Assembly (NCBI GenBank): GCA_016200325.1
Contig: JACQEZ010000019.1
Coordinates: 186,001-250,000, forward strand
Origin: Candidatus Manganitrophaceae bacterium
Lineage (GTDB): Bacteria > Nitrospirota > Nitrospiria > SBBL01 > Manganitrophaceae
Reading direction: 5' to 3'
DNA length: 64,000 nucleotides
Shown: positions 1 to 64,000 of the stretch, one piece after another
Layout of the letters: every line of letters starts with the position of its first letter
Position numbering within the stretch: the stretch's first letter is position 1
Made by a program: the position numbers and the translations under genes
The notes under the pieces: model-generated
Seen by the model: the letters and a program-made list of their open reading frames with translations, nothing else
What the model was told of the DNA's origin: nothing
Databases searched by the model: none

Positions 1-509
1 AAGTCGTCGCCGTCGGTGATTTCGACGATCAACCCTCGGCCGGACCGGATCATGAATGGCGCGGCGTAGCGGCTCGTGATGATGTGGGTCTGGACGGCGC
101 GTTGGAGCATCAACCATCCCTTTTCCAACGTCAGCTCCCAGAACGGTTTCCCCCACTCGGCCAATTCATCTCCGCCCCAGACATCGTTGACCAGCAGGTC
201 CAACCGTCCCTGCTCGGCTTCGACCCGATCGAAGAGTCGCTTCACCTCCGCTTCCACCGTGTGATCGACCCGGACCGGGATGCCGATCCCGCCGCACGCC
301 GTCACCTTCTCAGCGGACTCCTCGATCGTCTCCGGACGCGCCGTCAGGTCGAACGGGGAGTTCCCCGTTCGTGTCGGGGTCCGGCCCCGGCTGCTCCGCC
401 CGGTACAGTAGACCGTCGCCCCCGCTTCGCCGAGCATGCAAGCGATCCCCCGCCCGGCCCCCCGCGTCGCCCCTGCGACAACCGCCGTTTTTCCCTGAAG
501 CTGCTTCAT
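1..509 (-). CDS. SDR family oxidoreductase (C-terminus cut by window edge)
   Basis: Reading the minus strand from the ATG at 509 gives an open frame that runs off the left end of the window. It starts MKQLQGKTAVVAGATRGAGR, which contains the TGxxxGxG-type NAD(P) loop near residues 13-20. An LVNDVWGG segment near residue 100 matches the NNAG region of short-chain dehydrogenases with a changed third position. The spacing of glycines and the later region RYAAPFMIRSGRGLIVEIT (beta-5 strand) resemble DHRS1-like SDRs. The catalytic YxxxK lies beyond the edge. The gene diverges from the peroxiredoxin gene at 707. Substrate unknown. Confidence 0.85.
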   Translation of the reverse strand, partial: MKQLQGKTAVVAGATRGAGRGIACMLGEAGATVYCTGRSSRGRTPTRTGNSPFDLTARPETIEESAEKVTACGGIGIPVRVDHTVEAEVKRLFDRVEAEQGRLDLLVNDVWGGDELAEWGKPFWELTLEKGWLMLQRAVQTHIITSRYAAPFMIRSGRGLIVEITDGDD

Positions 510-605
510 CGAGACCTTTTGCGAAACCTGTCGGACGAAACCTGTCGGAATCGATTGGATCGATCCGGATTCCCGGCCGCCGTTACGGCCGCGCCCGCGG
601 TACCC

Positions 606-627
606 TCCGAGGGGTTGTCCCCTCGGA
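606..627. promoter_or_regulatory. Perfect 9-bp inverted repeat at the peroxiredoxin promoter
   Basis: TCCGAGGGG and CCCCTCGGA are separated by TTGT, giving a perfect palindrome between the divergent SDR and peroxiredoxin genes. Its loop and right arm overlap the putative -35 hexamer at 615-620. That is a natural place for an operator, but a structured 5' RNA is also possible. Confidence 0.4.
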
Positions 628-644
628 ATCCATCGGCGTAGAAT
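615..644 (+). promoter_or_regulatory. Putative sigma70 promoter for the peroxiredoxin/DsbA-like pair
   Basis: TTGTCC (615-620) and TAGAAT (639-644) are separated by 18 bp. The -10 is five of six to consensus. It lies 63 bp before the peroxiredoxin start at 707. Confidence 0.4.
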
Positions 645-706
645 GAAAATATATACATACCTGAGTGACCAGGTCCAGAATAATCTATAGCGCAAAGGAG
701 GGTTCT

Positions 707-1204
707 ATGGCCACCCCGTCACCGACAAATGCGCCGGCCCCCGACTTCACCCTTCCGAACGGTGAAGCGGAACCGGTCCAGTTGAGCCACTATCGCGGCA
801 AAAATGTCGTCCTCGCCTTTTACCCCGCCGATTGGTCGCCCGTCTGCACCAGCGAATTCGCGCTCATTCAAGAAGTGCTCGGCGAAATCCAAGGGTACAA
901 TGCGGAGGTCCTGGGGATCAGCGTCGACAATGTCTTCTCGCACCGCGCCTGGTCCAAAGATCAGCGCCTCACCTTCCCGCTGCTGAGCGACTTCTGGCCG
1001 CACGGCGGGGTGGCCCGGCAATATGGGGTCTTTCGCGAGAATGATGGGATCAGCGAGCGCGCCCTCTTCTTCATCGACGCGGAGGGGGTCCTCCGCGACC
1101 GCTGGGTCTCGAAAGACCCGGCGATCGCGCCCGGTCTCAACATCATCTTTGATGCGCTCGAGCAGATTGCCGGCGCCCGGCCGAAGGAGGCTCACCATGC
1201 TTGA
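707..1204 (+). CDS. Peroxiredoxin, 1-Cys (AhpC/TSA family)
   Basis: The 165-aa protein has the thioredoxin-like peroxiredoxin fold. The peroxidatic cysteine C47 sits in ADWSPVCTSE, equivalent to the family PxxxT/SxxC motif. It is the only cysteine in the protein, so it should work as a 1-Cys enzyme (AhpE-like) reduced by an external thiol. The family reduces peroxides in the cytoplasm. The start at 707 is chosen because AAAGGAGG lies 4-5 nt upstream; an earlier in-frame ATG at 665 has no SD. It overlaps the DsbA-like gene by 8 nt, indicating translational coupling. The neighbour could supply the reductant, but that is inference. Confidence 0.92.
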   Translation: MATPSPTNAPAPDFTLPNGEAEPVQLSHYRGKNVVLAFYPADWSPVCTSEFALIQEVLGEIQGYNAEVLGISVDNVFSHRAWSKDQRLTFPLLSDFWPHGGVARQYGVFRENDGISERALFFIDAEGVLRDRWVSKDPAIAPGLNIIFDALEQIAGARPKEAHHA

Positions 1205-1757
1205 CGACACGATTCAGAAAACCGTGATGACGAAAGACGATTGGACCCTCGGCGCGCCCGACGCGCGGGTCACGATGCTGGAATACGGCGACTTCGAATG
1301 CCCCTACTGCGGCATGGCCCGCCCCGTCCTGGAGAGTCTGGTGGAGGAAGAGCCCGATACCGTCCGGCTCGTCTTCCGGAATTTCCCCCTCACCAACATC
1401 CATCCCCACGCCCTGATGGCGGCGGAGGCGGCCGAAGCGGCCGGCGCGCAGGGGCAGTTCTGGGAGATGCACGACATGCTCTTCGACCATCAGGATGCGC
1501 TCGAATACGATCACATCGTTGCCTATGCCGCCGCGCTCGGGCTCGACGTAGAGCGCTTCGATCGGGAACTGCGGGGAGAGGTCTACCGGGAAAAAGTGAG
1601 GGAGGACTTTCGGAGGGGAATTCAGGACGGCGTCAACGGCACCCCGACGATCTTCATGAACCGGATCCGCTACGACGGCCCGCGCGATCGGGTCTCGATG
1701 CGCGCCGCCATCGCCGCGATCCTGTCGGCGGAACCGAGCCGACGGCGCGCGGCGTGA
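1197..1757 (+). CDS. DsbA-family thioredoxin-like protein (thioredoxin_4 type)
   Basis: This 186-aa protein carries FECPYC with the redox pair C35/C38 and the cis-proline loop NGTP (P150). Between them is the helical insertion of DsbA-type oxidoreductases. No signal peptide is visible, so it is probably cytoplasmic, like the soluble thioredoxin_4 proteins. The ATG at 1197 has AAGGAGG 7 nt upstream and overlaps the end of the peroxiredoxin gene, so the two form an operon. A role in disulfide exchange, perhaps with the single-cysteine peroxiredoxin, is inferred from the pairing. Confidence 0.9.
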   Translation: MLDDTIQKTVMTKDDWTLGAPDARVTMLEYGDFECPYCGMARPVLESLVEEEPDTVRLVFRNFPLTNIHPHALMAAEAAEAAGAQGQFWEMHDMLFDHQDALEYDHIVAYAAALGLDVERFDRELRGEVYREKVREDFRRGIQDGVNGTPTIFMNRIRYDGPRDRVSMRAAIAAILSAEPSRRRAA

Positions 1758-1787
1758 AAGATTTCAACGGCTCCTCGAAAAAGAAAA

Positions 1788-1817
1788 AAGGGTTCGGCCA
1801 ACGAAGGCCGAACCCTT
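1788..1817. terminator. Bidirectional intrinsic terminator
   Basis: A 12-bp stem (AAGGGTTCGGCC / GGCCGAACCCTT) with a 6-nt loop lies between the convergent DsbA-like and FKBP genes. A-rich sequence on the left gives a U-tract for the minus-strand transcript; the right side has a weaker T-rich tail. Confidence 0.85.
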
Positions 1818-1849
1818 CTCTTTCATCCAACCGATTCGATACGCGGGAT

Positions 1850-2563
1850 TTAAGGCTTCGGTGTTTTGGCCTCGTCCTGAATCGAGAGAAGCTCCACTTC
1901 GAAGATCAGCGTCGCGTTCGGCCCGATCTGCGGTCCGGCGCCCCGGGGGCCGTATGCCAACGCCGGCGGAACGACGAGCTGCCACTTGGAGCCGACCGGC
2001 ATCAGCTGGAGCGCCTCGGTCCAACCGGGGATGACCCCTTGGACCGGGAAACTCGCCGGCTCCCCTCGCTTGTAGGAGCTGTCGAACTCAGTCCCATCGA
2101 TGAGGGTCCCTTTATAGTTGGTGGTGACGGTGTCGGTCGCTTTCGGCTTCTTTCCGGTGCCGGCGGTGATGATTTTATACTGCAGGCCGCTCGGAAGGGT
2201 GACGACCCCCTTTTTCTTCTTGTTCTCTGCGAGGAACGCCTCGCCCTCTTTCAGATTTTTATCCCCGACCACCTTGGCCTGCTCGGTCGCCTTGGCCTGC
2301 ATCTCTTTCTGAAAGGTCATCATCACGGCCTGGACTTCCTCTTGGGTGAGCAACGGCTTTCCACCCGAGGTGGCGTCCTGAATCCCTTGCGCTAAGAATT
2401 TCGGGTCGATCTCGATCGACTGGCCTTTCAATTTATTTCCGATATCCAATCCGATGCTGTAGCTGACCTTGTCCTTCTGCGTTTTCAGGTCGGCCTTGTC
2501 CGCCGCGTAGGCCGATGTAACCAGAAATCCGAGACCGAGCATAGCGATGAGTCGAAATAACAT
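1850..2563 (-). CDS. FKBP-type peptidyl-prolyl cis-trans isomerase, exported (Mip/FkpA-like)
   Basis: The 237-aa protein begins with a Sec signal peptide (hydrophobic MLFRLIAMLGLGFLV, cleavage likely after AYA at about residue 20). An N-terminal helical dimerisation region, with the typical VSYSIGLDIG segment, comes next. The C-terminal FKBP domain (about residues 120-225) contains TTNYKGTLIDGTEFDSSY, VIPGW and PPALAYG. This is the layout of periplasmic Mip/FkpA foldases. ATG 2563 has AAAGGAG upstream; an upstream ATG at 2725 is not needed and would bury the signal peptide. Monocistronic, ending at a bidirectional terminator. Confidence 0.93.
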   Translation of the reverse strand: MLFRLIAMLGLGFLVTSAYAADKADLKTQKDKVSYSIGLDIGNKLKGQSIEIDPKFLAQGIQDATSGGKPLLTQEEVQAVMMTFQKEMQAKATEQAKVVGDKNLKEGEAFLAENKKKKGVVTLPSGLQYKIITAGTGKKPKATDTVTTNYKGTLIDGTEFDSSYKRGEPASFPVQGVIPGWTEALQLMPVGSKWQLVVPPALAYGPRGAGPQIGPNATLIFEVELLSIQDEAKTPKP

Positions 2564-2774
2564 AAACACTCCTTTGTTTTGATCATGATCTGATCGATAG
2601 GGACGCTTCTTTGATTCGCGTTTGTCCGACGGCGGGTGAATGACGGGTGATTTTATCGAACCCGCATCGAGCCGGCCGCCGGTCGCAACGGTTCCTAAAA
2701 TACTCCTTCTGAGCCGAATTGACAATCACCCCGCCCGGCAACCGACTTCTCTCCGGAACGCGATCCGGTTCTGT

Positions 2775-3686
2775 TCATTCTATTCTCCCTTCAACTCGGA
2801 TCTCTTCCGGGCGGTTGAGGAGGGCATTGAAGACGGTCGCCGGCACCCGCACGCCGTCCTCTTCTTCGTAGAGCCGGCGCAGTTCATCGAAGGAGGCATC
2901 GGGCGCTTGCGTGAGCAGGGCCAGCTGATCGAAAAAGGCAAGCGCCTCCTCGTCCAGCGGCGCGTCGGGCGAAGGGATGGCGCCCCAGACATCCCACGGC
3001 AGCATCTCCATGTTGTTGAGCGCCGCGACATCGCGCACCAGGTCCCCCGCGATGAACCAGAGCCCGCGCCGCGCCCTCTCAAAAATGCCGAACTTTAACG
3101 GATCGGCCTTGCCTGTACGGCCTTGCACCCAGGCGTCGCCGGCGACCAAGAACCGGTCGCGCGGCAGATCGAGAATATCGTGTTTGATCTTCAGCTTCGT
3201 CCGCCACACCTCGTCGAACTGCGGATCGGCGAGCGCCCAGCGTCCGTCTGCATCATCCCAATATTCACAGACCCAGTGCTCCTCGAAAGTGCCAGGATTA
3301 AAATAGGCGCCGAACCCGCAGCGCGCCCGGGCCGGAATCCCCTTGGCCCGGAGCATGGCGACGAGAAAGAGGACGAAGTGATGGCAGACGCCGACGAGAC
3401 GCCGCTCGGCCGGCCGCGCGACCGAGAGCGGCGCGTCATCGAGGGCGAGGAGGCGATCGATCATCCCCTCCACCGGGCGAAGATGCGCCTCGCTCCGGCG
3501 CGCGTCGGAGATCGCGACGCCGTAAAACGAGGAAGCGACCGATTCATGGATCACCAGGCCCTGGACGATCTGGGCAAGGACGTCGGCATCGCGCGGCAAC
3601 GCTTCCAACAAAGACGCATGTCGGCCGCCGGAGGTCATTGTCGCCGGCTGTAAATAGAAGTCGAGAATTTCCTGGTGCGTCGTCAT
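2775..3686 (-). CDS. Transglutaminase-like protein
   Basis: The 303-aa protein has the transglutaminase-like papain-fold triad in order: C101 in VGVCHHF, H137 in EEHWVCEYW and D154 in ALADPQFD. The segment GIPARARCGFGAYF is typical of the transglutaminase core (PF01841). Such bacterial enzymes act as cysteine peptidases or amidases; the substrate is unknown. No signal peptide is seen. The start at 3686 is preferred because AAGGAG lies 9 nt upstream; the in-frame ATG at 3707 would place the SD inside the coding region. Confidence 0.85.
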   Translation of the reverse strand: MTTHQEILDFYLQPATMTSGGRHASLLEALPRDADVLAQIVQGLVIHESVASSFYGVAISDARRSEAHLRPVEGMIDRLLALDDAPLSVARPAERRLVGVCHHFVLFLVAMLRAKGIPARARCGFGAYFNPGTFEEHWVCEYWDDADGRWALADPQFDEVWRTKLKIKHDILDLPRDRFLVAGDAWVQGRTGKADPLKFGIFERARRGLWFIAGDLVRDVAALNNMEMLPWDVWGAIPSPDAPLDEEALAFFDQLALLTQAPDASFDELRRLYEEEDGVRVPATVFNALLNRPEEIRVEGRIE

Positions 3687-3915
3687 GATTTGTTTCTCCT
3701 TGCTCAAAGGTGCCGGATCTCAGATCGATGTCGCCTCAAACCGGACGGCTCCACAGCAGCAGCTTCCACGATATGTTTTCTTCGCTTCTAAATCTCCTAC
3801 CGGTCTTGTTATTCAACAGAATTGAGTCGAGGGGGTCGGAAAGGTAGAGGAGGCCCCCGCTCAATAATGACAATGCTATTTTAGCGTTAAGTGACCAGAG
3901 CCTTTATGATTGAAT

Positions 3916-4404
3916 TTATTCTTCGTCCTCATGGTAATCCATCTCCTTGGAATTAGCCGGTCGGATCACCCTTCGCTCAGGTGAGCGGACAAGCCATTTC
4001 TTGCTATCCGGATAATAGGCCGACTCGCCGATTGGATTGTCCGCAACAACATAGAGAACCAGATCCTCAGAACTATGGTTGATCAGCTGGTGCGGCTGGT
4101 CCGGCTCGAAGAGAAAGGCATCGCCCGCTTCAATTGGAGTCGTCCCCTCCTGATGGCGGACCTGTCCCGTTCCTGAGATCACATGATAAAACTCCCACTG
4201 CGCGCTATGCGAATGATAAGGAGAATGAATCTTTCCCGGAGGGATGCGGCAGAGCTCCACATCGAAGGGATGCCGCTCCTTTAAGTCCATGGAATTCGGC
4301 TTGCGTCCCAATGCGACAGAGATCTCTTTGCTCGCGCCGCCGAACTTCCCTTTGGGCGACGACCAACTCTCATCAGGAATATCTTTCAGATTCACCTTAC
4401 GCAT
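3916..4404 (-). CDS. Cupin-domain protein
   Basis: The 162-aa protein is a single cupin barrel. Motif 1 resembles G-x5-HxH-x3,4-E-x6-G in PPGKIHSPYHSHSAQWEFYH. Motif 2 is seen in GDAFLFEPDQPHQLINHS, giving a probable 2-His/Glu/His metal site. SD GGTGAG is 6 nt upstream of the ATG. It follows the oxygenase gene at 4436 on the same strand with a 31-bp gap, so the cupin, 2OG oxygenase and VOC genes look like one operon. Substrate not predictable. Confidence 0.85.
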   Translation of the reverse strand: MRKVNLKDIPDESWSSPKGKFGGASKEISVALGRKPNSMDLKERHPFDVELCRIPPGKIHSPYHSHSAQWEFYHVISGTGQVRHQEGTTPIEAGDAFLFEPDQPHQLINHSSEDLVLYVVADNPIGESAYYPDSKKWLVRSPERRVIRPANSKEMDYHEDEE

Positions 4405-4435
4405 CGTTTTCTCACCACAATGGAAAAGGGGATTA

Positions 4436-5419
4436 TTAAAGAACCTTACGACGTAACTCCGGGAATACCTTTGAGACCTTACTCAGCAGATAATCACCAT
4501 AAGTTCCTTGAAAGGCGTGGACGCTGGCGCGATCCCAACGCGCTTCCTTGTTGTCATTGACTTCGCCGGTCTCGATCGGCCGGATCTCCGCGTTGAAGTT
4601 CGGATCGAAGAAGAATGCAAAGGATAACCGATCGTGCCGCGCCGGGTTCTGGACCCGATGCGGCGTCGACAGGTAGCGCCCCGCAGTCAGACGATCGAGC
4701 ATGTCTCCGATATTGCAAACAAACGCGTTGGGAATCGGCGGGGCGGGAATCCAGTCCGATTTCACCTTGATCTGCAACCCGCCCGACCGGTCTTGTTTGA
4801 GGATCGTGAGCAATCCATAGTCGGTATGCTCCCCGACGCCGAAGGGTGCCTCCGTCGCCGCGCCGAGTGACGGCGCCGGATAATTGAAGATCCGGAACAA
4901 CGTCAGCGGCTCGGAGGTGTACCGGTCGGTGAAGTACGACGCTTCCAGACCGAGGCTTAAGGAGAGGCCGGCCATCAGCGCCTGTCCGAGCCGGGTCAAG
5001 GCGGCCATGTAGTCGAGAACGGTCTCCCTGAATTGCGGCGGATGGGCCGGAAAGAGGTTCGGCCCATGGAGCGGTGTGCCGGCGCTCACCCGCGGGTGAT
5101 CGGCTGCCAATTCCGCACCGAAGTAAATCCCCTCTTTGAGATCGGGCCGGCCGGAGGTGAGCTCGCCGCCGACCGGAAAGTATCCCCGCCAAACGCGGCC
5201 TCCCCGCGCCATGCCGATTTCAAGTTTGGTCTCAAGATCTTGCGCGAAGAATTGCCGGCTGACCTCCTCCAGCCGCAGCTGCAGCCGTTCGTCGACGCCA
5301 TGACCGACGATGTAAAAGAATCCCCAGTCGCGGCACGCTTGGCCGATGCGTCCTGCGACGTGATGGCGCGCGTCCGTTCCGGCGACGAGCGGACCGATAT
5401 CAATCACCGGGATATCCAT
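4436..5419 (-). CDS. 2-oxoglutarate/Fe(II)-dependent oxygenase (isopenicillin N synthase-like)
   Basis: This 327-aa protein has both halves of the family: an N-terminal DIOX_N region (PVIDIGPLV, then DWGFFYIVGHGV) and the 2OG-FeII core. The iron triad is H198, D200 and H254 (GEHTDYG; STPHRV). The 2-oxoglutarate-binding RxS is R264/S266. This is the isopenicillin-N-synthase/flavanone-hydroxylase branch. It lies 6 bp downstream of the VOC gene, consistent with co-transcription. The oxidised substrate cannot be told from sequence. Confidence 0.9.
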   Translation of the reverse strand: MDIPVIDIGPLVAGTDARHHVAGRIGQACRDWGFFYIVGHGVDERLQLRLEEVSRQFFAQDLETKLEIGMARGGRVWRGYFPVGGELTSGRPDLKEGIYFGAELAADHPRVSAGTPLHGPNLFPAHPPQFRETVLDYMAALTRLGQALMAGLSLSLGLEASYFTDRYTSEPLTLFRIFNYPAPSLGAATEAPFGVGEHTDYGLLTILKQDRSGGLQIKVKSDWIPAPPIPNAFVCNIGDMLDRLTAGRYLSTPHRVQNPARHDRLSFAFFFDPNFNAEIRPIETGEVNDNKEARWDRASVHAFQGTYGDYLLSKVSKVFPELRRKVL

Positions 5420-5425
5420 CTCACC

Positions 5426-5848
5426 TCATTCTTTGACGACCCACTGGGGGTTCCAGGCGATCTCCCAGAGGTGTCCGTCTAAATCTTGGAAGTATCCGGA
5501 GTAGCCTCCCCAGAAGCGATCCTGCGCCGGGGCCGTGATCTTGGCCCCCGCCCTTTCCGCCTGCTTCATCACCGCGTCCACCTCCTGTTTGGAATTCACG
5601 ATGTGGCCGAGGGAGAAGTCGGAGGGACTGCTCGGCGTGACGGGGATCTGCGCGTCCTTCACCAAGGATCTCTTCGGCCAGAGCGCCAAGATCAGATCCT
5701 CGTTCATGTTGAAGAAGGCGACGGCTCCGTCTTCGAATTCTGTGCCGATGATCCCTTCGGTCGCCAGCCCCAGCCCGTCCCGGTAGAAGGCCAATGACCG
5801 AGGCAAATCGCTGACGGCCAGGGTAATCACTTTGATTCGCGGTTTCAT
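5426..5848 (-). CDS. VOC (glyoxalase/bleomycin-resistance) family protein
   Basis: The 140-aa protein is one VOC module: ITLAVSDLPRSLAFYRDGLG at the N-terminus and YSGYFQDLDGHLWEIAWNP at the C-terminus, where the metal-binding Glu of GHLWE sits. These are metal-dependent lyases, dioxygenases or resistance proteins; this one resembles general VOC proteins. The ATG at 5848 has a purine-rich AGAGGGG upstream. An in-frame ATG at 5887 would add 13 residues not typical of the fold. First gene of the VOC-oxygenase-cupin run. Confidence 0.87.
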   Translation of the reverse strand: MKPRIKVITLAVSDLPRSLAFYRDGLGLATEGIIGTEFEDGAVAFFNMNEDLILALWPKRSLVKDAQIPVTPSSPSDFSLGHIVNSKQEVDAVMKQAERAGAKITAPAQDRFWGGYSGYFQDLDGHLWEIAWNPQWVVKE

Positions 5849-5899
5849 CTCTCCCCTCTTACCCCGGACCAAACCGACGCCGGGCATTCCTTCACAGGT

Positions 5900-6910
5900 T
5901 TAACGGATCAGCACCAACGCGACGGCGACCAGCGCGACGATGAGCGCGGCGCCGGCGAGCCCCATCGCGACGAAGAGCGCGTTCGGCCAGCGTGCCTCTA
6001 CCTCCGGCCAGACGCCGTTCGGCTCGACCGTGGCCGCCTCCCCCTTCGCAAAAAGCGACTGCTGCATCACCGCCTTGGCTGCGAGGACCTCTGCCGTCGC
6101 CGATTCGAGATGCCGCTGGCTGATCCGCTTGCCGAAATCGGCGCCGGGCTCGCCCGCCGCCGCGGCCGCCGCCTTGAGGACGGCGTTTTTGATATCGCCT
6201 CCGCTGATGACATACCGCTCGGCCAGCCGCCGGAAATCGACGTCGGACGCCAGCGGTGTCTTCTTCGGATGGATTTGCAGCGGCCAGATCTGGGCCCGCT
6301 CCTCGACGCCGGGGATTTCAAAAAGGACATGGGCGCGGATGCGGCGCTCGAAGGCCGGATCGAAATTGGCGGCCAGGTTGGTCGCAAAGATCACGATCCC
6401 ATTGAACGCTTCCAGCTCACGCAGAAGGACGTTCACGGTCAGGTTGCTCTCACGGTCATACGGTAAGAGACTCCCGCCGGCCGAGCGGCGCGTCGCGATC
6501 GCATCGGCCTCATCAAAGAAGAGAACGGCCTTTTCCTCGACCGCCGCGCGAAAGATCCCGACGATGTTTTTCGGGGTCTGGCCGACCCACATCGACTCCG
6601 CCTCGGCGTAGTTGACGATGAGGAGCTTCAGACCGAGCGCATGCGCGATCGCCTCGGCGCAGATCGTCTTTCCGGTTCCCGGCGGCCCCGCGAAGTTAAA
6701 CGCCAACCCCCGCCCCGACGCATGCCGCTCGCCCAAGCCCCAGCGGCTGAAGATCAACGTGTGATTCCGAACCTGCGCCAGCGCCTGCTCCAACGCGCGC
6801 CGCGTTTGCGGCGGGAGGATGACCTCTTCCAAGGTCCGTCGCGGCGCGACGGTCTCCACCACCCGCCGCGAGCCGAGCCCGCTCAAAAATGAAATCAACG
6901 GATTGCTCAT
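5900..6910 (-). CDS. AAA-family ATPase with C-terminal membrane anchor
   Basis: The 336-aa protein has one AAA+ module. Walker A is GPPGTGKT (75-82), Walker B is VLFFDEADA (about 129-137), with the region following IRAHVLFEIPG typical of cell-division-ATPase-like AAA proteins. The last ~25 residues form a hydrophobic segment (LFVAMGLAGAALIVALVAVALV), so the protein is probably tail-anchored with the ATPase in the cytoplasm. Similar ATPases occur in stress and phage-type clusters, but neighbours here give no clear partner. AGGAGG lies 11 nt before the ATG. Confidence 0.85.
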   Translation of the reverse strand: MSNPLISFLSGLGSRRVVETVAPRRTLEEVILPPQTRRALEQALAQVRNHTLIFSRWGLGERHASGRGLAFNFAGPPGTGKTICAEAIAHALGLKLLIVNYAEAESMWVGQTPKNIVGIFRAAVEEKAVLFFDEADAIATRRSAGGSLLPYDRESNLTVNVLLRELEAFNGIVIFATNLAANFDPAFERRIRAHVLFEIPGVEERAQIWPLQIHPKKTPLASDVDFRRLAERYVISGGDIKNAVLKAAAAAAGEPGADFGKRISQRHLESATAEVLAAKAVMQQSLFAKGEAATVEPNGVWPEVEARWPNALFVAMGLAGAALIVALVAVALVLIR

Positions 6911-7015
6911 CCTAAACGAAACCTCCTGGGTCTCTCATCGTGTCGAAATGATCTAGGCCTTGTTAAAGCTTGCAAATCCGGCGGCCTCTTTATAATTCCA
7001 GCACGCCGTCGGTTT

Positions 7016-7969
7016 CTATGCGGCCTCCTTCCACGGAGGGCGCGGACGCGGGGTCCCGAAGGGACGCCCCCCTTTCATACTGAACAACAGCTCGCGCAGG
7101 GTGAGAACGCGGACCTCGGGATAGCGCCGTTGTGCGGTCTGCGCATAGGCGGTGAATGCGAACAACATGACGCCGCCGACGCTGTTTCCGAGCAACACCG
7201 GGAGCCAGAATTGCCGGACCAGGGTGGCCGGGCCGGGGCCGGGCGCCTGGAGAAAAACGAAGAAGAAAATATCGGAGGCGGTGGTGATCACATGGAAGAG
7301 GTCGGCCACCGCGATCAGGTAGAAGACCCCATAGACGATCACCAGCCGGGAGATCGTATCGCGCGCCGCGACATTCAGCCACACCACCCCGGCCACCAAC
7401 CAGCCGGCGAATACGGCTTTGAAAAACGCGTCCCACCAGCCGGTCTCAAGCCCCCGCTGAGCGAACCGGGCCCCCGCCTCGATCGCGTCGGGGGAGAGAA
7501 CATGGGTGTGGGCGAGAATAAACGCGCCGAGCGCTGCTCCGGCGACATTCGCAATCAAAACGACCCCCCATAGCCGGAGCAGCAAGGGGAGGCTCGCCAG
7601 TCGGGTCATGACGAGCATCACCGGCGACAATGTATTCTCCGTGAAGAACTGGTAGCGCCCGAGGATAATGTAAAGAAAGCCGATCGGATAGAGAAGGGCG
7701 GCGAGGAACCGGTTGCCCGGAAACTGTGCGCGACCGACCGCATGGCCGACGAATGTCAGGACAATTGCAAAGCCGGCGGTGAACCCGCTGAAGAAGAGCT
7801 CTCGAACCCCTGCGGAGATCTCTTCGTCGGCGCTCGCAAGGAGCCGCTGCTGAATCTCCTCCCATGAAAAGCGATCCCCGACCGCCCAGCCGGCGCGCGG
7901 TCCGCCGGAGGCGGCTCGATCGACGTCGCGAATTTCGGGGGCCGGCTGTTCTTCCGGGTCCGCCGCCAA
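7016..7969 (-). CDS. Formate/nitrite transporter (FNT) family membrane protein
   Basis: The 317-aa protein has about six predicted membrane helices and typical FNT features: GFTAGFAIVLTF near the first helix, the region PIGFLYIILGRYQFFTENTL, and a conserved loop near LLGNSVGGV. FNT channels pass small monovalent anions (formate, nitrite, HS-). The length and ~45-residue N-terminal extension resemble YfdC-type members. The start is a TTG at 7969 with AGGAGGG just upstream; no ATG is available. It follows the UvrD-like gene by ~60 bp on the same strand. Confidence 0.88.
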   Translation of the reverse strand: MAADPEEQPAPEIRDVDRAASGGPRAGWAVGDRFSWEEIQQRLLASADEEISAGVRELFFSGFTAGFAIVLTFVGHAVGRAQFPGNRFLAALLYPIGFLYIILGRYQFFTENTLSPVMLVMTRLASLPLLLRLWGVVLIANVAGAALGAFILAHTHVLSPDAIEAGARFAQRGLETGWWDAFFKAVFAGWLVAGVVWLNVAARDTISRLVIVYGVFYLIAVADLFHVITTASDIFFFVFLQAPGPGPATLVRQFWLPVLLGNSVGGVMLFAFTAYAQTAQRRYPEVRVLTLRELLFSMKGGRPFGTPRPRPPWKEAA

Positions 7970-8030
7970 CTATCCCTCCTATAAAGGAGAATCACATTCG
8001 TCAAAAAGGAGGTCCGTCTATATCAATCGC

Positions 8031-9992
8031 TCAGCCCTCTTCCGACAACACCCACGGCTCCAGAATCTCCTCCGGAACCGACTCGATAAATCGGGACGGT
8101 TTCGAAAGAACGGCATGGCTGGCCCGATGGAAGATCCGGATCGGGTAAGAGAGATAGAGCTGTTCTTTCGCCCGGGTGATCGCAACATACATCAGCCGCC
8201 GCTCTTCGTCGAGCTCGGCCTCCTTGGTGAATGCATAGAGCGAGGGGAAATAGCCGTCGAGCGTCCAGATAATGAAGACGACCTGCCATTCCAGCCCTTT
8301 GGCCGAGTGGATCGTCGAGAGGACCAGCTTTTCTTTGTCGTGGTCGGCGGCGGCCACATCCAGGACCGACTCCTCCGGCTCCAACGCGAGATCGGAGAGG
8401 AAACGGGAGAGCTTTCGATACCGGTCGGCGATCAGGACCAGATGCTCGAGGTCTTTCATCCGCTTCGGATAGTCGTCATACTTGTTCTTCATCAACGGAA
8501 GGTAATAGGCCATCGCCCGCTCGATCTGGCCGGGGAGCGAATCGAGCCGCTCCGCTTCGGAGAGCATCTGCAGCAGCCCGCGGATGGCTTCGGCCTGCGG
8601 CTCCCGCGTGAATCCCTTCAACCCCTCCCGCCCCTCCTGCTGCACTTGGGAGATCAGCTTCTGGCTGGTGCGCGGCCCGATCCCCGGAATAAGGAGGAGC
8701 AGCCGATTCCAGCTGACCGCGTCGGAGGGGTTGGCGAGGATCCGGAGGTGGCTCATTAGATCTTTCACATGCGCCGTCTCGGTGAGTCTGAAGCCCCCCC
8801 GCTTCTCGAAGGGGAGGTTGCAGCGGGTCAGCTCGATTTCGAGATCAAACGAATGGAAGCTCGATCGAAAGAGGACGGCGATCTCGGAAAGCGGGATCCC
8901 CTCTTCCCGCAGCTCCAAGATCTTCTGCGCGACAAAGCGCGACTGCTCCGCCTCCTCCGCCGCCCGGACCAACGCCGGCTTGATCCCCCCCTCCTTCCGG
9001 GTGAAGAGGTGCTTCGGGTATTTCTGCGCCGACGCATCGATCACGGTGTTCGCCAGATCGAGAACCGCCTGGGTCGATCGGTAGTTCTCTTCCAGCTTAT
9101 AAACCTGCGTCCCGGGAAAATAGTCCGGAAACCGGAGGATATTTTGGAAGTCGGCCCCGCGAAACGAGTAGATGCTCTGGGCATCGTCTCCGACCGCCAT
9201 CACCCGCCGGTCGCGGCCGAGAAGCCGGACAATCTCCCCCTGGATCTTGTTCGTGTCTTGATACTCGTCGACCAAGAGATGCCGGTACTGCTCAGCCAGC
9301 GCTTCCCGAATCGATGGGTGCTCGGAGAGAAGGGCATACAGATCGACGAGGAGGTCATCATAGTCGACCAGATGCCGGTCGGTCTTATATTTTTGGTAGC
9401 GGATGAAGAGGGAGCGGATCAGTTCGGTCTGATCAAGAAAATGGCGGTACTCGTCCTCGATCACTTCATCGAGGGTCAGCAGCTTATTCTGCACCTTGCT
9501 GAAGAGGTCGGAGAGGGTCCCCTTTTTCGGAAAACGCTTCCCCTTCTCGGCCAGCCCCATCTCGCCGCGAAGGAGCTGGATCACATCCTCTGCGTCGGAC
9601 CGGTCGAGGATGGTAAACGAGGAAGAGAGGCCGAGCGCCTTGCCGTACCGCCGAAGGATGGCGGCGGCCACCGAATGAAACGTTCCCCCCGAGACCTGCT
9701 TGCAGCGCTCGTCTAGTAATGCCGCCGCCCGCTTGAGCATCTCCGAAGCGGCCCGCCGGGTAAAGGTGAGAAGAAGGATCGACTCCGGCTTCACCCCGCA
9801 ATGAACCAGCCAGGCGAGCCGATAAATCAGCGTCCGGGTCTTCCCGCTGCCGGCGCCGGCAATCACCAACGCCGGCCCGTCGGGCGCGGTGGCGACTTGA
9901 AACTGTTGTTCGTTTAAAGCGGACTGATACGCTTCTCGAAAGGCATCGAGCCTCGCTTGTTTCGACTCATTCTTGAGGATATATTTCTTCAC
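8031..9992 (-). CDS. UvrD/Rep-family superfamily 1A DNA helicase
   Basis: A 653-aa protein with the full SF1A set: Q motif LNEQQ, Walker A GAGSGKT (46-52), motif II DEYQDTN, motif III GDDAQSIYSFRGA, motif IV near LEENYRS, motif V TIHSAKGLEW, motif VI YVAITRAKEQ. It should unwind DNA 3'-5' in repair or recombination. I place the start at GTG 9992. A TTGATA-N17-TATAAT promoter ends 7 nt before it, so an upstream ATG at 10097 would lie outside the transcript. The message is then leaderless, and the GGAGGG right before GTG would not be fully transcribed. Confidence 0.93.
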   Translation of the reverse strand: MKKYILKNESKQARLDAFREAYQSALNEQQFQVATAPDGPALVIAGAGSGKTRTLIYRLAWLVHCGVKPESILLLTFTRRAASEMLKRAAALLDERCKQVSGGTFHSVAAAILRRYGKALGLSSSFTILDRSDAEDVIQLLRGEMGLAEKGKRFPKKGTLSDLFSKVQNKLLTLDEVIEDEYRHFLDQTELIRSLFIRYQKYKTDRHLVDYDDLLVDLYALLSEHPSIREALAEQYRHLLVDEYQDTNKIQGEIVRLLGRDRRVMAVGDDAQSIYSFRGADFQNILRFPDYFPGTQVYKLEENYRSTQAVLDLANTVIDASAQKYPKHLFTRKEGGIKPALVRAAEEAEQSRFVAQKILELREEGIPLSEIAVLFRSSFHSFDLEIELTRCNLPFEKRGGFRLTETAHVKDLMSHLRILANPSDAVSWNRLLLLIPGIGPRTSQKLISQVQQEGREGLKGFTREPQAEAIRGLLQMLSEAERLDSLPGQIERAMAYYLPLMKNKYDDYPKRMKDLEHLVLIADRYRKLSRFLSDLALEPEESVLDVAAADHDKEKLVLSTIHSAKGLEWQVVFIIWTLDGYFPSLYAFTKEAELDEERRLMYVAITRAKEQLYLSYPIRIFHRASHAVLSKPSRFIESVPEEILEPWVLSEEG

Positions 9993-9999
9993 CCCTCCG

Positions 10000-10028
10000 A
10001 TTATAAGAGGGTTTAGAAAGGATATCAA
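10000..10028 (-). promoter_or_regulatory. Strong sigma70 promoter of the uvrD-like gene
   Basis: On the minus strand TTGATA (10028-10023), a 17-bp spacer and a perfect TATAAT (10005-10000) are followed after 7 nt by GTG 9992. Predicted transcription start falls on or next to the start codon. Confidence 0.75.
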
Positions 10029-10265
10029 GATTTCGGTCGCCCCCCAAACGCAGTCGCTTACTCTTTTGCTTGGAATGGGGTTTCTCTCCCCATTCAATTG
10101 AATGATCTAGATAGAAAGGTCGATCCACTGACCCTGCTTGAAAGGGAACCGGCGTGCCCCCGCATTTATCTCCCTATGGAATACCAATATAAAGATTGAA
10201 ATTTTAGCCGGGTCTTGTTACTATTTTTACCGTAAATACCGATCCTTGACAGAGAGATGTCTATC

Positions 10266-10291
10266 AGAGCAGACTGGCAGAGTAGACTGGT
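10266..10291. repeat. 13-bp tandem repeat upstream of the NtrC-type regulator
   Basis: AGAGCAGACTGGC is followed directly by AGAGTAGACTGGT (11 of 13 identical), just downstream of a TTGACA at 10246 and 19 bp before the ATG. Possible regulator-binding direct repeat; no matching -10 hexamer is seen. The rest of 10098-10309 shows no gene. Confidence 0.35.
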
Positions 10292-10309
10292 TTAGGTGGT
10301 ATAGGCCTT

Positions 10310-11677
10310 ATGAAAATATTGATCATCGATGATGATCCTTCCAATTGCGAACTGCTGTCGATTCACTTTCAATATCAGAAATACACCGTCCAGACCGCGC
10401 TGACCGGCCGCGAAGGGCTCGAAAAGCTCAAGGCGTTTTCCCCTCAGATCATCTTTCTCGATAACCGGCTCCCCGACTTAAGCGGCCTCTCGGTCCTCAA
10501 AGAGATCCGGAAAATCGATGAGAATGCCTTCACGATCATCATGACCGCTTTCATCGACATGGATACGACGATCCAAGCGATGAAAGCCGGGGCGTTCGAA
10601 TATATCAACAAACCGATCAACATCGATGAGCTCGGCTCGGTGGTTGGAAAGATCAAGGGGATCATTACACTCCGGAGCCAGTCCCCGCGGCCGATGTTCA
10701 ATGAGTTCTCCGCCCCGAAGATCGGGATCATCATCGGCAAAACCGCGCAGATGCTGCAGATCTTCAAGACGATCGCCATTGCATCGGAGAGCAACGCGAC
10801 CGTGTTGATTGAAGGAGAGAGCGGCACCGGCAAGGAATTGATCGCCCGCGCCATCCACTACCATGGGAACTACAACACCCCCTTTCTCGGAATCAACTGC
10901 TCCGCATTGGTCGAAACGCTCCTCGAGAGCGAGCTCTTCGGCCATGAGAAGGGATCCTTTACCGGGGCGATCCAGAAAAAAGAGGGAAAGTTCGAAATGG
11001 CCGAGAACGGCACCCTGTTGCTCGACGAGATCGGGGATATGTCGATTCACCTTCAGGCCAAGCTCCTCCGTGTTTTGCAAGAACGGGAGTTTGAACGTGT
11101 TGGCGGGAAGGAGAAAATCAAAGCAAACGTCCGGGTCATCGCGGCGACCAATAAAAACTTAGAGGAATTGATTAAAGTCGGCAAATTCAGAAAAGATCTT
11201 TATTATCGCCTGAAAGTCATCAGCATCCGGGTCCCCCCCCTTCGCGATCGGATGCAGGACATCCCGCATCTGGTTCATTTTTTGATCAACAAAATCAGCT
11301 CCAACATGCACAAGCACATCACCGGCGTCTCCCCCAAGGTCATGGATGTCCTGATGGATTATCCTTGGCCCGGGAACATCCGGGAGCTGGAGAATGTGCT
11401 GACCCGGGCGGTCGTCTTAACGCGCGGCAATGTTATTCTGGAAGAGTCGCTCTCGCTCCTCCCGCTGACCCAGCCGCAATCGAACGGGGCCCGGAACATT
11501 ATCGCCCCTCTCTCGGAGATTGAAAGACAACACATTCAACACATCCTCAACCACACCCGCGGACACAAAGGGAAAGCCTGCCAAATTTTAGGGATCTCCA
11601 GACCGGCGCTCGACCGCAAAATCAAGAAGTACCAACTCTCCGATCCAATCAGTAGAACCTCTTCAGTAGAATTTTAA
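10310..11677 (+). CDS. NtrC-family sigma54-dependent response regulator
   Basis: The 455-aa protein has three domains in order. The receiver domain (1-120) has the acidic pocket DDD (7-9), phosphoacceptor D51 in IIFLDNRLPD and a conserved K near INKPI. The AAA+ sigma54-interaction domain (about 135-380) has GESGTGKE, GSFTGA (the GAFTGA loop with Ser replacing Ala), LLLDEIGDM and YPWPGNIRELENV. The C-terminal Fis-type helix-turn-helix contains GHKGKACQILGISRPALDRK. It activates sigma54-RNAP when phosphorylated. No histidine kinase lies nearby, so it is an orphan here. SD AGGTGG is 10 nt upstream. Confidence 0.95.
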   Translation: MKILIIDDDPSNCELLSIHFQYQKYTVQTALTGREGLEKLKAFSPQIIFLDNRLPDLSGLSVLKEIRKIDENAFTIIMTAFIDMDTTIQAMKAGAFEYINKPINIDELGSVVGKIKGIITLRSQSPRPMFNEFSAPKIGIIIGKTAQMLQIFKTIAIASESNATVLIEGESGTGKELIARAIHYHGNYNTPFLGINCSALVETLLESELFGHEKGSFTGAIQKKEGKFEMAENGTLLLDEIGDMSIHLQAKLLRVLQEREFERVGGKEKIKANVRVIAATNKNLEELIKVGKFRKDLYYRLKVISIRVPPLRDRMQDIPHLVHFLINKISSNMHKHITGVSPKVMDVLMDYPWPGNIRELENVLTRAVVLTRGNVILEESLSLLPLTQPQSNGARNIIAPLSEIERQHIQHILNHTRGHKGKACQILGISRPALDRKIKKYQLSDPISRTSSVEF

Positions 11678-11718
11678 ACGAAACGTTCTATTTTCTTTTT
11701 TGATTGAACGAATCGTTT
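11676..11718. terminator. Interrupted inverted repeat after the NtrC-type gene
   Basis: AAACGA-aa-CGTTC pairs with GAACG-aa-TCGTTT across a T-rich loop. It overlaps the stop codon of the response regulator and lies ~90-130 bp before a sigma54-like promoter. It could end the upstream transcript or serve as an activator-binding site. Confidence 0.35.
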
Positions 11719-11730
11719 TAATTCACTCCC

Positions 11731-11750
11731 CTGTCCACAGTTTGTCCACA
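11731..11750. promoter_or_regulatory. Pair of DnaA-box-like 9-mers
   Basis: CTGTCCACA (11731-11739) and TTGTCCACA (11742-11750) repeat with an 11-bp period. The second differs from the DnaA box TTATNCACA at one position. No origin genes are near, so a regulatory role or chance are both possible. Confidence 0.25.
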
Positions 11751-11802
11751 GAAAAATCCACTTTTATCGGCCTTTTTTACGCAAAAACTCTGTTGTGACC
11801 TC

Positions 11803-11818
11803 CGGCACTGATCTTGCT
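11803..11818 (+). promoter_or_regulatory. Sigma54-like promoter before the CRP/FNR-type gene
   Basis: CGGCACTGATCTTGCT fits the GG-N10-GC pattern of sigma54 promoters (TGGCAC-N5-TTGCW), with GG at 11804-11805 and GC at 11816-11817. The predicted start near 11829 is ~160 nt before the regulator ORF at 11991. A sigma54 activator gene ends 130 bp upstream. Confidence 0.6.
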
Positions 11819-11990
11819 CCTTACCGTGATCAAGGTTTCGGGGTCATCAGCAATGATCAGATTCATAAATTAAATTCAGAAGATTTAACGCATTCGTCAG
11901 CACGATTACCATGGGGTTTTCGTGAATCAGAAGTTGCAGGAATACGCAAACTTTTGCGCGCCAATGAAGGAATTTGCATTGCAGGGGATT

Positions 11991-12749
11991 ATGGAGAAGA
12001 TAGATTTTGTCCGGTTTATCCAAAGTTGTGATCCATATTCGGTACTCTCCGCTCATGAGTTGGAGATGATTCATTCCAAAGTCCGGGTGCTGATCTTTGA
12101 AAAGGGGAAATCGATCTACCTCCCCGGACATCCGAGTGATCAGATCTACATCGTCCATTCCGGGTCGGTTCGAACCGCCACGTTGATGGAGAGCGGAAAA
12201 GAATTTACCTCCTCCCTTTATCATGCCGGAGAGACATTCGGCGAGTTGAGCTTGGCGGGGGAGATGGCCCGTGGTGAAATGGCCGTCTCCTACGAGAAAT
12301 CGGTTTTGGTCGCCCTTCGAACAGACTTTCTGTTCGACTTCCTCAAGCAGAATCCGCTCTTTACATTGGGCCTGATCCGGCTCATCGGCTCCAGAAGATG
12401 TGAATCGGAAAACCGCCTTCTCCAATTCTTCTACTCGCCGGTCCACTCCCGTCTTGCCAAAGTCTTGATCCACTGCGCGACCAAACAGTTAAAGTCCCCC
12501 CCTCTTATGCCCATTCAGCTTCGACTGACCCACGAGATCCTCGCAAGCCTTGCCGGAACCACCCGCGAGACGACCACGATGATCCTGAATCGTTTTCAGC
12601 GGTTGGGCGTCATCCAGAAGAGCAAGGGAAACATTTTTATCAAGGATCTCCAGTCATTGAAAGCGATCAGCTTGAATCAAGATTTAAATCAACAGAATCA
12701 ACAGGCAAAGGAACCACAAAAGACGCTTACCTTAACGCATGCTGCGTAA
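11991..12749 (+). CDS. CRP/FNR-family transcriptional regulator
   Basis: About 252 aa. The N-terminal cyclic-nucleotide-binding-like domain runs from KVRVLIFEKGKSIYLPGHP through VHSGSVRTA to the HAGETFGELSLAGE phosphate-cassette-like region. A long helix leads to a winged HTH with LTHEILASLAGTTRETTTMI as the recognition unit. The N-terminal cysteine cluster of FNR is absent, so oxygen sensing by Fe-S is unlikely; the effector is unknown. The ATG at 11991 has AGGGG just upstream. A GTG at 11922 and ATG at 11964 are in frame but have no SD. Transcribed probably from the sigma54-like site at 11803. Confidence 0.88.
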   Translation: MEKIDFVRFIQSCDPYSVLSAHELEMIHSKVRVLIFEKGKSIYLPGHPSDQIYIVHSGSVRTATLMESGKEFTSSLYHAGETFGELSLAGEMARGEMAVSYEKSVLVALRTDFLFDFLKQNPLFTLGLIRLIGSRRCESENRLLQFFYSPVHSRLAKVLIHCATKQLKSPPLMPIQLRLTHEILASLAGTTRETTTMILNRFQRLGVIQKSKGNIFIKDLQSLKAISLNQDLNQQNQQAKEPQKTLTLTHAA

Positions 12750-12836
12750 GGGTCGCGCCTCTTCATCGTAACAACCTGAAGTGGAAATAGGTCGACGTCT
12801 GAACATTATCAAAAGCAAAAGAAGGAGGAGTATTTG

Positions 12837-13823
12837 ATGCACGAAGGAAAACCGGAATCAGGACAGCTCTGGGGGATCGTTTTGGCCGCGGGAGAGGGAA
12901 CGCGGATGAACCAATTTATTCGTTCTTCCTATGGGGTTTGTTCTCCAAAACAGTATATCGCTTTTACAGGCAAGCGCTCCATGCTCCAGCATACCCTCGA
13001 CCGGGTCTCCCTGTTGATCCCGCCGGAGCGAACCCGGATCGTGGTTAATCCAAGCCACATTAAAGAGATCCGATCGCAGCTTTCCAGCTTGCCTGAAAAG
13101 ACCCTGGTCTTTCAGCCTTACAACCGAGAGACCGCCCCCGGCGCCCTGCTGCCGCTTCTTTATATCTATAAGCGTGATCCAGACGCCCGCGTCGTCTTCT
13201 TTCCCTCCGACCACTTTATTCAAGAGGAAGCGCGCTTCATGCGCTTCATCTCCGCGGCGGATGAAGTGGTCCGGCACCGTCCCGAGCAGATTGTTCTTCT
13301 GGGAATCCAACCCGAAGGGCCCGAAGTGGAGTATGGTTGGATCGCCCCTGCCGCCCCCCTGGACGGCCCCTACCCGATGGAGGTCAAGCGGGTGGCGCAA
13401 TTTTTAGAGAAGCCGAGCCGAGAGGCCGCCCTGAAATTTTATGAGAGCGGATACCTTTGGAATACCTTTGTCTCGGTGATGCGAGCCGACACCCTGATCG
13501 GACTGTTCAAACAGCATCTGCCGGGAATCTGGAGACGATTTGAGAGAATTCTCTCCGCCATCGGCACCGTACACGAGCTCTCTACCATTGAACGGGAGTA
13601 CCGCACGATGGAGCCGGCGACCCTCTCTCGCGGGATCTTCGAGCGCTGCACCGGTCTGATCTCCGTCATCGAGGTCAAAGAGGTCTTTTGGAGCGATTGG
13701 GGAAGCAGCCACCGCGTTTTAGAAACCCTCCAACGGATCGGGAAAGCCCCCCTTTCAGCCGTCGCGGAAATCGGCATGCGGCAGGCGACCCCCTATGCGG
13801 TCGCCCAAAGCAAGGCGCTTTAA
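12837..13823 (+). CDS. Mannose-1-phosphate guanylyltransferase-like nucleotidyltransferase
   Basis: The 328-aa protein has the NTP-transferase N-terminal signature WGIVLAAGEGTRM, the lysine of the SPKQY motif, VVFFPSDHFI (active-site Asp region) and FLEKPSREAA, which resembles the FxEKP motif. This is the GDP-mannose/sugar-nucleotide pyrophosphorylase family, making GDP-mannose from mannose-1-phosphate and GTP. The C-terminal isomerase domain of bifunctional ManC is missing. ATG 12837 has GGAGGAG 6 nt upstream; the TTG immediately before it is not needed. Set among regulators rather than polysaccharide genes. Substrate moderately sure. Confidence 0.85.
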   Translation: MHEGKPESGQLWGIVLAAGEGTRMNQFIRSSYGVCSPKQYIAFTGKRSMLQHTLDRVSLLIPPERTRIVVNPSHIKEIRSQLSSLPEKTLVFQPYNRETAPGALLPLLYIYKRDPDARVVFFPSDHFIQEEARFMRFISAADEVVRHRPEQIVLLGIQPEGPEVEYGWIAPAAPLDGPYPMEVKRVAQFLEKPSREAALKFYESGYLWNTFVSVMRADTLIGLFKQHLPGIWRRFERILSAIGTVHELSTIEREYRTMEPATLSRGIFERCTGLISVIEVKEVFWSDWGSSHRVLETLQRIGKAPLSAVAEIGMRQATPYAVAQSKAL

Positions 13824-13952
13824 TCCCGGAGAACGGACGGTCTTTATTCTCGTGGACGATCCGGCAGGGTTCTTTGTTTCAGGAAACATCCGATCGGTTC
13901 CGATCATTAGGAAATGTGACAGGCCCGATGGGGGCAGAGCGGGGTAAACGCA

Positions 13953-14321
13953 ATGACGATGACGAAGAAGAAGATCATGATTATCAGCCAGGAAAATTAT
14001 ATCGGAGAGCTCCTCCGAACCGAATTGGCCGAAGAGGGTTATCAAGTCACCCTGGTCGATACCGGAGAGAAGGCCTTCTGGAAGTATCGGCAAGATTTTC
14101 CGGATCTGGTCCTGATCGATACGGTTTTATCCGCGATCGACAGCAATGATGTCTTGCGCTGCTTCCGCGAAGGAAATGCCTCCCCCCCGATCGTGGTCTG
14201 GTCGGCCTATGACCAGAGCAACGACGACAACCTCTGGTGGGATTCGGATGCCTACGTTATGAAGACACCGAGTTTTTTTAAAATCAAGAAAAAGATAAAA
14301 GAGCTCTGCCCATGCGCCTGA
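13953..14321 (+). CDS. Single-domain response-regulator receiver protein
   Basis: The 122-aa protein is a receiver fold without an output domain. The usual acidic pair after KIMIIS is replaced by QEN, while D in LVLIDTVLSAID keeps the phosphoacceptor position. VVWSA and VMKTPS match the T/S and K positions of the family. With the acidic pocket reduced, metal binding and phosphorylation may be weak, suggesting an adaptor-type or phosphorylation-independent receiver. It sits downstream of the nucleotidyltransferase and before two zinc-ribbon miniproteins in the same direction. Confidence 0.8.
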   Translation: MTMTKKKIMIISQENYIGELLRTELAEEGYQVTLVDTGEKAFWKYRQDFPDLVLIDTVLSAIDSNDVLRCFREGNASPPIVVWSAYDQSNDDNLWWDSDAYVMKTPSFFKIKKKIKELCPCA

Positions 14322-14367
14322 TCCGGACGGACCCTCCGGATCGTATTCGAGGAAAAAGGAGAAACCG

Positions 14368-14568
14368 ATGAACATTAAACAAGCCAAGATTTGTCTGGAT
14401 TGCGATGAAATCTACGATCGGGAAACCGCGTTCTGCCCGATCTGCAGCGGAAGGATCGGCTGGCTTTTAAGGGATTGGATCGGGACCCTCGGGCGAGAAC
14501 ATCCCGAGGCGGCGCTCTCCTACATGGAATCTACCGAGGATCGCTACCTCAAAGAATACGTTTCTTGA
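14368..14568 (+). CDS. Small zinc-ribbon-like protein
   Basis: A 66-aa protein with CLDC near residues 9-12 and CPIC near 23-26, a four-cysteine treble-clef/zinc-ribbon pair. The rest is helical (LGREHPEAALSYMESTEDRY). AAGGAG lies 8 nt before the ATG. No known function; likely a regulatory or protein-interaction miniprotein grouped with the receiver protein just upstream. Confidence 0.75.
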   Translation: MNIKQAKICLDCDEIYDRETAFCPICSGRIGWLLRDWIGTLGREHPEAALSYMESTEDRYLKEYVS

Positions 14569-14593
14569 CGCGGCCGAGGTTCAACGCGTCTTT
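14567..14593 (+). terminator. Weak terminator-like hairpin
   Basis: GACGCG and CGCGTC pair across a 12-nt loop directly after the stop of the 66-aa gene and are followed by TTTAAA. Stem is short. Confidence 0.3.
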
Positions 14594-14687
14594 AAACAGG
14601 CTTCAAGATGATACAAAATTATAAATGGCCGGAGGATCGGAAGAACGCACCGGTCGCTGGATCGTATTGATCGTAACGGAGGGGGAT

Positions 14688-14819
14688 ATGACTTGCAGAA
14701 AATGTGGGGGATTGATGTATAAAGAGGTTATCTACACGCAACAGGGGTCGCTCCTTGTTTTTCGCTGCATTCACTGCGGCGAGATCATCGATCCGCTGAT
14801 CGTGACCAATAGACGGTAG
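14688..14819 (+). CDS. 43-aa zinc-ribbon miniprotein
   Basis: MTCRKCGGLMYKEV then RCIHCGEIID gives a clean CxxC-x20-CxxC zinc ribbon, in a protein little bigger than the ribbon itself. GGAGGGGG immediately upstream of the ATG supports translation. It is followed 8 bp later by a strong terminator, so it ends this transcription unit. Function unknown. Confidence 0.75.
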   Translation: MTCRKCGGLMYKEVIYTQQGSLLVFRCIHCGEIIDPLIVTNRR

Positions 14820-14826
14820 AAGCCCC

Positions 14827-14858
14827 GGCCGGGCCGCTCAAAACCGCCCGGCCTTTTT
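14827..14858 (+). terminator. Intrinsic terminator
   Basis: GGCCGGGC pairs with GCCCGGCC across an 11-nt loop, followed by TTTTT, 8 bp after the 43-aa gene. Confidence 0.85.
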
Positions 14859-15231
14859 CAGACCGACGATTCATGGAACACCTCCCTTCCGCAGTCACAC
14901 CCGGACCGGAGAGGATCAAACCGGTTTTGTGAAAGGGAATTCGTTTCTGCGCCTCGTTCTCAGGAGGGACCTCTCCTCCATCTATATTTTTTATCGTGAA
15001 CGAGATGGCACCGCAACCCCAACGAAGCCTCAAGCACGGCGGCTTCCACTAACGGGAGGGTGGAGGGTCCGCTCTCATCAAAGCGCTCCGACCCACGGAT
15101 CTCGCGACGCCGGCCGAAACGCCGGCGTCGCCTTTCCCTCCTGGCCGAACCGGCCTTTCCGCAATCGCCCCCCAAGATCTTCATATTCGATTTATGTTAG
15201 AATAATCTATTACAAAATAAGGGGCGTCTCC
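14859..15231. other. Gene-free stretch before the E1 alpha gene, with stable hairpins
   Basis: No convincing ORF is present. The E1 alpha frame stays open leftwards, but that part has no SD and odd composition. Two terminator-like hairpins occur: GCGACGCCGGC/GCCGGCGTCGC (15104-15131, perfect 11 bp, then CTTTCCC) and GGCCG-aac-CGGCC (15143-15155, then TTT). They would stop a plus-strand transcript, although the only known upstream genes already end at 14858, so an unannotated small RNA or leader may lie here. Confidence 0.45.
15104..15135 (+). terminator. Strong 11-bp GC-rich hairpin with short T-rich tail
   Basis: A perfect stem with a 6-nt CGAAAC loop, followed by CTTTCCC, 100 bp before the E1 alpha start. 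It may be an attenuator in the E1 alpha leader or the terminator of an unseen upstream RNA. Confidence 0.5.
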
Positions 15232-15239
15232 ATGGAGAC
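15226..15239. promoter_or_regulatory. Perfect 14-bp palindrome over the E1 alpha start codon
   Basis: GTCTCCATGGAGAC is fully self-complementary, and its central ATG is the E1 alpha start at 15232. It could be an operator or chance. Confidence 0.3.
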
Positions 15240-16194
15240 CAAAGAGGACCGGGAGCTCTACTTTTACCTAAAATTGACGCGCGAGTTCGAAGACCGTGTC
15301 TCCAAACTCCACCGGCAGGGAAAGATCTTGGGAGGGGTTTACTCCGGGATGGGGCAGGAGGCGATCGTGGTCGGCGTCTGCTATGGGTTGCGCCGCGAAG
15401 ATTTTATCTCCCCGATCCATCGAGACATGGGAGCCTTTCTCGTAAAGGGGGTCGACCCCAAGCGGCTGATGGCGCAGCTCTTCGGGAAGAAAACCGGTCT
15501 CTCAAAGGGGAAAGACTCCTTCCTCCATGCGGGCGATTTGGAGCGGGGTGTTTTCGGATCGACCAGCATGCTCGCCTCTTCCCTTCCGGTCGCCACCGGC
15601 GCCGCGCTGAAATTCAGAATCAAAAAAGAGCCGTATGTCGCGGTCGCCTTTTTCGGAGAGGGGGCGAGCAGCCGGGGCGACTTTCACGAAGCGCTCAATT
15701 TCGCCGGGGTTCACAAGCTTCCGGTGATCTATGTCTGCGAGAACAATTTCTACGCCTACTCCACCCCGCAGAACCTTCAGATGGCGGTGGAAGACATCGC
15801 GATCCGCGCCGAGGGATACGGCTTTAAAGGGGCGGTCTGCAGCGGCAACGACCTTCATGCCGTCATGAAAACCGCGCATGCGGCGATCGACCGGGCCCGC
15901 CGGGGGGAGGGGCCGACCCTCATCGAGTGCAAGACCTATCGCTACCACGGCCACAGCGAGCACGACCAATCGTGGTACCGGCCGAAAGACGAATTGATCG
16001 AGTGGGAGAGCCGCGATCCGATCCAGCGGTTCGAAATCTATCTTGAGAAAAGAGGAAACAACGTCGATCAAATTAAGGACGAAACTGAAAAGCGGGTCAA
16101 GGAGACGGTCGACGAGGCGGTCCGCTTCGCCGAAGAAAGTCCCTGGCCCGATGGAAAAGAAGCGTTGGAAGACCTCTACGCGAATCCATTCTAA
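15232..16194 (+). CDS. 2-oxoacid (pyruvate-type) dehydrogenase E1 component, alpha subunit
   Basis: The 320-aa protein is the thiamine-diphosphate-binding subunit. The TPP motif is seen as FFGEGASSRGDFHEALNFA ending in ENN, with CENNFYAYSTP downstream. The phosphorylation-loop-like region YRYHGHSEHDQSWYR is also conserved. The length equals that of bacterial alpha2beta2-type E1 alpha subunits (PDH/acetoin/branched-chain). Start 15232 has AAGGGG 7-8 nt upstream. It is the first gene of an E1alpha-E1beta-E2 operon. TPP-dependent decarboxylation of a 2-oxoacid is sure; pyruvate as substrate is likely, not proven. Confidence 0.92.
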   Translation: METKEDRELYFYLKLTREFEDRVSKLHRQGKILGGVYSGMGQEAIVVGVCYGLRREDFISPIHRDMGAFLVKGVDPKRLMAQLFGKKTGLSKGKDSFLHAGDLERGVFGSTSMLASSLPVATGAALKFRIKKEPYVAVAFFGEGASSRGDFHEALNFAGVHKLPVIYVCENNFYAYSTPQNLQMAVEDIAIRAEGYGFKGAVCSGNDLHAVMKTAHAAIDRARRGEGPTLIECKTYRYHGHSEHDQSWYRPKDELIEWESRDPIQRFEIYLEKRGNNVDQIKDETEKRVKETVDEAVRFAEESPWPDGKEALEDLYANPF

Positions 16195-16260
16195 CTCCCG
16201 ATGAGACGCCCGCTCGCTTCGCGCGCGCCTCGTCTGTCTTAACCTTGAGAGCCTAGAGCG

Positions 16261-17241
16261 ATGCCGACCACCTTTATCAAGGCAATCCACGACGCGATGT
16301 TCGAGGAGATGAAGCGGGACGACAATGTCTTCCTCTTGGGGGAAGATGTCGGCATCCTCGGCGGGGCGTTCAAAGCGACCGAAGGGTTTCTGCAGGAGTT
16401 CGGCGCGGAGCGGGTGATCGACACCCCGATCTCCGAGTCGCTCATCATCGGCGCCGCCATCGGCGCCGCCATCTTGGGGATGCGGCCGATCGCCGAGATG
16501 CAATTCGGAGATTTCATCACCTGCGGTTATGATCAGCTGATCAACATGGCGGCGACCCTCCGCTACCGACACGGCGGGCGGGCGCAGGTCCCGATGGTCG
16601 TTCGGGCCCCCTCCGGCGCCGGCGTCCACGGGGGGCTCTTCCACTCTCAGAATCCCGAATCGTACTTTCTCCCGGTTCCCGGCCTGAAGATCGTCGCCCC
16701 CGCCACCGCCTATGATGCCAAAGGACTTTTAAAAGCGGCGATTCGGGACAACGATCCGGTTCTCTATTTCGAGCACAAATATCTCTACCGGCGGATTCAA
16801 GAGGAGATCCCGGAAGAAGATTACATCGTCCCGCTCGGAAAAGCGGCGGTCCGCCGTGAAGGATCGGACATGACCTTTATCACCTACAGCGCCATGCTTT
16901 ATCCCTCTTTGGCGGCGGCCGATCGGCTGAAGGCGGAAGCGGGAATGGAAGTGGAGGTGATCGATCTTCGGTCGCTTCGCCCGCTCGATTGGGAGACCGT
17001 CTTCCGATCGGTTCGAAAGACGAACAAGGTCGTCATCATCCATGAAGATCGGAAAACGGGAGGGATCGGCGGCGAGATTTCGGCCCGGATCAGCGAGGAG
17101 TGCTTCGATGCCCTTGACGGCCCGATCATCCGGGTGACCTCGGAAGACACCCACTACGCATTCAGCCCTCCGCTGGAGGAATTCATTTTGCCGAATGTGG
17201 ATAAAATTCTCGCCAAGGCAAAAGCCTTGGCCGCGTATTAG
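16261..17241 (+). CDS. 2-oxoacid (pyruvate-type) dehydrogenase E1 component, beta subunit
   Basis: The 326-aa protein has the transketolase pyrimidine-binding domain (LGEDVGILGGAFKAT; DTPISE with the activating Glu) and the C-terminal transketolase domain (EVIDLRSLRPLDWE; HEDRKTGGIGGEI). It pairs with E1 alpha 66 bp upstream to form the alpha2beta2 E1. SD is weak (GAGAG), so translation may depend on coupling. Standard length. Confidence 0.93.
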   Translation: MPTTFIKAIHDAMFEEMKRDDNVFLLGEDVGILGGAFKATEGFLQEFGAERVIDTPISESLIIGAAIGAAILGMRPIAEMQFGDFITCGYDQLINMAATLRYRHGGRAQVPMVVRAPSGAGVHGGLFHSQNPESYFLPVPGLKIVAPATAYDAKGLLKAAIRDNDPVLYFEHKYLYRRIQEEIPEEDYIVPLGKAAVRREGSDMTFITYSAMLYPSLAAADRLKAEAGMEVEVIDLRSLRPLDWETVFRSVRKTNKVVIIHEDRKTGGIGGEISARISEECFDALDGPIIRVTSEDTHYAFSPPLEEFILPNVDKILAKAKALAAY

Positions 17242-17257
17242 AGAGCTGCGGAAAGAA

Positions 17258-18673
17258 ATGGCGACCAAAGTAATCATGCCCCAGATGGGCGAGAGCGTTG
17301 TCGAAGGAAAAGTGGCAAAATGGCTGGTCCGCGAAGGGGACCGGATTGAAGCCGATCAGCCGATTGCCGAAGTGTCGACCGACAAAGTCGACGTTGAAAT
17401 TCCCTCCCCCGGCGCCGGGACATTGATGAAGATCTACGTTCCGGAAGGCCAGAGCGTCTCGGTCGGGGCGGAGCTCGCCCTCATCGGCGACGGAAAAGAA
17501 GCGGAGAAGGAAGCATCGCGCCCCCCCACGGTGGAGCGCCCGCCGGCGGCGACACCGGGGCGTCCCCCCGTTGTCGAGCCCCCCCCCACGCCGCAAGGGG
17601 CGGCCGCCCCAAGCGCTCCCCCCAAAAAGGACGAACCCCGCACTCAGGACAGCGCCGAATCGGGTCAAGAGCGGGCCGACGGCGGCCGGGTCTCCCCGCT
17701 GGTTCGAAAGCTGGCGGAGGAGTATCAAGTCGACCTCTCCCAAATCAAGGGGAGCGGGATCAGCGGGAGGGTGACCAAACAGGACATCCTCCGGCATGTC
17801 GGAAAAGAGGAAGCCGCGCCGGAAACCGTTTCAAAGGAAAAGATCGTCCCGGAAAAGACAAGCCTCTCCCCGCCCCCTCCCGCGGCACGCGAGGCGGCGC
17901 GGCCCGCCGCTCCGTCAGGCCGGGCGCAGCTGGAATTCAAAGAGTACAAAATTCCGCAATATGAGCCGAAGGAGGGAGATCAGGTCGTCCCCTTCTCGCG
18001 TCTCCGGAAAATGATTGCGGAGCATATGGTTTACAGCAAGCAGACCGCCCCGCACGTCACCACGGTTGCCGAGGTCGACATGTCGAAGGTCGCGCGGCTT
18101 CGGGAGGAGAAGAAAGGGGCCGTCAAAGAGCAGACCGGGTATGACCTGACCTTTCTCCCTTTTATTGTCTCCGCCGCGATCCGGGCGATTGCAGACTATC
18201 CGGCGCTCAACGCGTCGGTGGTCGGAGAGAGCCTGGTGCTCCGGAAAGAGATTCACATCGGCGTCGCCGTCGAGACCGAAAAGGGATTGATGGTCCCGGT
18301 GATCCGCCGCGCCGAGGAGAAGTCGCTCGCCGGTCTCTCCCGCGCCGCCGCCGAACTGGCGGAAAAAGCGCGCAAGGGGACGCTGAGCCCCGACGAGGCG
18401 ACCGGCGGCTCGTTCACGATCTCCAACCCAGGGAAAAAGGGAAACCTTTTCGGGACGCCGGTGATCTTTCAACCCCAAGTCGGGATTCTCCGGATGGGGG
18501 AGGTCGTCAAGCGGCCGATCGTCCTGGAGGTGGACGGAACCGACACGGTCGCGATCCATCCGATGATGTACCTCGCTCTCTCCTACGATCATCGGGTGAT
18601 CGACGGCGCCACCGGAAATCTCTTTCTCCATCGAGTGAAGGAGATCTTGGAAGAAGGACATTTCTCTTTGTAG
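17258..18673 (+). CDS. Dihydrolipoamide acyltransferase (E2) of a 2-oxoacid dehydrogenase complex
   Basis: A 471-aa protein with a single lipoyl domain (1-78, lipoylated Lys in STDKVDVE), a Pro/Ala-rich linker (about 90-135), a peripheral-subunit-binding domain (VSPLVRKLAEEY to GSGISGRVTKQDIL), a second linker, and the catalytic acyltransferase domain ending with SYDHRVIDGATG (His-Asp active site). It transfers the acyl group from E1-bound TPP to CoA. Only 16 bp follow E1 beta. No E3 (lipoamide dehydrogenase) gene follows, so E3 must be encoded elsewhere. Confidence 0.93.
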   Translation: MATKVIMPQMGESVVEGKVAKWLVREGDRIEADQPIAEVSTDKVDVEIPSPGAGTLMKIYVPEGQSVSVGAELALIGDGKEAEKEASRPPTVERPPAATPGRPPVVEPPPTPQGAAAPSAPPKKDEPRTQDSAESGQERADGGRVSPLVRKLAEEYQVDLSQIKGSGISGRVTKQDILRHVGKEEAAPETVSKEKIVPEKTSLSPPPPAAREAARPAAPSGRAQLEFKEYKIPQYEPKEGDQVVPFSRLRKMIAEHMVYSKQTAPHVTTVAEVDMSKVARLREEKKGAVKEQTGYDLTFLPFIVSAAIRAIADYPALNASVVGESLVLRKEIHIGVAVETEKGLMVPVIRRAEEKSLAGLSRAAAELAEKARKGTLSPDEATGGSFTISNPGKKGNLFGTPVIFQPQVGILRMGEVVKRPIVLEVDGTDTVAIHPMMYLALSYDHRVIDGATGNLFLHRVKEILEEGHFSL

Positions 18674-18712
18674 AACCGCTTCAAGAAGATGACCTGATCG
18701 ATCAGGAGGCGC

Positions 18713-19567
18713 ATGCCGGAACCGATTCTGCAAGTTCAAGAGCTAAAAACGTACTTTTATTCGATGGAAGGGGTCGTCCCGGCGGTCGAAGAGGTCAGCT
18801 TTGAGCTGCACCGGGGTGAGACGTTGGGACTGGTCGGTGAGAGCGGATCGGGAAAGAGCGTGACCGCCCTCTCGATTCTCCGGCTCGTTCCCGATCCCCC
18901 CGGCAAAATCGTCGGCGGGAAAATCCTCTTCGAGGGGCGAAATCTCCTCGATCTCCCCGAGAGGGAGATGCGGCGGATCAGAGGGAACCGGATCTCAATG
19001 ATCTTTCAAGAGCCGATGACCTCGCTCAACCCGGTCTTGACGATCGGAGACCAGATTGCAGAGGGAATTGTCCTTCATGAAAAGGTCGGCAAGAAAGAAG
19101 GGATGGCGCAGGCGGTGGAGATGCTCCGGAAGGTGGAGATCCCCTCCCCGGAGCGGCGCGCGCGGGAGTATCCCCACCAACTCTCGGGGGGGATGCGGCA
19201 GCGGGTAATGATCGCGATGGCGCTCGCCCTTCGTCCCTCCATTTTGATCGCCGACGAGCCGACCACGGCGCTCGATGTCACCATCCAACGGCAGATCCTG
19301 AACCTCATCCTTAAATTGCAAGAGGAGATCGGAATGGCCGTCTTGCTAATTACCCACAACCTCGGTATCATCGCAGAGACGGCACAACGGGTGGTGGTGA
19401 TGCAGGGAGGACGGGTGGTCGAGACGGCCGACGTTTTCTCTCTCTTTGAGAGACCGCAACATCCCTATACGCAACAGCTCCTGGCGGCGGTTCCGAGGCT
19501 CGGAGAGACGAAAAAGTGGTCCAAAAAGAACCGAGAATCTGCCCTGAGCGGTCTGCCGCCCGGGTAG
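18713..19567 (+). CDS. Oligopeptide/dipeptide ABC transporter ATPase, OppD/DppD type
   Basis: The 284-aa ATPase has Walker A GESGSGKS, signature [10 protein letters not shown], Walker [14 protein letters not shown] and switch His in LLITHNLG. The [15 protein letters not shown] stretch marks the oligopeptide-transporter subfamily. The C-terminal extension (usually to ~325 aa, with cysteines) is cut short after [16 protein letters not shown] lies just upstream of the ATG. It is paired with the OppF-type gene downstream, but no permease or binding-protein gene is in the window. Confidence 0.92.
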
Positions 19568-19616
19568 TGCGGTAAACGGGGAGACCGCGCCCCCATAGAA
19601 TTCTCATCGATTTTCC

Positions 19617-20576
19617 ATGCTGCTAGAGATCAAAGGTCTTAAAAAATACTTCCCGCTCAAAGGGGAAGGGCTCTTCCGGCGCTCCGATCGATTTCATCCC
19701 GCCGTCGACGGCGTCGATCTGACGCTGCAAGAGGGGGAGACGCTCGGTCTGGTCGGTGAGAGCGGCTCTGGAAAGAGCACGCTCGCCCGGACGATTCTCC
19801 GGCTGATCGAGCCGACGGCGGGGGAGATCTATTTTAAGGGGACCGATCTTCTCTCCCTGCCGAAAGAAGAGATGCGAAAGATGCGGCAGAAGCTTCAGAT
19901 TATTTTCCAAGACCCGTACGCGTCGCTCAATCCGAGGATGACGATTTTGGATATTGTCGCCGAGCCGCTCGATATCCACTTCTCCCTCTCTCGGGACGAG
20001 CGGCGGGAGCGGGTTGTCTCGATTCTCCAGCGGGTCGGACTCGGCGCCGCGATCCTCAACCGGTATCCGCATGAGTTCTCCGGAGGCCAGCGGCAGCGGA
20101 TCGGCATCGCCCGGGCGATGATTCTTCACCCGGAGATGGTGGTGGCCGACGAGCCGGTCTCCGCGCTCGACGTCTCCGTCCAGGCCCAGGTGATGGAGCT
20201 GCTGGCCGATCTTCAAGACACCTTCCGCCTCTCTTATCTCTTCATCGCGCACGATCTCTCCCTGGTAGAGAGCTTCGCCGATCGGACGGCGGTGATGTAT
20301 CTCGGAAAAATCGTGGAACTGGCGAAGAGCGACAATCTCTACAGAAATCCGCTTCATCCCTACACGCAAGAGCTTCTCTCGGCGGTGCCGATTCCCGATC
20401 CCCGGATGCGGAACAAACGGGAACGGCCCGGTATTACAGGAAAACCGTTTGCCCCCTCTTGCAATCATGCGCCGGAAGAACCGACGCAGCTGGTCGAAGC
20501 GGAGTCGGGGCATTTTGTCGCATGTCATTTGAGGCCGGCCGAGCTTCGTCGGCGACCCAAGGAGGGGGTGAACTAA
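19617..20576 (+). CDS. Oligopeptide/dipeptide ABC transporter ATPase, OppF/DppF type
   Basis: The 319-aa ATPase has GESGSGKST (Walker A), [16 protein letters not shown] (signature), [16 protein letters not shown] (Walker B/D-loop) and FIAHDLSLV (switch). The C-terminus has [12 protein letters not shown] and a partly kept cysteine region ([13 protein letters not shown]), as in OppF. It would form the NBD heterodimer with the OppD-type protein 49 bp upstream. The membrane partners are not encoded nearby. Confidence 0.92.
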
Positions 20577-20676
20577 TTCTATGGAAGCGACACAAGGTTG
20601 GGAAGGTCAGAAAGATTCGCTCGATCCGCAAGATCCGCCGGGTCCGCAGCGCAAGCTAGATGGAGGAGCTTCATCG

Positions 20677-21612
20677 ATGAAAGAAATCATTGGTAAAAGC
20701 GAGCCGATGATGGAAGTCTTCAAGATGATTCGACTCGCGGCCGATACCGATCTCTCCGTCATGATTATCGGAGAGAGCGGTACCGGAAAAGAATTGGTCG
20801 CCCGCGCCATTCACAATGCCAGCATCCGACGAAAAGGGGCATTTATTCCGGTCAACATCGGCGCCCTCACCCCCGACCTGGTGGCCAATGAGCTCTTCGG
20901 CCATGAACGGGGGGCCTTTACCGGCGCCCACGCCCAGACCGCCGGAGCGTTCGAGCGGGCCGACGGCGGAACCCTCTTCCTCGACGAGATCGGGACGATG
21001 GACCAGAAGACGCAGGTGACCCTGTTGCGGGCGATCGAGGACAAAGCCTTTTATCGGGTCGGCGGGAAAGATCTGATCCATGTCGATGTCCGCATCCTCT
21101 GCGCAACCAATGAAGATCTGCAAGCGGCCGTCCAAAAGGAGACCTTCCGCAAGGATCTCTATTTCCGGTTGGAGGGATTTATCATCCGGCTTCCGGCGCT
21201 TCAGGAGCGAAAGGAGGACATCCCTCTCTTGGCCAGCGCCTTCCTGGAAGAATATAACGAAAAATACAAGAAGGGTATCACCGATTTCTCGAAGGAAGCG
21301 ATGGATCTCTTCGTCAATTATCCGTGGCCCGGCAATGTCCGCGAGCTGAAGAATGTGATTCAGCGCGCGGTCCTGCTCACCCCCCGGAACATCATCACCC
21401 CCGAGTACCTCCCCCGCCGCTTTCAGCAGAAGAGCGTCCCGAACAATAAGATCGTCTTCGATGTCGGCACATCGCTGGGAGATGCCGAGAAAACGCTGAT
21501 TATTCGAACCCTCAAAGACCGCAAAGGGAACAAAACGGCAACCGCGAAGATCTTAGGAATCAGCCGGCGATCGCTTTACAATAAAATCCAACAATTGAAT
21601 ATCAAGGTCTGA
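20677..21612 (+). CDS. PspF-like sigma54-dependent activator without a sensory domain
   Basis: The 311-aa protein consists of the AAA+ sigma54-interaction domain (GESGTGKE; RGAFTGAHA as the GAFTGA loop; TLFLDEIGTM; YPWPGNVRELKNV) and a Fis-type HTH (GNKTATAKILGISRRSLYNK). No receiver, GAF or PAS domain precedes it. The start at 20677 is chosen because the activator domain conventionally begins at MKEIIGKSEPM and GGAGG lies upstream. An ATG at 20581 would add a low-complexity leader. Activity is probably set by partner proteins. A sigma54-like promoter (21801) and a receiver-like gene follow immediately. Confidence 0.9.
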   Translation: MKEIIGKSEPMMEVFKMIRLAADTDLSVMIIGESGTGKELVARAIHNASIRRKGAFIPVNIGALTPDLVANELFGHERGAFTGAHAQTAGAFERADGGTLFLDEIGTMDQKTQVTLLRAIEDKAFYRVGGKDLIHVDVRILCATNEDLQAAVQKETFRKDLYFRLEGFIIRLPALQERKEDIPLLASAFLEEYNEKYKKGITDFSKEAMDLFVNYPWPGNVRELKNVIQRAVLLTPRNIITPEYLPRRFQQKSVPNNKIVFDVGTSLGDAEKTLIIRTLKDRKGNKTATAKILGISRRSLYNKIQQLNIKV

Positions 21613-21621
21613 CATCTCTTC

Positions 21622-21648
21622 GGCCCCCCTTCCCAAGGGGCCTTTTTT
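21622..21648 (+). terminator. Intrinsic terminator after the PspF-like gene
   Basis: GGCCCC...AAGGGGCC stem-loop followed by TTTTTT, 10 bp after the stop codon. Confidence 0.8.
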
Positions 21649-21800
21649 ATGCGTAAATTCTTCCCCGTCTTTGGAATGGGGTGAGAAGTTATTTCACGAA
21701 TCGACCCGCCCGAATCGCAATCCTTTTTTTCATTACAGACCGAATCTCAATTAGACCCGTAAAAGGCGGAGCCTTTTTCCTTTTCGCCGCGGCAGAACAC

Positions 21801-21816
21801 AGGTACGGATATTGCT
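21801..21816 (+). promoter_or_regulatory. Sigma54-like promoter before the receiver-like gene
   Basis: AGGTACGGATATTGCT has GG at 21802-21803 and GC at 21814-21815 (exact N10 spacing, TTGCT box intact). The predicted start near 21827 gives a ~30-nt leader carrying the SD of the gene at 21857. It shares 14 of 16 bases with the site at 24305. Confidence 0.6.
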
Positions 21817-21856
21817 TCTTTGGAAGCACCAAGGCAATCGACGAGGAGAGAAAACA

Positions 21857-22237
21857 ATGTATCAAAAAAACCTGATGGTGCTTGATCAGGGGAGGGAGGG
21901 ATTGGGTCGGCTGACTGCGCTCGGCACAACCTACAATCTGGTGCTGATCCACGAAGCATCGGATGCGCTCTCCTTCCTTCAGCGCATTCCGGTAGATGTG
22001 ATTTTGCTCAGAGATCAAATGTCGGGGATGGATGCTCTGGAGTTCCTGATGAACCTGCACGATCTTCACACTTCGGCCATGGCCGTGGTGCTCTATCACG
22101 ATCGCTTTCCGGCGTTGCTGCCTGAGATGCCGGAGCTTGCGAACGTCTGTTTTCTGAGAGAGCCGATCAGCAGCGACGATCTCAATCGGCTCATCACGCA
22201 ACTGGAAAGTGCCGGACAAACAGAGCGGACGCATTGA
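21857..22237 (+). CDS. Receiver-like (degenerate response regulator) protein
   Basis: The 126-aa protein resembles a CheY-type receiver. VDVILLRDQMSGMDALEFL matches the phosphoacceptor strand with an Asp, but the N-terminal acidic pair is LDQ. The conserved Lys near the end is absent (FLREPISSDDL, Arg for Lys). It is probably a non-canonical receiver acting by protein contact. GAGGAGAG lies 6 nt before the ATG at 21857. It sits behind a sigma54-like promoter and the PspF-like activator, so it may belong to that activator's circuit. Confidence 0.7.
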   Translation: MYQKNLMVLDQGREGLGRLTALGTTYNLVLIHEASDALSFLQRIPVDVILLRDQMSGMDALEFLMNLHDLHTSAMAVVLYHDRFPALLPEMPELANVCFLREPISSDDLNRLITQLESAGQTERTH

Positions 22238-22289
22238 GGGGAGTTCAGCTCAATACACACACCCAAGACACATTATAAAGGAGGAACCC

Positions 22290-22457
22290 ATGGAAAATTT
22301 CAGAAGGGTGATTTTTGCGTCAATTGCAATCCTCGCGTTCGTTGCATTTATTTTTGAATTTGTCTCCCCCTCGCCGCAATGGGAGCGCCTCTTGGAGTCG
22401 TGGTTTAAGCAGGGACGGCGCGCCCTCGACCAGGGGAGAAAAACCCTCGGTGTCTGA
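22290..22457 (+). CDS. Small single-pass membrane protein
   Basis: The 55-aa protein MENFRRVIFASIAILAFVAF... has one hydrophobic helix (about residues 7-26) and an amphipathic basic tail (WFKQGRRALDQGRKTLGV). AAAGGAGG is placed 6-7 nt before the ATG. No family recognised. It lies between the receiver-like gene and the broken bd-oxidase-like gene, in the same direction. Confidence 0.7.
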   Translation: MENFRRVIFASIAILAFVAFIFEFVSPSPQWERLLESWFKQGRRALDQGRKTLGV

Positions 22458-22515
22458 TTTAAGCCACCTCCGTCGGCGCGGAACGACGGTCTATCTGTAA
22501 AGATCAAGGAGTCCT

Positions 22516-23170
22516 ATGCCCGACAGCTCGCTCCGCCTTCCGCCGGTTCAATTTCCCCTGCTCGGGAACAGCGCGGTCATAGGACTCTTCAGCCTGCTCC
22601 ATCTCTTTCTGGCGGGTCTCTCGGTCGGATTTTATTGTCCTGGCCTCCCTTTTTGAATATCTCGGGATAAAAGATCCGCTCTTCACGCGGCTGGCAAAGA
22701 TGCTCGTGCAGTTCATCGCGGTTATTTTTAGCCTCAGCGCCACCTTTGCCGTGGTGATGCCCGAGCTTTTTGTCGGCCTCTTTCCGGTCTCGACCGTCTC
22801 TCTTTTCCGACACTTTGAGTTTCCGATGTACGTGGCGATCGCCGTCTTTTTTCTCCACATTTTCTCCCTCTATACCTACTGGTATCAGTGGGACAAATGC
22901 GGCAACGGAGTGTCGCCCGGCATATCGCCTGGGGGGCGGCCGCCGCGCTTCTGATTTTAATCTGGGGAGGACTGCTCGATGGGATCGGCTCTTATATGCT
23001 GACGCCGACCGGGCGGGCCTTCGACGACCTCCCCCGCTTTTCGGCGGCGCGTTTTTCCTTTCTCCTGAACCCCACCTGGGCGCCGTTGGTTCTCCACCGG
23101 TTTTTCGGAAGCCTGATCGTCTCCTTCTATGCGATCGGACTCTACGGCCGCAGAAAAAGAGTGGAGGGTG
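22516..23170 (+). pseudogene. Frameshifted, truncated cytochrome bd-like oxidase subunit I
   Basis: From ATG 22516 (SD AAGGAG) the frame reads GLFSLLHLFLAGLSVGF, like the first helix of CydA-type proteins, then stops at 22654. One base off, the frame continues as IVLASLFEYLGI and several membrane helices to YQWDK. At about 22890 the sequence returns to the first frame with RQRSVARHIAWGAAAALL and LNPTWAPLVLHRFFGS, resembling the NPVAQVKFVHTVASG segment of CydA. The changes look like one extra T near 22631 and one missing A near 22890. The reading then runs into the convergent gene's terminator without a stop, so helices beyond the fifth are missing. Confidence 0.7.
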
Positions 23171-23178
23171 CCGGACCG

Positions 23179-23221
23179 AAAAAAAGCCCCGACCGCCGCG
23201 GCCGGCGAGAGATCGGGGCTT
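23179..23221 (-). terminator. Intrinsic terminator of the 130-aa exported protein gene
   Basis: AAGCCCCGA and TCGGGGCTT pair around a GC-rich inner part; on the minus strand it ends in a run of seven T. Its sequence also forms the 3' edge of the broken bd-like reading frame. Confidence 0.8.
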
Positions 23222-23253
23222 GGAGCCGATTCGGAACCGGCCATTTCAAACGA

Positions 23254-23646
23254 CTAGGGAAGGGTCGGTTGTGCCCGCTGCACGGAGGCCCCTTCTCCCG
23301 TCCGCGGCAAGATCTCGATCGCCCGAAGGTCCATCACCAGATCGACCTGGTCCCCCTTCTGAAGGGTGCTGAGCTGGCCTTTGGCATCGCCTTCGACATT
23401 GAATCGATTGATCTTCCCTTCCGGCGTCCGGATTTCGATCCGGCCGGTCTGTGGGTCGACACCGACCACCTCTCCGCTGAGGCTTCCAAGGGTCACCGAT
23501 CCGCCCCCTTTCCCCTCGTCCCCGCCGACCCCTTCCTGCGGCTGTTGCTGATTAAGGTCGCGGTCCGGCGGAGCGGTTGCAGCAAAGGAGGTCAACGGCA
23601 ACGCGAGAACCCAGATTCCTAAAAATACGATTTTCCATCTTTTCAT
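23254..23646 (-). CDS. Exported protein of unknown function, one copy of a small beta domain
   Basis: The 130-aa protein has a signal peptide (MKRWKIVFLGIWVLALPLTSFAA). A Gly/Gln-rich linker is followed by a compact beta-rich domain, GEVVGVDPQTGRIEIRTPEG ... GDQVDLVMDLRAIEI. The same domain appears twice in the exported protein at 37071-37712 (GDVVDVDPAKGTIGVRTTGG). ATG 23646 is chosen from SD GGAAGGAG. Function unknown; the fold looks OB/SH3-like. Confidence 0.8.
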   Translation of the reverse strand: MKRWKIVFLGIWVLALPLTSFAATAPPDRDLNQQQPQEGVGGDEGKGGGSVTLGSLSGEVVGVDPQTGRIEIRTPEGKINRFNVEGDAKGQLSTLQKGDQVDLVMDLRAIEILPRTGEGASVQRAQPTLP

Positions 23647-23795
23647 TTTAAGACTCCTTCCCGATAAAAACCGGTGGGCACCCACTCCACTCAACCGGAG
23701 GACCACCGCTTTATTAAAAACCACAGATGAAGATTGTTTCACCGTTTCGCGACGCAAGGAGATCGATCTTACCCCTGTCCAGCTCCGGCCGAAGA

Positions 23796-23984
23796 TCAGT
23801 GGATAAGAGGGGACGGTATGAGAGGGAGCCTTTCTATCTGAGGCCGAGCCGCGCTCGGCCCGTCCGAAAAGTTCTTTCCCGTCTCGCTCGGTTGCGCCGT
23901 TCCTGCCAAGGCGGTCAGCGCCATGACCGTGAAGAAAATCAAAGCAAACAGGGTCGCAAAGACTGAGAGATACCGCTTCATCAT
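23796..23984 (-). CDS. Small exported or membrane protein
   Basis: The 62-aa protein MMKRYLSVFATLFALIFFTVMALTALA... is a signal-peptide-like hydrophobic N-terminus followed by ~35 polar residues. GAGGGAAAAG lies upstream of the tandem ATGs at 23984/23981. No family recognised. Confidence 0.55.
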   Translation of the reverse strand: MMKRYLSVFATLFALIFFTVMALTALAGTAQPSETGKNFSDGPSAARPQIERLPLIPSPLIH

Positions 23985-24118
23985 ACTTTTCCCTCTACAC
24001 ATGCACGCGCGTCGCGCTTTTCCTTCCAAACTGAACCGCCACGACCGGCGTCGCCCGGACCGGATGTGAGGCTTCCTGCTCTTTATGCTATTAGAGCAAG
24101 AAGAATGCCTTTCTATCC

Positions 24119-24153
24119 GGAGGACAATGGATCTTATATCGTCATTGTCCTCC
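24119..24153. promoter_or_regulatory. 11-bp perfect inverted repeat, possible activator site
   Basis: GGAGGACAATG and CATTGTCCTCC flank a 13-nt spacer, about 150 bp upstream of the sigma54-like promoter. That is the distance at which sigma54 activators usually bind. It could also form an RNA hairpin. Confidence 0.4.
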
Positions 24154-24304
24154 TTAATTTAGGTCGCTTTCATTCAGACGTGAAAAGGTTGCTCGTTGAT
24201 CCTGGCGCAAAAAAAAAGGGCGGTTATTTTTTTACATTGTCTAGGTCGGTTGGAATGAGGCGGAGAAGCTCGACCGTCCGGCGTCATACTCCGCTTTTGT
24301 TTGC

Positions 24305-24320
24305 CGGTACAGATATTGCT
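24305..24320 (+). promoter_or_regulatory. Sigma54-like promoter before the BON-GAPDH genes
   Basis: CGGTACAGATATTGCT has GG at 24306-24307 and GC at 24318-24319. Nearly identical to the site at 21801. The predicted start near 24331 gives a ~70-nt leader to ATG 24400. Confidence 0.6.
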
Positions 24321-24399
24321 GTTACATGAATCATAAATAATTTATCAGATTATTTTCTTTATTGATCTGAGTCTAAAGCCACAGTCACAGGTGTTTCGG

Positions 24400-24642
24400 A
24401 TGAGCGAGCCCCATCGAACCACGTCAGACGAGCAGATCCGTGCGCGGGTCGTACAAAGCCTCCAACGCCATGCCGTCATCGAATCTCCGCCGCATCTTCG
24501 GATCGTCGTCCGCGAGGGGGTGGTGCGACTCGAAGGGAGCGTCTCTTTTCCGGCAGAAAAGGCGATGATTGAAGAGGTCGTCCGGCTGACCGAAGGGGTC
24601 GCAGCGGTCGAGAACGCGCTTCGAATCATCCGGGTCGCCTGA
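24400..24642 (+). CDS. BON-domain protein
   Basis: The 80-aa protein is one BON domain: IRARVVQSLQRHAVIESP, IVVREGVVRLEGSV and VVRLTEGVAAVENALRI. BON domains bind membranes or nucleotides and are usually exported, but no signal peptide is present here. It is placed 10 bp before GAPDH, so the two are co-transcribed. AGGTG lies upstream of ATG 24400. Confidence 0.8.
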   Translation: MSEPHRTTSDEQIRARVVQSLQRHAVIESPPHLRIVVREGVVRLEGSVSFPAEKAMIEEVVRLTEGVAAVENALRIIRVA

Positions 24643-24652
24643 AGGAGGGATG

Positions 24653-25651
24653 ATGAGACGAATTGCAATCAACGGATTCGGCCGGATCGGCCGAACATTT
24701 TTGCGGATCTTGCTCCAACGGCAGGAGAAGGAAGTGGAGGTGGTCGCCCTGAATGATCTCGCCGATCCGGAAAGCCTCGCATATTCATTTAAATACGACT
24801 CGGTTCATGGTCGATGGCCGGCCCCCTTTCGGGTGGAGCGGAATCATTTTGTCACGGATGGGAAAAAGATTGCCGTCCTGAACGAAGCCGACCCCAGCCG
24901 ATTGCCTTGGAAGGAGTGGGAGATCGACGGGGTGATTGAATGCTCGGGGAAGTTCACGAACCGGGCGGGGGCGCTCAAACACCTGCAGGCCGGCGCCCGA
25001 AAGGTCCTCATCTCCGCCCCCGCTTCCGACGCCGATCTCACCGTCGTAATGGGGGTGAATGAAGATCAATACCATCCCGAACAACACCAGATCCTCTCGA
25101 ACGCCTCCTGCACGACGAATTGCCTCGCCCCGATCGCCAAGATCCTCCACGAAACATTTACGATTGAACAGGGCCTGATGAACACCGTTCACGCCTATAC
25201 CGCCTCACAGTCGCTCCTCGACCGGCCGATGAAGAAGAAGCGGCGGGGCCGGGCGGCGGCCCTCTCTCTGATCCCGACCACCACCGGGGCGGCCGTGGCG
25301 GTCGGAAAAGTCTTGCCGGAGCTGGCGGGAAAGCTCGATGGGCTGGCGGTCCGCGCACCGGTGCCCGATGTCTCGATTCTCGACCTGGTGGTCCAGACGC
25401 GGGAAGCGGTCGACGTCGAAAAAACGCTCGGAGCGTTTCGACGGGCAGAGCAGAACCCGCGCTTGGCATCGATTCTGCAAGTGTGTGAAGAGGAGCTGGT
25501 GTCAGCCGATTACATCGGCTCCTCTTATTCGGCGGTGATTGATGCCCCCTCGACGATGGTGATGGGAGAACACCTCCTTCGGGTCCTCGCCTGGTATGAC
25601 AATGAGTGGGGCTTTACCAACCGGCTGGTCGACGTCGCGAGACTGATTTAA
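24653..25651 (+). CDS. gap: Glyceraldehyde-3-phosphate dehydrogenase
   Basis: The 332-aa enzyme has the Rossmann start INGFGRIGR, the catalytic SNASCTTNCLAP (Cys about residue 150), the NTVHAYTASQ region and the C-terminal WYDNEWGF. It interconverts glyceraldehyde-3-phosphate and 1,3-bisphosphoglycerate. ND-LADP after the second strand leaves an Asp-type pocket nearby, suggesting NAD preference, though this is not certain. Two ATGs stand in tandem; the second (24653) has better spacing from AAGGAGG. Coupling a core glycolytic gene to a BON protein behind a sigma54-like promoter is unusual. Confidence 0.95.
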   Translation: MRRIAINGFGRIGRTFLRILLQRQEKEVEVVALNDLADPESLAYSFKYDSVHGRWPAPFRVERNHFVTDGKKIAVLNEADPSRLPWKEWEIDGVIECSGKFTNRAGALKHLQAGARKVLISAPASDADLTVVMGVNEDQYHPEQHQILSNASCTTNCLAPIAKILHETFTIEQGLMNTVHAYTASQSLLDRPMKKKRRGRAAALSLIPTTTGAAVAVGKVLPELAGKLDGLAVRAPVPDVSILDLVVQTREAVDVEKTLGAFRRAEQNPRLASILQVCEEELVSADYIGSSYSAVIDAPSTMVMGEHLLRVLAWYDNEWGFTNRLVDVARLI

Positions 25652-25688
25652 AAAAACGAAACGGATTTAAAAACCAGAGGAGAGTAGA

Positions 25689-25883
25689 ATGGTCTTAAGA
25701 GAAGCAATCCCGAGCACCTTGTTGAGAGAAAAACAGCTTGCAAAGGAAACCTCCTGCCTGAATCGCGGCGATGGAAGGTATTTTATTGTTCATCGGGTCA
25801 GCCAGTTTGCGAAACGAAACCCGCGAAAAGAGCTCCGCAAGCGGCTGAAGGAGATCGACCGCCTCTCCCGCTACGCAAGCTAG
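25689..25883 (+). CDS. Small basic protein of unknown function
   Basis: The 64-aa protein has a strongly basic C-terminal half (KRNPRKELRKRLKEIDRLSRYAS) and no membrane segment. GAGGAG lies 6-7 nt before ATG 25689. Not recognised; it follows gap by 37 bp and may be in its transcript. Confidence 0.5.
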   Translation: MVLREAIPSTLLREKQLAKETSCLNRGDGRYFIVHRVSQFAKRNPRKELRKRLKEIDRLSRYAS

Positions 25884-26294
25884 CGACCTTAATGCAAGCA
25901 GGATCGCCTGCGCGCGGCAGACCCCGTTTCGCCGACAGGCATCACCCTGCACGACATGGAAGCGGACGAGCTGGATCGGACCGCGGCGGCCACCCGGCCG
26001 ATCTCTCCTTTCCGTATTATCGTTATTAGCCGGTCTGACCCCTGTCGTGGTACGTGGCTTCCGTCATTCTCACTCCCACGGAAACTTGTCGTAGTTTCTC
26101 CGATTGAAGCTCCCTCTTCTTCATGAGATTCCGTTTGCTGACCGCCGACCCGGGTTGGATCAGCGACGACACGTCCAATATACCTAAGAAGGCCCCGCCT
26201 GAGGTAAAACGCCGCATTCCGCCAAGTTGTATCTGAGGGGTGAAAAGACTTAAAATAGAGAGTAGGACTTTGAGCATCGGGTGAGGAGTCGGTC
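25884..26294. other. Gene-free stretch; putative promoter at its right end
   Basis: The minus-strand frame open at 25889-26326 has no SD, serine/arginine-heavy shadow composition and no domain. The only clear signal is TTGTAT-N18-TAAAAT (26226-26255), 40 bp before the 110-aa gene. Confidence 0.45.
26226..26255 (+). promoter_or_regulatory. Putative sigma70 promoter for the 110-aa gene
   Basis: TTGTAT (26226-26231), 18-bp spacer, TAAAAT (26250-26255). Confidence 0.4.
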
Positions 26295-26627
26295 ATGACA
26301 TCTTGGAATAAAATGAGAGAAGACATGACGAGGGAAATGAAAGAAGAGGCGCCTGACGGGCGGGGGGCTTCGATCGCGTCAAAGAAGGCCGACCAGCTCG
26401 CCCAGGTCGGCAGGCTCCGGTATCAAATTTTCTTGTTCGAGCAGAAGGGAGAGAAGACCTTCTCCGAGATCGGCGAGCGGCTGTTTCAGATCGCGCAGGC
26501 CGACGGCACAGAAGACCCGACCGCCGATCCGTTGATTAAGAAGAAGCTGGCAGAGGCAAAAAAAATAGAGAGAAAATTAAGATCCCTCCACAACAAGATG
26601 GCGCAGCTTCGGGAAAAAGCGGCATAG
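26295..26627 (+). CDS. Charged helical protein of unknown function
   Basis: The 110-aa protein is Lys/Glu-rich and mostly helical. The C-terminal half (LIKKKLAEAKKIERKLRSLHNKMAQL) has heptad-like spacing that predicts a coiled coil. No signal or membrane segment. GAGGAG is 6 nt before the ATG. No family recognised. Confidence 0.65.
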   Translation: MTSWNKMREDMTREMKEEAPDGRGASIASKKADQLAQVGRLRYQIFLFEQKGEKTFSEIGERLFQIAQADGTEDPTADPLIKKKLAEAKKIERKLRSLHNKMAQLREKAA

Positions 26628-26641
26628 CATTTCAGCAGCGT

Positions 26642-27850
26642 TCAAATGTGCAGCCCCTCCGGCACCGTCCTTCCCTGTTCAAAACGCTCCCCCGAGAGAG
26701 ACGTCAAATCGAGCGTCCGATATTTCCCTTCGACCATCAGCTCCGCCAATGCCTGACCGGCGGCGTAAGATTGCATGACCCCTCGTCCTGAGAAAGAGTG
26801 CGCCTCAAAGAGATTGCTCCGTCCCGGCACCCGGCCGAGGATCGCACTTTTATCGGGGGAGACCTCGTACAGACCGGCCCATCCGCCGACATATTTTAAT
26901 TTTTCAAAACCGCTTCCCCGCGCCCAAAGGCGCGGCCAGATCTCTTGAACGAAGAAATCGTACCCCTCCTCCTCGAACCGGTACCCCTGCGGCTCGGTCG
27001 GAACCGAATAACCGGCCAAGATATGATCGGCCTCAGGATGAAAGTAAAGCCCCGACGTATCGACGATCATTCCATAAGGTGAAAGATCGACCTCTTGGCT
27101 ATGAGAGACCGAGACCTGCCGGCGGACCGGAACGGAGGCGATCTCCCGTCCATAGGCGGTTGCAAGGCGCGGCGCCCACGATCCGGCGGCATTGACCAGC
27201 AGGCCGACCGAAAACGCCACGGTCTCCCCGCCCACCGGCAGCACCCCCTCTTTCAAAAATTGCGCTGTCTCCTCATCGGAAGAGATCGCACGGAGGTGGA
27301 CCGCTCGGACTTTATCCTGCTCTAAAGTAATCCGTTCCACGGCATGATGGTCGATCCAGACCACCCCTCGCTCGGTGGCGAGCCGCCGGTAGTGAAGCTT
27401 CAAAAGATTCGGATTGATCAAGCCATCGCGGGAGGAAAAGGTGGCTGCCGTCACCCCGTCGAGGCGGTCGAGAAAGGGATAACGCCGCTGTAGGTCGGCG
27501 GGGCTGAGCGCTTCAATGACGACCCCCCGCTCCCGCTGCAAGGCAAGCCGCCGCGACGCCCCCTCCCACTGCGCTGAATCGTAGAGCCAAAGATAACCCT
27601 TCTGCTGAAATCCGACTTCGGCAGCAACCTGCTCATAATAGGCAATCGACCGCATCCCCAAGTCGATATTGATCGGCTGCTCCCAGGTGGCGCGCACCCC
27701 GCCGGCATTCCGCTCGGTCGATCCCCACGTTCCGGCGAGATCAAGATCGACCACGCCGATCGTCCCCCCGCGCCGCTCGGACAGCGCCATGGCGATGCTG
27801 CTTCCGATAATCCCGCCGCCGATGATTAAGATATCGAATCCCCGATCCAA
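26642..27850 (-). CDS. FAD-dependent oxidoreductase (DAO / sarcosine-oxidase-like)
   Basis: The 402-aa protein begins with the dinucleotide-binding motif [19 protein letters not shown] and continues with the DAO fold: [11 protein letters not shown] near residue 45, VNAAGSWAP mid-protein, and the C-terminal [20 protein letters not shown]. The family oxidises C-N bonds in amino acids or methylated amines with oxygen or a quinone as acceptor. Start is TTG 27850 with GGAGGGG upstream; no ATG precedes the Rossmann motif. The substrate is unknown. Confidence 0.88.
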
Positions 27851-27954
27851 CCGCCCCTCCTCCCTCTCTCCGTCTTATCCGCCCCTGTCGTCCCGAAGCG
27901 CTCTCTTTCATTATATCCAAATTTGACCGACGGACCAATCGGGGACTGAAATGG

Positions 27955-27970
27955 TGGCATCGCACTTGCA
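27955..27970 (+). promoter_or_regulatory. Near-consensus sigma54 promoter facing a non-coding region
   Basis: TGGCATCGCACTTGCA matches TGGCAY-N5-TTGCA at every conserved position. Predicted start is near 27981. No gene begins within 400 bp downstream. The next gene (28387) has its own sigma70 promoter. Confidence 0.65.
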
Positions 27971-27980
27971 TTTTTAACAA

Positions 27981-28235
27981 CTCAATTGGAGTGACCGGCC
28001 GGTGATCGAGCCGGGTGGAATCGAGAGAAGCAGCTTCTTTTTCAATTCCACCCTGCGAGATCACCGGCTCATGAACCGATTTGTAAATTGTTCACAGTTT
28101 TTTTCCTTTGGTCGACCTGTATGCCAGGACATGCGGGAAGACCCAAGGGGAGGCCCCGCCGGAACCCCCCTTCACTCCGGCTGTTTCGGGTTCATCGAAC
28201 CCATGGGGCCTCCCCTTGTTGCGATTTTTCTTCTC
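27981..28235 (+). ncRNA. Candidate sigma54-controlled structured small RNA
   Basis: Two large folded parts follow the sigma54-like promoter. The first is GCCGGTGATC (27998-28007)/GATCACCGGC (28059-28068), a symmetric 5x5 internal loop, then GGGTGGAAT (28013-28021)/ATTCCACCC (28045-28053) and an apical GAAG/CTTC. The second has a 14-bp perfect outer stem (28144-28157/28205-28218) enclosing hairpins GCCGGA/TCCGGC (28158-28181) and GGGTTC/GAACCC (28188-28202), like a three-way junction. It is followed by TTGTTGCGATTTTTC, a possible terminator tail. No convincing ORF is present. Confidence 0.55.
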
Positions 28236-28343
28236 CTTCTCCTCTCCTTAGAGAGGCAGAAGCAGAGGGGCGGATCAACTTTAAAGCGCTAAACCGGCTC
28301 ACCCAAACGGTCTTTTTCCTCGCATCCCCCTTGGCCTTTCACC

Positions 28344-28371
28344 TTGACCTTTTTAAACGATCCGATATAAT
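28344..28371 (+). promoter_or_regulatory. Sigma70 promoter of the pseudopilin gene
   Basis: TTGACC (28344-28349), 16-bp spacer, perfect TATAAT (28366-28371). The predicted start is about 8 nt before ATG 28387, giving a very short leader without a clear SD. Confidence 0.65.
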
Positions 28372-28386
28372 CGCTCTCGCACTGAG

Positions 28387-28926
28387 ATGAGATGGAGCGC
28401 AGACGCGAGAAAGCCCATTTTTCAATCCTCCCCGGCGAAACAGGACGGTTTTTCTCTCCTGGAGTTGATGGTCACCCTCGCGATCATCTTCATTCTGGCG
28501 GCCACCGCCTTGCCTCTGACGAAAAACCTGGCCAGACGGGCCAAAGAAATTGAGTTGCGCCAGCAGCTTCAGACTGTCCGCGCCGCAATCGATGATTTTC
28601 ATCGGGACTGGAACCGCGACGGCGAGGCGCTGATCGGCGAGGCATGCAAAAAAAATAAGCTGACCTGCAAAGAGGTCAGCAGCGACAACGGTTATCCCAA
28701 AACCTTGGAGAACCTCCTCAGCGTGGAGCTGACGGGGGAGTTGAACAAGACGATCTGGAAATACCTTCGTAAGATCACGCCCGATCCAATCACGAAAACG
28801 GAGTGGGGCCTGCGCTGCTACGTCGATCCCCCCGACGCCGAGTTATGGTGTCAAGAAGACATCTATGACATCTATACAACCAGCAACGAGACGGCCCTCG
28901 ATGGAACCCGCTATCGCGATTGGTAG
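28387..28926 (+). CDS. Type II secretion/type IV pilin-like protein (GspG-like pseudopilin)
   Basis: The 179-aa protein has a 21-residue basic leader ending in G, then FSLLELMVTLAIIFILAATA, the classic prepilin-peptidase site with Glu at mature +5. The body is GspG-like: NGYPKTLENLL, ITPDPITKTEWGLR, a Cys pair, and YDIYTTSNETALDGTRYRDW, the calcium-loop-like C-terminus of major pseudopilins. It should be processed at the inner membrane. It is separated from core GspE/F genes. The next gene starts 15 bp later, so the two form an operon. Confidence 0.88.
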   Translation: MRWSADARKPIFQSSPAKQDGFSLLELMVTLAIIFILAATALPLTKNLARRAKEIELRQQLQTVRAAIDDFHRDWNRDGEALIGEACKKNKLTCKEVSSDNGYPKTLENLLSVELTGELNKTIWKYLRKITPDPITKTEWGLRCYVDPPDAELWCQEDIYDIYTTSNETALDGTRYRDW

Positions 28927-28941
28927 AAGGGCGGAGCGTGC

Positions 28942-31842
28942 GTGAAGAGAAACATCTTCGCAATCACCGCTGCGATTCTCATTCTGCTCCTTATCTCGGG
29001 ATGTATCCCCCTCCCTCTCACCCCGCCGAAATTCGATCCTGCGTTGGAGTGGAAGACCATAGAGAGCGCCCACTTCTCCATCCATTTCCATCAGGGGGAA
29101 GAGGAGATCGCCGCGGAGGCGGCGCGTGAGGCCGAAGAGGCATACCGTTCTCTGACGAAGCGGCTGAGGTGGACCCCCCGGGGGAGGACGCAGGTGGTCT
29201 TGATCGACAATGCCGACACCGTCAACGGACAGGCGACCCCCTTCCCCTACAATACCATCTACATCCACCCCTATCCCCCGGCCGCCGGAATTCTCACCCC
29301 GATCCGTTATCAAAACTGGATTCGGGCAATCCTCTTCCATGAGTACACCCACATCGTCCAGCTCGATCAGGCCACCGGACTCCCCGGCGCCGCCCGGTAT
29401 CTCTTCGGCCGATCGATCGTCCCGAATGTCTGGCAGCCGCTCTGGCTGATTGAAGGGCTCGCCACCTTTGAGGAGGGGGAGGCGGGAACGACTGACCGGG
29501 AAAGCGGCCCCTTCTCGGAGATGATCCTTCGAACCGCCGTTCTCTCGGGCCGATTCAAATCGATCGACCAAGCCCACAGCCCCGACAGCTGGCCCGGCGG
29601 AATGACCCCCTATTACTATGGCGCCGCCTTTCACCAATTTCTCAAGACCCGATACGGCGACGAAAAAATCGCCTCATTAAGCCTTGCCTACAGCGCCAGA
29701 CTCTTCCCCTTCTTTGTCGAAAGCAATGCCGACGACGTCCTCGGCGAGCGCTTCGGCACCCTCTGGAAGGAGTGGAATACCGCTTTAGAAAAGCGGTATT
29801 TTAACGAGGCAAAGCGGTTGAGAGAAGAAGGACTGACACCGGTTCGGAATCGGACCGAGTCGGGCTTTTGGAACCTCGCCCCGGTCCCCTCCCCCGACGG
29901 CAAGCGGCTCGCCTACACCGAGATCAACTCGCGGGAACATCCCCACATCGAAATCGTCGGACAGGAAAAACAGGATGAACACGATGAAAAAGATGAAAAG
30001 GGAGCGTTTTCAGTTCGGCGCAACTCCGATGTCGGCCTTTCTTGGACCCCGGACAGCCGGGCAATCGTCTTCTCGCAGATGGAGCTCGTCTCCAACTTCT
30101 CCGCCTACAGCGATCTCTACCGCTTTGAGCTGGAGACCCAAACGCTTCAACGGCTGACGACGGGTCTCCGGGCGAAAGATCCCGACGTCTCGCCCGACGG
30201 CCGCAGGATTGTTTTCGTCCGGCAGCAGGTCGATCGCAATGATCTTTTGATCTGGGAAGCGGGCGAGACCACACTTCTCCTGGCCGGGGAGAAGAACCAA
30301 TTTTTCGCCACCCCGCGATGGTCTCCCGATGGCAGACAGATCGCCCTCTCCGTTTGGAAAAATGGAAACCAGGATGTCGCCTTGTTCGATCCGGCGGAAC
30401 GACGGCTCGCATTATTGATGGAAGACCCAGCGCTCGACCTGACGCCGGTCTGGTCTCCCGACGGCCGCTTCCTCCTCTTCGTCTCCGATCGGGAGGGGAT
30501 CTTCGATCTCTTCGCCTATGGCGTGGAGGAAGGGCGGTTCTACCGGGTGACCCGGCTCCTCGGCGGGGCCTTCTCTCCGTTCGTCTCGCACGACGGGAAG
30601 ACGATCTTTTTCTCGTCATACGATGCAAACGGCTTCGACATTGCGACGATCCCCTGGGAGCCGGCCCGTTGGAAGCTCATTTCAATCGCTCCTCCGGCGA
30701 CGCCGACCTCCCCCTCGCTACCGAACGAAGAAGCCGATCGACCGGCGGCGCAGGAAGCGGTCGGGCCGATTCATCCCTACTTTGAGCCGGCGACCCTTCT
30801 TCCCCGTTTTTGGATTCCGTTTTTCGGGGCAGATGAAAAGGGAGCGACGGTCGGCCTTCTGACCGGTGCGTTCGATCCTTTGGGAAAAGACAAATACCTG
30901 TTGGATCTTCTCTATGGCACCGAGAGCGAGCGGCTTTCCTATCAATTCGACTATTGGAACGATCACTTCGCTCCGACCCTTCATCTTCAGTGGCTCGACC
31001 AGGCGATCCCTCATCCGAAGCTGCTCCTCCGCCCCGACGGCGACGAGGAGACCTATTGGGAGCGGGAGCGGCGCATCCGGGTGGAGACGATCTTCCCCTT
31101 TTTGGCGTTCGATTGGCAGATGGCGCTGGCGGTCGGCTACCAGAGGGAGGAGTTGACTGCGCTGACAAACCCCTCTCCCACCCTTCGTCTCCCCGAGGAG
31201 GGGATCTTGAGCGGTCTTCGTCTCTCCTGGCTCTACAACAGCGCTCATGAGTATTCCTTCTCGATCAGTCCGGAAGAAGGGCGGCGTCTGTTTTTGATCG
31301 AAGAGATCGATCAAAAAGGGCTCGGCGGCGATTTCAATCGCCGGAAGACGACCGCCGGCTGGCGCGAATATCGCAGCCTCCCCTGGCCGAACCAGGTTCT
31401 CGCCGCGCAGATCTCCGGCGGGATCGCCCAGGGAGCGCTGTTGGTCCAGCGGAGTTTTCAGCTCGGCGGCTTGACCGCCCCCTTCGTCGAATTTGAGGAT
31501 GCGCCGTTTCTTCTGCGAGGCTATCCCAATCGGGAATTCCGGGGCGAGCGGGCCCTCTCCCTCTCGATCGAATATCGCTTCCCGCTCATCAATCTCGAAC
31601 GGGGGTGGGACACGCTGCCGTTCTTTTTCAGACGGCTGCATGCCACCCTCTTAAGCGATTTCGGAAACGTGTGGGACCGGGGCGAGAAAGTCCTTCCGTT
31701 GAAAAGTGCGGTCGGCGCCAGCTTCGGAACCGATCTCCTCCTCGGCTACTATCTCCCGCTCCGCCTGGAGGCGGGGGTGGCCCGGGGGCTGTCGGAGGAA
31801 GGAATCACGCAGGTCTTTTTCACCCTCGGAAACGCCTTCTAA
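28942..31842 (+). CDS. Lipoprotein with metallopeptidase, TolB-type propeller and outer-membrane barrel regions
   Basis: The 966-aa protein starts with a lipoprotein signal (LLLISGC, lipidated Cys near residue 21). Next is a gluzincin-type peptidase region with HEYTH (about 134-138) and a downstream Glu in WLIEGLATFEEG. Residues ~310-570 hold repeats such as PVPSPDGKRLAY, DVSPDGRRIVF and PVWSPDGRFLLF, i.e. TolB/PD40 propeller blades. The last ~330 residues resemble a BamA/surface-antigen beta-barrel (FLLRGYPNREFRGERALSLSIEYRFPL; ending in F). GTG start at 28942. It may be a surface protease anchored by its own barrel. Confidence 0.8.
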   Translation: MKRNIFAITAAILILLLISGCIPLPLTPPKFDPALEWKTIESAHFSIHFHQGEEEIAAEAAREAEEAYRSLTKRLRWTPRGRTQVVLIDNADTVNGQATPFPYNTIYIHPYPPAAGILTPIRYQNWIRAILFHEYTHIVQLDQATGLPGAARYLFGRSIVPNVWQPLWLIEGLATFEEGEAGTTDRESGPFSEMILRTAVLSGRFKSIDQAHSPDSWPGGMTPYYYGAAFHQFLKTRYGDEKIASLSLAYSARLFPFFVESNADDVLGERFGTLWKEWNTALEKRYFNEAKRLREEGLTPVRNRTESGFWNLAPVPSPDGKRLAYTEINSREHPHIEIVGQEKQDEHDEKDEKGAFSVRRNSDVGLSWTPDSRAIVFSQMELVSNFSAYSDLYRFELETQTLQRLTTGLRAKDPDVSPDGRRIVFVRQQVDRNDLLIWEAGETTLLLAGEKNQFFATPRWSPDGRQIALSVWKNGNQDVALFDPAERRLALLMEDPALDLTPVWSPDGRFLLFVSDREGIFDLFAYGVEEGRFYRVTRLLGGAFSPFVSHDGKTIFFSSYDANGFDIATIPWEPARWKLISIAPPATPTSPSLPNEEADRPAAQEAVGPIHPYFEPATLLPRFWIPFFGADEKGATVGLLTGAFDPLGKDKYLLDLLYGTESERLSYQFDYWNDHFAPTLHLQWLDQAIPHPKLLLRPDGDEETYWERERRIRVETIFPFLAFDWQMALAVGYQREELTALTNPSPTLRLPEEGILSGLRLSWLYNSAHEYSFSISPEEGRRLFLIEEIDQKGLGGDFNRRKTTAGWREYRSLPWPNQVLAAQISGGIAQGALLVQRSFQLGGLTAPFVEFEDAPFLLRGYPNREFRGERALSLSIEYRFPLINLERGWDTLPFFFRRLHATLLSDFGNVWDRGEKVLPLKSAVGASFGTDLLLGYYLPLRLEAGVARGLSEEGITQVFFTLGNAF

Positions 31843-31882
31843 ATTTATCGGAAACGTGTCTTCATTTAAATGAAAAGCGAGA

Positions 31883-32509
31883 CTAGGAGGGGGGCGGACT
31901 GTCGGGAGAGACCGGGGGAGAAGAAGGTGCAGGGGAAGAAAGGAAGGGACTCTGCGACCCGCCGGACGTTTTGGGGGCCGGGGCGGCGGGGGGAATGATG
32001 GCCGCTTGCTGGGGATTGTATTCGAAAACCCATTCGGAATATTTTTTCTTCCCCTCGAAACTTTTTAACACTTCGGGGAAATTTGCCGTCTTCAGCGGCT
32101 CCTCATCGCTGCTGGTTCGGACCCCTTTGACCCGTCCGCTTCCATCTCGAATCAGCACCCACTCCCCGCCGGTGATCGGGTCGGCATAGACCTTTCTCAA
32201 ATAACGCCGGACCCCCGGCACGCCGGGATCTCTCACCAACTCTTCCAGCGTCCGCGGATACTGTGAAAACCCGGCCCGGCTCGTCCGGTAGTAGAGCTCG
32301 ATCCCGTGCCGGATCGCCATCCCTCGGAAGAGAAGCTCCGTCTCCCGCTCCCGCTTGGCCACCGTGGTCATCTGCCGGGCGGCGACCCCGATCATCGTCC
32401 CGATCAGAACGATCGAAAACATGACGGCAAGGAAAGTAAATCCTTTTTGATCGCGGCGGAAGAGAGGAAAGAAAATTCGGCTAAGTCGATCGGATTGGAT
32501 CCCTCCGAT
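31883..32509 (-). CDS. Pseudopilin-like protein with an ATC start codon
   Basis: Upstream of the first ATG (32422) the frame stays open and encodes RRDQKGFTFLAVMFSIVLIG, a type IV pilin-like processing site (Gly at 32443) whose fifth residue is Ala instead of Glu. An in-frame TAG at 32524 bounds it. Between the two there is no ATG, GTG or TTG. ATC 32509 lies 8 nt after AGGAGG and overlaps the upstream gene's stop as TAATC, so it is the likely start (~208 aa). The body has YPRTLEELV and DPITGGEWVLI, typical of pseudopilins, and a proline-rich tail. Confidence 0.7.
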   Translation of the reverse strand: MGGIQSDRLSRIFFPLFRRDQKGFTFLAVMFSIVLIGTMIGVAARQMTTVAKRERETELLFRGMAIRHGIELYYRTSRAGFSQYPRTLEELVRDPGVPGVRRYLRKVYADPITGGEWVLIRDGSGRVKGVRTSSDEEPLKTANFPEVLKSFEGKKKYSEWVFEYNPQQAAIIPPAAPAPKTSGGSQSPFLSSPAPSSPPVSPDSPPPS

Positions 32510-35112
32510 TACTGCGTCCTCCTATAAACCCCTGTTGCAACAGTACCGGCATAAACAATATTGCTCTGCTGCGGGTCTATAAGAATAGCATAAACCGGTG
32601 ACGACATTCCATCGTCGAGGTGGGACCACTGCGCCCCTTCATCGGTGCTTTTGAAGACCCCGTCGGTGGAACCGACGAGGAGGGTCGCGCCGGAAGAAGG
32701 CCCGGCAGGATTGAATGAGACAAAATGAACATCGGCGGACCGGAGCCCTTCAACCAGGGACCAGTTGGCCCCTCCGTCGACCGTTTGATAAAGTCCTTGA
32801 GTCGTCCCGGCAAAAAGGACCGACGACGATTCGGGATGGATTGCCAATGCAAAGATGCTCCGGTCGGAGAGGTTCCCTGAGATCGGAAGCCAAGTATCGT
32901 TTCCGTCCAAAATCATTTTGAAGACGCCACTCTGAAAGGTTCCGGCATAAAGGATCGACGGCGTTCCGGGGAAGATTGTCAGCGTATCTATTCCGGTGCT
33001 CGTCAGTCCATTGTTGACCGGCGACCAGGAAAGATGGCCCTCCGTCCCTTTGATCCCGCGAAAAACGCCTCCCCCTTGGGTCCCGGCATAGAATCGATCG
33101 GGCTGATTGGGATCAATTACCAGACTCGTAACGAACTTGGAGATCTGTTGCGACGGCAGGTTCGGCTGATCGGCCGGTCCGTTCTCTTCCCGCCAACTCC
33201 CGCCGCCGTCCAGGCTGTTGTAAATCCCCGCCTCCGACAGGGCGGCATAAATGATCGCCGGGCGATTTGGGTCGACCACCAGCGCCTGAACCCCTTTGAT
33301 TGGAAGACGCGTCGTCATCGCCGTCCATCCCTTCCCCTGATCGACACTCTTATAGATCCCCGCGGCGCCGCCGACATAAACACTCCCCCCGGCGGGACCG
33401 ATTATCGCCTTGACCAGTGCGTTGGGAAGCGGATTCGTGACGTTATCAAGGCTTCCCAGATCAATCGGCATCCAGCTTCCCCCGCCATCGCTGCTCTTGA
33501 AGAGCACCCCGACCCCCCCGGCATAGAGAAGGTTTCCGTTTGCGGGATGGACCAGGATCGAGCGGATATCGGTGGAGGTGAGCCCCTGGTTGCGCTGCAC
33601 CCAGCTCCCTCCTCCATCGGCACTCTTGAAGACCCCGCCGGTCGCGCTGGCGGCATAAAGGGTATTCGAATCGAGGGGGTCGATAGCAATGGCATTGACC
33701 GATCCCATCGAGGCCGCCCCGACGGCGCGCCAGGGCACGCTGCCATCCGTCGTTCCCTTAAAAACGCCCGATGGCGTCCCGGTATACAGGATGCCGCCCG
33801 GGCCGAGTGCAAGCGCTAAGACGGCGGCATCGGCGAGACCGGTGTTGTTTGCCGTCCAGCTCTCCCCGCCGTCGACGCTCCGGTAAACGCCTGCGCGCGT
33901 GCCGGCATAGAGGGTCGGCAATTGGGCATGCGGGACCGAGGGATCGAGCACCAGGGAGGAGATGTCATAGCTGTCGGGCGTGTCATCCGGGACCGTGGGG
34001 GTGGAGTCGAGTCCGGCATTGCTTGCGCCGAGGAATTCCCCCGCCGGACCGCTGGTAAAAACCCCTCCGCCGCCGGTTCCGACATAAAGGGCCGTCATCT
34101 GGCTGGGAGTTCCAGCGACTTCCGCCGAGAGAGCGGTCGGGGCGCCGCTCTCCGTCACCGCGTAATAATAGGAGGTCCCGTTATGAGCGGTTGCATCGAC
34201 GAAAGTGGTGGTATTGACCCCCCCCAGGGGTGAGATTTTGGTCGACGCCGTCGTCACCCCCGGGCTCTCCTGCCGATAGACATCATACGTCACCCCCGCG
34301 GAGGTGGCATTCAAAGCGACGGTGTTCTGGTTATTTCCCACCGTCACCTTGATCCCGTCCGGAGGAGGAGTCGGACCATTTACTTTCGCTGCCGGCACGG
34401 CGGCCACCATCGACGAAGGGACCGTCTCCTCTCCGCCGACCAACGCGGTTAAGACATAATAATAAGGCGTTCCATTCGTGAGGCCGGTGTGACTGTACTG
34501 TAGCTTGGTCGGATCGGTGAGATTGATCGACGGCCATCCCCCCAGAGCAGGCGGTGAGGTGCAGGAGGAGCAGGAGAGAGAGTAGAGGCGGTAGGCGGTG
34601 GCATTCGGAACGGCATTCCATTCCAACGTATTGAGGGTGTCACCCGAGGTCACCCCCACCCCGCCGGGCGGAGCGAAGGGATGATAGGCCACCGAGAAAA
34701 CGGTCTGTTGGGTCAACCCTTGGCCCACCGGCTGCCAGGACGCTGCGCCGTCGCTCGTTTTGTAGAGGTCGCCCCCGGCGACGGCGGCATAAATTTTCAG
34801 CGGATTGATGGGATCGACCAGGAGCTTTCGGACCGGCAATGCCGGAAGGCCCCGGCTGGCCGGCGCCCAGGTGGTACCGCCGTCGGTGGTCTTATAGACA
34901 CTCAGCGTCGAAGTCGCGGCATAGACGACATTCGCATTGGTCGGATCGGTCGCCAACGCATAGAAAACTCCCTTGGAGAGATTGCTGTTCTGGACCCAGC
35001 CGGTGGGGGTGACGACGGTATTCCCTTCCGGTCTTCTTGGATCATTGCTGCACGCGGCATTTAAGGCAAGAAGGAAAATCGCTAAGATATTGTTTTTAAA
35101 AAGTTTTTTCAT
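32509..35112 (-). CDS. BNR/sortilin-type repeat lipoprotein with fibronectin-III-like segments
   Basis: The 867-aa protein has a lipoprotein signal (IFLLALNAAC, Cys at ~21). Many repeats carry the Asp-box pattern S/T-x-D-G-G-x-x-W (TTDGGTTW, SVDGGESW, SADGGGSW, SSDGGGSW, SLDGGGSW), typical of BNR/VPS10 propellers. Two fibronectin-III-like stretches lie in the first half (GDTLNTLEWNAVPNATAYRLY; NQNTVALNATSAGVTYDVYR). It is probably a surface or periplasmic propeller protein for binding polymers. Transcribed from TTGACA-N17-TATCCT at 35168-35140 with SD AAGGA, and overlaps the downstream pseudopilin gene. Confidence 0.85.
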   Translation of the reverse strand: MKKLFKNNILAIFLLALNAACSNDPRRPEGNTVVTPTGWVQNSNLSKGVFYALATDPTNANVVYAATSTLSVYKTTDGGTTWAPASRGLPALPVRKLLVDPINPLKIYAAVAGGDLYKTSDGAASWQPVGQGLTQQTVFSVAYHPFAPPGGVGVTSGDTLNTLEWNAVPNATAYRLYSLSCSSCTSPPALGGWPSINLTDPTKLQYSHTGLTNGTPYYYVLTALVGGEETVPSSMVAAVPAAKVNGPTPPPDGIKVTVGNNQNTVALNATSAGVTYDVYRQESPGVTTASTKISPLGGVNTTTFVDATAHNGTSYYYAVTESGAPTALSAEVAGTPSQMTALYVGTGGGGVFTSGPAGEFLGASNAGLDSTPTVPDDTPDSYDISSLVLDPSVPHAQLPTLYAGTRAGVYRSVDGGESWTANNTGLADAAVLALALGPGGILYTGTPSGVFKGTTDGSVPWRAVGAASMGSVNAIAIDPLDSNTLYAASATGGVFKSADGGGSWVQRNQGLTSTDIRSILVHPANGNLLYAGGVGVLFKSSDGGGSWMPIDLGSLDNVTNPLPNALVKAIIGPAGGSVYVGGAAGIYKSVDQGKGWTAMTTRLPIKGVQALVVDPNRPAIIYAALSEAGIYNSLDGGGSWREENGPADQPNLPSQQISKFVTSLVIDPNQPDRFYAGTQGGGVFRGIKGTEGHLSWSPVNNGLTSTGIDTLTIFPGTPSILYAGTFQSGVFKMILDGNDTWLPISGNLSDRSIFALAIHPESSSVLFAGTTQGLYQTVDGGANWSLVEGLRSADVHFVSFNPAGPSSGATLLVGSTDGVFKSTDEGAQWSHLDDGMSSPVYAILIDPQQSNIVYAGTVATGVYRRTQ

Positions 35113-35139
35113 CTATTTTCCTTAGGAGCTTATTCGAAA

Positions 35140-35168
35140 AGGATAGTCGAGGATCGAATCTCTGTCAA
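35140..35168 (-). promoter_or_regulatory. Sigma70 promoter of the BNR lipoprotein gene
   Basis: Minus strand: perfect TTGACA (35168-35163), 17-bp spacer, TATCCT (35145-35140); back to back with the hemL promoter. Confidence 0.65.
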
Positions 35169-35195
35169 CTTAACGAGATCCTGTTTTGGCTTCGC

Positions 35196-35224
35196 TTGAC
35201 TTGCCCCGCGCCTTTCCATAGAAT
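35196..35224 (+). promoter_or_regulatory. Sigma70 promoter of hemL
   Basis: TTGACT (35196-35201), 17-bp spacer, TAGAAT (35219-35224), 27 bp before the start. Confidence 0.7.
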
Positions 35225-35251
35225 GGACCGACATTGCGGGAGTGTGACTTT

Positions 35252-36535
35252 ATGAAGCGAGAGAAATCGGCGGCCCTTTTTCAAGAGGCGGAGAAACGAA
35301 TCCCCGGCGGGGTCAACTCCCCGGTTCGGGCATTCAAAGCGGTGGGGGGAAATCCTCTCTTTATTAAGAAGGCGAAGGGAAGCAAGATTATCGATGCCGA
35401 CGGAAACCGGTTCATCGACTATGTTCTTTCTTGGGGACCGATGATCGTCGGCCACGCCCATCCGAAGGTCGTCGAAGCAATCCAGAAAGCGGCGGCAAAC
35501 GGAACCAGCTTCGGCGCGCCGACCGCTTTAGAGGTCGAGCTCGCCAAATCGGTTCAAGCCCATTTCCCATTGATGGAACGGATTCGGTTCGTCAACTCCG
35601 GCACCGAGGCGACGATGAGCGCCATCCGCCTCGCGCGCGCCTACACCCGAAGAAACAAAATCATCAAGTTCGAGGGGTGCTATCACGGCCATGCCGACTC
35701 CCTTTTGGTCAAGGCCGGATCGGGCGCCACCACCCTCGGCGTTCCCGACTCTCCCGGTGTCCCGCCCGATCTTGCGCGGGACACGATCACCCTCCCCTTC
35801 AATAACCTGAAGGCGATCCAGCGGACACTCGAGCAGGAAGGAAATCAGATCGCCTGTTTGATTGTCGAGCCGATCCCCGGCAACATGGGGACGATCATTC
35901 CGGAAGACGGTTTTCTTCCGGGATTAAGAGAACTAACGCGGCCGTTTGGGATCGTCCTGATTTTCGATGAGGTGATGACCGGATTTCGCGCCGCGCCGGG
36001 CGGCGCGCAGGAGCGCTATGGGATCCGTCCCGACCTGACCTGTCTTGGAAAGATCATCGGCGGCGGTCTTCCGGTCGGCGCGTATGGCGGGAAGCGAGAA
36101 ATCATGGAGATGGTCGCTCCGGTCGGGCCGGTCTACCAGGCCGGCACCCTCTCCGGCAATCCGCTCGCGATGGCGGCCGGACTAGCCACCCTCTCGCTGC
36201 TGAAAGATCCGGCCGTTTACGAAAAGCTCGACCAGCGGGCGGCCGAACTGGCCGAAGGGCTGGCCGCCGCCGCCCGAAAGGCGCGCCTCTCGGTTCAGAT
36301 CAACCGCATCGGCTCGCAGATGACCCTCTTCTTCAATGCCAACAAGGTCGTCGATTATCAGACGGCGCTTCAGTCGGATCGAGACCGTTTCTCAAAATGC
36401 TTCTCGGCTCTTTTAGAAGAAGGGGTCTACCTTCCCCCGTCTCAGTTTGAGGCGTTCTTTCTCTCGACCGCCCACACTGCGGCCGACATCGAGAAGACGG
36501 TTGACGCAGCCTACCGGGTTTTCAAAAAGCTCTAA
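35252..36535 (+). CDS. hemL: Glutamate-1-semialdehyde 2,1-aminomutase
   Basis: The 427-aa protein begins [20 protein letters not shown], a near-invariant GSA-aminomutase start. Other signs are [27 protein letters not shown], the pocket [10 protein letters not shown] and the PLP lysine in [17 protein letters not shown]. It converts glutamate-1-semialdehyde to 5-aminolevulinate in the C5 haem pathway. ATG 35252 is chosen from SD GGGAG; an ATG at 35234 lacks one. It is followed after 1 bp by the AtpI-like gene. Confidence 0.96.
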
Positions 36536-36536
36536 G

Positions 36537-36932
36537 ATGCAATCGCCTCCAACCTCTCCTCCCCCGTTCGACCGAGAACGATTCCTCGCCCGGAGCAATC
36601 AGGCACTCCACCGGATTGAGCGGAACGAGTTGATTATCCTCGCCGCCGTCGGCCTGATTACCCTCCTTTTCTTCGGGATGTTCGGGGGGTCGATGATGAT
36701 CGGCGGCGTCTTCGGGATGTTCAACTTTCGAAGCCTGCACCGGATGTTCCAACGCCGACTTCTCGATCCCTCTCGCCAAAAAAAAGAGCAACTCGCCTAT
36801 AGCTTAAAGGTGTTTCTCATTGTCGGACTCTTCTTCTATATCATTCAATGGCAAACGATCAGCATCGCCGGGATTCTCATCGGCTTCTTCATGATCACCA
36901 GTGCCGTCGTGATGGAGACCCTCCGGAAGTAA
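36537..36932 (+). CDS. AtpI-like (ATP synthase subunit I family) membrane protein
   Basis: The 131-aa protein has about four membrane helices, two close pairs. GGSMMIGGVFGMFNFRSLHRMFQ fits the glycine-rich second helix and loop of ATP synthase subunit I proteins. In most genomes AtpI starts the atp operon; here it trails hemL by 1 bp and no F-type ATPase genes follow. Family assignment is moderate. Confidence 0.7.
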   Translation: MQSPPTSPPPFDRERFLARSNQALHRIERNELIILAAVGLITLLFFGMFGGSMMIGGVFGMFNFRSLHRMFQRRLLDPSRQKKEQLAYSLKVFLIVGLFFYIIQWQTISIAGILIGFFMITSAVVMETLRK

Positions 36933-37020
36933 CCTGACGCGCATCTCGCGCATCTCGGAGGAAGCTTCTCTCTCCGCCGCGCCTTTCCCCACGTCTCTTT
37001 CTCCTTCAAGAAATCCAGAA

Positions 37021-37051
37021 CAAAAAAACCGGAGGGCGACCCCCTCCGGTT
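37021..37051 (-). terminator. Intrinsic terminator of the two-domain exported protein gene
   Basis: AACCGGAGGG / CCCTCCGGTT, 5-nt loop, with seven T on the minus strand. Confidence 0.85.
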
Positions 37052-37070
37052 CGCTTGCTCCTTCAGAATT

Positions 37071-37712
37071 TTATTTCTGGGGCTCGACCGATTTTGCCTT
37101 GAGGGTCAGCGTGACCGTCACCCGGTCGCCCGGCTGAACATTCTTCAGTTTGGCGCCCCGGTCCTCATCGAGCTCAAGACGGTTCACCCCGCCATTGGCG
37201 GTTTCAATTTCCAAGACCCGCTGGGATGAATCATAACGGACCACCTTGCCGGTAATCGCCCCGGCACCGTTCTGCACCTCACCCGGCTGCGAAGCCCCGC
37301 CGGAGCCATGGTCGGTTTGGCTGTCTGGCGAAGCCCCCGCACGATCGGTCGGCTCGACCGCTTTCGCCTCAATCGCCAGGTCGAGAAGGACCTGATCGCC
37401 CGGCTTAATATTATTTAATTGTCCTCTCGCCTCCCGGTCCAATTGGATCCGGCTGATTTTTCCGCCGGTTGTTCGAACGCCGATCGTTCCCTTGGCCGGG
37501 TCAACATCAACTACATCACCGAAGAGCTTGCCGGCATTCCCCAAAGGGGTCACCCGACCAGATGAATTTCCGACCTCTTGATCGGGCTGCATCTGATTTT
37601 GATCGGTCTGAGCGCCGGTCTCTCCCCGTTTGATTGGCCCTTGTGGATCTGCGCCGAACGAGACCCCCGACAGAGAGAGCGAAACAGCAAGTATGAATAT
37701 GAGCTTTTTCAT
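37071..37712 (-). CDS. Exported protein with two copies of a small beta domain
   Basis: The 213-aa protein has a signal peptide (MKKLIFILAVSLSLSGVSFGA). Domain 1 (about 60-115) is LFGDVVDVDPAKGTIGVRTTGG to GDQVLLDLAIEAKAVEP. Domain 2 (about 148-210) is ITGKVVRYDSSQRVLEIETANGG to GDRVTVTLTLKAKSVEP. A Gly/Ser linker joins them. The same domain occurs once in the exported protein at 23254-23646. ATG 37712 is 7 nt after AAGGAG. Function unknown; both proteins end soon after the repeated VEP or IEI strand. Confidence 0.8.
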   Translation of the reverse strand: MKKLIFILAVSLSLSGVSFGADPQGPIKRGETGAQTDQNQMQPDQEVGNSSGRVTPLGNAGKLFGDVVDVDPAKGTIGVRTTGGKISRIQLDREARGQLNNIKPGDQVLLDLAIEAKAVEPTDRAGASPDSQTDHGSGGASQPGEVQNGAGAITGKVVRYDSSQRVLEIETANGGVNRLELDEDRGAKLKNVQPGDRVTVTLTLKAKSVEPQK

Positions 37713-37809
37713 CACCTTTCTCCTTTTTCCCCCATCAGCTTCAAGTATAACTTTTCTGAAAAGAGGCAGGCAAGATCCTCGCCTGTGAGCAGGAGAGAGG
37801 CAGCGCGCC

Positions 37810-38577
37810 TTAGCTCTTCTTGAGAAAGGCCGAGATCATGTCGATCGGAAGGGGAAAAAGGATCGTTGAGTTCTTCTCCGCTGCAATTTCGGTTAAGGTC
37901 TGAAGATACCGAAGCTGCAGGGTCGCCGGCTCGGTGCCGATGATCCGCGCCGCATCGGCGAGCTTCTGCGCCGCTTGGAATTCTCCTTCCGCATGGATCA
38001 CCTTCGCCCGCCGCTCCCGCTCGGCCTCCGCCTGCCGCGCGATCGCCCGGAGCATCTCTTGGGGAAGATCGACATTCTTTACTTCCACCGCCGTCACCTT
38101 CACCCCCCATGGCTCGGTCTGCTGGTCAATAATTTGCTGAAGCTGAACGTTGATCTCTTCCCGTTTCGAGAGGAGCTCATCGAGCTGGCTCTGGCCAAGG
38201 ACACTTCGGAGGGTCGTCTGAGAGATCTGCGAGGTCGCATAGAGATAATTCTCCACCTCCAGAATGGCCCTCTCCGGGGCGATCACCCGAAAATAGAGGA
38301 CGGCATTCACCTTGACGGACACGTTGTCGCGGGTGATGATATCCTGCGATGGGACATCCATCGTCACCGTTCGGAGGCTGACCCGCTCCATCTTGTCGAT
38401 GATCGGGATGAGGACAATCAGGCCGGGACCGTTCCCTCCATAGAAGGCCCCTTCTTTAACATATCGACCGAGACGAAAAATCACGGCCCGTTCATACTCT
38501 TTCAAAATGCGGATCCCGTTGAAGAGAATAAAGAGCACAATCAGAATCAACACGACCAATGGGAATGTCAACATCAT
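37810..38577 (-). CDS. Stomatin/prohibitin-like (SPFH, slipin) membrane protein
   Basis: The 255-aa protein has one N-terminal membrane segment ([17 protein letters not shown]), then the SPFH domain: [59 protein letters not shown] and [19 protein letters not shown] coiled-coil [22 protein letters not shown] follows. It pairs with the NfeD-like protease 9 bp upstream; such pairs organise membrane quality control. AGGAGG precedes the tandem ATGs. Confidence 0.95.
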
Positions 38578-38586
38578 CCGTTCCTC

Positions 38587-39897
38587 CTACTTTTTAACTT
38601 TCTTCACACGTAATCGTAACCCATCGACCTTGACCACTTCGGCTTTTTCTCCCGCCGCAACCGGCTCGTCGCTCTCGGCCTTCCAGAGCTCTCCATGAAC
38701 CTGGAGCATCCCGCTCGGGGAGAGAGCGGTCTGCGCCACGCCGATCGCTCCGATCAGCCCCTCCGCGCCGGTCACCGGCCGGCGGCGTTGAGAGCGCCAA
38801 GCCGCCTGCACGATGAAAAGGAAAAAGAGGGCGGTGATCAACACCGAAGGGATGATCACCTGCAGTGAAATCCGAAGCGAGGGGACGTCGGTGTTGATCA
38901 ACATCAATGAGCCGAAGAACAATGCGATCACCCCGCCGGCGCCGAGGACGCCAAAACTTTGAACCTTGATCTCCGCGATAAAGAGGATGAACGCCAGGAG
39001 AATTAAGAGGAGCCCGGCGTAGTTGATCGGCAACGTCTGAAAGGCATAGAGGGCGAGGATCAATGAAATCGCCCCGACCACGCCGGGAAGAACCGCCCCC
39101 GGACTGTAGAGCTCGGCGATCAGACCGGTGATTCCGAGGAGCATCAAGACATAGGCGACATTCGGATCGGAGATCGCCTTGAGCAGTCGCAGTCGAAGGC
39201 TGATCGGATTCTGGATCACCTCGGCGTGGGCGGTCGACAGCAGCCGCTTCCCTTGGGCGGTTGTCACCGACTGCCCATCTATCTTCTTGATCAAATCGGA
39301 AAGGTCGGCCGCGATCAAATCGACGATCTTCAACTTGACCGCCTCTTGCTCCGTGATCGAGACCGACTCCCGGACCGCTTTTTCGGCCCATTCGGCATTC
39401 CTTCCTCGCCGCTCCGACAGCGACCGGATATAGGCCGCCGCGTCGTTCTCCACCTTCTTCTTCATCTCTTCATCCATCTGTCCCCCGCCCATCGCAACGG
39501 GGTGGGCCGCGCCGATGTTGGTGCCGGGGGCCATCGCCGCCAAGTGAGCCGCCATCGTGATGAAGACCCCGGCCGAGGCGGCCCGGCCGCCGCTCGGCGC
39601 GACATAAACGATGATTGGAACCTCTGAAGCGATCATCGCCTTGATGATATCCCGCATTGAAGTATCGAGACCGCCCGGCGTGTCGAGCTGGATGATCAGC
39701 GCCTCGGCGTCTGCCTGCTCGGCCTGCGCAATCGCCGTGGTGAAGAGCTCGGATGAAACGGGGTTGATCATCCCTTCATAGGTGATCACATAGATCGGTT
39801 TTGCTTCTGCTGAAACAGAAAGGGAAAAGAGGAAAAGAAGGGTGACCCAAAATCGGCAAAATTGGCAAAATTGGATGGATCGGAAGGACCATCTCAT
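38587..39897 (-). CDS. NfeD-family membrane protease (long form, ClpP-type)
   Basis: The 436-aa protein has a signal peptide or first helix (residues ~10-30) and a ClpP-like serine protease domain: IIQLDTPGGLDTSMRDII, the nucleophile Ser in GGRAASAGVFI and PGTNIGAAHPV. Five membrane helices (about 235-360) follow, then a C-terminal OB-type NfeD domain (LIGAIGVAQTALSPSGMLQVHGELWKAES). Long NfeD proteins cleave stomatin partners; the stomatin gene follows directly. No SD lies before ATG 39897, but a sigma70 -10 box ends 7 nt upstream, so the mRNA may be leaderless. Confidence 0.94.
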   Translation of the reverse strand: MRWSFRSIQFCQFCRFWVTLLFLFSLSVSAEAKPIYVITYEGMINPVSSELFTTAIAQAEQADAEALIIQLDTPGGLDTSMRDIIKAMIASEVPIIVYVAPSGGRAASAGVFITMAAHLAAMAPGTNIGAAHPVAMGGGQMDEEMKKKVENDAAAYIRSLSERRGRNAEWAEKAVRESVSITEQEAVKLKIVDLIAADLSDLIKKIDGQSVTTAQGKRLLSTAHAEVIQNPISLRLRLLKAISDPNVAYVLMLLGITGLIAELYSPGAVLPGVVGAISLILALYAFQTLPINYAGLLLILLAFILFIAEIKVQSFGVLGAGGVIALFFGSLMLINTDVPSLRISLQVIIPSVLITALFFLFIVQAAWRSQRRRPVTGAEGLIGAIGVAQTALSPSGMLQVHGELWKAESDEPVAAGEKAEVVKVDGLRLRVKKVKK

Positions 39898-39904
39898 ATC
39901 GATG

Positions 39905-39933
39905 ATCCTATTCCTTTACAGAGGAGGAGTCAA
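39905..39933 (-). promoter_or_regulatory. Sigma70 promoter of the nfeD-stomatin operon
   Basis: Minus strand TTGACT (39933-39928), 17-bp spacer, TAGGAT (39910-39905), then 7 nt to ATG 39897. Confidence 0.6.
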
Positions 39934-40012
39934 GGAAGCGGGGCCGCGCGAACGATTGCACGGAGCGCACCGGCTCTCTCAGTCAGAGCCGTATCAAATC
40001 GGTTCGTCAAAT

Positions 40013-40048
40013 ATAAAGAGGCCGACCCAACAGGGCCGGCCTCTTTAT
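40013..40048 (-). terminator. Terminator after rplI
   Basis: ATAAAGAGGCC and GGCCTCTTTAT form an 11-bp stem with an inner CCC/GGG; minus-strand tail TATTTG is only moderately U-rich. Confidence 0.65.
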
Positions 40049-40083
40049 AATCAAAATCCGATTCGATCTGCTCGGCGCGAAAA

Positions 40084-40554
40084 CTACTTCGTCTCTTCCG
40101 CCTGCGGCTCTTCCGCCTTCACAACCTCCACTTTGATCTCGGCCGTCACGTCGTGATGGACCTTGACCAAAACGGTAAACGTCCCGACCTCTTTGATCGG
40201 CTTGTCGAGGACGATCTTTCTCTTATCGATCTCTACCCCCTGGGCGGCCACCGCATCGGCGATGTCTTTGGATGTCACCGAGCCGAAGAGCTTTCCTTCT
40301 TCTCCGACCTGAGCCGGGATCGAGACGGAGAGGGCGCCGATCTTTTTCGCCTCTTCTTCCGCCGCCGTCTTCTCCTTCTTTACCCGGTCCGAGATGACCC
40401 TCTTTTGATGCTCGACGGTGCTGATATTCCGCGTCGTCGCCACCGCCCCCAAATTTCGCGGGAGCAGAAAGTTGCGGGCATATCCGTCCGCCACGTTGAC
40501 CAAATCGCCCATCCGCCCGAGCTTCTCGACATCTTCCTTTAAAATAATCTTCAT
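40084..40554 (-). CDS. rplI: 50S ribosomal protein bL9
   Basis: The 156-aa protein starts MKIILKEDVEKLGRMGDLVN and has VADGYARNFLLPRNLGAVAT, the signature of bL9. A long charged helix follows, then the C-terminal domain LFGSVTSKDIADAV. The Ala/Glu-rich tail EEPQAEETK is slightly longer than usual. ATG 40554 has GAGGAG 9 nt upstream. It is not beside rpsF/rpsR as in many bacteria; it has its own promoter inside the end of the upstream gene. Confidence 0.96.
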   Translation of the reverse strand: MKIILKEDVEKLGRMGDLVNVADGYARNFLLPRNLGAVATTRNISTVEHQKRVISDRVKKEKTAAEEEAKKIGALSVSIPAQVGEEGKLFGSVTSKDIADAVAAQGVEIDKRKIVLDKPIKEVGTFTVLVKVHHDVTAEIKVEVVKAEEPQAEETK

Positions 40555-40618
40555 TGATCTCTTCTCCTCAACCACTCTCACTGACGGATCCCGACGTCGC
40601 GCCGGGCCGAATTTTGCT

Positions 40619-40647
40619 ATTTTATTGGAGCGAGACCCGCTTGTCAA
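40619..40647 (-). promoter_or_regulatory. Sigma70 promoter of rplI
   Basis: Minus strand: perfect TTGACA (40647-40642), 17-bp spacer, TAAAAT (40624-40619), lying over the last codons of the JAMM-like gene. Confidence 0.7.
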
Positions 40648-41584
40648 TGTCTATGTCGATTCTCTGGAGGTCCTGTTTTACAACATCATAGAGAACCAAT
40701 CCCTGCCGTGAAAGGGTCATCACGACCTGCCGCTTCCGAAGGCTCTGCTCGATGTCGATGCTGGAGGGGGGCTCGTTGACGCCGTTGTGGAAGTGGAAGA
40801 GGGCGACAAAGTGCTCTCCGAACGGCACTTTCCCCAGCGCTTCTTTAAATTGATAGGGAGAGAGAAGAAAGCGCGATTCGGAGAGCGCCTCGAACGTTTC
40901 GATGAAGTTATCGACCAAGGTCATCTTCACCTTATCCGCAAGTCGATCGTTTCGGAGCAGGCGGGTTAAGTCGGTCACCCACCGCTGCTGCAGACCGACC
41001 TTCTCAAAGATATCCTGGTTCGACGAGAGAGAGATAAAATCGGCAAAGCGCAGGATCGATTGCCGCATCTCCCGAAGTTGAGCGAGATAAGCGCTATTCA
41101 ACGAAGGTATTTCATAGAGATGGACTTCCGGTCGTCCCTCTCGATACGAAAGGGTTAAGATCCCTCCCAGCTCGCTCTGGCGATATTGACGCGAGGCCGC
41201 AACCCGATCATAGATTTGCTGTCCGGTCTTCGGGGCTTCCAGCGCCGACCTCAGCTCGTCGTGGGGAACCTGCAAGAGATTGAGTTGGTAGAGCCCGTAA
41301 TCGGCAATTTCCGAGAAATGTCCGATCAGCGTGTAGGGAAACGCCTGGGTGGTAATCTTATAAAAGACAGGGATTCCTTGAAGGAAGTTTTTGTTTCCCT
41401 TGTAGAGCCGCTCCAAAGGGGGCTCCGCGGAATAGATAAATTGGGTCGAGAGCTGCAGATAACAGAGCAGAAGAGGGATGAGCCAGTAATCGTTTAATTT
41501 TCGGCGAAGCCGATTCCGGAAGCTTCGGTTTCGGCGCTCCCAGCCGGGTGACTCTGAGGGAAACGTTGCAGCATAATCAGACAT
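40622..41584 (-). CDS. Membrane-anchored protein with a C-terminal JAMM-type motif
   Basis: The 320-aa protein has one N-terminal membrane segment ([21 protein letters not shown], about 33-53) and a large soluble part. Near the C-terminus [15 protein letters not shown] gives H264-x-H266-x7-S274-x2-D277, exactly the HxH-x7-S-x2-D metalloprotease motif of JAMM/MPN+ proteins. It is followed by beta strands ([17 protein letters not shown]), as in that fold. The partner Glu upstream could be E229, E232 or E236. No family was recognised over the rest. It overlaps queC by 8 nt. Possibly a periplasmic or cytoplasmic isopeptidase-like enzyme. Confidence 0.75.
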
Positions 41585-42284
41585 GACTCTTTCCTTTCAA
41601 CCGGGAAACCGACCGATATTTTGTCGGATCGGAAAGGCCGGCGGCCTGAAAGGCGCGCATCCGCTCCGCACACTTGTTACATTTTCCGCAATGCGCAAGG
41701 CCCTTCGGAGAGATGCAGGAGAAGGTGAGTGAAAGGGGAAGGGTGCGCCCCCGCTCCAACACCTCCCGCTTGGAGAGCTGCGCATAAGGGGTGATCACCG
41801 TCAGGGGGGAATGAAGCCCCTCCGACAAGGCCGTTTCCAAGGTCCTAAAAAAAAGAGGGGTGCTGTCGGGAAAGGGATTCCCCTTGAGGATGCCCGAGGC
41901 GATGAACTCCACCCCCTGGAGCGCGGCATAGACGGCGGCTTTCGCGAGGAGGATGATGTTTCTTCCGGGAAGATAGACCGCCGCGTCCTCGGAATCAAAA
42001 CTCGGGATCTTTTTTCCGGTGAGGCTCCAATGGGAGGGATAAACATCCCGAAGCGGAAGATCGATCACCTTCAACGGGGCGATCGCCTTGGAGGCGATCT
42101 TTTTCAGATACCGCCGGAGCCAATGAAGCTCCACTTTTTCCCAGGTGAATCCGTTCCGGATGTAAAAGGGGATCACCGATTCATATTGACCCGACAATTC
42201 CGACACAAGCACGGCGCTGTCGATCCCGCCGCTGACCAGCACAAGCACCTTTCCGGTTTTCCCGCTCTCTTTTTTCACTCTCAT
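41577..42284 (-). CDS. queC: 7-cyano-7-deazaguanine synthase (QueC)
   Basis: The 235-aa protein has the PP-loop SGGIDS near the N-terminus and [13 protein letters not shown]. The zinc site is formed by C in FSCISP plus CGKCNKC near the C-terminus. QueC makes preQ0 from 7-carboxy-7-deazaguanine with ATP and ammonia, for queuosine or 7-deazaguanine modification. The ATG at 42284 is chosen because a TTGATT-N17-TAGAAT promoter (42339-42311) would place the in-frame TTG at 42320 outside the transcript. QueD lies 1 kb away on the other strand; QueE is not in the window. Confidence 0.92.
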
Positions 42285-42310
42285 ACCATTTTGGTCTTTA
42301 TGGAGAGTTG

Positions 42311-42339
42311 ATTCTAACAAACTGGCCCGGGCAAATCAA
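42311..42339 (-). promoter_or_regulatory. Sigma70 promoter of queC
   Basis: TTGATT (42339-42334), 17-bp spacer, TAGAAT (42316-42311). The start of transcription would be ~20 nt before ATG 42284. Confidence 0.65.
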
Positions 42340-42392
42340 TTCCGAAATTGCCACAACCCTGTCGGATACCGACGGAAAACTTTACAGCCGAT

Positions 42393-42414
42393 GAAAACCG
42401 ATTGAAAACCGATT
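42393..42414. repeat. Tandem 11-bp repeat between queC and the SDR gene
   Basis: GAAAACCGATT occurs twice back to back (42393-42403, 42404-42414). A small palindrome, GTCGG-ata-CCGAC, lies at 42361-42373. A possible operator in the divergent region. Confidence 0.4.
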
Positions 42415-42458
42415 CGGAAGGTCGATTCGAAAGACTGCTTGGACCGGCAGATCCCTCC

Positions 42459-42487
42459 TTGATCTTTTTCGCCCTGCATACTATCAT
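42459..42487 (+). promoter_or_regulatory. Sigma70 promoter of the SDR-queD genes
   Basis: TTGATC (42459-42464), 17-bp spacer, TATCAT (42482-42487). Confidence 0.6.
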
Positions 42488-42519
42488 AGCGAAATTCACC
42501 GAAGGGGAGCAATGCGCGA

Positions 42520-43251
42520 ATGAACCTACAGGGCAAAACGGCGATGGTCACCGGCGCCGGCCGACGGGTCGGCCGATCGATCGCGCTCGCCCTCGCGGCG
42601 CGGGGGGCGCAGGTCGCCATCCATTATAATCGCTCTAAAAAAGAGGCCGAGTCGGTTGTGCAGGAGATCGAGCGGCAGGGAGGGCGCGCCCACCCGGTTC
42701 AGGGAGACCTCGTCCGGCCGAGCGACTGTCGTCGAATCGTTCAGGAGACGGTCGCATTTTTCGGCCGCCTTGATGTGCTCGTCAACAATGCCGCGGTTTT
42801 CTTTAAGACGCCGCTCTTTGAGGTGACCGAGGAGGCGTGGGATATCACGCTCGACAGCAATTTGAAGGGAAGCTTCTTCTGCGCCCAGGCGGCCGCAAAG
42901 GCGATGCAGGCAGAGGGGGGAAAGATCATCAATTTCGCCGACTGGTCCGGCTTTCGCCCCTATCTCGACTATCTCCCCTACTGTATTTCCAAGGCCGGCG
43001 TGATCGCCCTAACAAAAGGCTTGGCAAAGACCCTCGCCCCGAAGATTGAGGTGAACGCCATCGCGCCCGGCCCAATCCTCCTTCCCGAAGATCTCGATTC
43101 GGCGGAACGAGAAGAAGTCTTTCGGGGAACACCCCTAAAAAAGACCGGCTCCCCACAGGATATCGTGAATGCCATTCTTTTTTTAATTGAAGGAACCGAC
43201 TTCATGACCGGTGAGACGATCGTGATCGACGGCGGACGGTTGATTGCCTGA
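42520..43251 (+). CDS. SDR oxidoreductase resembling pteridine reductases
   Basis: The 243-aa protein has TGAGRRVGRSIALALAARGA with an Arg in the NADP loop, followed by VAIHYNRSKKEAE. Both are characteristic of pteridine-reductase-type SDRs (PTR1/FolM). It has LVNNAAVFF, ADWSGFRPYLDYLPY and the catalytic YCISKAG. NADPH-dependent reduction of a pterin or folate is inferred, strengthened by the queD/PTPS-type gene 34 bp downstream. A generic 3-oxoacyl reductase-like role cannot be excluded. Confidence 0.85.
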   Translation: MNLQGKTAMVTGAGRRVGRSIALALAARGAQVAIHYNRSKKEAESVVQEIERQGGRAHPVQGDLVRPSDCRRIVQETVAFFGRLDVLVNNAAVFFKTPLFEVTEEAWDITLDSNLKGSFFCAQAAAKAMQAEGGKIINFADWSGFRPYLDYLPYCISKAGVIALTKGLAKTLAPKIEVNAIAPGPILLPEDLDSAEREEVFRGTPLKKTGSPQDIVNAILFLIEGTDFMTGETIVIDGGRLIA

Positions 43252-43285
43252 CTTTGATGTCGATTTGATACTGAAAGGATGAGAG

Positions 43286-43687
43286 ATGTATAAGGTTACC
43301 CGCGAAATCCACTTCTGCTACGGCCACCGTCTTTTAAATTACAGCGGCAAGTGCCGCCATCTCCACGGCCACAATGGAAAAGTCGAAATCGAGCTCTATG
43401 CGGAGAAGCTAAACGAACTCGGAATGGTCCGCGACTTCGAGGAGATCAAGCAGGTCGTCCAGGTCTGGATCGACGACAACCTTGACCACAACATGATCCT
43501 CTGCCGCCGCGACCCGCTGATCCCCGCGCTGGAAGCGGGGAAAGAAAGGTACTACCTCATCGACGAAAATCCGACCGCCGAAGCGATCTCGAAGCTGATT
43601 TATGATTATGCCATCTCCCAAAAGCTGCCGGTCTCCGAGGTGCGTCTCTGGGAGACGCCGAAGTCGTTTGCGAGCTATAGCGAATAG
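43286..43687 (+). CDS. queD: 6-carboxytetrahydropterin synthase (QueD/PTPS family)
   Basis: The 133-aa protein has the zinc histidines in FCYGHRL and HLHGHNG, the catalytic Cys in SGKCRHLHGH, an active-site Asp/His stretch (NLDHNMIL) and the C-terminal Glu in LWETPKSF. QueD converts dihydroneopterin triphosphate to 6-carboxytetrahydropterin, the second step to preQ0. It is co-directional with the pteridine-reductase-like SDR, so a pterin reduction branch is an alternative. Confidence 0.92.
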   Translation: MYKVTREIHFCYGHRLLNYSGKCRHLHGHNGKVEIELYAEKLNELGMVRDFEEIKQVVQVWIDDNLDHNMILCRRDPLIPALEAGKERYYLIDENPTAEAISKLIYDYAISQKLPVSEVRLWETPKSFASYSE

Positions 43688-43693
43688 ATGAGA

Positions 43694-44128
43694 TTATGCC
43701 AGCGGGTCGGAGATGATCATTTTGCGGAAATGGTAACTGCTCCGCTCCATCCCCTCTCGTTCATAAAAACGATGGGCCTCCTTTCTTTGCACCCCGGAAT
43801 CAAGGTGGAGCTGCGCGCAGCCCTCCTTCTCCGCCAACGCAACGAGCCAGGAGAGAAGCGTCGCTCCGTATCCGTGAGAGCGGTCGGTTGATCGGGTGAC
43901 GAGATCATCGACATAAAGAAACCGTCCATAGGCAAGATTCTCCGAAAACCGAAACCCCGCCACAGCGACGGGGTCGTCCCCTTTCTCAATATAAGCAAGC
44001 CGATACCCCGACCACTCCTGCGCCCTGACCCGTGCGAGAAAAACATCCTCACCGACATGCGGCCGTAACTCACGCATCACCGGATAGCAGGCCGCAATCT
44101 CTCCATCTGACGTTGCGATTCTAATCAT
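43694..44128 (-). CDS. GNAT-family N-acetyltransferase
   Basis: The 144-aa protein fits the GNAT fold: RFLYVDDLVTRSTDRSHGYGATLLSWLV, with the acetyl-CoA loop in the R/Q-x-x-G-x-G/A position (RSHGYGA), then LHLDSGVQRKEAHRFYEREGM, the common beta5-alpha4 block. Substrate unknown. Its ATG follows the TAA of the upstream gene with no gap, so the two are coupled. Confidence 0.88.
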   Translation of the reverse strand: MIRIATSDGEIAACYPVMRELRPHVGEDVFLARVRAQEWSGYRLAYIEKGDDPVAVAGFRFSENLAYGRFLYVDDLVTRSTDRSHGYGATLLSWLVALAEKEGCAQLHLDSGVQRKEAHRFYEREGMERSSYHFRKMIISDPLA

Positions 44129-44596
44129 TTACTTTCCCCTCGCAAAATGGAGCGTTGATTCAACCAACCCGGCCAAGACCTCGATTTCATCCTCGTCCCT
44201 CGGCGCATAGACCATGCAGACATTCGCCGGGATCAGCCCCTGTTTTGCGATCGGGTGCTGTTCTCCCCACCCTTGCCGGATCACCTCGTCGGCCAGGTCG
44301 GGCGGAAGCGCCAGGTGGAGGCTGCCGTCCGGCAACGGATGGACGTGGGCGAACTCCGTCGAGACCATAAACGCCTCGCGCGGCCCGCGCGCCTCCTCCG
44401 GACGGAGCCAGAGCGCGCGGGCGCCTGGAACCGAGACCATGGATGGCCCCTCGACGACGCCAGGCAATGTGAAAAGGCGCGTACAGAGACTGTCAACGAT
44501 GGGTGTGGGAGGATGTTGATCGACCTGGGAGTGTGGATGGGTGTCTGTGGTGCGCGGTCGTGGACCGGGACGCCGGGGAAGTGCGCTTGGATTCAT
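44129..44596 (-). CDS. DUF5519 (luciferase-domain-like) protein
   Basis: The 155-aa protein has an ~48-residue proline/threonine-rich N-terminus. The domain follows: TEFAHVHPLPDGSLHLALPPD, VIRQGWGEQHPIA and VCMVYAPRDEDEIEVL, the pattern of the luciferase-like DUF5519 family. No enzymatic role established. GGAGG lies 4 nt before ATG 44596. Operon with the GNAT gene. Confidence 0.8.
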   Translation of the reverse strand: MNPSALPRRPGPRPRTTDTHPHSQVDQHPPTPIVDSLCTRLFTLPGVVEGPSMVSVPGARALWLRPEEARGPREAFMVSTEFAHVHPLPDGSLHLALPPDLADEVIRQGWGEQHPIAKQGLIPANVCMVYAPRDEDEIEVLAGLVESTLHFARGK

Positions 44597-44653
44597 GGGG
44601 CCTCCAGCTTTGCTTAAGATCGATTCATATTATTCTGCCGAAATTTCCCCTCT

Positions 44654-44681
44654 TTTACAATCTTTCTCTACAGAGTATAAT
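44654..44681 (+). promoter_or_regulatory. Sigma70 promoter of lhr, leaderless layout
   Basis: TTTACA (44654-44659), 16-bp spacer, perfect TATAAT (44676-44681); ATG 44690 begins 8 nt after the -10 box. Confidence 0.65.
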
Positions 44682-44689
44682 AATTGCCT

Positions 44690-46240
44690 ATGCCTTTAGC
44701 CCATCTTCATCCGATCATTTCAAGCTGGTTCAGAGAGAAATTTGGCGAGCCGACCGAGCCGCAAAAACTCGGGTGGCCGCATATTCTCGCCGGCGAAGAC
44801 ACCCTGATTGCGGCGCCGACCGGGTCCGGTAAGACGCTTGCGGCATTTCTCTGCGCCATCGATCGGCTGGTCCGAGAGGGCATCGCGGGGCGGCTGGCGA
44901 ATGAGGTGAAGGTCATCTATGTTTCGCCCCTCAAGGCGCTGAGCAGCGACATCCAGCGGAACCTTGAGACCCCGCTTGAAGAGATCCAAAAGCGCGCCGT
45001 TCAGCAGTGGACCAAGCTGCCGCAGATCCGGGCGGTCGTCCGGACCGGCGATACCCCCTCGTCGGAGCGGCAGGCGATGCTCCGAAAACCGCCGCACATT
45101 CTGGTGACGACGCCGGAGTCGCTCTACCTCCTCCTCACCGCACAGAAGAGCCGAGAGATTTTGCGGACCGTTGAGACGGTCATCGTCGATGAGATCCACG
45201 CCGTCGCGCGCGACAAGCGGGGATCGCACCTCGCCCTTTCGCTCGAGCGGCTCGAGGCGCTCTGCAACAAACGGCCGGTCCGGATCGGACTGTCCGCCAC
45301 CCAGCGGCCGATGGACGAGATCGCCCGGTTTTTGGTCGGGACCAGACGGGTTGACCCCGATGGAACGCCCCGCTGCGCGATCGTCGACGTCGGGCACCAA
45401 CGCAATCTCGACCTCGCCGTCGAGGTGCCGCCGAGCGAGCTCTCCGCCGTCTGCTCCAACGAGCAGTGGGCCGAGGTCTATCATCGGCTCGCCGAGATCA
45501 TTCAGCAGCATCGAAGCACCCTCGTCTTCGTCAACACCCGCCGGCTCGCCGAGCGGATCACCCACAATCTCACCGACCTCCTCGGTGAAAACGCCGTCTC
45601 CGCACACCATGGCAGCCTCTCCAAGAAAATCCGGTTGCGCGCCGAGCAACGGCTGAAAGCGGGAGAGCTGAAAGCGGTTGTGGCGACGGCGTCGTTGGAG
45701 CTCGGGATCGACATCGGCTTCATCGACCTCGTCGTGCAGGTCGGCTCCCCCCGGTCGATCGCAACTTTCCTACAGCGGGTCGGCCGCTCGGGACATGCGC
45801 TCGGGTTGACCCCCAAAGGACGCCTCTTCGCGCTGACGCGCGACGAGCTGATCGAGTGCGCGGCGCTGATCCGGGCGATCCGCCACGGCCGGCTCGACCG
45901 GATTCACCCGCCGGAGGCGCCGGTCGATATCTTGGCGCAGCAGATCGTCGCAGAAACCGCTGACCGGGAGATGGACGAGAAAACCCTCTTCGAGTTGAGC
46001 CACGGCGCCTGGCCGTATCATCACCTCACGCGGGAGAAGTTCGACGAGGTGGTCCTGATGTTGAGCGAGGGATTCGCCACCCGCCTCGGCCGAAGCGGCG
46101 CTTACCTCCATCACGATCGAGTGAACAAAAAGATCAAAGCGCGGCGCGGGGCGCGACTGGCGGCGATCACCTCCGGCGGCGCCATCCCGGAGTTGGCTGA
46201 CTATCGAGTCGTGGCGGAGCCGGAGAAGGTCGTCGTCTGA
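44690..46240 (+). CDS. lhr: Lhr-family helicase, N-terminal part ending at a premature TGA
   Basis: The 516-aa product carries the helicase core: Walker A APTGSGKT (42-49), motif II VDEIHA, motif III SATQRP, and the RecA2 domain with [14 protein letters not shown] and QRVGRSGH. It then stops at TGA 46238-46240. The same frame stays open beyond it with the normal Lhr continuation SVDEDFAVES, where relatives have Gly before the S/T-V-D-E. A single G-to-T change of GGA to TGA explains the stop. The core alone could keep ATPase activity, but the winged-helix and Lhr C-terminal parts would be lost. Confidence 0.9.
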
Positions 46241-49234
46241 TCGGTCGATGAGGACTTCGCCGTCGAGAGCCTCTCGGGCGATGTCTTTCTGCTGGGGAAT
46301 ACCTCGTGGCGGGTCATTCATGTTCGCGGCGGCGATGTGCTCGTCACCGATGCGCACGGCGCACCGCCGACGATTCCGTTTTGGCGGGGGGAAGCGCCGG
46401 CCCGGACGATGGAGCTCTCCGCCGAGCTCTCCGATCTGCGGGACGAGCTCTCCGATCGGGTCGACCGGCCGGACGAGGCGGCCACCTGGTTGATGGAAGA
46501 GGCGGCGCTCGATGAATTCGGCGCGCGCCAAATGGTCCACTATGCCGCGGCACAGAAAGCAGCGATCGGCCTGCTCCCGACCCAACGGCATCTCCTTTTT
46601 GAGCGCTTTTTCGATGAGTCGGGCGGGATGCAGCTCGTCATCCACTCGCCGTTCGGCGGACGGATCAACCGGGCCTGGGGGCTCGCCCTCCGAAAGCGTT
46701 TCTGCCGGACGTTTGATTTCGAGCTACAAGCGAGCGCCGACGACAATGGGATCGTCCTCTCGCTTGGGCCGCAGCAGAGTTTTCCGCTCGAGCAGGTCGC
46801 CAAGATGCTTCGCTCCGACGCTGGGAAGGAGATCTTGGTCCAGGCGCTCCTCGCCGCGCCGATGTTCAACACCCGGTGGCGTTGGAATGCCAACCGGGCG
46901 CTCGCGATCCTCCGGCAGCGAAACGGCAAGCGGGTTCCGCCGGCGCTCCAGCGGATGAAATCGGACGACCTTCTCTGCTCGGTCTTCCCGCAGCAGATGG
47001 CTTGCCGCGAGAACCTACCGGGAGAGGATATCCCGGTGCCTGATCATCCCTTGGTCGAACAGACAATCCTCGATTGTCTGCACGAAGCGATGGACCTCGA
47101 CGGCTGGCTTGACCTGCTGAGATCGATCGAGCGGGGAGAGATCGAAATCACCGCCGCCGACACCCGCGAGCCGACCCCCTTTGCCTATCAGATCTTGAAC
47201 GCGAGCCCCTATGCTTTCCTCGACGATGCGCCCCTGGAAGAGCGGCGGGCGCGGGCGGTGGCGACGCGGCGGACGCTGACCGTCGAGTCGGTCCGCGACA
47301 TCGGCCGGCTCGATCCGCTCGCCATCGAGCAGGTCCGGAAAGAGGCCTGGCCGCTCGTCCGCGACGCCGATGAGTTGCACGATGCGCTGTTGCTGATAGG
47401 GATGCTCCCCGCCGCCGAGGGGGAGGCTTGGGCTCCCTTTTTCCACACCCTCCGGCTGGCCGGCCGCGTCGTCGAAGCCCGCGATTCGGAAGGTCGGACT
47501 TTCTGGACCGCCGTCGAACAGTGGCCGATGGTTCACGCCGCCCGGCCCGACCTCATTCCCCAGTCAACACCGGCGATCCCGGAGGGGATTCGCCAAGATT
47601 GGTCGGCCTCCGAAGGCTGGGTGGCGCTGGTCCGCGGCCGCCTCGAAGTCGTCGGCCCGACAACCCTCCGACACCTCTCCGCTGATTTAGGGATCGATCC
47701 GCATTATGTCGAATCGGCCCTTGGTGCGTTGGAAGCCGAAGGTTTTGTCCTACGCGGAAGATTTACTCCGGAGGAACCAGAAAGCGAGGATCCGGCTCTG
47801 CCGGTCCGAGCGCGGGGCGTGGGGGCACAGGGTGGAACACTGGATGTCTCGGAGGACCTTTCTCCTTCTTCTCCGGACGGGCCCCCACCTATAATAGAAT
47901 GGTGCGCGCGAAGGCTCCTGGCGAGGATTCACCGGCTGACGCTCGACCGGCTGCGGCGTCAGATCGAACCGGCCCCGGTCGAGACCTTCGTTCAATTTCT
48001 CCTGCAATGGCATCGGGTTCTCCCCGGTGCGCAGCTGCACGGCCGCGAGGGGCTCTTCTCGATCATCGAACAGCTGCAAGGATTTGAGATTCCGGCTGTC
48101 GCCTGGGAGCGGGTCATCCTCCCCGCCCGGATTGCCCGCTATAATCCGATCTGGCTCGATGAGCTCTGCTTAAACGGCGAGGTCGCCTGGGGACGACTGA
48201 CTCCGCCTGCTGCGAAGAAAAGCAACGGGGACGAGCCGGGCCGACCCAAACAGGCGACGCGCAACCTTCCCATCTCGCTGATGGCGCGGGAAGATTTGGG
48301 GTGGCTTCGATCTATTCCCAACGAACTCCCCTTCCTGAGCGAGAATGCGAAGACCCTCCTCGAAGTGCTTCGTCGGCAGGGGGCCTCGTTTGTCTCCGAC
48401 CTCCTCTCCGCAACCCGTCTTCTGCCGGCGCAAATCAACGACGCCCTCTGGGAGCTGGTCGCGGTCGGGCTGGTGACCGGGGATGGCTTCTCGGCAATCC
48501 GATCGCTCACCGATCCGAAGCGGACGGAGCAAGCCGGCGCGTCCCGCCGACGCCGCGGCTGGAAGCGCGCCCCTCGCCCGCGCGGGAGCGGTCGCTGGAC
48601 CCTCCTCCCCGATATTCCGAAAAATGAAAGCGAGCGACCGGCTTTGCCGGCGCGAGCGCGGGGTGTGGAGGCATCGGAGGATCCTTCTCCCTCTCATCCG
48701 CACGGGCCCTATGAAATAGAAGAACAGACCGAGGCGTGGGCCTGGCAGCTTCTCCAGCGGTACGGCATTCTTTTCAGAGACCTGCTCGGCCGTGAGGAGG
48801 GAGCGCCGGCCTGGTATATACTTCTCCCGATTTTAAGACGGTTGGAGCAGCGTGGAGAGCTCCGCGGCGGCCGATTCGTCCTCGATGTCGGCGGCGAACA
48901 GTATGGTCTGCCGGAGGCGGTCGAATCGCTCCGCCACCTTCGGCAGAATCCACCGGAGCCGCAGATGGTCTTCCTCTCGGCGGTCGATCCGTTGAATCTG
49001 ATCGGGATTCTCACGAGCGGCCGGCGGGTGACCGCCCAGCCTTCCAACGCGGTTGTATTCCACGGCGGCACCTTTGTCGGATCGCGCGACGGCCGGGAGA
49101 TCTGGATTTCCGAGAAGCTCCAACGGGAGACCGCCCGGCAGGTGGAGCGGACGCTGACATCGGGCCGCCTGCTGACACTGGAAGCGCCGGAGACGGGAGG
49201 AGAAATCGAACAGATCGGATTGCTGATGGAGTGA
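46241..49234 (+). CDS. lhr: Lhr-family helicase, C-terminal part (same frame, after the TGA)
   Basis: About 997 codons in the same frame as the upstream part: VDEDFAVESLSGDVFLLGNTSW, then the HTH_42/Lhr-core region and Lhr C-terminal regions ending PETGGEIEQIGLLME. The first usable start is GTG 46337, without an SD, so separate translation is doubtful. The open frame shows little decay apart from the TGA, so the nonsense change is recent, an assembly error, or read through. Two copies of a palindromic repeat are inserted in frame (47780-47897; 48626-48719). Confidence 0.85.
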   Translation, partial: SVDEDFAVESLSGDVFLLGNTSWRVIHVRGGDVLVTDAHGAPPTIPFWRGEAPARTMELSAELSDLRDELSDRVDRPDEAATWLMEEAALDEFGARQMVHYAAAQKAAIGLLPTQRHLLFERFFDESGGMQLVIHSPFGGRINRAWGLALRKRFCRTFDFELQASADDNGIVLSLGPQQSFPLEQVAKMLRSDAGKEILVQALLAAPMFNTRWRWNANRALAILRQRNGKRVPPALQRMKSDDLLCSVFPQQMACRENLPGEDIPVPDHPLVEQTILDCLHEAMDLDGWLDLLRSIERGEIEITAADTREPTPFAYQILNASPYAFLDDAPLEERRARAVATRRTLTVESVRDIGRLDPLAIEQVRKEAWPLVRDADELHDALLLIGMLPAAEGEAWAPFFHTLRLAGRVVEARDSEGRTFWTAVEQWPMVHAARPDLIPQSTPAIPEGIRQDWSASEGWVALVRGRLEVVGPTTLRHLSADLGIDPHYVESALGALEAEGFVLRGRFTPEEPESEDPALPVRARGVGAQGGTLDVSEDLSPSSPDGPPPIIEWCARRLLARIHRLTLDRLRRQIEPAPVETFVQFLLQWHRVLPGAQLHGREGLFSIIEQLQGFEIPAVAWERVILPARIARYNPIWLDELCLNGEVAWGRLTPPAAKKSNGDEPGRPKQATRNLPISLMAREDLGWLRSIPNELPFLSENAKTLLEVLRRQGASFVSDLLSATRLLPAQINDALWELVAVGLVTGDGFSAIRSLTDPKRTEQAGASRRRRGWKRAPRPRGSGRWTLLPDIPKNESERPALPARARGVEASEDPSPSHPHGPYEIEEQTEAWAWQLLQRYGILFRDLLGREEGAPAWYILLPILRRLEQRGELRGGRFVLDVGGEQYGLPEAVESLRHLRQNPPEPQMVFLSAVDPLNLIGILTSGRRVTAQPSNAVVFHGGTFVGSRDGREIWISEKLQRETARQVERTLTSGRLLTLEAPETGGEIEQIGLLME
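47780..47897. repeat. Palindromic repeat element in lhr, copy 1
   Basis: It starts GAAAGCGAG, has CCGGCTCTGCCGG and GAGCGCGGGG, and carries inverted arms GTGGGGGC ... GCCCCCAC. It is translated in frame as DPALPVRARGVGAQ plus a Ser/Pro-rich stretch. Relative to copy 2 it has ~20 extra bases in the middle. Confidence 0.7.
48626..48719. repeat. Palindromic repeat element in lhr, copy 2
   Basis: Shares GAAAGCGAG, CCGGCTTTGCCGG, GAGCGCGGGG, TCGGAGGA, CTTCTCC and ACGGGCCC with copy 1 in the same order and orientation; translated as RPALPARARGVEASEDPSPS. The inverted arms have decayed. Confidence 0.7.
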
Positions 49235-49237
49235 CAA

Positions 49238-49477
49238 ATGGACGGGTGGAACAGTCGATTCGGTCGGATCTTTTCTCTTTGCTTGTTCTTGCTGCTCTTC
49301 GGATGCGGCAACCCGGAAGCGAAGAGCAAAGAGCTTTACGGCACCGCACAGTTTGAAGAACAACAGCGGAACTTCAAACATGCCCGCCAGCTTTATGAGC
49401 AGATCGTGAAGGAATATCCGAACACCGAGACCGCCAAGCAGGCCGAGACCCGGCTAAGGGAACTGGAAGGAAAATAG
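49238..49477 (+). CDS. Small TPR-like lipoprotein
   Basis: The 79-aa protein has a lipoprotein signal (LCLFLLLFGCGN, Cys about 23) and one tetratricopeptide-like helix pair (YGTAQFEEQQRNFKHARQLYEQIVKEYPNT), resembling the start of BamD/YfgM-type outer-membrane lipoproteins but far shorter. GGAG lies 6 nt before the ATG, 3 bp after lhr. Confidence 0.75.
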   Translation: MDGWNSRFGRIFSLCLFLLLFGCGNPEAKSKELYGTAQFEEQQRNFKHARQLYEQIVKEYPNTETAKQAETRLRELEGK

Positions 49478-49580
49478 TCTTTTCAGGCTGCGGCAAACAG
49501 GATAGGTGACGCTGAAATTTATTTCGGATTTACTTCAATATAATAGAGAGGCGATGGAGAAGTCTGCCGGATCGGGCGCC

Positions 49581-49608
49581 TTGACGAACACCACGTGCGT
49601 GATACAGT
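49581..49608 (+). promoter_or_regulatory. Promoter of the zinc-ribbon gene, leaderless layout
   Basis: TTGACG (49581-49586), 16-bp spacer, TACAGT (49603-49608), then 6 nt to ATG 49615. Confidence 0.45.
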
Positions 49609-49614
49609 TTTGGT

Positions 49615-49818
49615 ATGGAATGTCCCGCATGCAAGGTCCGGAATGGAAATCATCGCTCGTTTTGCTGGAAATGCCGGTTTCCGATGGCGCTTCACTGTCC
49701 CCACTGCGGATCGGCCAATAAAACGGGAACTGCGCTTTGCGGGGGGTGCGGGAAAAACCTTCTGGATCAATCGCACCCGGTCCTCGCCCCCCGGAACCCG
49801 CTTCCCTATCCTCCCTGA
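49615..49818 (+). CDS. Double zinc-ribbon protein
   Basis: The 67-aa protein has four CxxC knuckles: CPAC, CWKC, CPHC and CGGC, i.e. two consecutive zinc ribbons (DZR type), plus a proline-rich tail. No SD is present, but a plausible promoter puts transcription at the ATG. Function unknown. Confidence 0.65.
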   Translation: MECPACKVRNGNHRSFCWKCRFPMALHCPHCGSANKTGTALCGGCGKNLLDQSHPVLAPRNPLPYPP

Positions 49819-49894
49819 CCGTCCATCACACACCCAGTCACAAAAATCCGCTCTCTTGCAAGGGATCACGCTCTAAAGACAGTTTCCGTGTGGC

Positions 49895-50266
49895 TTACAT
49901 CATTTCAGCGAGGGGCTCGTTGGCTTGTCGAAGGCGTTTCTTCTCGGCGAGCTTTTTCTTGGCCTCGACCATCCGCGCCTTCGATTCTTGAGAAATCTGC
50001 ATCTTGATCCTCGGCTTCGGAACGCGATTTAAGTCGACCAGTTTTCGTTGTAGACGCCGGAAGGCCAAGACGCGATTTTGAGCCTGGGAGCGCTGCTCGG
50101 TCGCGATGATGATGAGGCCGGAGGGGGTGTGGTGCAGGCGGACGGAACTCTCCGTCTTGTTCTTCTTTTGGCCGCCTGGACCGCTGCTCTTATAGAATGC
50201 GACCTCGGTCTCCCGCTCCAGGGTCCTTAAATCGGTCGCATAGGGTCTTTTTCTCATGTTTCCCAT
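49895..50266 (-). CDS. Peptide-chain-release-factor-like (GGQ) protein
   Basis: The ~123-aa protein has the class I release-factor catalytic core FYKSSGPGGQKKNKTESSVRL with the GGQ tripeptide, followed by HTPSGLIIIATEQRSQAQNR. It lacks the stop-codon recognition domain. A basic C-terminal tail (MVEAKKKLAEKKRLR) is typical of ribosome-rescue hydrolases of the ArfB/YaeJ or RF-H-like group. Among in-frame starts 50275 (GTG), 50266 and 50257, 50266 has AGGTG 6 nt upstream. Confidence 0.88.
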   Translation of the reverse strand: MGNMRKRPYATDLRTLERETEVAFYKSSGPGGQKKNKTESSVRLHHTPSGLIIIATEQRSQAQNRVLAFRRLQRKLVDLNRVPKPRIKMQISQESKARMVEAKKKLAEKKRLRQANEPLAEMM

Positions 50267-50289
50267 CAGAGGCACCTATACTAGAGAGG

Positions 50290-50841
50290 TTAAATCTTGG
50301 GAAGTGTGATCCCTACCTGGGATTGGTACTTCCCCTTCTTGTCGGCATAGGAAATCTCGCACGGCTCGTCCGATTCGAAGAAGAGGACCTGGGCAATCCC
50401 TTCATTCGCATAAATCTTCGCCGGCAGCGGCGTGGTGTTGGAGATCTCCAGTGTGACGAACCCTTCCCATTCCGGCTCGAACGGCGTGACATTGGTGATG
50501 ATGCCGCAGCGGGCGTAGGTCGATTTCCCCACACAGATGGTCATGACGTTTCGCGGAATGCGGAAGAACTCGACGCTCTTCCCCAACGCGAAGGAGTTCG
50601 GCGGGATGACGCAGACATCCCCCTTGAAGTCGACAAACGACTTCGTGTCAAACTGCTTCGGATCGACGATCGTGTTGTTGATATTGGTGAAAATCTTAAA
50701 TTCATTGGCGATCCGAATGTCGTATCCGTAGGAGGAAACACCGTAGGAGATTCCACCGGCCCGAACCTGTTTTTCCTCGTAGGGCTGAATCATCCCGTGC
50801 TCTTTCGCCATCCGCCGAATCCACCGATCGCTCTTGATCAT
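50290..50841 (-). CDS. dcd: dCTP deaminase
   Basis: The 183-aa trimeric dUTPase-fold enzyme has [39 protein letters not shown] with the active-site Ser-Arg region, and the catalytic Glu in [20 protein letters not shown]. It deaminates dCTP to dUTP for dTTP synthesis. GGAGGG lies 5 nt before the ATG. Confidence 0.95.
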
Positions 50842-50926
50842 GCCAACCCTCCGATTAAGGACATTTTTCTGCTATTTGGGAATGGCGATACGCTACCATA
50901 AAACGGAGATTCTTTCAATGAAAACC

Positions 50927-52036
50927 CTAATCGGTGTCGTGCGGAACAACCCAAAACGAGGCGGCATTTTTCCCGACCTCTTTCGGGGCGTTCGGCTGCG
51001 GGTAGTTAAAGGTCTTCTCCTCGTAGTTCTTTACAATGGCCTGGTCGTCGTCAAGGTAGAGGAGGGTGTCCTGCGGTAGGATCGCGACCTTTCCGCCGCC
51101 GCCGGGGGCGTCAATGACGTAGTGGGGCACCGCCATGCCGGAGGTATGACCGCGCAGGGCGGAGATGATCTTCAATCCCTTTTCAACCCGGGTCCGGAAA
51201 TGGTGGGTTCCTTTGACCAGATCGGCCTGGTAGATGTAATACGGCTTCACCCGAATCGCAAGGAGCTTCTGCATCAGCCGCTTCATCACCTCCGGATCGT
51301 CGTTCACCCCGTCGAGCAGGACGGTCTGGCTTCCGAGCGGGATCCCCGCATCGGCAAGCATCCCGCACGCCTTGGCCACCTCGGGGGTAATCTCATCGGG
51401 GTGATTGAAGTGCAAATTCATATAGAGCGGGTGGTACTTCTTGAGCATGTTGCAGAGGTTCTCGGTGATCCGGGAGGGAAGGGTTCCCGGCACGCGGCTG
51501 CCGATCCGGATGATCTCCAGGTGCGGAATTGCGCGGAGCGCCTTTAACACCCGCTCCAGGAGCAGGTCGACGACCATCAGCGGATCGCCGCCGGAGAGGA
51601 TAATGTCGCGGATCTCCGTGTGGGCCGAGATATAATCGACCACCTGCTTTAAATTCTCCGGGGTAATCGTCCCGGGCGATCCGACGAAGCGCTTTCGGGT
51701 GCAAAACCGGCAGTAGATCGGGCACTGGTTTGTGATCACCAGCAACACCCGATCGGGGTAACGATGGACCAGGTTCGGCACCGGGCTGTCTTTCTCCTCA
51801 TGCAGCGGATCTTCGGAGTCGCAGGCGGCGTCGGGGTGATCTTCCTCGGCGGTCGGGACGACCTGCTTCCAGATCGAATCCCCCTTCTCTCGGATCAATT
51901 TAAAAACGTGCGGGGTGATCCGCATCGGATATTGCTCGACCACTTGACGGACCTCTTCCGCGGGAACGCCCAACACTTTCTCTAATGTTTCAACATCATC
52001 GATGCTTTCTTTGATATCTTTCTGCCACTGTTCCAC
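50927..52036 (-). CDS. L-lysine 2,3-aminomutase-family radical SAM enzyme
   Basis: About 369 aa. The radical SAM cluster is CPIYCRFC (near residues 105-112). SGGDPLMV, PSRITENLCNMLKKY and TVLLDGVNDDPEVMKRL are conserved in KamA/EpmB. A PLP lysine is expected in the YYIYQADLVKGTHHFRT region. It moves the alpha-amino group of lysine to the beta position, either as free-lysine mutase or for EF-P modification. The absence of efp here leaves this open. GTG 52036 has AGGGAG 8 nt upstream; GTG 52045 is too close to the SD. Confidence 0.9.
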   Translation of the reverse strand: MEQWQKDIKESIDDVETLEKVLGVPAEEVRQVVEQYPMRITPHVFKLIREKGDSIWKQVVPTAEEDHPDAACDSEDPLHEEKDSPVPNLVHRYPDRVLLVITNQCPIYCRFCTRKRFVGSPGTITPENLKQVVDYISAHTEIRDIILSGGDPLMVVDLLLERVLKALRAIPHLEIIRIGSRVPGTLPSRITENLCNMLKKYHPLYMNLHFNHPDEITPEVAKACGMLADAGIPLGSQTVLLDGVNDDPEVMKRLMQKLLAIRVKPYYIYQADLVKGTHHFRTRVEKGLKIISALRGHTSGMAVPHYVIDAPGGGGKVAILPQDTLLYLDDDQAIVKNYEEKTFNYPQPNAPKEVGKNAASFWVVPHDTD

Positions 52037-52082
52037 AGCACTCACTCCCTTTCATCATCGAATCAGGAAGACCGGTCCCTCG

Positions 52083-52319
52083 TCAGGACCGCTGTCCGTA
52101 CTTCTCGTCGAGGTAAGCGATAATCTCATCTTCATCATCCAGAATGACTCCCTGGTCGACCAGCACCGGGACCAAATATTGGCCCGATACCTCGAAGACC
52201 TCTTTCCGACTAGACCGATGGGATGGAACCTCGACCTTTTCATATTCCAGTTCAAGATCTTCTAACTTATCTCTCACCATTTTGCAGTAAGGACACGATT
52301 CCAAATTATAAAGCTTCAT
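52083..52319 (-). CDS. Glutaredoxin-like protein
   Basis: The 78-aa protein MKLYNLESCPYCKMVRDKL has the CPYC active site (C9, C12). The cis-Pro loop is YLVPVLVD and DDEDEIIAYL is the C-terminal helix, as in glutaredoxins and GST N-terminal domains. Redox carrier using glutathione or a related thiol. 37 bp upstream of the lysine aminomutase gene, same direction. Confidence 0.88.
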   Translation of the reverse strand: MKLYNLESCPYCKMVRDKLEDLELEYEKVEVPSHRSSRKEVFEVSGQYLVPVLVDQGVILDDEDEIIAYLDEKYGQRS

Positions 52320-52358
52320 CTTCCCATTCGTTTCATTTGATTGTTCTAGACCGTCCGG

Positions 52359-53855
52359 CTAATGCGCAACAGCACAGGGGGCCATGACAGCATCGACCAT
52401 TCCATGAATTAACTTCTTTTCAGTCGAGACGACGGTCGCGAGAATTCCGCCCAGCCGCGCTTCTTTTCCATCGACGAAATAATAGGGAGAAAGCCGCGCG
52501 CGCCCCTCCATCGTGACCGTTTGCTCCCCCTCAAAATCATAGTAAGAGACAGTCACTTTCTTCCCCTTGCGGAACTTTTGAAGGATGTAGGGGGTCGTTG
52601 AAAAACGCTGCAGCGCGTGCTCGATGGCTGCTTTCCACTCCTCCTCCGGATGATCGTGGCCGGCGATCACCCCTCGGCTTCCCCAAGCCAGCTCTGAGAA
52701 ACCGGACGGTTTGAGAATGAGCTGCCGTTCCTTTTGCGTCGCTCCCCCCAACTGCCTAAAGTCGGTGACCGGCCGTCCGTCCAAGGTCAGATCGGGAATC
52801 ACCGCGTGGGGAGGAACCTCCCGCGGATCGACGATCCAGGTTTTCGGAAAAATCCGCTGGAGCTGGGCCGTCGTCGCCTCTCCGAGCTGCCGGAGCCAAA
52901 ACTCCTTTAGGACAGGATGGTGGAAAAGGGCGAAGAGACTTTTTTCCTCCAGGAAGGCCTTGGGCGGCGGGGTCAGAATAACCTGCTTCTTCTTGGCGGA
53001 GTAGAAGATCAGCTCCGATTTTGGGATGTTCTTTAGATCAAACAGCTCGAAAAAGCGATAGAGAAGATCGATCCGCGCCCGCCCCCCCGCTTCTCCCAGC
53101 CAGAGCCCCTCCTCGGTAAAATAAATATCTCTTGGATGGAGGACCCGCGTCCGGAGGCCCCGCCGGTTGAGCGCCCGCCCCAGCCACTCCATTTCCGGCC
53201 GGTAATCTTTGGATTCATCGGAGACGGCGATCGCCAGCAAGGGGTTCTCTGCCGCCGACTGGGAGCGGATCATCCGCTCGAAACCGGCAATCATCCCATC
53301 GCTTAATCCGACCGGGCTCTCTCCCTGGGCCGCGTAGGCCGCGGAGAGCCCCCCCAGGAGGCCGATCCCGCCCGGAACGGCGTCCAGTTCAGTGGCAATC
53401 ATCCCTTCGTCGGTCGGAATGAGGTCGGGCCGGATAATCCCCGGAAGATCTTGCTTAAATCGATTCATCCGGCCATATTCGACCACCGCTTCCGGCTTTC
53501 CCTGGTCCAGATAGCCGGCCACCCACTGCGGGGCGCGACCATGCACACTGTCGAGGTAGAGTCGATTTGCCGCCTGATAAAAAGAAAGGAGCTGGTTTCC
53601 GAGTGTTTCTAGAAAGACCAACTCCTCTTTTGAGATCCAATAGGGCTCACTGGCGATCCGCCAGAGGTCGTTTCCGGCTGCCGACGTTCCTTCCGGCCGA
53701 AAGAGCCCCTCTTGAACGAGGGTACCCCGAATTGAGTGGCCCTTTTTAATTGGCTCCTCTCGGGACGAGAGGGATGGAGGCTCAGAGGCCTTGGACAACG
53801 TCACATTCTCCAAAGACAATGCTTGATGATAACACCGCGAGAAGCCGATCCGCAA
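52359..53855 (-). CDS. Unrecognised 498-aa protein, possibly ATP-grasp-like
   Basis: Soluble, no signal peptide or membrane segment. The C-terminal half has ILKPSGFSELAWGSRGVIAG, a basic-glycine-rich segment, and PYILQKFRKGKKVTVSYYD, spacing reminiscent of the ATP-grasp fold of glutathionylspermidine-synthase-like enzymes. VPGGIGLLGGLSAAY lies mid-protein. This assignment is tentative. The start is uncertain: TTG 53855 has no SD and no ATG follows for ~150 codons. It starts 9 bp after the GDPD gene, so translation may be coupled. Confidence 0.7.
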   Translation of the reverse strand: MRIGFSRCYHQALSLENVTLSKASEPPSLSSREEPIKKGHSIRGTLVQEGLFRPEGTSAAGNDLWRIASEPYWISKEELVFLETLGNQLLSFYQAANRLYLDSVHGRAPQWVAGYLDQGKPEAVVEYGRMNRFKQDLPGIIRPDLIPTDEGMIATELDAVPGGIGLLGGLSAAYAAQGESPVGLSDGMIAGFERMIRSQSAAENPLLAIAVSDESKDYRPEMEWLGRALNRRGLRTRVLHPRDIYFTEEGLWLGEAGGRARIDLLYRFFELFDLKNIPKSELIFYSAKKKQVILTPPPKAFLEEKSLFALFHHPVLKEFWLRQLGEATTAQLQRIFPKTWIVDPREVPPHAVIPDLTLDGRPVTDFRQLGGATQKERQLILKPSGFSELAWGSRGVIAGHDHPEEEWKAAIEHALQRFSTTPYILQKFRKGKKVTVSYYDFEGEQTVTMEGRARLSPYYFVDGKEARLGGILATVVSTEKKLIHGMVDAVMAPCAVAH

Positions 53856-53863
53856 GTAAGATT

Positions 53864-54604
53864 TTAGGAAGAGGGCTCCGGAATACCCATTGTTTTACTT
53901 AGTAAGCCGGCTAACCGATCGGGATAGTTCGTAAACAGACCATCGATTCCGATCTCTATGAAATATCTCATTTGATCGGGGTCGTTTACCGTGTAAACAT
54001 AAACCTTGAATCCCGCCTGGTGCGCCTGCTCGATCAGCTCCGGGCTCATACGCTTGGAAGGAAGATGGAGGGAGACCGCTTCAAGTCGCCGCGCCTCCTG
54101 CAAGATCTTCTTTAAGGGTTCGCGGTCGATCAAGTAGCCGATCGGAAGGGTGGGGTGAAGCGTACGGAGTTTCTTGAGGAGGGTATGGTCAAACGACGAG
54201 ACAACCACCCGGTCGGCCATCCCCGTCCCTCGAACCAAATCGACGATTTTCTGAGGCGCCGCCGCCTTGATTTCAAGGTTCAGGAGAAAAGGAGGGGGGA
54301 TCTTGGCAATCAGCTCCTTCGCGGTGACGACCGTCTGTCCGGCGAAGTCGGGGGCAAACCACGTTCCGATATCCAATTGCTTCAACTCGGAAAGCGACAG
54401 ATCGACGACCCGGCCAGCCTGTCGCGTTAACCGTTTGATCGTCGGATCGTGAAAAACGACCAACTCTCCTTCCCGGCTCTCCCGCAGATCACACTCGATT
54501 CCGTCCGCCCCCATCGCCATCGCCTTTTCAAACGAAGCGAGGGTGTTCTCCGGCGCATGCCCCGATGCACCCCGGTGGGCCCAAATGAGGATCTTTTTTT
54601 TCAC
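53864..54604 (-). CDS. Glycerophosphodiester phosphodiesterase
   Basis: The 246-aa protein has the GDPD signature: WAHRGASGHAPENTLASF (catalytic His and Glu), IECDLRESREGELVVFHD (metal-binding E-x-D and the second catalytic His) and FLLNLEIK. The C-terminal VYTVNDPDQMRYFIEIGIDGLFTNYPD is typical. It hydrolyses glycerophosphodiesters to glycerol-3-phosphate and an alcohol. No signal peptide, so cytosolic (UgpQ-like). GTG start. Confidence 0.94.
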   Translation of the reverse strand: MKKKILIWAHRGASGHAPENTLASFEKAMAMGADGIECDLRESREGELVVFHDPTIKRLTRQAGRVVDLSLSELKQLDIGTWFAPDFAGQTVVTAKELIAKIPPPFLLNLEIKAAAPQKIVDLVRGTGMADRVVVSSFDHTLLKKLRTLHPTLPIGYLIDREPLKKILQEARRLEAVSLHLPSKRMSPELIEQAHQAGFKVYVYTVNDPDQMRYFIEIGIDGLFTNYPDRLAGLLSKTMGIPEPSS

Positions 54605-54771
54605 GTCGTCATCCGATAAAAGGGGTTTTTTGAAAAGAAAATTAACACAGGGGGATTCGGTTGTAAAGAAGCGGACATTAAATAAACGGAAGACGGCGCG
54701 ATCTACATTTTGTTTGACTTCACCTCCTAGATCCGGTACTAATTATCGGCATACCGGTTAGGAGCAGCCCC

Positions 54772-55893
54772 ATGGAAATGGCACTTCTCGCTCTGCTTGG
54801 AATTGTGGTCGTCCTTCTGCTCGTTCTGATTGCCCGCTCGTTCAAAGCCCCTTCACAAGACGGCGGGCTGTTCCTGATGCAGCAGCAGGTCGACCAACTC
54901 CGCCAGCAACTCTCCGAAGCGCTCGCCGCCAACACCGGCCTGGTGCAGCAGCAGCTCTCACAGATCACCACCCAGGTCAACAACCAGCTTCAATCGGTCA
55001 ATCAGCAGCTCACCTCCGCAACGGGCCAGATCGGCTCCCGTCTCGATAACGCCGCGCGCGTCGTCGGAGAGGTCAAACAAAATCTCGGAGAGCTCACGAA
55101 GGCGACGCAGCAGGTGTATGAGGTCGGGAAAAATATCTCCTCGCTCCAAGAGATTCTCCGGGCCCCCAAGCTGCGCGGCAGCCTCGGCGAGCTCTTCCTC
55201 GGCGAATTGCTCTCGCAGGTTCTTCCGCCGACCCATTTCATTCTGCAACACCGATTCAAGAGCAACGAAGCGGTCGACGCGGTCATCATCCTCGGCCCGG
55301 CGCTGGTCTCCGTGGACTCCAAGTTCCCCCTTGAAAATTTTAAGAAGATGATCGAGACAAGCGTGGAGGAAGAGAAGAAGAGCCACCGAAAGCGCTTTCT
55401 CACCGACGTGAAAAAGCATATTGACTCGATTGCCGGAAAGTATATCTTGCCGGATGAGGGAACCTACGACTTCGCGCTGATGTATATCCCCGCCGAAAAT
55501 GTCTACTATGAGACGATCATCAAGGATGAGGCGTTTGGAGACGAGAAAAGCCTTTGCAGCTATGCCCTCACGAAGCGGGTGATCCCGGTCTCCCCCAATT
55601 CATTTTATGCCTATCTGCAGGCGATCGTCCTCGGCTTCCGGGGACTGCGGATCGAGAAATCGGCGCAGGAGATTCACCAGCGGCTCCAGCGGCTGTCGGG
55701 AGACTTCTTCAAGTTCAAGGAAGATTTCGACGTCATCGGAAAGCACCTCTCGAACACACGCGGCCGGTATGAGGAAGCCTCGAAGAAACTCGATCGGTTC
55801 GGCGACCGGCTGATCACGATTGATCATGAAGCTGCAGAGCCGAAGGTCGCTCTTCCCAAAGAAGAGCTGGCCCGGCCAGCCCTCTTCGATTAA
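54772..55893 (+). CDS. rmuC: DNA recombination protein RmuC-family
   Basis: The 373-aa protein has an N-terminal membrane helix (LLALLGIVVVLLLVLIA), a long Gln-rich coiled coil (about 30-120) and the RmuC domain (GSLGELFLGELLSQVLPPTHF, SVDSKFPLENFKKM, YIPAENVYYETI, VIPVSPNSFYAYLQAI). RmuC limits DNA rearrangement; its nuclease-like fold keeps the D-x-K of VDSK. AGGAG lies 7 nt upstream of the ATG. Confidence 0.94.
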   Translation: MEMALLALLGIVVVLLLVLIARSFKAPSQDGGLFLMQQQVDQLRQQLSEALAANTGLVQQQLSQITTQVNNQLQSVNQQLTSATGQIGSRLDNAARVVGEVKQNLGELTKATQQVYEVGKNISSLQEILRAPKLRGSLGELFLGELLSQVLPPTHFILQHRFKSNEAVDAVIILGPALVSVDSKFPLENFKKMIETSVEEEKKSHRKRFLTDVKKHIDSIAGKYILPDEGTYDFALMYIPAENVYYETIIKDEAFGDEKSLCSYALTKRVIPVSPNSFYAYLQAIVLGFRGLRIEKSAQEIHQRLQRLSGDFFKFKEDFDVIGKHLSNTRGRYEEASKKLDRFGDRLITIDHEAAEPKVALPKEELARPALFD

Positions 55894-55923
55894 TCACCTT
55901 CAATCTTTCATAAGGACGTTTTC

Positions 55924-56241
55924 ATGTCGAACGGACAACCCACCCAGCCCCCCGTGCAGGTCCAGGTTGAAATTGACGACGCCGTCGCGCAAGGGATCTA
56001 TACCAACCTCGCGCTCTTAACACACAGCGAGACCGAGTTCGTCATCGACTTCATCTACATCCAGCCCCAAGCGCCGAAAGCCAAGGTGCGGGCGCGGATC
56101 ATTACCAGCCCCGCCCATGCCAAACGGTTTCTCGCCGCGCTTCAAGAGAACATCCAGCGGTATGAGCAGCGCTTCGGTACGATTAAGAGCGCCGGCGGCG
56201 AGCCGGACAAGAATACCCCCTATCAAGGCCTCTATCTTTGA
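55924..56241 (+). CDS. DUF3467 protein
   Basis: The 105-aa protein matches DUF3467: QVEIDDAVAQGIYTNLALLTHSETEFVIDFI, ARIITSPAHAKRFLAALQENIQRYEQRFG. The function of the family is unknown. AAGGA is 7 nt before the ATG. 30 bp after rmuC and 3 bp before the dehydrogenase gene, so in one operon. Confidence 0.9.
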   Translation: MSNGQPTQPPVQVQVEIDDAVAQGIYTNLALLTHSETEFVIDFIYIQPQAPKAKVRARIITSPAHAKRFLAALQENIQRYEQRFGTIKSAGGEPDKNTPYQGLYL

Positions 56242-56244
56242 GCG

Positions 56245-57195
56245 ATGCAGGGACTCGCATTTAAGAAGGCCCTGACCTTCCGCAAAAACCTCCCGCTCCC
56301 CGCCCTCCCCGGCGAAGCCCGGATTCAGGTCTCTCTGGCCGGCATCTGCAGCACCGACTTGGAAATTGCAAAAGGGTATATGGGGTTCCACGGCGTCTTG
56401 GGGCATGAGTTTGTCGGCGTCGTTGAATCGGCCCCCGATCCGATCTGGATCGGGAAGCGGGTCGTCGGCGAGATCAACGCCGCCTGCGGCGAATGCTGTT
56501 TCTGCGCCCGAGGAATGCGAAACCACTGCAATCAGCGGACGGTCCTCGGCATTCTCGGAAGGGACGGCAGCTTTGCCGAGCAGCTCTCCCTGCCGATCCA
56601 AAACCTCCATCTTGTTCCGGAAAATCTCACCGACGAAGAAGCGGTTTTCGCCGAACCGCTCGCCGCCGCTTTCCGAATCACCGAGCAACTCTCGATCCGT
56701 CCCGAAGACCGCGTCACGCTGCTCGGCGACGGCAAGCTTGGTCTTCTGATTGCACAAGTCTTGAAGGGGCGCTGCAGGTTGGTCGTCCTCGGACGACACA
56801 CAGAACGAAGAGAACTCCTAGAGCAGTGGGGCATCCAATCTCTTTCCCCTGACCAAACCATCCCGCTCCAGCATCTCTCCGACATCGTGATTGACGCCAC
56901 CGGCTCCCCGAAAGGCTTCGACCTCGCCCAACAACTGGTCCGCCCCCAAGGGACCATCGTCCTGAAGACTACCTGCGCCGGCCGCCCCAAAGTGGATCTG
57001 GCGAAAATGGTCATCGACGAGGTCACCGTGGTTGGTTCCCGCTGCGGGCCATTCGAGCCGGCGCTCGAAGCGCTTGCTCAGAAAAAGGTCGATGTTCGCT
57101 CGTTGATTACAGAGGTGTTCCCGCTGAAGAAAGGAAAAGAAGCATTTCGGAAAGCGGCAGAGCGCGGGGCGTTGAAGGTGTTGCTCCAGCCCTAA
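56245..57195 (+). CDS. Zinc-type alcohol/threonine dehydrogenase-like protein
   Basis: The 316-aa MDR-family protein has a catalytic zinc ligand set (GICSTDLEIAKGY, GHEFVG) and structural-zinc cysteines (CGECCFCARGMRNHC). A shortened Rossmann region, LLGDGKLGLLIAQVL, follows. It resembles L-threonine or sorbitol dehydrogenases. Its last ~78 codons are closely repeated at 58962-59200, beyond an unrelated insert. Confidence 0.9.
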   Translation: MQGLAFKKALTFRKNLPLPALPGEARIQVSLAGICSTDLEIAKGYMGFHGVLGHEFVGVVESAPDPIWIGKRVVGEINAACGECCFCARGMRNHCNQRTVLGILGRDGSFAEQLSLPIQNLHLVPENLTDEEAVFAEPLAAAFRITEQLSIRPEDRVTLLGDGKLGLLIAQVLKGRCRLVVLGRHTERRELLEQWGIQSLSPDQTIPLQHLSDIVIDATGSPKGFDLAQQLVRPQGTIVLKTTCAGRPKVDLAKMVIDEVTVVGSRCGPFEPALEALAQKKVDVRSLITEVFPLKKGKEAFRKAAERGALKVLLQP

Positions 57196-57514
57196 AATAA
57201 GGGTGACAGCCACGATTTATTGTGGCGATCTTGGAGCCAGGGACCCAGACGGAGCATTCGTCTCACTCCATCGAGGAGTTTTGGCTTGAAAATAGATTGA
57301 GTGTCTTAGAGCTGGTTTCATAACTTCTTTCTATTGCAGCCGGCTGCAAACGCTCCAGGCCCGCGTTCTCGGCTCCAAATGTCCTCAACGTACTTTCCAA
57401 GTACGCCTCCGGGCATTGGAGCCTGCGGCTTGCGACCCTCTTTAGGCACTACGATAGAGGAAGTGCCCGAAGGGCGCCTGAAACGTTTCGCTCGGCTTCA
57501 TAAGGAAATCAGTT
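57196..57514. other. Gene-free stretch with a large imperfect hairpin
   Basis: Nothing coding is visible. 57371-57423 holds a nested inverted repeat (GGCTCCAA/TTGGAGCC outside, CGTACTT/AAGTACG inside), and GGCACT/AGTGCC flanks a further loop after it. The composition and motifs differ from neighbouring intergenic DNA. Confidence 0.5.
57371..57423. repeat. REP-like nested inverted repeat
   Basis: Outer arms GGCTCCAA (57371-57378) and TTGGAGCC (57416-57423), inner arms CGTACTT (57389-57395) and AAGTACG (57399-57405). It looks like a dispersed extragenic palindrome; no second copy is in this window. Confidence 0.45.
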
Positions 57515-57640
57515 ATGAAACCGGTTCTAGTCATGGCTCTTTTCCTTTCTGTCTTATGCTTCGGTATTGCACCTTGGTCCAATCCCGTGCTTGCGGACGT
57601 TGTTGCCGGCGCAGAAACGCATACGCCAGAAGGATCGTGA
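57515..57640 (+). CDS. 41-aa signal-peptide-like ORF, possibly a truncated gene start
   Basis: ATG 57515 has AAGGA 8 nt upstream and encodes MKPVLVMALFLSVLCFGIAP, a convincing Sec signal, then SNPVLADVVAGAE and a stop after residue 41. It overlaps the 3' end of the minus-strand gene antisense. It may be a small secreted peptide or the 5' stub of a gene cut by the insertion. Confidence 0.35.
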   Translation: MKPVLVMALFLSVLCFGIAPWSNPVLADVVAGAETHTPEGS

Positions 57641-58670
57641 CCAGAACCACCCCATACCCCACCGCAAACAGCACCATCAGTCGCGCAAACACCCGGTCCA
57701 CGAGGGCCAACCCCGTCTTTTCAACATCAATTTGCAGCGCGAGGGGCTGAGCCCGCAACTCGGCGAGCGTCGCCTTCCGCATCTCTTCGATGCCTTGCAA
57801 GATGATTCTGCGTTCCTGGCGGATCGCTTCGAGCGTAGCCAGCCGCTGCCGTTCGATGTCGGCCAGCACCGCTTCCCGCTCGGTCTTGACCCACTGAAAA
57901 GCACTCGTGAGTTGTTGAGCCACCAACCGGCCCGCAAGATCGGTTGCCATAAGTTCGGCCTGCCACCGGGCCTGCCGCGGGAGTTGATCCATCTGCAGCG
58001 TCAGTCGGCCCTTCAAATCGGCTATCTCTGCTGGCATCGAGTTCAGCGTCTGAAACGGCCCGGCCGTTCCGTCCGGAAAAATCCGGGCCATTATCGAAAT
58101 GATGGAGGTTCGTGCGAACTGATGATTTTCCAGCGGATGTTCCTCGGTCCACCGAGCAATCCCCTCCCGCGCCGCCACAACCGATTTCGGCCGCAGGAGG
58201 TCCGTCGCCATCGCCATCACCTCGGTCTCGAGTTGCCGCACGGTCGTTACCGCCACCCCCTGCTGGTCGCCAAACAAATCCTTGCCTGCGCCAGAGGCGA
58301 AATAGGCGGTTTGCTGCGCGCACAACGCCCACAGGTCAACCAGGATGGCCACCGGATCCTGGTGCACGATCGCCAGGAACGCAGCCGGGACCGCGTGGAG
58401 CTTCCACAGCAGCGATTGATACTGGACTTTCGGATCGGAGGTCGCCTCGGCGATCTGGTCCGCGGCAAATTCGATACGACGCGAATACCGGGCCACAAAG
58501 TCGAAAAGCTGGTAGTTGATCTCTTTGCGGGTTACTTCCGCCTGCTTGGTCTCCGCCATCAACGGGGCCGGTTTCGAACGGGTCGCGCAGCCCGCGGCCA
58601 GCATCATCCACAAGCCGAGCATCACGGCTTGCGGCCATGGCTTAAGTCGTTGGGTGATCGGCGGGTTCAT
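57531..58670 (-). CDS. Lipoprotein with C-terminal membrane helix, unknown function
   Basis: The 379-aa protein (from ATG 58670) begins with a lipoprotein-type signal (VMLGLWMMLAAGC). A helical body has charged coiled-coil stretches (about 270-330), one membrane segment LMVLFAVGYGVVLVTILLAYAFL near residues 332-354 and a basic tail. No family was recognised. An in-frame ATG at 58796 gives a longer form without a clear SD. It is flanked by the two copies of the dehydrogenase 3' end, so it is probably acquired. Confidence 0.65.
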   Translation of the reverse strand: MNPPITQRLKPWPQAVMLGLWMMLAAGCATRSKPAPLMAETKQAEVTRKEINYQLFDFVARYSRRIEFAADQIAEATSDPKVQYQSLLWKLHAVPAAFLAIVHQDPVAILVDLWALCAQQTAYFASGAGKDLFGDQQGVAVTTVRQLETEVMAMATDLLRPKSVVAAREGIARWTEEHPLENHQFARTSIISIMARIFPDGTAGPFQTLNSMPAEIADLKGRLTLQMDQLPRQARWQAELMATDLAGRLVAQQLTSAFQWVKTEREAVLADIERQRLATLEAIRQERRIILQGIEEMRKATLAELRAQPLALQIDVEKTGLALVDRVFARLMVLFAVGYGVVLVTILLAYAFLRRQQRPQARDWTKVQYRSIRQKGKEP

Positions 58671-58961
58671 CGGACATGGCCCGCTAACGTCGGCGGAAAG
58701 CTGCAGGCCGGAGTGAGGTGAAGCCTGTGCTATCAAGCACAAACGAACACCGCGGAGGACTGCCCGCTTGACCGCCCTTGTTAGAGCTAAACTCATTCTC
58801 TTGCTTCATTTAATTCTTGGCACCTTGGGGTTGCCACCCTAAAATTAATTTTAACTTGGTTTTGCGTTCGCTTGCCGTAAGCCACGACACCTTCAAAATT
58901 GTCCTTTTTTTCTATTTATAGACACTCTTCAATGCATGAAACCGACCCAAAGCTCTTCGCA
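58671..58961. other. Gene-free stretch before the dehydrogenase 3' fragment
   Basis: No ORF or strong signal. It includes a GGCACC-N6-GGTTGCC patch that superficially resembles a sigma54 site, but with 12 instead of 10 bp between GG and GC. Confidence 0.4.
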
Positions 58962-59200
58962 ATCGTTTTGAAACGACCTGCGCCGGCAGACCGAAAGTCG
59001 ATCTCGCGAAAGTCGTGATTGATGAGGTCACCGTCGTCGGCTCCCGCTGCGGCCCGTTCAAACCGGCGCTGGAGGCGCTCGCTCAGAAGAAGATCGATGT
59101 CCGACCGCTGATTACGGATGTTTTCCCGTTGAAAAAAGGGAAAGAGGCCTTTCGGAGAGCGGCAGACCGGGAGGTGTTGAAGGTACTGCTCCAACCCTAG
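58962..59200 (+). pseudogene. Duplicated 3' end of the zinc dehydrogenase gene
   Basis: The ~239 bp encode TTCAGRPKVDLAKVVIDEVT through VLKVLLQP and stop, closely matching the last ~78 codons of the dehydrogenase at 56245-57195. A one-base deletion near 58974 breaks the frame at its left edge, and no upstream part exists. It is a remnant of the same gene on the far side of a ~1.8-kb insert. Confidence 0.85.
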
Positions 59201-59260
59201 ATTGCTTCTCTCATAGAGATGCATGTCCGGATGCCAAGGCAAATTCCGAACCTCTGATTT

Positions 59261-59290
59261 GACCCGCGCGCGCGAAATCCGGTAGAGTAG
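59261..59290 (+). promoter_or_regulatory. Sigma70 promoter of the 88-aa gene
   Basis: TTGACC (59261-59266), 18-bp spacer, TAGAGT (59285-59290). Confidence 0.5.
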
Positions 59291-59323
59291 GAGGTAGAAG
59301 GTCATGCAGATGAGGAGGCGCTG

Positions 59324-59590
59324 ATGGAACCGCAAAAACAGAAAGAAGTCGAGCAACTCAAGGCATCTCTACCGGAGGTGGTAGAGGAAATCTCTCTTGC
59401 CACGGAGGAGGATACCGTTTCTGAAGAGGTCGAGAAAGCCAAAGGGGTCGTCGCCGGATTCATCACCAAATATGACGATCTGATGAAACAGCTGAGCCCG
59501 AAAGATCAGAAAGAGCTGATGCGAACGATCGGATTAAAAGTCGAAGAGATCGAGGAGAAGCTGACGGAGCTGCGGCAGGCACCGGAGTAA
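59324..59590 (+). CDS. Small acidic helical protein
   Basis: The 88-aa protein is Glu/Lys-rich and helical throughout (EEVEKAKGVVAGFITKYDDLMKQLSPKDQKEL and IGLKVEEIEEKLTELR), with coiled-coil spacing. GAGGAGG lies 5 nt upstream. No family recognised; followed by a terminator. Confidence 0.75.
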   Translation: MEPQKQKEVEQLKASLPEVVEEISLATEEDTVSEEVEKAKGVVAGFITKYDDLMKQLSPKDQKELMRTIGLKVEEIEEKLTELRQAPE

Positions 59591-59653
59591 GGCCGGTGAT
59601 TGCCCTGCATCCTTGAGCGACCTCGCAAGCAGATCGATGATCTATCAATTTAG

Positions 59654-59677
59654 AAGGCCGCCTCCAGGGCGGCTTTT
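59654..59677 (+). terminator. Intrinsic terminator
   Basis: GCCGCC (59657-59662) pairs with GGCGGC (59668-59673), then TTTT, 65 bp after the 88-aa gene. Confidence 0.75.
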
Positions 59678-59756
59678 CTATTTTGTAGCCCAATCGTCGT
59701 TTCCACGCTTCAGTCATTTGTAATTTAAAGGAACTCTGTCCAGGGGAGGTCACATC

Positions 59757-60242
59757 ATGAGGCGAATGCAACCGATCGTCACGGTGTTTTTTATTACGGC
59801 GCTGTGGATGAGTGGCGGCCCGCATGCTTTTGGGCAAACCACCCCGGGAGATGCGGGGGGCGGAGGGACCGGTCCGCTCCCGCAAGGGAGTGCCCCCGGT
59901 GTCGGCGTCGACCAGGATCAAAGGGGAGGGATCCGTTGTCCTCCCGGCGCATCGGATCCGCTCGGCAAAAGGCAGGAGTCTCCCGGTCTGAAAGAGATCC
60001 CTCCCAATTCCTCAAGCAGAGGAACGACCCCTTCCTGTCCACCGGATATCGCGGGTATCGGCGCCGGAAGCGGAGCGACCGGCGGGATTGTTGGAACCGG
60101 ACCGAGTAACAATGGATCCAATAACAATGGCGCAGCGGGGAATGGATCTGCCGGGGGCGGAACCGCCGGCTCTGGGAACTCAGGTGGCGGGGTGCCGGGC
60201 GGGCCTGCCGGCGGTGGAAGGGCCGGCGGAACGGATCGCTAA
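59757..60242 (+). CDS. Secreted low-complexity Gly/Ser/Asn-rich protein
   Basis: The 161-aa protein has a signal peptide (IVTVFFITALWMSGGPHAFGQ, cleavage about residue 26). Glycine-rich sequence dominates, with two cysteines and a repetitive C-terminal half such as NNGSNNNGAAGNGSAGGG. It may be a disordered extracellular or matrix protein. GGGGAGG lies 7 nt upstream of the ATG. No catalytic motif. Confidence 0.7.
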   Translation: MRRMQPIVTVFFITALWMSGGPHAFGQTTPGDAGGGGTGPLPQGSAPGVGVDQDQRGGIRCPPGASDPLGKRQESPGLKEIPPNSSSRGTTPSCPPDIAGIGAGSGATGGIVGTGPSNNGSNNNGAAGNGSAGGGTAGSGNSGGGVPGGPAGGGRAGGTDR

Positions 60243-60337
60243 GCGGCGCGGGGTTAATGCGCCTTCGTTCTTCAATCGTTTGGCCCGGGCTCGGCGGGCA
60301 TTGGCCGATCTGGAATGGCTCGAATGGATAGACTTTC

Positions 60338-63310
60338 TTATTCCGCTCCGGCGGTATTCGGACAGATGTCCTGATAGGCGCAGTACTGGCAGGCGATGTA
60401 GGTGGGGCGCGCCTCAAAAATTTCCCTTCGAATCCCCTCCGCCACCAGCCGAATCCGCTCTTGCAACTTCTCGATCTCTTTTTCTTGTTTGACCGCCGTC
60501 CCGACCAGCCCCGAATCAAGGAAGTGGAGCTCCACCCGAACCGGTAACGACCCGAACCGCTCCCGGTAGGCCCAGGCGTAGAGGGTGAGCTGAAGGTTCT
60601 CCTTCGCCTTCTTGTCGGCCGTCTTCTGGTCGTGCACCTCGGCCGTTTTGTAATCGATGACCACCCCTCCCATGTCGGTCTCGTCGACCCGGTCCCATCG
60701 CCCCGCAATCCGATTGCCGTCGAAGGTAAACGAAAACTCCTTTTCGATGTAGGTCGGAGGCCTTCCGCCGCGCTCCTGCGCTTCGTAGAATCGCCTCAGC
60801 GCCGCACGGCCCGCCGCGAACCGCTGCTCTTCATGTTGGCGGCTCAAAAACCCTTCGCTGCGCCACGCCCGCTCGAAGACCGCCAAGACCGCCTCGAGCG
60901 GCAACGCCTGACGGGGGGTCGCCTCATTGTCCAGGCCGTCGGTCATCTTCGCCGAAAGGTAGGCCGCCACCGCCTGATGCATCGCGCTTCCATAGAGGAC
61001 GGCGTGGTGCTGATAGATCGGCACCCTCAGAATGTGGGTGAACTTATATTTCAGCGGACAGGTGGAGTAGTCGTCGATCTGATAGTGGGTGAGATAAAGC
61101 GGCTCATTTGAAGCCGGCGCCCGCCGGGTGAAGAGGTCGGGCTGCTCCACCGCGCCATGCCGGGCGATCGCCTCTAACGCGGAGGCCTTGGTCGTCGGAA
61201 CCGCCTGAATCGGCAGGTTGAGCGCCTCCAGGACGAACGGGCTCACCTTTCGCTCGCGCACCCCGCCGATGTCGCGGGCGCTGGTGAGATAGAGGCGGCG
61301 GCGCGCGCGGGTCATTCCGACATAAAAGAGCCGCCGCTCTTCTTGGATGTGGATGTCCCCCTCCGGGATTTCTTCCTGGATCAATTCGACCGGCAGCTCG
61401 ATGCTCTCACGCCGCTCCCGGCTCGGAAACTTTCCATCGACCAGGCAGACCATGAAGACCGTATCGAACTCCAGCCCCTTCGCTTTATGAAAGGTCAATA
61501 CGGAGACGGCCGAGGCATCGACTTCGGCCTCCGCCGCGGGGGGATCCTCTCCCGCCTTGATCAATAGATCGAGGTAAGCGACGACATCGTGCAGCGCCGA
61601 GGTCGGCGTCAGCTGCTGGAACCGACGGATCTCCTCGAAGAAGCGGGCGACATTCTGAATCTTCACCTCCTGCGCCGCCGTCATCCGCTCGGCATACTGC
61701 TCCAACAGCCCGCTTCGCCGGATGAACTCATAGAGAACCACGCCGGCATCCACCTCGCGCGCCCGCTGGAGCGAGGCCTGCAGATCTGCGAGCAGCTTCT
61801 GAAGCGTTGCCGCCGCTTCCGGCGAAAGGGGTGTTCCGTCGGTCTCAATCTCCTTGAAGATTTCATAGAGACTCTGGTTCTTCCGGCGGGCCAACGCATT
61901 GCAGCGGGCGAGCGTTTCGTCCGGGAGACGGTAGAGTTCCGAAGTCGCAAGATAATAAAGGCTGCTGCTGTCGTGAAAGTCGGCCACCGCCCGCATAAAG
62001 GCGATCAGCAGCCGGATCTCAGGCCGCGAGTAGAGGCCGCGGTTGCCGGTAAACCGATAGGGGATGCCGCGGACATTCAGCGCCCTTAAAAATGGATCGG
62101 CATCGGCGTTCGCCCGCACGAGGATGGCAAAATCGCCGAGGTTTCTCCCCCCTTGCTGTTCTTCAGAGATGATCCGGGCCACCGCATCGGCCTCGGAGGA
62201 GAGGGTGTCGAAGTGAAGGTGGACGACCGGCAGATCGAGAAGCGACGGCACGGGATCTTCGACCTGAGAGACCAACCGCTTGTCGATCTCCTCCTGGATC
62301 TCCAGACGGTCGGGGTTGTTCTGCTGGATCAGACGGTAAGAAGCGTCGAGAATCGGCTGGACCGCCCGGTAGTTCTCGGTCAGAACCACCCGCTTTGCGT
62401 CGTGGTACATCCTTCCGAAACCGAGAATGTTCGAGATCGCCGCCCCCCGAAATTTGTAGATGCTCTGGTCGTTATCCCCCACGACGGTGATGTTGTTGTG
62501 GCCGGCGGCAAGCAGGCGAACCAGTTGGAACTGGGCGAAGTTGGTATCTTGAAATTCATCGACCAAGATATACCGGAATTGAGATTGGATCTTTTTGAGA
62601 ACATTCGGGTGCTCTCGGAAGAGGCGGAGCGTCATAGAGACTTGATCGCCGAAGTCGATGCACCCCTCCTCCATCAACAGCTGCTGATAATGCCGGTAGG
62701 TCTCCGCCAGTTCTTTTTGGAACGCCGCTTCTTCCAACAGGCTTGGATCCTCCGGCGTCGCCAGCGCCAGGGTGAACTGCCGATCGGCATGGGAAAGATA
62801 GGCTCCCGGACCGACATCTTCATCCTTGGCGCGGGAGAAGAGGGTCAGGAGCGCTTCGATATGCTTGGTGGGATTCCCGAGGGGACGGAAGGTTTTCAGC
62901 GGAAAAGCAAAGAGATGCTTTCGAAAGAAGATCACCTGCTCCGGCCGCGACAACACCCGAAAATCGGGGGTCAATCCGAGCCGGAGTCCATGTTCCCGCA
63001 GGATCCGGTCACCGAACGCATGAAAGGTGGAAATCGTCACCCCGGTATAGCCATAAGGGACCAGCAGATCGACCCGCTCCTCCATCTCCTTCGCCGCCTT
63101 TTCGGTGAAAGTCAGCGCCAGAATTTCGTGCGGCTTCGCTTGCTTGGTTGCAATCAGGTGGACGATCCGGCGGGTGATGACGAGCGTCTTGCCGGTCCCC
63201 GCCCCGGCGATGATGAGGAGCGGCCCTTCGCCATGCGCCACCGCCTCTTGCTGCTTCGGGGAGAGGGGACGCGTGCCGGCTTCCGATCCAAGGGTCGATG
63301 AGGGCTCCAT
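60338..63310 (-). CDS. UvrD/PcrA-type helicase fused to a PD-(D/E)XK Fe-S nuclease
   Basis: The 990-aa protein has an SF1A helicase: LSPKQQEAVAHG, Walker A GAGTGKT, DEFQDTN, GDNDQSIYKFRGAA, TENYRA, TFHKAKGLEFDTV and YVGMTRARRRLYL. The C-terminal PDDEXK_1 nuclease has GGVVIDYKTAEV with catalytic D and K. An AddB-like cysteine set (YSTCPLKYKF, then CQYCAYQDIC) suggests a 4Fe-4S cluster. It resembles the AddA/RecB-like bacterial family acting in end resection. ATG 63310 follows a TTG at 63313. Confidence 0.93.
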   Translation of the reverse strand: MEPSSTLGSEAGTRPLSPKQQEAVAHGEGPLLIIAGAGTGKTLVITRRIVHLIATKQAKPHEILALTFTEKAAKEMEERVDLLVPYGYTGVTISTFHAFGDRILREHGLRLGLTPDFRVLSRPEQVIFFRKHLFAFPLKTFRPLGNPTKHIEALLTLFSRAKDEDVGPGAYLSHADRQFTLALATPEDPSLLEEAAFQKELAETYRHYQQLLMEEGCIDFGDQVSMTLRLFREHPNVLKKIQSQFRYILVDEFQDTNFAQFQLVRLLAAGHNNITVVGDNDQSIYKFRGAAISNILGFGRMYHDAKRVVLTENYRAVQPILDASYRLIQQNNPDRLEIQEEIDKRLVSQVEDPVPSLLDLPVVHLHFDTLSSEADAVARIISEEQQGGRNLGDFAILVRANADADPFLRALNVRGIPYRFTGNRGLYSRPEIRLLIAFMRAVADFHDSSSLYYLATSELYRLPDETLARCNALARRKNQSLYEIFKEIETDGTPLSPEAAATLQKLLADLQASLQRAREVDAGVVLYEFIRRSGLLEQYAERMTAAQEVKIQNVARFFEEIRRFQQLTPTSALHDVVAYLDLLIKAGEDPPAAEAEVDASAVSVLTFHKAKGLEFDTVFMVCLVDGKFPSRERRESIELPVELIQEEIPEGDIHIQEERRLFYVGMTRARRRLYLTSARDIGGVRERKVSPFVLEALNLPIQAVPTTKASALEAIARHGAVEQPDLFTRRAPASNEPLYLTHYQIDDYSTCPLKYKFTHILRVPIYQHHAVLYGSAMHQAVAAYLSAKMTDGLDNEATPRQALPLEAVLAVFERAWRSEGFLSRQHEEQRFAAGRAALRRFYEAQERGGRPPTYIEKEFSFTFDGNRIAGRWDRVDETDMGGVVIDYKTAEVHDQKTADKKAKENLQLTLYAWAYRERFGSLPVRVELHFLDSGLVGTAVKQEKEIEKLQERIRLVAEGIRREIFEARPTYIACQYCAYQDICPNTAGAE

Positions 63311-63422
63311 CAAAGCGGTACTCCATCCTGCAGCGGGAAAGCGCTATCCTGGATAAAAATGTAATGAAACCGGCGGGGGAAGTCAATGGAAATTAAGGAA
63401 GCGTTTTTATTTCAGCAGGTTA

Positions 63423-63445
63423 GATCGGAGTCCTGCGCTCCGATC
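63423..63445. promoter_or_regulatory. 8-bp perfect inverted repeat
   Basis: GATCGGAG and CTCCGATC with a 7-nt loop, in the 280-bp gap between the helicase-nuclease and the small membrane protein gene. Possible terminator or operator; the rest of the gap shows nothing clear. Confidence 0.3.
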
Positions 63446-63592
63446 GGTGAGAAGCGTAGTGGCACGCGGGGTACGCAGGGAAGCATCCCCTGGAGTTAAG
63501 TGGACCATTCCGGAAAGAGAACAAAAAAATGAGGGTATCGATTCTAAGGGAAGAGCGGTCGAGGAGCTCTCGTTTATTCTTAAAGAGGTCGC

Positions 63593-63871
63593 CTAAAAGC
63601 GTTGGAGGCGTGATCGCATCCGAAGCCGCCAAGCAATCCGGGCGAGCCAGGCCATCCAGAGAAGGGTCAACGGAATGGCAAGCATCAATCCGATAAAGAA
63701 AGCGGAAATCAGAACGCCGATAAAAATCGTCAGCGCAAGAAGCGCCATCAAACCGAATTTCAATCGCTCCAGCCGGCTCAACGGACGGAAAACCGATCCG
63801 TTCCGCCAGGTACGCCCTTCGGTCGTCATTCGGTGAATGGCTCTCTCTTCCTCCGGGAATTTTTCCAACAT
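63593..63871 (-). CDS. Small two-helix membrane protein
   Basis: The 92-aa protein has a polar N-terminus (~35 residues) and a hydrophobic region of two helices (FGLMALLALTIFIGVLISAFF and LMLAIPLTLLWMAWLARIAW) ending in a basic tail RLRMRSRLQRF. GGGAGGG lies 4 nt before ATG. Not recognised. Confidence 0.8.
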   Translation of the reverse strand: MLEKFPEEERAIHRMTTEGRTWRNGSVFRPLSRLERLKFGLMALLALTIFIGVLISAFFIGLMLAIPLTLLWMAWLARIAWRLRMRSRLQRF

Positions 63872-64000
63872 GGAACCCTCCCAACTAAAGCTTTTATTTT
63901 TATCCTATCACACTTGAAACGCGGATGTCACAGGGCCGCGAGTGAACGATTTTGGATGATAAAGAGGCTTCGGAGATAAAAACAGACGGCCGTCTTTTCA
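63872..64000. other. Right window edge, no feature seen
   Basis: Non-coding leader of the 92-aa gene and unassigned DNA; no ORF or hairpin that can be supported. Confidence 0.5.

Follow-up and report, generated by a model that had tools for sequence, protein, structure and literature searches.

A probable sigma54-dependent non-coding RNA gene with a conserved structured core in Candidatus Manganitrophus

A strong promoter that no gene directly follows raises the question of what is made from it. Such a case is found in the window, by which we mean the whole 64,000-nucleotide stretch of Candidatus Manganitrophaceae bacterium DNA that was analyzed. Here, the initial annotation had seen a sigma54 site matching its pattern at every conserved base, no gene directly after it, and a following gene with a TTGACC-N16-TATAAT promoter of its own. 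All of this is borne out, because TGGCATCGCACTTGCA (27955-27970) matches TGGCAY-N5-TTGCW exactly, and the next plausible gene starts only at 28387, 417 bp past the box. We propose that the locus is probably a stand-alone sigma54-dependent non-coding RNA gene of roughly 240 nt. The promoter and the folded RNA are kept throughout the genus while the surrounding DNA is not, so the product is very probably a real regulatory RNA that had not been described before. The features discussed below are collected in Table 1.

Table 1. Predicted RNA locus, its neighbors and the sigma54 activators of the window
Feature	Positions	Strand	Basis or remark
Sigma54 activator: receiver, Sigma54_activat and Fis HTH	10310-11677		Pfam
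Sigma54 activator: Sigma54_activat and Fis HTH	20581-21612		Pfam
FAD-dependent oxidoreductase (DAO), upstream divergent neighbor	26642..27850	-	Pfam PF01266, E 2.6e-51
Sigma54 (-24/-12) promoter TGGCATCGCACTTGCA	27955-27970	+	exact pattern match; predicted start near 27981
5' domain of predicted RNA	27981..28071	+	length constant (90-91 nt), sequence not
Linker, mostly unpaired; contains TTGTAAA and a U7 run (28098-28104)	28072..28109	+	conserved in alignments
Hairpin B: GGU/ACC closing stem, 3x3 internal loop, 8-9 bp stem	28110..28143	+	two-sided changes, three pairs
Hairpin C: 14-16 bp outer stem around two hairpins (three-way junction)	28144..28218	+	formed by 5/5 sequences
C-rich loop ACCCCCCUUCAC, first inner hairpin of C	28164..28175	+	candidate base-pairing seed; C run in 5/5
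T-rich tail	28219..28240	+	possible weak 3' end, window species only
Sigma70-type promoter TTGACC-N16-TATAAT of pseudopilin gene	28344..28371	+	11/12 matches; kept in 5/5 loci
Pseudopilin-like protein (N_methyl motif), downstream neighbor	28387..28926	+	Pfam PF07963, E 1.5e-7

The genome encodes rpoN (Pfam PF04552, E 1.4e-57), and TGGCAYN5TTGCW has 23 matches in its 4.2 Mb versus 3 for a reversed-pattern control. At several of the other sites, the genes behind the match resemble the usual sigma54 targets when judged by eye, among them flagellar rod/hook-type-like, FliL-like and pseudopilin-like proteins (assigned by eye, without Pfam). Both sigma54 activators that had been annotated in the window are confirmed by Pfam. 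At the present locus, an enhancer-binding activator would switch on sigma54 RNA polymerase, with transcription starting from about 27981. As for an activator-binding site, the 350 bp upstream of the sigma54 box contain no convincing conserved inverted repeat. Elsewhere, a further match to the sigma54 pattern (TGGCATTTTTTTTGCT, minus strand, near 1507-1522 of L012) has no ORF within 450 bp downstream, and an Rfam scan of that locus was empty.

By blastn and a covariance model, the locus was found in four of the five other genomes of the genus. Whether the promoter is present in related genomes had been set beforehand as a test that could refute the annotation, and the sigma54 box is present in all five loci: GGCAyYGCACTTGC is conserved while the flanking sequence differs, pairwise identity of the box is 81-100%, and the GG, the GC and their spacing are invariant. 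Wherever both sides of the locus are visible, the RNA has the FAD-dependent oxidoreductase on one side (reverse) and the pseudopilin on the other (forward). The fifth genome gave no hit; its completeness is 72%, however, and the orthologous pseudopilin is missing from it as well, so that little can be read from the absence. With the covariance model, every genome that carries the locus yielded a single copy, and the 98 genomes scanned from the order and class gave no match outside the genus except two weak ones (E 0.016 and 0.038), which we attribute to chance because the TTGTAAA linker and a correctly spaced sigma54 box are absent from them; no other homologue was found in those 98 genomes. 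Among the genomes searched, the predicted RNA family is therefore genus-restricted. A REP/MITE repeat or mobile element is ruled out by the single genomic copy and the identical position in congeners.

By comparing the loci zone by zone, we found a conserved RNA core of about 150 nt (28072-28222), which comprises the U-rich linker, hairpin B and the branched hairpin C and lies 116-117 bp downstream of the sigma54 box in all five loci. Its pairwise identity (69-99%) is roughly equal to or higher than that of the oxidoreductase coding sequence (69-98%). Between diverged lineages, the 5' domain is 44-54% identical, compared with a shuffled background of about 43-48, and the spacer 3' of the core is at background with 40-48%; the sigma70 promoter beyond it again reaches 79-100% between pairs of loci. 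The main rival explanation concerns this side of the locus, since no intrinsic terminator is recognizable in the congeners: the pseudopilin operon might have two promoters, the sigma54 promoter being the distal one, and the structured region would then form the long 5' leader of the operon, acting as a cis element or attenuator. The locus does always lie upstream of the pseudopilin gene and in the same direction, and a sigma54 site also precedes another pseudopilin-like gene of the genome, at a distance of about 70 bp (L030). However, the conserved sigma70 promoter just before the pseudopilin would bypass any cis element, the spacer of 71-119 bp between it and the core is no more alike than background when diverged lineages are compared, and the sigma54 box is about 420 bp from the gene, which makes such a leader unlikely in our judgment.

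The pseudopilin genes and the spacer also showed some peculiarities of single loci. In L005 (G004:C1:3191975-3192467), where the RNA core is intact, the pseudopilin is spread over more than one frame and contains one TGA; either a pseudogene or assembly indels would account for this. A pseudopilin paralogue of 48% identity is present at G000:C19:55466-55933, and four congeners also carry one. L002 contains an extra long imperfect inverted repeat (GTGAGGCGT...ACGCCTCAC) at 1588-1700 in the spacer after the core, which was not seen in the other loci.

The region 27981-28235 has a predicted folding energy of -123.5 kcal/mol, compared with -82.7 +/- 5.1 for dinucleotide shuffles (z -7.95). Two large folds had been annotated in it, and both exist in the window species, but they fared differently in the congeners. 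The first, a near-perfect two-stage hairpin (27998-28068), reaches z -7.1 on its own in the window species, whereas the 5' domain of the congeners gives z -0.7 to -1.7, a fold slightly better than chance, its identity is at or near background, and comparison of the congeners yielded no convincing consensus structure; being strong in one species and weak in the others, this stem is not a family feature. The second fold, hairpin C, is kept with compensatory changes, as is hairpin B, which the annotation had not mentioned; the stems, like the promoter, had been chosen in advance as the test in related genomes. In the core structure, 97.8% of the cells are paired, versus 37-64% in sliding controls, and four pairs have changed on both sides, versus a mean of 1.3 in shuffled alignments, where four was reached by 5 of 500. 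Because the sample consists of five sequences, three of them near-identical in the core, and the changes mostly set the window apart from the other loci, covariation is limited to few pairs, and we regard this comparative evidence for the predicted core as good, not overwhelming.

The minus strand also folds strongly (z -6.3), and inverted repeats function as DNA as well, as would suit a core that is a protein-binding or chromosomal site at the DNA level instead of an RNA. But after correction of one misaligned base, the core has 178 paired cells out of 180 (98.9%) on the plus strand, compared with 165 on the minus strand; the plus strand pairs better because some of the pairs are G-U, and this preference favors an RNA transcribed from the sigma54 box. 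(The model-fitted realignment with two antisense matches was excluded from the results.) Moreover, hairpin B varies with compensation, and the core is single copy and keeps a constant spacing from the sigma54 promoter upstream of it, so that we give a DNA element very little credence.

An RNA gene also requires that the region does not encode a protein. ORFs cross it in each genome, but none is common to all and indels disrupt the frames; with no shared reading frame, a protein-coding locus is ruled out. Neither a tRNA nor a tmRNA was found. The annotation had recognized no known family, and this is upheld against Rfam 15 (including Qrr, GlmZ, CrcZ and 6S), as nothing exceeded the gathering threshold in the window and local scans and the best sub-threshold matches had E over 4. 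The annotated T-rich tail does follow the stem in the window, beginning 6 nt past hairpin C, but it was not scored as a terminator, and none of the congeners examined has a U tract at this position. The tail is thus species-specific and the predicted 3' end tentative; from the sequence, we infer both its position and the transcription of the locus. Taken together, the annotated small-RNA reading is partly supported, with the promoter, the second fold and, in addition, hairpin B kept, and the first fold and the tail not.

In the predicted RNA, the 5' domain would evolve freely, and linker, hairpin B and branched hairpin C would form the conserved 3' core. How it would act is suggested by two observations: Hfq (PF17209) was found in none of the six genomes of the genus (controls positive), and the C-rich loop of hairpin C is present in all five sequences, reading AUCCCCCCCAAG in the congeners. 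From these, the simplest proposal is a trans-acting RNA that works without Hfq and, in a RepG-like way, pairs with G-rich sites. We put action in trans on mRNAs at about an even chance. Pairing would proceed via the C-rich loop, a potential partner for G-rich ribosome-binding sites, via the single-stranded linker, or via both; as a seed, the loop is a tentative candidate, and its C run has too many G-rich matches to discriminate targets without comparative data. The neighbors do not appear to be among them, since direct pairing to the oxidoreductase and pseudopilin mRNAs was no better than in the simple shuffles used as control.

Rather than pairing with mRNAs, the RNA might titrate or regulate a protein, in the manner of CrcZ-Hfq, RsmZ-CsrA or 6S-RNA polymerase. 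It would be large, stable and apparently sigma54-driven, and CrcZ, which acts on Hfq, is a precedent for this way of working (PMC4063720). However, no Hfq was found in the genus, neither repeated GGA loops nor CA motifs are evident in the core as read from the alignment, and no Rfam family matches, so we consider titration improbable.

Returning to the base-pairing RNA, the comparison of two close species points to a possible division of labor within it. In the pair G002/G005, the core is 99% and the spacer 90% identical, but identity is only 62-64% in the 5' domain and in the 120 bp that precede the box. The same holds from about -60 to +90 round the sigma54 box (window 27925-28071 v L003/L004), where identity between two close species is 62-64%, compared with 93% for the oxidoreductase, 99% for the core and 90% for the spacer, and the 16-bp box is kept. 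The block round the conserved promoter thus changes unusually fast between two close species. The 5' domain behaves as if it were a species-specific targeting or tuning module, an idea that rests on its 64% beside the 99% of the core and the 90% of the spacer. A modular, Hfq-independent, genus-specific and sigma54-switched RNA, with a fixed 3' core and a fast-changing 5' domain of constant length, is a speculative picture to which we lend little weight. In this picture, the C run of the loop could also vie with the C run of the outer stem for one G run, giving a two-state switch.

Sigma54-dependent transcription is known for CrcZ, and Qrr, GlmY and CrcZ/CrcY depend or act on Hfq. Like these RNAs of Vibrio (Qrr) and of Pseudomonas and Azotobacter (CrcZ/CrcY), and like GlmY, the predicted Manganitrophus RNA would have a gene of its own, read from a -24/-12 promoter, and the genome likewise encodes rpoN and enhancer-binding activators; unlike them, the RNA belongs to another phylum, has no Hfq found beside it and shows no sequence or structure match in Rfam. 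With 6S RNA it shares a highly structured form and a similar length, but it has no central-bubble rod architecture, has a sigma54 promoter and gives no Rfam match. In RepG of Helicobacter pylori, a hairpin presents a C-rich loop. Its site of action is a G-repeat in the leader of an mRNA (PMC8295292), and the two RNAs are alike in the hairpin-borne C-rich loop and in a bacterium without detected Hfq; they show no evidence of homology, however, and in Manganitrophus the loop sits inside a three-way-junction hairpin and the G-rich target is hypothetical. Sigma54-driven small RNAs are already a known kind, the quorum regulatory RNA of Vibrio fischeri being one (PMC10162802), and the Manganitrophus RNA would add to them a new family of narrow distribution.

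In the literature collection searched by full text, no paper mentioned small RNAs together with Manganitrophus. Regulatory RNAs in Nitrospirota have, to our knowledge, been little studied. A sigma54-controlled RNA in these manganese-oxidizing chemolithoautotrophs would be an entry point to their environmental responses, and its occurrence in a genus without detected Hfq would make it a test case for Hfq-free small RNA action.
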